Of a DNA stretch of 21,571 nucleotides, positions 1 through 21,571 are shown in pieces. Position 1 is the first letter of the stretch; every line of letters begins with the position of its first letter. The DNA lies in IMG/VR virus record IMGVR_UViG_3300030331_000139, positions 1 through 21,571 of that record. One strand, 5' to 3'. The translations under genes and the position numbers were made by a program. Source of the DNA: a virus. Under the pieces are notes generated by a model. The model made no database searches. It was not told the DNA's origin and was given only the letters and a program-made list of their open reading frames with translations.

Positions 1-516
1 TTCTAATTTATTCATTCTAGAAACTACATCTTGTTCATACTCATCTTTGAATATAACAGGAGATTCTACATGAGATGATTTGAAATGAATATTCAATCTA
101 TCAATAAGTAATAATTCGTTTATATCTTTATTCTTAGTGCCAAAGAAATCATTTCTAATAAGGTCTCTATAGCCTTTGATAAATGATTGTGATAAACCTG
201 GATATTTTCTTTTGATTAGTTTTTCAATACGAGCATCCTCGATAACATTCAAGAATGATTTAGGAATCTTTTTTTCAATAACAGACTTTTCCCAACCTGA
301 TTGTGGAGTAAATAGTGCATGACCAACTTCGTGAGCAATAAGTAAATCTGTAATATCCTCGTTCATGTGTTTCCATATAGGTAAAACAAGTAATCTAGAT
401 TTGACATCAAAATAAGCAGTTTGTACTTTTTTGTGTTCTACTGATATATTTTCAGTAGCAAGTAATTTTGCAAGATATGATTTTGCCTGATTATTGATAT
501 TGTTTGTTTTTTGCAT
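1..516 (-). CDS. CobT-like metallopeptidase, N-terminal part (cut by left window edge)
   Basis: The frame is open for 172 codons from an ATG at 516 to the window edge, so the C-terminus is missing. Residues 62-66 are HEVGH, a zinc-metallopeptidase HExxH motif. An NVIEDARIE stretch follows at 90-98, where the glutamate fits a third zinc ligand. This pairing is typical of the peptidase-like region of CobT/VWA-type proteins, which T4-like marine phages often carry near a cobS-like AAA+ gene (family knowledge). A VWA domain would be expected beyond the edge and cannot be seen. The start is supported by a promoter-like TTGACT-17-TAGCAT ending 8 nt before ATG. There is no Shine-Dalgarno sequence. 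The substrate is unknown. Metallopeptidase fold is likely; the CobT assignment is less sure. Confidence 0.72.
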   Translation of the reverse strand, partial: MQKTNNINNQAKSYLAKLLATENISVEHKKVQTAYFDVKSRLLVLPIWKHMNEDITDLLIAHEVGHALFTPQSGWEKSVIEKKIPKSFLNVIEDARIEKLIKRKYPGLSQSFIKGYRDLIRNDFFGTKNKDINELLLIDRLNIHFKSSHVESPVIFKDEYEQDVVSRMNKLE

Positions 517-524
517 ATATTATC

Positions 525-553
525 ATGCTACCGTATTTCGGTCTAAAAGTCAA
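525..553 (-). promoter_or_regulatory. Sigma70-type promoter before the CobT-like gene
   Basis: On the minus strand TTGACT (553-548) is followed by a 17-nt spacer and TAGCAT (530-525). The ATG lies 8 nt further on. The -35 box sits in a GCTTGACT context like those before gp55 and uvsY. The -10 box is poor, so this is the weakest of the set. Confidence 0.45.
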
Positions 554-575
554 GCATATTTACCACTTTTTTTGG

Positions 576-604
576 AATAAAATAACCCTTGTTTTTCAAG
601 GGTT
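576..604 (-). terminator. Probable rho-independent terminator after the DNA methyltransferase gene
   Basis: AACCCTTG (584-591) and CAAGGGTT (597-604) form an 8-bp stem with a 5-nt loop. On the minus strand it is followed by ATTTTATT, an imperfect U-rich tract. It sits between the methyltransferase stop codon (650) and the promoter of the next gene, as a transcript end should. The rest of the 133-nt gap shows nothing else apart from that promoter. Confidence 0.6.
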
Positions 605-649
605 TATCTGCTGACAGAATGTCGCAGTTATGTTTGTTCTTACTTTGTT

Positions 650-1729
650 CTACTTTTGAAAGATAAAAGTGGGTTCAAATTTACGGCCTGAGATATCTGG
701 TCTCTTATATTCGCCCATATATTGTTGTTTTTGTTTAGTCTCTTGTATATCACCATCAATAGTTGACACAGCAGATCCTCCTTGTTGAGTAGATAGTGAT
801 AACCACCATGTATCTGTGTGTTGAAATCCTACATCTTTTGCAAGTGAAACTGTATCTTCTTCAAATGTCTTATACTGTTTTGTATTAGCAACATTGAGTG
901 CAAGATATTTGCCAGTTTTAAGACCTTTGTATGCGTTGGCAATAGTCTGTTTTAAAAACTTTTCTTTCCATATATCACTAGTTGAAAACTTAATACTTGA
1001 TTGTTCTGGTTCATCACCATATGCTTCCCAACCAAAGTAAGGTGGACTCGTAAATACGAAATCTAGACTTTCATCTTCTGGTATAAATGTTTCACTACCT
1101 TGTCTGTGTAGTTTATATGTGTTATGTGGATTACCATAATCATTTAATATGCCTTTTAATCCTTCATATGTAGGTATACAAGGATCAGTACCGATATAAT
1201 TAATACCAGCTGCAATCGCACCAAGTAATCGACCACCATAACCCATACTAGGATCCCATACTGTGCCTGCAACTGTGCCTTCAAGTGGACTATCTTTATC
1301 TACAAAAACATCATACATGGCTGCAGCTGCAGTAGGTCTAAAATTAGAAACCATTTGAGTGCCACTATATCGTCTTAACATAGATCGCATATCTGATTCT
1401 GTAATCATATGAGCAGGTTTCTTTTGAAAGAATGTGCCTGATAATATTTTATTTAAACCTTTTTTAAGATGTTCTTCATCTTCCCATATCTCCATAGGTG
1501 TTTTCATTTTACCACATTTGATACCCCATGCGTGTTCCATGTATGACCATGCAAGATTTAACCCATGTGCAGATTGACCTATGATTTTATTCTTTCTATC
1601 AATGAGTGTGTCTCGTCTAAAATTTACTAACTGATTAAATATTTCATTTCGCCACTCTCTATTTTTTGGATAATAAGGAAAACCTTTCTTCTTCCAATCA
1701 TCATGAACTTGTTGTAGATTATCTGTCAT
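650..1729 (-). CDS. DNA methyltransferase, SPPY type (N4-cytosine/N6-adenine family)
   Basis: This is a predicted S-adenosylmethionine-dependent amino-methyltransferase acting on DNA. With the start at 1729 it has 359 residues. Residues 158-167 (WDPSMGYGGR) fit the AdoMet-binding motif I, and TSPPYF at 227-232 is the catalytic motif IV of amino-MTases. Motif I comes before motif IV. About 150 residues precede the catalytic core and may bind the target; their family is not recognised. The ATG at 1729 overlaps the upstream acetyltransferase by 11 nt and has AGGAG 12 nt ahead. An ATG at 1741 has that AGGAG directly against it, with no spacing, and a longer frame would need a TTG at 1780. No restriction nuclease is visible nearby, so it is probably an orphan enzyme protecting or marking phage DNA (inference). 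Confidence 0.85.
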   Translation of the reverse strand: MTDNLQQVHDDWKKKGFPYYPKNREWRNEIFNQLVNFRRDTLIDRKNKIIGQSAHGLNLAWSYMEHAWGIKCGKMKTPMEIWEDEEHLKKGLNKILSGTFFQKKPAHMITESDMRSMLRRYSGTQMVSNFRPTAAAAMYDVFVDKDSPLEGTVAGTVWDPSMGYGGRLLGAIAAGINYIGTDPCIPTYEGLKGILNDYGNPHNTYKLHRQGSETFIPEDESLDFVFTSPPYFGWEAYGDEPEQSSIKFSTSDIWKEKFLKQTIANAYKGLKTGKYLALNVANTKQYKTFEEDTVSLAKDVGFQHTDTWWLSLSTQQGGSAVSTIDGDIQETKQKQQYMGEYKRPDISGRKFEPTFIFQK

Positions 1730-2165
1730 ATAAGTAAACATCTCCTGGTAGTGTGCCTTTTGCCCATGATGTGGTGCCAACTAGTTTCATATTGTTTTTG
1801 AGATAAAATTTCTTTGCTACTTCATTATCACTACGAACACTTAGATATACTCGTCTTGGATCTACAAATTCAAAAAACTTTTGTAGTGCTTGACTTGCAG
1901 AACCATTGTGATATTTAGCTGCGATTTGATGTAATATACAATCGCCTTGTTGAGCAATCACATCACCTATTCCTGGGAATAGTCGACCTATTTTTTGTTT
2001 TCTTTTATAAAAATTATATGTAATCACTACATTATTATCAAATATTAAATTTTCTTTTGCAATCATGCGTTTCATGTAATCTGTTCTTATATGTGGAAAC
2101 CATTTCTTATGTTGATAAAATATTTCTTTTATCGATTCAAAGTCTGTTTCTTTGGCATGATTCAT
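1719..2165 (-). CDS. GNAT-family N-acetyltransferase-like protein
   Basis: The 148-residue product ends with a region typical of GNAT acetyltransferases: a strand (VYLSVRSDN, about 105-113), then the AKKFYLKNNMKLVG helix-turn pattern. That pattern matches the conserved N-x-x-A-x-x-F-Y-x-x-x-x-F-x-x-V-G end of the fold. GNAT enzymes move an acetyl group from acetyl-CoA to an amine on a protein or small molecule; the acceptor cannot be read from the sequence. The acetyl-CoA loop (Q/R-x-x-G-x-G/A) is degenerate, so activity is uncertain. The gene has its own promoter, with TATACT exactly 6 nt before ATG and no Shine-Dalgarno. It overlaps the methyltransferase start. Confidence 0.7.
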   Translation of the reverse strand: MNHAKETDFESIKEIFYQHKKWFPHIRTDYMKRMIAKENLIFDNNVVITYNFYKRKQKIGRLFPGIGDVIAQQGDCILHQIAAKYHNGSASQALQKFFEFVDPRRVYLSVRSDNEVAKKFYLKNNMKLVGTTSWAKGTLPGDVYLYDR

Positions 2166-2171
2166 AAAGTA

Positions 2172-2200
2172 AGTATATCACAAATAATTAATTAAGTAAA
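2172..2200 (-). promoter_or_regulatory. Sigma70-type promoter 6 nt before the second acetyltransferase gene
   Basis: On the minus strand TTTACT (2200-2195), a 17-nt AT-rich spacer and TATACT (2177-2172) end 6 nt before the ATG at 2165. The -35 end runs into the last codons of the upstream hydroxylase gene. Normal initiation, about 7 nt after the -10 box, would start the mRNA at or next to the start codon. Confidence 0.6.
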
Positions 2201-2799
2201 GCCCTCATCTTTTCGTTAGAGTAGCAGTCAGCAACTAAATGTATTCTATCAACATCACTAGTATTTCTTACAGCATGAGCTTTTGTAACATCAGTATAAT
2301 AATAATGTCCAGTCTCTAGATTATACTCTGTGCCGTCTTTATCTTTTGTGCTTTCATACAATGTAAAAACAACTTGATTGTTTGTTCTAATTGGCATATG
2401 TATTCTAATAATATCGCCGTCATCAAATCCTATTTGTTTATCAATTTTATCAGTATGTTTGCCGATAACTTTGCCGGCTTCTAGTTTCATAAATCTAACT
2501 CTCTCAAAATCACAAGGCAATCTATCTAACATTTCTAATACTGGTTTCATAACCTCATTATCTTTTAGTGTTGTCCATTGTAGTTTTGTATCTATATCTA
2601 CTGAACTTTTTAAAACACCGGGCTTCAATATATCTTCAGGATTAGGTCCATAACCATGTAAAGATATAGCATCCCAACCAGTCTTTGCATATTTTGTTTT
2701 TACTTTTGCCATTTCTAAATCATCTAGTAGTGTTGCAACTGCCTCTAAATTACCAGTATGTGGTGATAAATCTAGTTCTTTCATTATAGGTCTACTCAT
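2188..2799 (-). CDS. Aspartyl/asparaginyl beta-hydroxylase-like 2OG-Fe(II) oxygenase
   Basis: The 203-residue protein resembles the aspartyl/asparaginyl beta-hydroxylase family of non-haem iron dioxygenases, which use 2-oxoglutarate and O2. Visible features are KHTDK at 114-118 (H115-x-D117 iron ligands), RIHMPI at 132-137, KAHAVRN at 173-179 (H175 as second iron histidine) and DRIHLVAD at 184-191, where R185 may bind 2-oxoglutarate. This order matches the family. The substrate is unknown; family members act on protein side chains or peptides. AGGAG lies 7 nt before the ATG, inside the end of the upstream small gene. It sits between the small acidic gene and the second acetyltransferase in the same run. 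Confidence 0.82.
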   Translation of the reverse strand: MSRPIMKELDLSPHTGNLEAVATLLDDLEMAKVKTKYAKTGWDAISLHGYGPNPEDILKPGVLKSSVDIDTKLQWTTLKDNEVMKPVLEMLDRLPCDFERVRFMKLEAGKVIGKHTDKIDKQIGFDDGDIIRIHMPIRTNNQVVFTLYESTKDKDGTEYNLETGHYYYTDVTKAHAVRNTSDVDRIHLVADCYSNEKMRALLN

Positions 2800-2800
2800 T

Positions 2801-3031
2801 TTATTCTCCTTGTATTCGCCATTTAGGATCTCTTGGCACCCAATTATTTGGCGGCTCTTGATAGTCTTTTTCTTCTAATCTACTCCATATCTCGTCAACA
2901 GAAAATGGACCAAGACCAGTTCTCTTTTTTACTTCTTCGATTGCGTCCTCTAATTGTTCTCGATTATATTCTTTTTTTCTTTGAAAATCATAATACTCTT
3001 TTAGTTTATTGTATTCTTCTAAACTAATCAT
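2801..3031 (-). CDS. Small charged hypothetical protein
   Basis: The 76-residue product is not recognised. It is rich in Glu, Lys and Tyr, and residues 3-40 look helical with a repeating charge pattern. The end is Trp/Pro-rich (WVPRDPKWRIQ) and probably less ordered. There is no signal peptide or membrane segment. Its ATG overlaps the upstream acetyltransferase stop as ATGA, and its last codons carry the ribosome binding site of the hydroxylase gene, so it is translated as part of the run. Confidence 0.65.
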   Translation of the reverse strand: MISLEEYNKLKEYYDFQRKKEYNREQLEDAIEEVKKRTGLGPFSVDEIWSRLEEKDYQEPPNNWVPRDPKWRIQGE

Positions 3032-3513
3032 AACTTATACTCAAAATTTTGTGTTTCATCATTTATATTGATTTGTTTTGCACCATTACTGATATGAAAG
3101 TGTGTTGCCATAGGTGTTAATGGTGACAAAGTTACCAATTGTGCAAAGTTATTTTCTATTGTCCACTCTCTTAACTTGTTTATGATCTCTCTACCTGCAC
3201 CTCTTTTTCTAGACCATACTGTATATGCTACAACTATCTCACCTCTTTGATTGTCTTGATTTGCAGCTTGGGACATATAGTTCATCTCTCTAACTGTGTG
3301 AGGTATTTCAGGACATAATGCAATACAAACAATTGCCTCTATCTCAGTATTATATTTTAAACCAAATATCTTACGACCGTGTGCAATTCTAAAATCTAAT
3401 GTAAGTTCAGGTCTTACAGGATCTTCTGAGACATCTATTTCATCTAATTCAACTAACTCTGTGCCTTTGACCCATTTAAAAAAATCATTTACACTATCTT
3501 TCCATTTCATCAT
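3028..3513 (-). CDS. GNAT-family acetyltransferase-like protein
   Basis: This 161-residue protein carries a GNAT core. The strand GEIVVAYTVW (about 91-100) is followed by SRKRGAGREIINKLREW, which matches the acetyl-CoA pyrophosphate loop R-x-x-G-x-G and its helix. A later strand is QLVTLSP, and MATHFHISNGAKQI is the family's closing helix-strand. The loop is better preserved than in the second acetyltransferase downstream, so an active enzyme is plausible; the acceptor is unknown. Two ATGs (3513, 3510) overlap the stop of the membrane-protein gene, which suggests coupled translation. No strong Shine-Dalgarno is visible. Confidence 0.72.
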   Translation of the reverse strand: MMKWKDSVNDFFKWVKGTELVELDEIDVSEDPVRPELTLDFRIAHGRKIFGLKYNTEIEAIVCIALCPEIPHTVREMNYMSQAANQDNQRGEIVVAYTVWSRKRGAGREIINKLREWTIENNFAQLVTLSPLTPMATHFHISNGAKQININDETQNFEYKL

Positions 3514-3800
3514 TTTCTCTTTCTAAAAAATCTTCGCCATAGTGCTGATCTTGTCATACTAACAACTGTAAATATAATTGCGATACCCATACTATCAAAT
3601 ATACTAGGATGTAAATCAAAGAGTGGAAATATTGTCAATTGTATAATAACTGCTAAAAAGAAACCACTACCGACATCTATCACACTTTCTACGATATCTC
3701 TACTAATTTTGATTTTTAGGGGGAATAACCGTCTCATAGCCGCCGCTAGGGACGGTTTTAGAGCTGTCTGTGTATGATAGTACCCCCTAGATTTTGACAT
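3510..3800 (-). CDS. Small two-helix membrane protein, DUF7220-like
   Basis: The product has two hydrophobic segments, one around VESVIDVGSGFFLAVIIQLTI and one around MGIAIIFTVVSMTRSALW, followed by a basic tail RRFFRKRK. The pattern E-S-x-x-x-x-x-x-G, then I-F-P-x-F, then FTxVSxxRS and RRxF resembles the small phage membrane family I know as DUF7220 (from memory). Its role is unknown; a holin-like or envelope role is only a guess. The start is uncertain: ATG 3800 gives a 14-nt overlap with the deformylase gene, the same size as other overlaps here, while 3818 and 3737 are alternatives. The first 25-35 residues are encoded by a GC-rich inverted repeat (3715-3791), which is odd for this genome. 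Confidence 0.7.
   Translation of the reverse strand: MSKSRGYYHTQTALKPSLAAAMRRLFPLKIKISRDIVESVIDVGSGFFLAVIIQLTIFPLFDLHPSIFDSMGIAIIFTVVSMTRSALWRRFFRKRK
3715..3791. repeat. GC-rich nested inverted repeat across the deformylase/membrane-protein junction
   Basis: The outer arms TAGGGGG (3717-3723) and CCCCCTA (3783-3789) pair over 7 bp, or 9 bp with a G-U and an A-U pair. Inside, AACCGTC (3727-3733) and GACGGTT (3751-3757) pair over 7 bp. Within that loop TAGC (3737-3740) pairs with GCTA (3745-3748) around a CGCC tetraloop. About 52% of the 73 nt between the outer arms is G or C, against a visibly AT-rich background. The deformylase stop codon lies in the outer arm. The function is unknown; an RNA structure controlling the downstream gene is the simplest idea. 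Confidence 0.6.
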
Positions 3801-4521
3801 TTTTACTTGCGACTTCATCTCTCAATCTTTGTTGTTGTCGTCTAATTGTTTGTTTAATTAATTTTGCTTGTGCCTTTTTACCTCTATCTAGTTTCATCTT
3901 ACTTACTAGATCGGTAAATATGTATCCGTTCATGTGTTCGTTCTCATGTTGAAATATTCTTGCTGACATACCATGTAAATATTCTTCAACCTTTTCACCA
4001 TTCTCATCTGTGTATTCTACATTAACCCATTTAGGTCTGTTTATCATTAAGAACAAGAAAGGAAAAGATAAACAACCTTCTTTCATATTAATAGTCTCTT
4101 GACTAAAATCTTTGATAAGAGGATTAAAACAGTTTCTTACTTTACCATCTTCTATCTGTGGGTGACCACCCATGACAAACATACGAAATGGTAAACCAAC
4201 TTGATTTGCAGATAGGCCTATACCACCATACTTTGTCATACTGTCATACATTTTTTGAGATAGTTCTTTTCTATCTTTTATTTCAAACTCTTTTAACATA
4301 TCATCTGAAAACTCAGCGATTCTCATGAGTAATCTTGGATCTGTTGGTGGTATCAAAGGATAAGTTTTATTATCTTTCTTTTTGAGATGTTTATGTAGAT
4401 CAGTAATATGCTCTGTAGTTTTTTCTTTATCTGTTTTTAGAATAGGTGTCTTACCACTTTGTATATTTTCGTAGTGTTTGACTACCTCTTCTACTTTTGC
4501 TGGGGTTAGTTTCTCTGCCAT
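3787..4521 (-). CDS. def: Peptide deformylase
   Basis: Peptide deformylase removes the formyl group from the N-terminal methionine of new proteins and is metal-dependent. All three family motifs are present: GIGLSANQVG (100-109), EGCLS (148-152, metal-binding Cys150) and QHENEH (191-196, His192, Glu193, His196). The 244-residue length is long for the family because about 60 charged residues precede the catalytic domain. Phage deformylases are known in marine T4-like viruses, where they are thought to keep host or phage protein maturation going during infection (family knowledge). The ATG overlaps the gp46 stop by one base (TAATG), so it is probably co-translated with the nuclease genes. The stop falls inside the GC-rich inverted repeat. 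Confidence 0.92.
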   Translation of the reverse strand: MAEKLTPAKVEEVVKHYENIQSGKTPILKTDKEKTTEHITDLHKHLKKKDNKTYPLIPPTDPRLLMRIAEFSDDMLKEFEIKDRKELSQKMYDSMTKYGGIGLSANQVGLPFRMFVMGGHPQIEDGKVRNCFNPLIKDFSQETINMKEGCLSFPFLFLMINRPKWVNVEYTDENGEKVEEYLHGMSARIFQHENEHMNGYIFTDLVSKMKLDRGKKAQAKLIKQTIRRQQQRLRDEVASKNVKI

Positions 4522-6236
4522 TATTCTGCCATCCTTGTAAAGTTTTTGTATTTCTCAAACTTCATAACTCTAGGGAACTTATCCATTAGAGCGTCACCTT
4601 TATGAGATATGACAAACACATTTTCTTTTGCCATTGTGGTTTGTAGTATTCTCATAAACTCATCTGTGCCTGAGCTGTCTAGTGAACTATCAAATATTTC
4701 ATCTAGTATTAGTAAGTTAGTATTCGTTGAGTTTTTTAGTTTAGCAATCTCTCGCCATGTAAACAGTATTGCTAAATCTATTCTTAGTTTTTCACCCTCA
4801 CTAAAAGAGTGATAATTAAATTCATCTCTATGTCTTGATTTAATTGTTTCATTAAATTCTTCATCTAAACTAAAATTAACAAAGAAGTCCATATCTGCTA
4901 AATTCTTATTTATTAGTTGATTCATGATAGGTAAATACTGTTTAATTATTTTAGTTTTGATACCAGTATCTTGCATTAGATGTCTAGCTGTATCTATATA
5001 AACTGCTTCTTCTTTTTGAGATAATTTATCTTTTTCTAATTCAGTTTTTCTATCTCTCAACTGATTTAGTTCACCAGTTTGTTCGGCTGTAGATACTTTT
5101 TCATCTCGTAGTTCTTCTATTTCTTCTCCTAATTTTACTCTTTGTTTTTCTATTTCTTCTATAGATGTTTCATAACGATTTATTAATAATTCTTTTTCTC
5201 TAATTGTAACCATTGTTTTATTAATATTATCTAATTTCATTTCACTAGTTTTGATTTCTTTGTCTATCTGGTCTAAAGCACTTTCTAACTCTAATACTTT
5301 TTCTTTTTTCTTGCCTATCATTGTAGATTTATATGCTTTATCAATCACTTGTTGACATACAGGACAATCATCATGTAATTCAAAGAAACTTAAATCTTTT
5401 TTGTGTTTACTACAAGTATTTTCTAATTTTGCCTCCATGTTATGAAGTTTTTTATGTTTATCATTTATCTTTGATTGATCTATTACTTGTTTTTGTAATT
5501 CAGCAATATCTGTTTTAACTTTCGCTATATCTAGCGAATAGTTTGATATATCAGTTATACATTTATCTAACTCTGCTCTTTTTGATTCTGCTAATTCTTG
5601 ACTACGATTGCTAATATCATCAATATATTTTTTCTTATCTTCAATCTTGTTATCAACTATTTGTTGACTAAAATCTGTTTGTTTGATTAACTCATCATGA
5701 TTTTTTTGTTTTTCTCTAAATAATAAATTCATTTTAGAAAAGATTTCTATATCTAATATTTCTTCAACAACTTGTCGTCTATGTCTAGCTCTTAGTTGCA
5801 TAAATGGCACGAAAGAAGCATTACCTAAAATTACAACTTGTGTAAATGATCTAAAATTTAATTTAAGTATTTGTTGTTCTAAGTGTTTTTGATAGTCTCT
5901 TTGAGCTGCATCTTGATTTAACATATCACCATCGCACCATATCTCAAATGTGTTTGGTTTGATACCTCTTATGATCTTATAATCTTTTTGACCTACTACA
6001 AACTCAACTTCTACAACACATTCTTTTTCATTGATAGAATTTATTAGTTGATCTTTTTTAATATTACGAAATGGTCTTTGAAATAAACCAAAACATAGTG
6101 CGTCTAACATAGTAGATTTACCTGCACCATTTTCACCCACAACTAATGTAGTCTTATGATTTGCTAAGTCTATTTCTATAAACTGTTGACCAGTAGATAA
6201 AAAGTTTTTGTATCTTACTTTTTTAAATGTTATCAT
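4521..6236 (-). CDS. 46: gp46, recombination nuclease subunit (Rad50/SbcC-like ATPase)
   Basis: T4 gp46 pairs with gp47 to resect DNA ends for recombination-dependent replication and host DNA breakdown. The 571-residue protein has a Walker A loop GENGAGKST at 34-42, then a coiled coil rich in Glu, Lys and Ile to about 420. The zinc-hook motif CPVC (291-294) lies near the middle. The ABC signature FSEGEKLRIDLA is at 478-489, and Walker B LLILDE at 508-513 is followed by the D-loop and the switch histidine in VISHKG. The length and domain order match the family. The start overlaps the gp47 end by 14 nt, as expected for subunits made together. Confidence 0.95.
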   Translation of the reverse strand: MITFKKVRYKNFLSTGQQFIEIDLANHKTTLVVGENGAGKSTMLDALCFGLFQRPFRNIKKDQLINSINEKECVVEVEFVVGQKDYKIIRGIKPNTFEIWCDGDMLNQDAAQRDYQKHLEQQILKLNFRSFTQVVILGNASFVPFMQLRARHRRQVVEEILDIEIFSKMNLLFREKQKNHDELIKQTDFSQQIVDNKIEDKKKYIDDISNRSQELAESKRAELDKCITDISNYSLDIAKVKTDIAELQKQVIDQSKINDKHKKLHNMEAKLENTCSKHKKDLSFFELHDDCPVCQQVIDKAYKSTMIGKKKEKVLELESALDQIDKEIKTSEMKLDNINKTMVTIREKELLINRYETSIEEIEKQRVKLGEEIEELRDEKVSTAEQTGELNQLRDRKTELEKDKLSQKEEAVYIDTARHLMQDTGIKTKIIKQYLPIMNQLINKNLADMDFFVNFSLDEEFNETIKSRHRDEFNYHSFSEGEKLRIDLAILFTWREIAKLKNSTNTNLLILDEIFDSSLDSSGTDEFMRILQTTMAKENVFVISHKGDALMDKFPRVMKFEKYKNFTRMAE

Positions 6237-7308
6237 ATTTTATATCACTATCTTGTGCCTCTACAAACATTTCTTTAATCATAAGTTTTAATCTATCTTT
6301 ATCTAGGTCAACTGGCAACTGATCTACATAATTATTTACCAATGTTATTGTATCTTCAGATCCTTCAACTACATCATCGCTGACATTTGCCTGATTAAGG
6401 TCAGAATAATCCTCTAGTATTTTTAGTTCATGAACATTAATTTTATTATATAAATTATCAAGTAGTCTATCAAACATTTGATTATTCTTTTTTGTCGTAA
6501 CAACTAACTTTACAAACTTTTGATCGTATTCATTGATATCAATCTTATCATAGTCTATAACATCATCATGATAATTTAATCTTAAAAATATTGTATATGG
6601 ATTTTCTATAAACTCTAACTCTCTTGTTTCGGTATCAAAGATATGAAAGCCTTTTTTGTTTGCATAATCTGACCATGTCATTTCATACTGGCTGCCTAAA
6701 TAAAATACTTGACCGTCATCACTCTTATGATGAAAATGACCACTAAAAACTTTTTCAAATCTTGATACAATAGATTTATCATAACCGTGTGTTTGCACCA
6801 TTTTATCTAACATTCTAAAACCATTTAGATCAAAATGACCCATGCAGATTTCAGCAGGCGCTGTGTTTAACATTTCTAGACATTGTTTTTCATTCTCTGG
6901 ATTCATCCAAGGCATCATTAAAATATTTAAACCATCAAAGTTTACAACTTTAGGTTCTTCATAGATAAATGGTTCGTTGATACCATCAGGCGCTGTGCAT
7001 AGTTCTTGAACAGCATTCACTTTATTTGTATTACGATAATAGATATCATGATTACCTATAAGTATATGAGTATCAATTTTTTCTTGCCATAATTTCTGCA
7101 TAAACTTGTGTCTAAAATTATGAGCGATTCTATAATTGATATATTTTCTTCTATCTACAACATCACCTAAATGTATAAGTGTTTTTATATTATGTTCTTT
7201 TAGATATGGGAAAAATATATTATCATAAAACTTATAAAAATGTTCATCAAATATATTACTATCATTACGAGCCCCGAAATGGGTATCGTTCAACAATGCT
7301 ATTTTCAT
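6223..7308 (-). CDS. 47: gp47, recombination nuclease subunit (Mre11/SbcD-like)
   Basis: This is the metallophosphoesterase nuclease of the gp46-gp47 complex. The 361-residue product shows the family motifs in order: NDTHFG (7-12), HLGDVVDRR (46-54), GNHD (85-88), MGHFD (156-160) and SGHFHHKS (189-196). These supply the Asp, His and Asn ligands for two metal ions. The C-terminal 100 residues, which are acidic towards the end, are the expected site for contact with gp46. The ATG follows the gp55 stop after one base. No good Shine-Dalgarno is visible, so coupling to gp55 translation is likely. Confidence 0.95.
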   Translation of the reverse strand: MKIALLNDTHFGARNDSNIFDEHFYKFYDNIFFPYLKEHNIKTLIHLGDVVDRRKYINYRIAHNFRHKFMQKLWQEKIDTHILIGNHDIYYRNTNKVNAVQELCTAPDGINEPFIYEEPKVVNFDGLNILMMPWMNPENEKQCLEMLNTAPAEICMGHFDLNGFRMLDKMVQTHGYDKSIVSRFEKVFSGHFHHKSDDGQVFYLGSQYEMTWSDYANKKGFHIFDTETRELEFIENPYTIFLRLNYHDDVIDYDKIDINEYDQKFVKLVVTTKKNNQMFDRLLDNLYNKINVHELKILEDYSDLNQANVSDDVVEGSEDTITLVNNYVDQLPVDLDKDRLKLMIKEMFVEAQDSDIKYDNI

Positions 7309-7309
7309 A

Positions 7310-7798
7310 TTATTTTTTAGTTGGTTCTTCTTCTTTTAAATTTCTCTGTAAAAAATCTAATAATTGGCTTTGATATTGTGCATCATCTCCTTGTAATTGA
7401 TCCATCATATTTTCAACACCTGTATTTGCAATTAATTTAGATTTGATTTGTATTTGTTTTTTTTCTTTCTGTATTCTTCTAATAAATGCGTAGTAAATTA
7501 TTTGTGTAAAATATGCAAATGGATTATTACTTTTATCTGGATTAAAGTTATCCATATATTGTAAACAGTTTTCAATACCATCACTAATCATATCGTCTCT
7601 GAATGTGTAATTAATAAAGTTTGGTCTATATGATAAGTGATTAGCAATCTTTAGAAAACACTCGCCGATATAGTTTGTAACTTCTGGTTTTTTTCTATTT
7701 CTATTTTTTGCTTTCTCACATTTATCTCGATACTCTATCATCGCTTCAAGAAACTTTTTATTATCTACATAATGAGGTTTTTCTTTTGCTTTTTTCAT
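7310..7798 (-). CDS. 55: gp55, late-transcription sigma factor
   Basis: T4 gp55 is a small sigma-like subunit that directs host RNA polymerase to TATAAATA late promoters with the sliding clamp and gp33. The 162-residue product has the gp55 core: a helical region around 40-80 (YIGECFLKIANHL, DDMISDGIENCLQYMDNF) and the region-2-like NPFAYFTQIIYYAFIRRI (92-109), followed by a basic stretch. A C-terminal acidic/hydrophobic end (LLDFLQRNLKEEE, about 146-158) fits the clamp-binding tail of T4 gp55. It has its own strong promoter with TATAAT 6 nt before ATG. Matching late boxes lie in front of structural genes in this same window. Confidence 0.93.
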   Translation of the reverse strand: MKKAKEKPHYVDNKKFLEAMIEYRDKCEKAKNRNRKKPEVTNYIGECFLKIANHLSYRPNFINYTFRDDMISDGIENCLQYMDNFNPDKSNNPFAYFTQIIYYAFIRRIQKEKKQIQIKSKLIANTGVENMMDQLQGDDAQYQSQLLDFLQRNLKEEEPTKK

Positions 7799-7804
7799 AA
7801 ACTT

Positions 7805-7833
7805 ATTATACTATATTTTATATTAAAAGGCAA
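7805..7833 (-). promoter_or_regulatory. Sigma70-type promoter 6 nt before gp55
   Basis: On the minus strand TTGCCT (7833-7828), a 17-nt spacer and a perfect TATAAT (7810-7805) are followed by AAGTTT and the gp55 ATG at 7798. There is no room for a Shine-Dalgarno sequence after the expected start site. The spacing is identical to that at uvsY. Confidence 0.72.
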
Positions 7834-7860
7834 GCCCTTCAACTAATTTTTTTGGTGTGC

Positions 7861-7888
7861 TTGACAATCTGAGGAATTTGTGTATAAT
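7861..7888 (+). promoter_or_regulatory. Near-consensus sigma70 promoter on the plus strand, no gene in front
   Basis: TTGACA (7861-7866) and TATAAT (7883-7888) are both perfect hexamers, with a 16-nt spacer. The -35 box is in the same GCTTGACA context as the minus-strand early promoters. Transcription would run rightward from about 7895 and antisense to the Sm-like gene and uvsW. No plus-strand reading frame of credible size follows. Confidence 0.6.
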
Positions 7889-7922
7889 CGACTATGTAGT
7901 CGCCGGGGAGAGTAGCTATAGC
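7889..7922. repeat. Two short palindromes flanking a GC-rich core
   Basis: CGACTATGTAGTCG (7889-7902) is a 6-bp inverted repeat with a 2-nt centre, directly after the plus-strand -10 box. TAGCTATAGCTA (7913-7924, overlapping the stop end of the Sm-like gene) is a perfect 12-nt palindrome. Between them is CGCCGGGGAG, unusually GC-rich here. They could be operator-type sites or the 5' fold of a small RNA. Confidence 0.5.
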
Positions 7923-8371
7923 TAGTGTAGTGTAACCTTACTTTCATTAGCATATTCAAGTTCTTCATCTTCACTTTCTTTTATTCTTTTATCTAATTCT
8001 TCTGCTATTTCCATTATCTTTTTAATTTCATTTTCAGAATAGGAAGTTTTGATTTTAGTGGTTTGTAATTTTCTTAATATAACTTCATAATAGTTTGCAA
8101 GTTCTTTCGCTGCCCTAGATATAACAATGATTTTATCTTTTGGTATCACATACAATTTATCTGTGCTAAAAGGCATCCAAGGTGCCAAAGTATTATCATC
8201 TTTGACGCCAAACTCTGTAATTCTAGGAGTAGTAATTAGTTGTAATGGATTCTGTATTCTTAAAAAATTTTTATCCAATGAAATACTGCCTACTATTGTA
8301 CTACCGTCTGTTAATTTAACGATACGATAATCTGTTAAATCATTTGGCGCTTTCTTTGATTCTTTTTCCAT
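7922..8371 (-). CDS. Small hypothetical protein, possible Sm-like fold
   Basis: The 149-residue product is not firmly recognised. Residues 15-75 alternate short strands and turns: YRIVKLTDGSTIVGSISL, FLRIQNPLQLI, then LYVIPKDKIIVISRA. This resembles the five-strand Sm/LSm barrel, with a DGS turn and a closing strand. Residues 80-140 look helical and charged, ending in an acidic stretch. An RNA-linked role would be an inference from fold resemblance only. It lies between uvsW and gp55. A GATAAATA box, one mismatch from the T4 late consensus, ends 5 nt before ATG and overlaps the uvsW stop. Confidence 0.6.
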   Translation of the reverse strand: MEKESKKAPNDLTDYRIVKLTDGSTIVGSISLDKNFLRIQNPLQLITTPRITEFGVKDDNTLAPWMPFSTDKLYVIPKDKIIVISRAAKELANYYEVILRKLQTTKIKTSYSENEIKKIMEIAEELDKRIKESEDEELEYANESKVTLH

Positions 8372-8376
8372 ACTAA

Positions 8377-8384
8377 TATTTATC
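8377..8384 (-). promoter_or_regulatory. Possible late-promoter-like box before the Sm-like gene
   Basis: GATAAATA on the minus strand differs from TATAAATA only in its first base. It ends 5 nt before the ATG at 8371, the same distance as the exact late box before the tube-like gene. The match may be chance in AT-rich DNA. Confidence 0.3.
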
Positions 8385-9862
8385 TATTCTTTTAGGTCGA
8401 CATTGTGTATTTCATAGTCAAATTCTTCCTCTGTATAGATGTTTATCCTTTCTTGAAAATGTTTTAGTGTAAAGTTTTCTTTTGATTTATGAGTTAAGTC
8501 ATCAGCAATATCATACAAAGTAGCACTAACTTTATTGTCGCCTAATCTTAATCCACGGCCTATACTCTGTAAGTTTCGTATTCTACTTTTAGATGGACTT
8601 GCAAAAACAATATTATGTAAATTTTTTATATTAACACCAGTAGAAAATGTACCATAACTTGCAACAATAATAGCATTTTTTTCTTTCTCTACGATACCTC
8701 TAATTGTTTCTCTTTCGTCTGCTTCAACACCACCAAAAATATAAAAAACTTTTCGGTCATCAGCAGCTTTCTCTTTGATTATTTCGTATAGATTTTTACC
8801 ATGTTTTTCTACTAACTGAAATAAAACTAATGTATTACCTTCTAGTTTTAAAGACAGATTACGAATAAAATTTTGTCTTGACTTACTACTTACTAGATAG
8901 TCAATCTCATCTTGATATTTACCTTGTGATATCATTTTACAATTTTCTGCTGTATGTTTTAATATTAAACATCTAACAGTAAGATTCGATAATTGATTTT
9001 TATCCATAAGTTTTCTTGTAGATGTAACTTTATTTACAGAGCCGAAAAGACCTTCTAAAACTAATTTATGTGTTTGTGCACCATCTAGTGTGCCAGTTAA
9101 ACCTATTCTATATTTACAATCTATAAGTTTAGTCATAATTTCTGTAAGTGATTTAGATTTAAATAAATGTGCTTCATCACCAAATACAACACCAAACTGT
9201 TCAAAATATTTTTTTGGCAACTTATATAAACTTTGCCATGTAGATATCAAAACTCTTTTATCTGTTTGATTAGAATATCCACTATACAACCTATGACAAT
9301 ACTTTTGAACATTCCAACCATATGACTTAAAATCAGAATACATTTGTTCAACTAATGATGTTGTCGGCACTATCAATAAACATCTATTATTTTTTTCATC
9401 TTTAATTAAATGTGAATAATATCGTATAAGTGCATAGATGATAAATGATTTACCACTTGCAGTAGGACTTAGTAACAATGTTCGATTGTATTTTAGACTA
9501 TGATAGATAGCGTCTATTTGATAATCTCTGGCTTCAAAACTTTGACCTAGACTATTTGAAAATTTTGTAACTATATCTTTATTGACTTTGTTTTCTATCT
9601 CTACATCTTTACCAGTTACGATTTGATAGTCTCGTTCTTCGGCAAATGCTCTAATATATGGATATAAACCAAAATATATTTCTTTTGTTTTCTGTGAGTA
9701 TAGTCTTATTTTTCCATCCCACATACGATTACGAAATGCAGGCATAAACTTATAGCCTGGTACATAAAATGTAAAAAATTCTGATAGTTCTCGTTGAATG
9801 TTTGGATCACAATCAACGGTTATATAGACTTCGTTTTTCTTTTCAATTATTATAGTATCCAT
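8384..9862 (-). CDS. uvsW: UvsW, superfamily 2 DNA/RNA helicase
   Basis: UvsW unwinds branched DNA and R-loops and helps T4 switch from origin-dependent to recombination-dependent replication. The 492-residue length is close to the T4 protein. Helicase motifs in order are RDYQ (112-115, Q-motif-like), SPTASGKS (132-139, motif I), the DEAH box (229-232, motif II), GLTGT (254-258, motif III) and QSIGRGLR (432-439, motif VI with the arginine fingers). The first 100 residues match the position of the DNA-binding UvsW N-domain. Its start overlaps the upstream oxygenase by 13 nt. Confidence 0.95.
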   Translation of the reverse strand: MDTIIIEKKNEVYITVDCDPNIQRELSEFFTFYVPGYKFMPAFRNRMWDGKIRLYSQKTKEIYFGLYPYIRAFAEERDYQIVTGKDVEIENKVNKDIVTKFSNSLGQSFEARDYQIDAIYHSLKYNRTLLLSPTASGKSFIIYALIRYYSHLIKDEKNNRCLLIVPTTSLVEQMYSDFKSYGWNVQKYCHRLYSGYSNQTDKRVLISTWQSLYKLPKKYFEQFGVVFGDEAHLFKSKSLTEIMTKLIDCKYRIGLTGTLDGAQTHKLVLEGLFGSVNKVTSTRKLMDKNQLSNLTVRCLILKHTAENCKMISQGKYQDEIDYLVSSKSRQNFIRNLSLKLEGNTLVLFQLVEKHGKNLYEIIKEKAADDRKVFYIFGGVEADERETIRGIVEKEKNAIIVASYGTFSTGVNIKNLHNIVFASPSKSRIRNLQSIGRGLRLGDNKVSATLYDIADDLTHKSKENFTLKHFQERINIYTEEEFDYEIHNVDLKE

Positions 9863-10413
9863 GTCATTATGCTATAGCGAACACCACTAGTTACTTTTTT
9901 AACTTCATGAGGAAACATAAAGTTTGAGGGAAAGACAACAGCAGAACCTTTGTCTTTGTCTAGATTTTCGCCACATAATGTAAATTCACCACCTTCATAA
10001 TCATCATTTAAAAATATTAATGATGTTAGATGTGGATAGCCTTGTTTTTGACCATGACTATGATGGATATTGTCTATATGTTCTTTCATAAAACCACCTG
10101 TTTCATAACAGTTGATTCTAAAGTGTGTATATTCTTGTATTTTTATTTTATTATGTGCCTTGATATAATCATTTACTGCTGTTTCAAATCCTTGTTTTAT
10201 TGTTTGATACCCAAACATATTTGGGCCTATCCAAAACTCTTTCATATCTACTTTAGATGTGCCTGTTACAGCACTTGTTGTTGAAAAGGTAGAAGTTTTC
10301 CACCTCATAAATGTATCTTTATTATAATGTGCTATAAGATTATCACAAGCAGTTGGTTTTAATACTTGTGGATAATAATATATGTAATCAGAAATTTGCT
10401 GATTGGAACTCAT
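9850..10413 (-). CDS. Prolyl-4-hydroxylase-like 2OG-Fe(II) oxygenase
   Basis: This 187-residue protein fits the P4H-type dioxygenase fold, using iron, 2-oxoglutarate and O2. Iron ligands are H112 and D114 in KEHIDN, and H169 in FPHEV. R179 in GVRYSIMTW is the expected 2-oxoglutarate anchor. GGEFTLCGE (141-149) before the second histidine is typical of the family. Marine T4-like phages often carry such genes; substrates are unproven and could be tail or host proteins. The start is well placed, with TAGGAGAAC before ATG, inside the end of the neighbouring oxygenase gene. Confidence 0.87.
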   Translation of the reverse strand: MSSNQQISDYIYYYPQVLKPTACDNLIAHYNKDTFMRWKTSTFSTTSAVTGTSKVDMKEFWIGPNMFGYQTIKQGFETAVNDYIKAHNKIKIQEYTHFRINCYETGGFMKEHIDNIHHSHGQKQGYPHLTSLIFLNDDYEGGEFTLCGENLDKDKGSAVVFPSNFMFPHEVKKVTSGVRYSIMTWIL

Positions 10414-10999
10414 GATGTTCTCCTACTTGTCCTTTGACTTGCATATTCCATGCTATACTTATGCGTTTGTTATTAGACTTATTTTGTTGCACCCAATGTG
10501 GTAACCACGCAGGAAAAAATATTGCCCTATTTGTTTTAGACGCATAACTTAATAAACTAGAATTGTAAGTATTTTTTGTTTTCTTTCTTGGCACTATTAC
10601 ATCAGCTGCAGGTCTAGGATCGTGAAATACTATACTTGCACCTTGATCTGATTGTAAATAATAAGTGCCACTTAAAAAATTATTAGAATGTGTATGAACT
10701 GGATGATGTTCATTATTTTTTAAAACATTTGCCCACATATCAGTAATAACTAATTCTTTTACATCATATCCTAAAGTATCACAGATATTTTTACCTGTCT
10801 TTATAACTAATTTTGAAAAGTGCTCAAACTCTTTTTTAGTATGTAAATCTGCTGACTTTGTTTGCCAGTTATTATCATAGTCTCTTTCATTCCATAAATC
10901 ACCAATATACTTTTTCATACCAAGATTTATAGAGTGAAAATCAGATATAAAATTATCTAATAAGAATATATTAGTTGCGAATATTTGTTGATGTTCCAT
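10388..10999 (-). CDS. 2OG-Fe(II) oxygenase, TIGR02466-like
   Basis: The 203-residue product matches a phage-rich dioxygenase family (TIGR02466 / 2OG-FeII_Oxy_5). Features are the NEHHPVHTHSNNFLSGTYYL block (95-115), which carries candidate iron histidines H102 and H104, then FHDPRP (125-130), FPAWLPHWVQ (162-171, H168 as distal iron ligand) and NKRISIAWN (177-185, R179 for 2-oxoglutarate). This order is characteristic. The target is unknown. It is of a different subfamily from the oxygenase that follows it, so the pair did not arise by recent duplication. It overlaps both neighbours by 26-29 nt. Confidence 0.87.
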   Translation of the reverse strand: MEHQQIFATNIFLLDNFISDFHSINLGMKKYIGDLWNERDYDNNWQTKSADLHTKKEFEHFSKLVIKTGKNICDTLGYDVKELVITDMWANVLKNNEHHPVHTHSNNFLSGTYYLQSDQGASIVFHDPRPAADVIVPRKKTKNTYNSSLLSYASKTNRAIFFPAWLPHWVQQNKSNNKRISIAWNMQVKGQVGEHHEFQSANF

Positions 11000-11168
11000 A
11001 AAAAATATAACTCCCGTTTCTATCCCATTTAATAAACTTCATAGGTAATAATCTCATATACCATGGTGTAGGACAACTTGTCATGTTGTTCCATAATTCG
11101 TAAACTCTTCCATACTTGCCTATCTTTGATAGACCTACACAGGCAGGATAATCTTTAGATAGCACCAC
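10971..11168 (-). CDS. Small hypothetical protein with GTG start
   Basis: The 65-residue product is unrecognised. It contains YPACVGLSKIGKYGRVYELW and a Cys-Pro-Trp-rich middle (TSCPTPWYMRLLPMKFIKW); many aromatic residues suggest a compact fold. It has no ATG near the front. GTG at 11168 or 11165 is the only plausible start and overlaps the uvsY stop by 14 nt, like other couplings here. The 3' end overlaps the oxygenase gene. Composition and position argue for a real gene, but the start is unsure. Confidence 0.55.
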   Translation of the reverse strand: MVLSKDYPACVGLSKIGKYGRVYELWNNMTSCPTPWYMRLLPMKFIKWDRNGSYIFYGTSTNIRN

Positions 11169-11583
11169 TTGTAAACTTCTTCCATTCTATTGCATTTTTA
11201 ATTAAGAATGTTCTGTTGTTTATACTTCTTAAAACTTGTTCAAGATAAGTAACCACTTGTTTTAGATATGCAGCCTTTTGATCCGCCTTTTGTAGTTCAT
11301 CATCAGAATCCATATAGATGTGAACATCTGCTTTTAATACTTTTAGATCAAAAGGTTTTTCTTTGTAAATACTAGGATCTGCTTTACCTGTATAGTATTC
11401 CCATTTTTGTCTTTGCATAACTTTATGTTCATACTCTGCCTTTTTTAATAGTAAAGAAAACTTATTATAATGTTGTAAATATTTGTTATGTAGTAAAGGT
11501 ATTTTAGTTGATTCAGTATCTAATTCTGTGTCATCAAGTTTAAAATCTTTATCTACTTGTTGTTGTAATTCCTCTAATGTCAT
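11155..11583 (-). CDS. uvsY: UvsY, recombination mediator
   Basis: UvsY loads the UvsX recombinase on gp32-covered single-stranded DNA. The 142-residue product is the length of T4 UvsY (about 137). Recognisable segments are YEHKVMQRQKWEYYTGKAD (about 51-69), KPFDLKVLKADVHIYMDSD (about 76-94) and the C-terminal helix NNRTFLIKNAIEWKKF. The ATG lies 6 nt after a perfect TATAAT with TTGACA 17 nt upstream, so the mRNA is probably leaderless. The -35 box is inside the end of the upstream gene. Confidence 0.93.
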   Translation of the reverse strand: MTLEELQQQVDKDFKLDDTELDTESTKIPLLHNKYLQHYNKFSLLLKKAEYEHKVMQRQKWEYYTGKADPSIYKEKPFDLKVLKADVHIYMDSDDELQKADQKAAYLKQVVTYLEQVLRSINNRTFLIKNAIEWKKFTSGAI

Positions 11584-11589
11584 ACCGTT

Positions 11590-11618
11590 ATTATATCACC
11601 TTTTGGTTTATTTGTCAA
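11590..11618 (-). promoter_or_regulatory. Consensus sigma70 promoter 6 nt before uvsY
   Basis: TTGACA (11618-11613), a 17-nt spacer and TATAAT (11595-11590) on the minus strand are a full match to the sigma70 consensus. AACGGT and then the uvsY ATG follow at once. This would be a strong host-polymerase (early) promoter. Confidence 0.8.
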
Positions 11619-12387
11619 GGCTTTTCGTCATTTCTTTATGTGTTATATAAGATAAATTATTACATTCTTTCCACTCATCTACTTCACAATCTATCGGTGT
11701 TTTACCAATATGATTTAAATTTACTTTGTAAAACTGAACATCTTTAAATTTATTAAATGTGTTTTTGTGTTGTAATATCCAATTAAATGTTTCATCAGGA
11801 TTATTAGGTCTTGCATAATCAGCATCTTTATCAGCATAACAATTTGTGCCAGCATATACATTGTTTATTTTATTATCTAAACTATATAAATCATGACCAA
11901 TAATGTAAACCTCTTTGGCACCCAACTCACACGCAAGATGAATACTTCTTGATCCTGTTGCATATGCAAAACCATCTACATCTGGTTCTATATCTTTTAC
12001 TTTGTCTGGATGTTTGACACCTGTGATATAAGTTATACCTAAATTATGACCTTTTGTGAGTGTAAATACTCCATCGGCACCATGATAAACTACTTGTTCG
12101 CTATCATTCCACACTATGTCAGTTTTATCTGCCATAGTTTTCAACATTTCTTTTGCAACGAATATCGGAACAGGTGTCCAATATCCTAAATAACAAGTGT
12201 GTTTATGTGCATAACCTGAACGATATATTTCATGACCTATTCTTGAATCTAATCCTACAACAATATCTGGTGTAAAATCACGATAGACTGCGTTACAACC
12301 TATTACTGTGCCATATTTTTTAAAATCGTCTAGATTTAGACCTTTACGAGAGTTGCCGTTACCAAAGCAAAATGCTTTTGTCATCAT
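11608..12387 (-). CDS. Rossmann-type protein, MptE/DUF115-like
   Basis: The 259-residue product begins with a nucleotide-binding-like loop, FCFGNGNSRKGL (6-17), followed by TVIGCNAVYRDFTPDIVVGLD. A second block, YATGSRSIHLACELGAKEVYIIGHDLYS, resembles the conserved core of MptE-like/DUF115 proteins (pterin diphosphokinase-like) and related glycosyltransferase-like enzymes. The biochemical role is not clear from sequence; a sugar- or nucleotide-transfer enzyme is an inference. The start has AGGATGA just ahead and a double ATG. The upstream tube-like gene ends 22 nt before. Confidence 0.6.
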   Translation of the reverse strand: MMTKAFCFGNGNSRKGLNLDDFKKYGTVIGCNAVYRDFTPDIVVGLDSRIGHEIYRSGYAHKHTCYLGYWTPVPIFVAKEMLKTMADKTDIVWNDSEQVVYHGADGVFTLTKGHNLGITYITGVKHPDKVKDIEPDVDGFAYATGSRSIHLACELGAKEVYIIGHDLYSLDNKINNVYAGTNCYADKDADYARPNNPDETFNWILQHKNTFNKFKDVQFYKVNLNHIGKTPIDCEVDEWKECNNLSYITHKEMTKSLDK

Positions 12388-12406
12388 ATATCATCCTATA
12401 TTTTTA

Positions 12407-12420
12407 CTACTATGTAGTAG
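12407..12420. repeat. Perfect inverted repeat over the stop codon of the tube-like gene
   Basis: CTACTATGTAGTAG is a 6-bp inverted repeat with a 2-nt centre, overlapping the stop codon at 12410-12412. It has no U-run, so it is not a convincing terminator. Its core ACTATGTAGT also occurs at 7891-7900. Confidence 0.4.
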
Positions 12421-13009
12421 ATATTTGTACTATATCATAATTCATATATTGAAAACTTACATTTGCTTGTATGTAATCAATATCTGTTTGTCTTACATCA
12501 TAACTTAAACTTGATAAAGATGTAGGATAAACATTTTGAAATCTTATTTCTGTCTTTGCAATATTTTTACTATTTAAAACTGTTAGTGTTGCGTCAGAAT
12601 ATGTGCCACCTTCAGATAAAGGTGCTCTAGGTTGTCTGCCAATAGTTGCTGTATCTTTTGTAGAACCAGGAAATCTATCTGATCCTGTTGTTTGTAAATC
12701 AGCAAACTGTGTATGATTATTAGGAAAACCTAGACCTAATAACCAATCATGTATTTCTTTATAGTTGTTTAAATTTTCATCAACGATAAATGATAAGTCT
12801 AAAGCAGAGTATGTTATTTTATCACCTGGTATCGGTATATCATATAAAGGTGTATTTTGTTGTGCTGAACCTAAAGATATACCTGGTATATTAGCACTCT
12901 GTACAAAAAATTCTACTAATGGTAGTTTAGTTATTTTAAATCTAAACTGTACAGGACTTGCATAATCTCTTTTAGAGGGTTCTCTATTAATTACATTTAC
13001 TGTTGTCAT
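12410..13009 (-). CDS. Tail tube-like protein (gp3/gp19/gp54 group)
   Basis: The 199-residue product looks like a phage tube-fold protein. PVQFRFKITKLP, then FVQSANIPGISLG, PIPGDKITYSALDLSFIVDENL and a C-terminal VYPTSLSSLSYDV plus VSFQYMNYDIV mirror the strand order of gp19 (substrate strand, AxxLPG-type turn, GD-T strand, YP-x-x-L block, closing strands). In related marine T4-like phages the gene between gp23 and uvsY is often gp3, the tail-tip completion protein, which also has this fold; gp54-like is the alternative. It is preceded by an exact TATAAATA late box and the gp23 terminator. Confidence 0.65.
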   Translation of the reverse strand: MTTVNVINREPSKRDYASPVQFRFKITKLPLVEFFVQSANIPGISLGSAQQNTPLYDIPIPGDKITYSALDLSFIVDENLNNYKEIHDWLLGLGFPNNHTQFADLQTTGSDRFPGSTKDTATIGRQPRAPLSEGGTYSDATLTVLNSKNIAKTEIRFQNVYPTSLSSLSYDVRQTDIDYIQANVSFQYMNYDIVQISTT

Positions 13010-13014
13010 ATTAC

Positions 13015-13022
13015 TATTTATA
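13015..13022 (-). promoter_or_regulatory. T4-type late promoter before the tube-like gene
   Basis: Exact TATAAATA on the minus strand, ending 5 nt before the ATG at 13009. No Shine-Dalgarno fits in the 5-nt gap. It stands directly after the gp23 terminator, so the tube-like gene is transcribed on its own. Confidence 0.75.
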
Positions 13023-13038
13023 ATAGAAAAAAGAGGCT

Positions 13039-13065
13039 AAAAAAAAGGGGCCGAAGCCCCTTTTT
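13039..13065 (-). terminator. Strong rho-independent terminator after gp23
   Basis: On the minus strand GGGGC pairs with GCCCC around a UUCG tetraloop, followed by a run of eight U. An A-run precedes it, so the site could also work on the plus strand. The rest of the 78-nt gap between gp23 and the tube-like gene holds only the late promoter. Confidence 0.93.
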
Positions 13066-13087
13066 AATTTTTCGAGAGGAATCGAAA

Positions 13088-14413
13088 TTACATAATGTTT
13101 GTAACTTTAACTCGTCTGTAGTATAAGTTTTGTGCTGAAGCGGCTACTGCACCAGAGTTATCTAATGCGCCATCACCAGCAGAAGTTGCGAAAGGATTTT
13201 GTACCATTCCGTATCTAGTTTTGAATCCAATCTTTGGTTGGAAACTGTTCTGACCAACTGCTCTCACCATTTGTAGTGGAACATATGGGCAGTAGAATAA
13301 ACCAGAATCGTAAGGTGAAGTTCCTTTGTAACCGATTACATAGTATTGACTTGCTGATACATTAGCAGCATATGGGTCTACATATACTCTAAATTTACCA
13401 TTAAGTACACCTGCGAAGGTGTTACCTGTGTCATCTACATTTAAGTTTGAGTTTAACGCAGGAGCGTAATCTAAAACACCAGCCATTTGAAGTGCGGAAG
13501 CAACATCAGCAGAGCAGATAATTAAATTACCTTTACCTCTACGAGTTTGTTGACCGATAGCGTTAGCGTCTCTCTCTAATTGATACATTAACCCTTTGAA
13601 TTTCTCAACTGACCAACGACCATTTGAATCTGTGTCTAAGTCAAAGATACCAGCAGTTGTTGTATTTACTTGAGCGCCTGATTTAGCGTGTGAGTAAATA
13701 GTTCTAACTACTTCTCTATTGATCTCAGCAAGAATCTCACTTGAAAGGATGTTTGCAAGTTCTGTTTCAGCATCTAGACCGTGGATTGCTTTTAAGTCTT
13801 GAGCAAGTTCCATAGTGTACTCTGCTTTTAGAGCTCTAGATTTTGCAGTAACAGTAATCTTGTCGATTGAGAATGCCATTTCAGCAAACTCATCAGAACC
13901 ATCACCAAGTGTTTCTGCCTGAGCAGTAGTCATACCAGAACCAGTTGTGTAAGTTCCAGCAGATGGTGAATCGTTTAGTGTTGCAGGGTTAGTTCCTGAT
14001 TGTGCGTCAGGTGATCCTGTGTCGCCAGCAGCATCTCTTGCAGAAAAGTCTGTGTCTGCTTCATTGAATAGTGCTTCTGCACCAGCCTGTGAACCAAATC
14101 TTGACTTCATAGCAAAGATTAAGCCTGTTGGACCAGTCATTGGTTGTACGCCACAAATATCGTATGCGATAAGATTTGGCATAGCTCTTCTGACTAACGA
14201 AATTAATACTGGATCAAAGTTATCCACAGAAGAACCAGTTGCGTTTGCAGGTGCAGCCTCAGCCATAAAGCTTCGGTCTTCCCTAACTGATTTTTCTTGG
14301 TTTTCTAAAATCACAGTAGTTACAGCTCTTTTATAAGCATCTTCGATTTTTGGCAAATCTGGATGTTCTAGGACTGGCTGCCACTTTTCCTGTAAGTTTT
14401 CAGTAAGATACAT
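13088..14413 (-). CDS. 23: gp23, major capsid protein
   Basis: The 441-residue product is the T4-type major head protein. Typical stretches are PNLIAYDICGVQPMTGPTGL (about 85-104), EMAFSIDKITVTAKSRALKA and YTMELAQDLKAIHGLDAE, followed by NREVVRTIYSHA, GNLIICSADVASAL and the C-terminal CPYVPLQMVRAVG, with a TRYGMVQNPF end. The N-terminal 60 residues should be cut off by gp21 during maturation, probably after a Glu near FMAEAAPA (inference). The start has AAGGAGAGA before ATG. No gp24 vertex gene is seen after it, as in many marine T4-like phages. No late box lies in the 36-nt gap to gp22, so it is likely read from the gp22 promoter. Confidence 0.96.
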   Translation of the reverse strand: MYLTENLQEKWQPVLEHPDLPKIEDAYKRAVTTVILENQEKSVREDRSFMAEAAPANATGSSVDNFDPVLISLVRRAMPNLIAYDICGVQPMTGPTGLIFAMKSRFGSQAGAEALFNEADTDFSARDAAGDTGSPDAQSGTNPATLNDSPSAGTYTTGSGMTTAQAETLGDGSDEFAEMAFSIDKITVTAKSRALKAEYTMELAQDLKAIHGLDAETELANILSSEILAEINREVVRTIYSHAKSGAQVNTTTAGIFDLDTDSNGRWSVEKFKGLMYQLERDANAIGQQTRRGKGNLIICSADVASALQMAGVLDYAPALNSNLNVDDTGNTFAGVLNGKFRVYVDPYAANVSASQYYVIGYKGTSPYDSGLFYCPYVPLQMVRAVGQNSFQPKIGFKTRYGMVQNPFATSAGDGALDNSGAVAASAQNLYYRRVKVTNIM

Positions 14414-14449
14414 TTTATCTCTCCTTTTGATTTACTTTGTTAAAAAACA

Positions 14450-15505
14450 TTAAGAGTTTAACGCCTTAAGGTTTTTAGATATTGCGGCTGTATATGCAGC
14501 CATAGCATCCGAACTTGCTTCAACAGCAGGTTCATTCGCCGCCACAGAATCAACAGAATTTTCTTCTGCTACTTCTGATTTTGTTTTAGGGAAATAAGAT
14601 TCTTTAATAGTCTCTAATTTTTCCTTAAACTTTTCAGCACTATCGTACTCAACATTCTCAGCCATAGAGATAAACTTCTCTGTTTCTGTATCTGTTAAAT
14701 CTTCAGATACTTCAGCGATTGCTTCTCTCTTATGCAACTCAGAAACTTCTTTAGTTAGATTGACATTCTTTTCAATCTGTTCGTTAAGTTTACCTTCTAA
14801 GTCTTTTGTTTGATTTGTTAAGTCGTCAAGCACATTGTACTTTTCTTCTGGAACATCAATATAATGTTCTTTGAATAAAGATTTAAGACCAGTAATGAAG
14901 TCCTCAGCGATTTCAGTTCTAATACCTCTTTCAACTGCGAGTTCATTTTCTTTCATCCATTCTTCAACAACATAGTTTAGATATGAATCGACTTTCTCGG
15001 TCATAGCTTCTTTTATTGTTTCTTTTTCAGATTCTAGTTTTTCTTCATACTGAGCCTCAAGTACTTTAACCTGTTCTTGTATTCTTGTCTTAACAGCAGT
15101 CTCAAAGATCGTTGCAGCTTTTTCTTTAAATTCTTCAGATAAGTCTGCGTCTGTTGAAACTAATGCCTTAACATCATCAGATAGGTCAATATTCATTTCA
15201 GTAGATTCTTCTTTATCTTCAGCGATTTCTTCGCCTTCGACTTCAGCTTCTTCTTCTTTCATGCCTGCTGGTTTTTGGTCATTTGGTAATGAACCATCTT
15301 TAGCATCTTTATTAACCTGGTCTGATACTTTTTTTGCCTTTTTCGTAGCGTCTGGGTTACTATCAGTTGGTTTAGTAACTGCTGAACCTAGATCCTCTGC
15401 GTCATTTTTAAGGGGGCTTTTTTCAGCTGGAACTGCGTCTTTATTTACTACAGACTTTTGTTCTTCAACTGCTTCTGCCTCTTTTTTTACTTCGGTTTCA
15501 GACAT
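14450..15505 (-). CDS. 22: gp22, prohead core scaffold protein
   Basis: The 351-residue product sits between the protease and capsid genes, as gp22 does in T4. It is highly charged, with many Glu and Lys residues, and mostly helical or coiled-coil from about residue 105 to 300 (for example EEKLESEKETIKEAMTEKV). The N-terminal 100 residues are low-complexity and acidic. The scaffold fills the prohead and is then degraded by gp21. The ATG has AAGGAGAG ahead and a late promoter about 45 nt upstream. An Ala/Ser-rich end leads to a short helix (AISKNLKALNS), probably the shell-contact end. Confidence 0.88.
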   Translation of the reverse strand: MSETEVKKEAEAVEEQKSVVNKDAVPAEKSPLKNDAEDLGSAVTKPTDSNPDATKKAKKVSDQVNKDAKDGSLPNDQKPAGMKEEEAEVEGEEIAEDKEESTEMNIDLSDDVKALVSTDADLSEEFKEKAATIFETAVKTRIQEQVKVLEAQYEEKLESEKETIKEAMTEKVDSYLNYVVEEWMKENELAVERGIRTEIAEDFITGLKSLFKEHYIDVPEEKYNVLDDLTNQTKDLEGKLNEQIEKNVNLTKEVSELHKREAIAEVSEDLTDTETEKFISMAENVEYDSAEKFKEKLETIKESYFPKTKSEVAEENSVDSVAANEPAVEASSDAMAAYTAAISKNLKALNS

Positions 15506-15549
15506 TCGGTCTCTCCTTATTAAAAATTAATTAATTTTTTTCTTACTAT

Positions 15550-15557
15550 TATTTATA
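15550..15557 (-). promoter_or_regulatory. T4-type late promoter before gp22-gp23
   Basis: Exact TATAAATA on the minus strand, 44 nt before the gp22 ATG. The leader is AT-rich and ends in AAGGAGAG, a normal Shine-Dalgarno. The remaining 47 nt up to the gp21 stop show only a 5-bp stem (TACGC/GCGTA) that is too weak to call. Confidence 0.82.
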
Positions 15558-15604
15558 CAAACTACCATCTCAAACCGTACGCTTTTCAACAAAGCTGCGT
15601 AGGT

Positions 15605-16249
15605 TTATAATTTCTTGATGAAGTCTTTAAAGATATCTGCTTTAACTGTTGCCAATTCTTGACGCTTAGTTCTTTCGATTTCTTCTTTGTATTGTTCAAC
15701 TTCCATACTTTTCAGTACGCCGTTGTCCCATACCCACTCTTTGCCTTCCATGATACCTTCTACGAAAGCATCAGGCGCTGAGGGGTCTGCGACTATATCA
15801 GCCGCAGTTGCAAGGTAAAAATCTTTACCAACAAAGTTTCTTCCACCTTGTTGATTTATAGATCCCATACCTCTAGATGATACACCTAATACAGCACCCT
15901 CGTCAATAAGATTCTTAACGATTTTACCATATGGTGTATCCATGACTTTCGCTTCACCAATAAAGTTTTTACCTTCAGGTTTTAAACTAGTAATCATGTG
16001 TGAAACTCTTTCGAGGTTCACAGTTGGTCCGTCAGGATGTCCTAACTCACCAAAAGCTCTTCTTTTATCAATAAACTCTTTTGTATATCTTCTTACTTCT
16101 CTTGCTAAAGTTTCGACTGGATAAATTCGACCATTACGGTTCTTGATATCCGCCTGCATAAAGACACCCTTAATTTTATAGTCTTTTCTACCATTAGTTT
16201 CTTCGGTCAAGACTTGGACATCTTCTATTGTTTCTGTAATTAGTTTCAT
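15605..16249 (-). CDS. 21: gp21, prohead core protease
   Basis: gp21 is the serine protease that cleaves the scaffold, capsid precursor and core proteins in the prohead. The 214-residue product is about T4 length. Signature stretches are IKNRNGRIYP (35-44), GELGHPDGP (67-75, catalytic His71) and GVSSRGMGS (122-130, with the catalytic serine at 124 or 125), then a DIVADPSAPDAFVEGI block. These match peptidase family U9/S78-type prohead proteases. The start overlaps the upstream stop as ATGA, with GGTGGAG ahead. Confidence 0.95.
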   Translation of the reverse strand: MKLITETIEDVQVLTEETNGRKDYKIKGVFMQADIKNRNGRIYPVETLAREVRRYTKEFIDKRRAFGELGHPDGPTVNLERVSHMITSLKPEGKNFIGEAKVMDTPYGKIVKNLIDEGAVLGVSSRGMGSINQQGGRNFVGKDFYLATAADIVADPSAPDAFVEGIMEGKEWVWDNGVLKSMEVEQYKEEIERTKRQELATVKADIFKDFIKKL

Positions 16250-16431
16250 TTCTCCACCTTTTCTTTATTATTATAGATTTTATCTACAATCTCTCTTTTC
16301 ATTTCTTCTTTTTTAACTCCATACTTTTCTGCAAATGCTTTTTTAAATTCATCTGCAAGATAAGTCTTAGACTTTGTTCCCACAATTCGTTCTAAAATTG
16401 CTCTAGAATAATCTTTTTTCTTTTTTCCCAT
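16246..16431 (-). CDS. Small basic hypothetical protein before gp21
   Basis: The 61-residue product is Lys-rich (MGKKKKDYSR at the front, NNKEKVEK at the end) and predicted helical throughout. It is not recognised. It overlaps the upstream stop by one base (TAATG) and the gp21 start as ATGA, so it is translated together with the protease. A small prohead core or DNA-binding role would fit the place and charge but is only inference. Confidence 0.65.
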   Translation of the reverse strand: MGKKKKDYSRAILERIVGTKSKTYLADEFKKAFAEKYGVKKEEMKREIVDKIYNNKEKVEK

Positions 16432-16850
16432 TATCTTATTTCTAAAATAATTGTATAGTTATCTCCTGACACAAAACCTTTTGTTGATAATAATATATCA
16501 CCAGCAGGAGATGTGTTTGCTGTTAGTGTTGCGTTGTTTGGTATACTATTACCAGCAACAAAGTAATCGTGAAAACCTGTGCCTGAGAAAAACCCTATCG
16601 TTGCATTAGCAGCACTTGTCCCACTACCTGCCCATAATAATTCTACACCAGATTTACCATTTGTTGTATTTACTGACCAATAAATTTTTGCTAAAACTCT
16701 CTCTGCATCCTCTGACATAAAATTCAAAGCACTTGCATCCATTTTTGTTACAAGTGTTTCACCAGAACCATCACTAATATTAGTGAACTTCATAACTGTT
16801 TTAACACCGACTGTATCTACAATAGTTTGTGATGTAACCACATCTGCCAT
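16431..16850 (-). CDS. Beta-rich virion-type protein, paralog C of three
   Basis: The 139-residue product is rich in Thr, Ser, Gly and Asn with alternating hydrophobic strands and no helix-forming stretches. It shares a pattern with the two genes upstream: a DAS-x-L element, an aromatic strand (IYWSV), a G-x-G-F-H-D turn, NNATLT, GDILLSTKG and a closing YTIILEIR strand. A capsid decoration or head fibre role is inferred from fold type and position between portal and capsid genes. The start has TAGGAGAAAC inside the end of the preceding gene. Confidence 0.72.
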   Translation of the reverse strand: MADVVTSQTIVDTVGVKTVMKFTNISDGSGETLVTKMDASALNFMSEDAERVLAKIYWSVNTTNGKSGVELLWAGSGTSAANATIGFFSGTGFHDYFVAGNSIPNNATLTANTSPAGDILLSTKGFVSGDNYTIILEIR

Positions 16851-16851
16851 T

Positions 16852-17196
16852 TTAGTTTCTCCTAAATTCTGTAATTAACAAATAACTTTTAACATTCGAA
16901 TCAGTTGTTAGTTTTATTTGTTTATCATTTCCAAATTTTAACTGATCTGGTCGTAAACCATACTTACCATTACCAGTTAAACTCAAATCATTTGTTTCAC
17001 TCTCAGCACTAAACTTCAAAGTTCCTGTGCCTTTAATTTGATAATAACATTCAATCAAGTTTACTTTTGATTCGTTATTACCACTTGTCAATTTTTCAGC
17101 GTCAACTACGATTTGATCTTCTTCGTTCCCGATACCCTTCGATTGCACTATGTATTTCGAAGTGGTATCAACAACCTTAGTGTTCGTAATTGTCAT
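16852..17196 (-). CDS. Beta-rich virion-type protein, paralog B of three
   Basis: This is the shortest of the three related proteins, with 114 residues. It keeps the scheme of its neighbours: VVDAEKL, the aromatic strand IECYYQI, a GNGKYG turn, IKLTTDS and the final strand YLLITEFRR. The loops are shorter and more charged than in the other two. AGGA precedes the ATG within a 8-nt gap after the upstream stop. Function as for its paralogs: probably an exposed virion protein (inference). Confidence 0.7.
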   Translation of the reverse strand: MTITNTKVVDTTSKYIVQSKGIGNEEDQIVVDAEKLTSGNNESKVNLIECYYQIKGTGTLKFSAESETNDLSLTGNGKYGLRPDQLKFGNDKQIKLTTDSNVKSYLLITEFRRN

Positions 17197-17204
17197 AGAA
17201 AATC

Positions 17205-17633
17205 CTATGCAGTAAATGCTTCGTCTTTTCTTAGTTCTATAATAACACTACCAGAAGTTCCAAAAGCACTTAACTCTAGGTCTCCTGAAGTCGCTGTTGT
17301 ATTCGTTGCATTATTAGTAATCTTACCAGCAGTACCATCATAGTGACCTGTGCCTGCAAGTCGAATTGCTGTAGTATCAGATGACGCACCTTTAAATTGT
17401 ATCTCTACATGACCAGTATCGTCATCAGCAGTGCCTTGCACCAACTGCCACCATATTCTAGTGATATCTAATTTAGCACCGTTAGCGTGTCCTGCTAAAC
17501 CACTTGCGTCAAGTATGTTTGAGTTCTCAGTAGTATTGTCATCCATGTTTACTAGTATGACTACTTTACCACCTTGAGCACCACTACCAGATTCTAAAGC
17601 TGTGTCTTTAAGTGTTCTTGTACTAATTCCCAT
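17205..17633 (-). CDS. Beta-rich virion-type protein, paralog A of three
   Basis: The 142-residue product has the clearest form of the shared pattern: ILDASGL, the aromatic strand ITRIWWQLV, HVEIQFKG, GTGHYDG, KITNNATNT, GDLELSAFG and the closing VIIELRK. It is Gly/Thr/Asp-rich with alternating strands, typical of secreted-type beta-sandwich decoration proteins of phage heads. It has no signal peptide. AAGGAAAAC lies ahead of the ATG. It is followed 8 nt later by paralog B. Confidence 0.72.
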   Translation of the reverse strand: MGISTRTLKDTALESGSGAQGGKVVILVNMDDNTTENSNILDASGLAGHANGAKLDITRIWWQLVQGTADDDTGHVEIQFKGASSDTTAIRLAGTGHYDGTAGKITNNATNTTATSGDLELSAFGTSGSVIIELRKDEAFTA

Positions 17634-17643
17634 TTTGTTTTCC

Positions 17644-17898
17644 TTACTTTATTGTTTCGTTATCAAAGTAATCTTCTATATCAGATACTTTAACTCCTTG
17701 TTTTTTTGCTACTTGATTAATAATACCCTCGATCTTACCTAAAAGAGGATCAGGTGTTTTATCAATCATACTGTAAACATCACGAACTGCTGATTTCAAC
17801 TTTGGAGATAATTTCTTAAACTCCTTCGTGCCTTCAGGTCCGATATACCTGCGTTCATTTATTTCAGTTTTAAACTTCTGAAATGTCAGGTTGTTCAT
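17644..17898 (-). CDS. Small hypothetical protein after the gp67-like gene (gp68 position)
   Basis: With ATG 17898 the product has 84 residues; this start has GAGGA at good spacing. A longer frame from 17913 lacks such a site. The protein is mixed-charge and helical (FKKLSPKLKSAVRDVYSMID, then KIEGIINQVAKKQG) with an acidic end. It occupies the place of T4 gene 68 (prohead core), but I see no sequence match strong enough to name it. It overlaps the gp67-like gene by 29 nt in another frame. Confidence 0.62.
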   Translation of the reverse strand: MNNLTFQKFKTEINERRYIGPEGTKEFKKLSPKLKSAVRDVYSMIDKTPDPLLGKIEGIINQVAKKQGVKVSDIEDYFDNETIK

Positions 17899-18169
17899 TT
17901 GATTCCTCATCATCTATTTCAATAGATTGTTCAGGAGAATCTTCTTCGCTAGATTCTTCACCTTGAGGCTTATCATTTAACTGAGCATTTTGTTCTAAAT
18001 CCTCTGTCTCATGAGCTGCATTTAACCAATCATTTGCAACGGTCATTCTTTTATCATCTAATGCTTGACCTATTTTATCAGATAAAGCACTTTTAAATGC
18101 GTCTTGAGCAGCAACATTGTCATTGTCTGCAAGCGAATTGACCATTGATTTTACATTATCATTTGACAT
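17870..18169 (-). CDS. gp67-like prohead core protein
   Basis: The 99-residue product has a helical N-terminal half (AFKSALSDKIGQALDDKRMTVANDWL, about 23-48) and a very acidic tail full of Glu, Ser and Asp. T4 gp67 has the same layout (short helix part plus acidic tail) and the same place just after the portal gene, and it helps start the prohead core. Sequence identity is too low to be certain by eye. An exact late box lies 16 nt upstream in the end of gp20, with TAGGAGA between. Confidence 0.65.
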   Translation of the reverse strand: MSNDNVKSMVNSLADNDNVAAQDAFKSALSDKIGQALDDKRMTVANDWLNAAHETEDLEQNAQLNDKPQGEESSEEDSPEQSIEIDDEESNEQPDISEV

Positions 18170-18171
18170 AA

Positions 18172-19719
18172 TTAATTATCTCCTATATTTATATCGGCAT
18201 CTTCATCGCTCGCCATGTCTTGTCCTTCGGGAGCAGCAATAATACCTTGTTTAATCTCGTCTCGAATTTGATTATCTATTTCGACAATATCTTCATCACT
18301 TTGTCTCAATACATTCTTTCTGATATATTCAACAGAAAAGTATTTACCAACATAAGGACTAACTTCGTTTGCAAGATTTAATCTTTCTCTTAATATCTCT
18401 GCATTTTTTAATTCAGAAAAATATCCATCTCTCAAATAATCATATTGTATATGTTCTTTTACATTAGACCAATCTTCGATGGTCATAATACCTTTTAGAA
18501 CTAATTGTGTTTTTAATACATCATGAAATAATTGAGTAAATCTTTTTCTTAGTCTTTGAACAAACTTTGTAAATTTAAGTTCATCTCTAGTAATCTCTGC
18601 GGCTCTACCTAAATTAAAACCATTTTCTGATTCCATTCTAGAGATAGGCACATTAAGAGATTTGTATAACTTCTTTTGAAAGTATTGCACATCAGCAATT
18701 TCACCAAGATTTTGACCACCTGCGAGTGTAGAAACTTCAGTACCTTTTGCACCTTCTCTACGAGGCAACCAAAAATCTTCAAGCATAGACATATGCTTTC
18801 TATCATCTCTAATCTCACCAGTAGAAGCGTCATAGACAAGTTTATTTCTATATCTTGCCATAACATCTCGTAAGTATTGTTCTGCTTTTACTTTTGGTAA
18901 ATTACCTACATCAACATAGAATATTCTTCTTTCAGGTGCTCTTACTATTCTATAAATAACGACAGCATCTTCAATCATTCTTAGTTGGTTGACAGGTTTA
19001 ATTGCTTTGTGTAGATGACCCATAACCATATTTTTAGTTTGGTCAACAATACCAGATGTAACATAAGTTATTGAATCTGTAGAAATTTTAAGACCAGCAT
19101 TTGAGTTTGCTGATGACATTCCTTTTTCATTATAGACAAACCACTCTGCGGTCTTTTCTATAATTTCAATACCTTTACCTTTACTATCTCTTTTCTTTGT
19201 TACCTCACGAACTTTTTTAATTTTTCGTGGGTCTATGTATCTAATTTCTGTAAGTCCTTTTCTTGGACTTTTTGGATCTATAACTTTGTGAAAGTAAATA
19301 CGACCATCAATATAAAATCTTTTGAATATATCGTGACCTTTTTCATCAAAGTTTAATAATTTCATAACTTCGTCAAACTCGTTACGAATTTTTGTTTTGA
19401 TATTCTCCGAAACTGCTAGTTTATCTAGTGATATTGAGACTGACTGATCTCTATCGTCTGAGACAATAACTTCATTGATGATATCTTCAATTGCCATATC
19501 ACATTCAGGATGTTGGGCAACTTCTCTATATCTTTTAATTAAGTCAACATCATTCTTGGCAGTAACCTCCATATCGAGGTATTGGCCAAAGTAGCCGCCC
19601 GCCGATATAGTGGTTGTGCCATCATCAGGAGAAGGCACCGTGAAGGCTTGTTTTGCTTCAGCGGGCTTCTCCTTATCATCTGTTTGTCTCGTTATTTGGA
19701 AGCCAAGTAATTGTACCAT
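18172..19719 (-). CDS. 20: gp20, portal protein
   Basis: The 515-residue product is the T4-type portal, the dodecameric ring at the head vertex through which DNA is packed and which nucleates prohead assembly. Typical blocks are HPECDMAIEDIINEVIV (near 70-86), IRYIDPRKIKKVRE (about 158-171), VRAPERRIFYVDVGNLPK (about 258-275), DRKHMSMLEDFWLPRREG and QYFQKKLYKSLNVPISRM. The length is close to T4 gp20 (524). The start has AAGGAAAA ahead. The C-terminal coding end carries the late promoter of the next gene. Confidence 0.96.
   Translation of the reverse strand: MVQLLGFQITRQTDDKEKPAEAKQAFTVPSPDDGTTTISAGGYFGQYLDMEVTAKNDVDLIKRYREVAQHPECDMAIEDIINEVIVSDDRDQSVSISLDKLAVSENIKTKIRNEFDEVMKLLNFDEKGHDIFKRFYIDGRIYFHKVIDPKSPRKGLTEIRYIDPRKIKKVREVTKKRDSKGKGIEIIEKTAEWFVYNEKGMSSANSNAGLKISTDSITYVTSGIVDQTKNMVMGHLHKAIKPVNQLRMIEDAVVIYRIVRAPERRIFYVDVGNLPKVKAEQYLRDVMARYRNKLVYDASTGEIRDDRKHMSMLEDFWLPRREGAKGTEVSTLAGGQNLGEIADVQYFQKKLYKSLNVPISRMESENGFNLGRAAEITRDELKFTKFVQRLRKRFTQLFHDVLKTQLVLKGIMTIEDWSNVKEHIQYDYLRDGYFSELKNAEILRERLNLANEVSPYVGKYFSVEYIRKNVLRQSDEDIVEIDNQIRDEIKQGIIAAPEGQDMASDEDADINIGDN
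18186..18193 (-). promoter_or_regulatory. T4-type late promoter inside the end of gp20
   Basis: Exact TATAAATA on the minus strand, in the last codons of gp20 (Asp-Ile-Asn-Ile). The gp67-like ATG is 16 nt further on, with TAGGAGA immediately after the box. A start site 6 nt downstream would cut into that Shine-Dalgarno sequence. Confidence 0.6.
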
Positions 19720-19739
19720 ATTATATTTTCCTTATAACT

Positions 19740-19747
19740 TGTTTATA
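19740..19747 (-). promoter_or_regulatory. Late-promoter variant between gp19 and gp20
   Basis: TATAAACA on the minus strand, one base off TATAAATA, directly after the gp19 stop codon and 20 nt before the gp20 ATG. AAGGAAAA lies between. The position suits a late promoter, but one mismatch in AT-rich DNA could be chance. Confidence 0.4.
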
Positions 19748-20275
19748 TTATGTAGTAGTATCTGTTTCAAAATACTGATATGTAAATGAACAACTGAACT
19801 CCTCGATAGTATTATTAGTACCATAGTTGAGTGCAATATCATCTAGAGCAGTTGGGAATGCACCTCTTAAAGTATAAGATTTAAGTGTATCACCATTTCT
19901 ATCTAAGTGATCGACAAATATATCAACTTGATAATCTGAAGGATTAGTTAAACCTTCGTTATCAGTCATATTATTCATCCCGTTCATCCATCTTTCTAGA
20001 CCTCTATAGATTAAGAAGTCTGTATCGTTTAACACAGTAATAGACCATGGATTAAATGTTCTATCGCCGACTAGGTTCAGTATTCTGCCTCTGAAATTTA
20101 CAGGAACAGTACCAAGATTTTGCCCAGGTATGACAGTTGCGTTACATAAGAATGCTAATGTAGCAGTCTCTCCTCCAACTGCTGAGTAACCAGGAAAAGG
20201 TAATGTTACCTTAAACTGATTGGCTCTTGCACCACCGCCTTTTAGTCGGGCTTTAAAGTCATTAATATTTGGCAT
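19748..20275 (-). CDS. 19: gp19, tail tube protein
   Basis: gp19 hexamers stack to form the inner tail tube. The 175-residue product is near T4 length (163). Matching stretches are ANQFKVTLPFPG (18-29), LCNATVIPGQNLGTVPVNF (43-61), the highly conserved LVGDRTFNPWSITVLND (67-83) and AFPTALDDIALNY followed by IEEFSCSFTYQYF at the end. The ATG has GGAGGG ahead, in the 13-nt gap after gp18. Confidence 0.95.
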   Translation of the reverse strand: MPNINDFKARLKGGGARANQFKVTLPFPGYSAVGGETATLAFLCNATVIPGQNLGTVPVNFRGRILNLVGDRTFNPWSITVLNDTDFLIYRGLERWMNGMNNMTDNEGLTNPSDYQVDIFVDHLDRNGDTLKSYTLRGAFPTALDDIALNYGTNNTIEEFSCSFTYQYFETDTTT

Positions 20276-20288
20276 TTTAAATTCCCTC

Positions 20289-21571
20289 CTATGCGCCTGC
20301 TACTTCAGTAAAGGCAACACCTGTACGAGTAGCAATAAAGTTAAGTTGAATGAAGTTAATAGAACGAGCAGGTTTAACAAAAATGTCAGCCCTAAATTCA
20401 TTTCTATCAATAACATCAGCAGTATTATTTGTATCATCACAAACAACAGTAAAGTCTGTAAGACCTCGTCTACCTTGTACATCTCTTAGGAAAGGTTCTA
20501 CTAGATTTCTAAATTGTGCTCTTGTAAATTCATCATTGAACTCAAAGAGTTGAAATTTAGCAGCTGTAGAAATTGCTTTCTCTAAAGTGATAAACAATCT
20601 TCTTACATTGATTCTATCAAATGCACTTGGTTTTGATTGAGCAGTTTTATCACCGAACAACACAGTTCCTTGACCAGGAAATGCTGTTACAGGATTAACT
20701 CTTGCTTTGTATAACTCATCTCTTTGTGTTTGATTTGGGTTAAAAGCAAGTTTTATTGCACCTCTAATCTGCCCTCTGTTAAATCCAGCAGGTGAGAAGA
20801 AAGGATCAGCGATATTATCTGTTCTTGCACAAAGCCCAGCGATGTCACCGTTTAATGGTACAAATCTGAATATATCATTGTACTTGTCGTACATATATTT
20901 GTAACCACTATCAATGACAGCATAACTTGATGATGGTAAACCATCAGCAAATCCTACAACGTTTTGTGTTTGTGTAACAGCGTTTGCAACATTGACAACA
21001 TCTCCCCTCGCAGGTGAAATAAATGCCACACAATCTTTTCTTGCACTTGCAATATCCATGACAGCAGTTGCTTTTGTGTCGCCAGTAGCGTCAGCACCTG
21101 TTTGTGAAGGACCACAAAGAAGTAAACCAAGTTCTACGTTCTCTACGTCATTGAATTTTTCATATGCAGTTGCAATCTCAGCGTTAGTAGCAGCGTAATC
21201 GTCTGTTCCACCAGAAAGTGAAGTGTTAGATACGTTAAACGCATTTGCTAACTCATTATCAAAAGTTTGTCCTGTTTTACCAAGACCGTCTGATAAAGTG
21301 CTGATGTGGTCTATCCAATAGATAAACTTACTAGTTCTATAAAGCACATCTGGATAATAGTTTGAATTACCTGAAGCGTCTTTAGCGTCATGCGCCTGTG
21401 AAAGACCTGCAAATGTTTCTAGGATTTCTCCTGCAGTTCCTGTGATTGAACCATCTTCATCAATAACAGCGATGTGTATTTCATCATTTGAACCGCCAGC
21501 AGCTGATACGTCATCTGTTGTTGTTGGTGGTCCGTCAAAGTTGAAATAGTATTCCCAATGTCTTAGGACTT
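20289..21571 (-). CDS. 18: gp18, tail sheath protein (N-terminus beyond right edge)
   Basis: The frame stays open to the right window edge, giving the last 426 residues of the contractile tail sheath protein. A GTG at 21345-21347 is internal, since coding clearly continues upstream (ETFAGLSQAHDAKD, then SNYYPDVLYRTSKFIYW). Typical sheath features near the end are NVRRLFITLEKAI, FEFNDEFTRAQFRNLVEPFLRD and the closing strands PARSINFIQLNFIATRTGV, which form the conserved attachment domain. T4 gp18 is 659 residues, so a third or so may be missing. Confidence 0.96.
   Translation of the reverse strand, partial: VLRHWEYYFNFDGPPTTTDDVSAAGGSNDEIHIAVIDEDGSITGTAGEILETFAGLSQAHDAKDASGNSNYYPDVLYRTSKFIYWIDHISTLSDGLGKTGQTFDNELANAFNVSNTSLSGGTDDYAATNAEIATAYEKFNDVENVELGLLLCGPSQTGADATGDTKATAVMDIASARKDCVAFISPARGDVVNVANAVTQTQNVVGFADGLPSSSYAVIDSGYKYMYDKYNDIFRFVPLNGDIAGLCARTDNIADPFFSPAGFNRGQIRGAIKLAFNPNQTQRDELYKARVNPVTAFPGQGTVLFGDKTAQSKPSAFDRINVRRLFITLEKAISTAAKFQLFEFNDEFTRAQFRNLVEPFLRDVQGRRGLTDFTVVCDDTNNTADVIDRNEFRADIFVKPARSINFIQLNFIATRTGVAFTEVAGA

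Follow-up and report, generated by a model that had tools for sequence, protein, structure and literature searches.

The cI mRNA of phage lambda is leaderless. It and other leaderless phage mRNAs start at AUG, as do the mRNAs predicted here; those cases are single genes of unrelated phages, whereas the genes described below form a class common to two promoter types. A published passage calls phage transcripts 'often leaderless' (PMC5312081). The closest demonstrated parallel is Deinococcus, where a -10 box 6–7 bp before the open reading frame (ORF) was shown to drive leaderless genes (PMC12340547). Deinococcus-Thermus and the locus studied here share the -10 box ~6–7 bp before the ORF, the lack of a ribosome-binding site and the leaderless mRNA (here predicted). 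However, in Deinococcus-Thermus the arrangement is host-wide, covers about a third of genes and can dispense with the -35 box (PMC12340547), whereas here it marks a class of phage genes behind either a sigma-70 promoter complete with its -35 box or a late promoter of the phage itself. In T4, late promoters depend on gp55, gp33 and gp45 and carry the TATAAATA box (PMC2988020), which recurs here together with an encoded gp55. T4-like cyanophages and phage Melnitz resemble our locus in that their early-type genes are preceded by an unmodified host sigma-70 motif; the passages found on it make no mention of the distance to the ATG or of leaderless mRNA (PMC2984593, PMC9004378). Leaderless phage genes and ORFs adjacent to a -10 box are already known.

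The window, by which we mean the whole stretch of DNA analyzed, is a 21.6-kb virus record (IMG/VR IMGVR_UViG_3300030331_000139, 21,571 nt). It derives from a marine T4-like phage and encodes homologues of uvsY, uvsW, gp55, gp46/47 and gp19–gp23. Its GC content of 32.5% is similar to that of the Pelagibacter phages Mosig and HTVC008M, to which its uvsY is 54% identical; identity to uvsY of the Methylophilales phage Melnitz is 51%. Rfam and tRNA scans across the window gave no match. On the minus strand, 3787–4521 encodes a 244-aa homologue of phage peptide deformylase (PHROG 2890) with an N-terminal extension, as the profile matches residues 78–207 only.

Four genes in the window start shortly downstream of a sigma-70 promoter:

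11584–11618, minus strand: uvsY promoter; TTGACA at 11618–11613, 17 nt, TATAAT at 11595–11590, 6 nt, ATG at 11583
11155–11583, minus strand: uvsY; Pfam PF11056 (E = 7e-40), PHROG 231 aligned from residue 1
7799–7833, minus strand: gp55 promoter; TTGCCT at 7833–7828, 17 nt, TATAAT at 7810–7805, 6 nt, ATG at 7798
7310–7798, minus strand: gp55, late sigma factor; PHROG 234 (E = 2.5e-62)
2166–2200, minus strand: promoter of gene 2165; TTTACT at 2200–2195, 17 nt, TATACT at 2177–2172, 6 nt, ATG
1719–2165, minus strand: 148-aa gene ("gene 2165"), start at 2165 behind TTTACT-17-TATACT
517–553, minus strand: promoter of the left-edge peptidase; TTGACT at 553–548, 17 nt, TAGCAT at 530–525, 8 nt, ATG at 516

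The initial annotation had proposed an identical geometry for the first three promoters and a distance of 8 nt at the left edge. Reading from the sequence confirms TTGACA-17-TATAAT-6-ATG for uvsY, TTGCCT-17-TATAAT-6-ATG for gp55, TTTACT-17-TATACT-6-ATG for gene 2165 and TTGACT-17-TAGCAT-8-ATG for the left-edge gene, and every coordinate proved correct. Against the sigma-70 consensus (TTGACA, 16–18 nt, TATAAT), the matches are 12/12, 10/12, 9/12 and 9/12, respectively; the uvsY promoter also has an extended -10 (TGA). Good Shine-Dalgarno sequences at the structural genes, likewise proposed, are present at gp23 (AAGGAGAG), gp22 (AAGGAGAG), gp21 (AAAGGTGGAG) and gp19 (TAGGAGGG).

To estimate chance, the regions upstream of the 28 gene starts in the window were dinucleotide-shuffled. 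Sites with at least 9/12 matches lie 5–8 nt before the ATG at 4 of the 28 starts, compared with 0.39 in shuffled sequence (P = 0.0005), and those with at least 10/12 at two genes, compared with 0.06 (P = 0.001). A distance of 6 nt is shared by three genes (starts 2165, 7798 and 11583), while any other distance from 0 to 60 nt occurs at one gene at most. The density of promoter-like sites over the whole window is not raised (113 versus 100 ± 10 in shuffles); thus, the significance rests only on position relative to the ATG.

Extended to nine genomes or contigs, one of them the window (~0.71 Mb in all), the scan again shows sites at short distance in excess of the controls. At 5–9 nt we counted 39 sites, compared with 3–16 in five scrambled motifs, and at exactly 6 nt 15 sites, compared with 1–4; the short form belongs to about seven gene families in IMG/VR loci and homologues are pooled, so these counts are not all independent. 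An earlier scan of isolates gave 4, 1 and 2 sites, with one scrambled control set reaching 5, a weak signal that sharpened once more genomes and a different control set were used. A Shine-Dalgarno sequence accompanies 37 of 48 sites at 18–30 nt versus 1 of 96 at 4–10 nt; the near-absence at short distance is weak evidence since a short leader leaves no room for one. The short class starts at AUG and lacks a Shine-Dalgarno sequence, an absence that the distance partly forces.

The uvsY promoter (TTGAC, 17-nt spacer, TATAAT) is present in nearly all of ~80 close relatives (87–99% protein identity). In nearly all relatives that have it, 5–9 nt, mostly 6, separate the -10 box from the ATG. It is retained where the sequence farther upstream is unrelated; thus, overlap with an upstream gene does not explain its conservation, and the idea that the -35 box is kept only through an overlapping upstream coding sequence can be discarded. 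In seven relatives other upstream signals take the place of the promoter, and a few (L308, L345 and similar) carry it 25–28 nt upstream. In three others (L048, L256, L375), the ATG that follows TATAAT by 6 nt belongs to a 12-codon ORF between promoter and uvsY; this ORF ends in a TGA overlapping the uvsY start codon, and uvsY itself is preceded by AGGA. Two of three cultured phages lack the promoter. Read from TTGACA-17-TATAAT, the uvsY mRNA of the window is predicted to be leaderless.

The 17-nt uvsY spacer (11596–11612, minus strand) has a conserved element: in relatives it usually ends in CC[A/G]AAAGGTGA, which includes a partly symmetric ACC(A/G)AAAGGT. CC[A/G]AAAGGTGA recurs in other phage contigs (L330, L336, L337, L324), where the genes behind it are an exonuclease-like gene, a 57-residue ORF, an unnamed gene and a PHROG 459-like peptidase; it is a possible regulon element. 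AGGTGAT in the uvsY spacer is complementary to the 16S end. We considered it as a Shine-Dalgarno sequence for a read-through uvsY mRNA and rejected it, for it ends ~12 nt before the ATG, upstream of the predicted start. A T4-type middle promoter was rejected by inspection: as at T4 uvsY, it would have a MotA box near -30 replacing the -35 hexamer, and here a full TTGACA occupies the -35 position. The MotA box is given as TGCTTtA (PMC9004378).

The partial symmetry of ACC(A/G)AAAGGT could mark an operator, and together with a promoter-like density equal to that of shuffles it would suit a reading in which the boxes are no promoters but operator sequences or AT-rich matches that arose by chance. 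We consider this very improbable: the position tests with shuffled window sequence and with pooled scrambled motifs reject chance, and both hexamers and the 17-nt spacing are conserved over many sequences. The short-distance arrangement is real, conserved and wider than initially annotated.

At gp55, the distance between the -10 box and the ATG falls into two classes. It is 5–10 nt in 32 of 66 rows of the gp55 tree, without a Shine-Dalgarno sequence, and 21–29 nt (mostly 21–28) in nearly all remaining promoter-bearing rows, mostly with AGAAAG, which is complementary to the 3' end of 16S rRNA. No row has a distance of 11–20 nt, and three rows at 39–42 nt are probably matches within the preceding gene. 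The state changed at least six times on the protein tree. Such bimodality would be expected of leaders that are either missing altogether or of sufficient length to hold a Shine-Dalgarno sequence. The initial annotation held that relatives keeping the genes without the box-to-ATG distance would speak against leaderless mRNAs; gp55 alone shows such a loss, and there the distance jumps to a Shine-Dalgarno leader rather than drifting, which fits two functional modes.

The differing N-termini of gp55 relatives raise the question of whether the annotated ATGs are wrong, with true starts downstream behind internal Shine-Dalgarno sequences and hence mRNAs that have leaders. This is hardly credible, as the uvsY profile aligns from residue 1, uvsY starts agree with those of isolates, and the next in-frame Met of the window gp55 is residue 20, within the aligned region. 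Leaderless initiation, or initiation with a 1–4 nt leader, is well supported as a prediction by comparison: the short distance is kept over many relatives, a valley separates the classes at ~10–20 nt, Shine-Dalgarno sequences are confined to the long class, and it is the ATG that is conserved as the start.

A second promoter lies beside that of gp55. A perfect TTGACA-16-TATAAT at 7861–7888 (plus strand) lies between gp55 and a PHROG 471 gene and diverges from the gp55 promoter; most of 44 gp55 relatives retain it, and it is also seen in Mosig, HTVC008M and Melnitz. It is directly followed by an inverted repeat, CGACTATGTAGTCG, whose near-constant TGT center is flanked by at least seven different pairs of matching arms; promoter and repeat together span 7861–7902 (plus strand). 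Hairpins of 4 bp were found in 30/31 observed versus 18/31 shuffled segments and are thus frequent in shuffles as well; the repeat has no Rfam match. As the predicted start lies inside it, the repeat may serve as an operator and not form an RNA hairpin, and promoter and repeat together may be an operator or the start of an antisense or small RNA.

Gene 2165 had been labeled an acetyltransferase, a name that neither Pfam nor PHROG supports. Its promoter is kept at 6–9 nt in near relatives; in most far relatives there is no promoter, and the gene overlaps or abuts the preceding one, often with a GAGG-type site. The left-edge gene encodes a peptidase (PHROG 459). TTGAC-17-TAG[C/G]AT or a similar promoter lies ~8–12 nt before it in relatives down to ~48% identity and is kept in Mosig and HTVC008M too; with a predicted leader of 1–6 nt, this gene is near-leaderless, not strictly leaderless.

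The initial annotation restricted the arrangement to an early class of genes. This is too narrow, as a late promoter has a like arrangement at exactly 5 nt:

13010–13022, minus strand: T4-type late promoter of gene 12410–13009; TATAAATA at 13022–13015, 5 nt, ATG
12410–13009, minus strand: 199-aa gene, predicted leaderless late gene; Mosig homologue annotated as tail tube protein
13042–13065, minus strand: terminator-like hairpin between gp23 and the late promoter

Two marks of a T4-type late promoter, the TATAAATA box and a gp55 homologue, are present in the window. In T4, about one helical turn separates the late TATA box from the transcription start downstream of it (PMC2988020), so the first RNA base would be the A of the ATG. 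The 5-nt distance is kept in relatives of gene 12410–13009 down to ~40% identity. A count over nine phage genomes or contigs gave 16 TATAAATA sites placed exactly 5 nt before the ATG of an ORF, compared with 0–1 for six scrambled boxes; none lies at 6 nt and two lie at 10–15 nt. Besides window gene 12410–13009, examples are gp2, which encodes the DNA end protector, in both Mosig and HTVC008M, a Melnitz gene at the same position as gp2, and, in HTVC008M, csgF and gp25 (base plate wedge). When the search is limited to 12 nt from an ATG, TATAAATA occurs twice in P-SSM4 (both at 5 nt), once in T4 (5 nt) and not in the cyanophages S-PM2 and Syn9. The T4 site (NC_000866 131165–131180, minus strand) is exactly 5 nt before the ATG of gene 31 and suggests a possible leaderless late gene 31 mRNA in T4 itself. 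Thus T4 has a single such site in the scanned range, whereas here a class repeats at exactly 5 nt.

The hairpin upstream of the late promoter is symmetric; it was detected on the plus strand, and a T run also follows it on the minus strand. Its position between gp23 and the promoter of gene 12410–13009 makes read-through from gp23 unlikely as the main source of mRNA. This bears on the alternative that the promoters are real but translation proceeds mainly from longer read-through transcripts, with proximity to the ATG a by-product of compaction and leaderless products minor. At uvsY the -35 box overlaps the end of the upstream gene with no terminator between, and most intergenic gaps are short, as this alternative would have it. 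Yet with compaction as the sole cause the distances should scatter, whereas they peak at 5 and 6 nt and few sites lie at 10–15 nt; the hairpin shields gene 12410–13009, and many homologues without a short promoter carry a Shine-Dalgarno sequence. We therefore regard translation mainly from read-through transcripts as unlikely.

Much more probable, and in our judgment likely, is that two promoter types are set to start transcription at or near the ATG, giving leaderless mRNAs. From the box positions, their conservation, the two-mode distances and the lack of Shine-Dalgarno sequences in the short class, we infer start sites, use in infection and leaderless translation as follows. Host RNA polymerase with sigma-70 would start ~7 nt after TATAAT at genes with the box 5–10 nt before the ATG (uvsY, gp55, gene 2165, left-edge peptidase), and polymerase directed by gp55 would start ~6 nt after a TATAAATA placed exactly 5 nt before the ATG (gene 12410–13009 and others). 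Transcription would then begin on the A of the start codon or a few bases from it, and the mRNAs, with neither leader nor Shine-Dalgarno sequence, would be read by the leaderless route, in which a 70S ribosome and initiator tRNA engage a 5'-terminal AUG. In these phages, other genes have a leader with a Shine-Dalgarno sequence, and one gene can switch between modes over evolution.

The suggestion that these genes are fitted to the translation habits of the host finds no support. In parts of two genomes of SAR11, the best-guess host group (800 kb), three sigma-70 sites lie at 4–9 nt, compared with 5–12 for scrambled motifs; without enrichment, the arrangement does not look like a host habit for this group. 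Of 12 heterotroph-type marine T4-like phages or contigs, 11 encode the ribosomal protein bS21 (G005 8362–8520, L557, plus ten other records), and 0 of 3 cyanophages do; the three cyanophages have few or no TATAAATA-5-ATG sites. One bS21-bearing contig of 37 kb encodes a homologue of the 148-aa window protein with 100% identity. One published proposal is that phage bS21 selects the transcripts of the phage (PMC9723584). That it retunes the host ribosome toward leaderless phage mRNAs is a doubtful reading of what is only a correlation.

The open-access full text searched yielded no published leaderless genes of marine T4-like phages; within that literature, the predicted leaderless class with two promoter types in these phages is new. 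Two cultured SAR11 phages, Mosig and HTVC008M, make the predicted class testable, and the natural switching of gp55 between leaderless and leadered forms offers a direct way to ask how each mode benefits the phage. If the prediction is true, annotation and expression models of abundant ocean phages must admit leaderless genes, in host-sigma and late-sigma classes.
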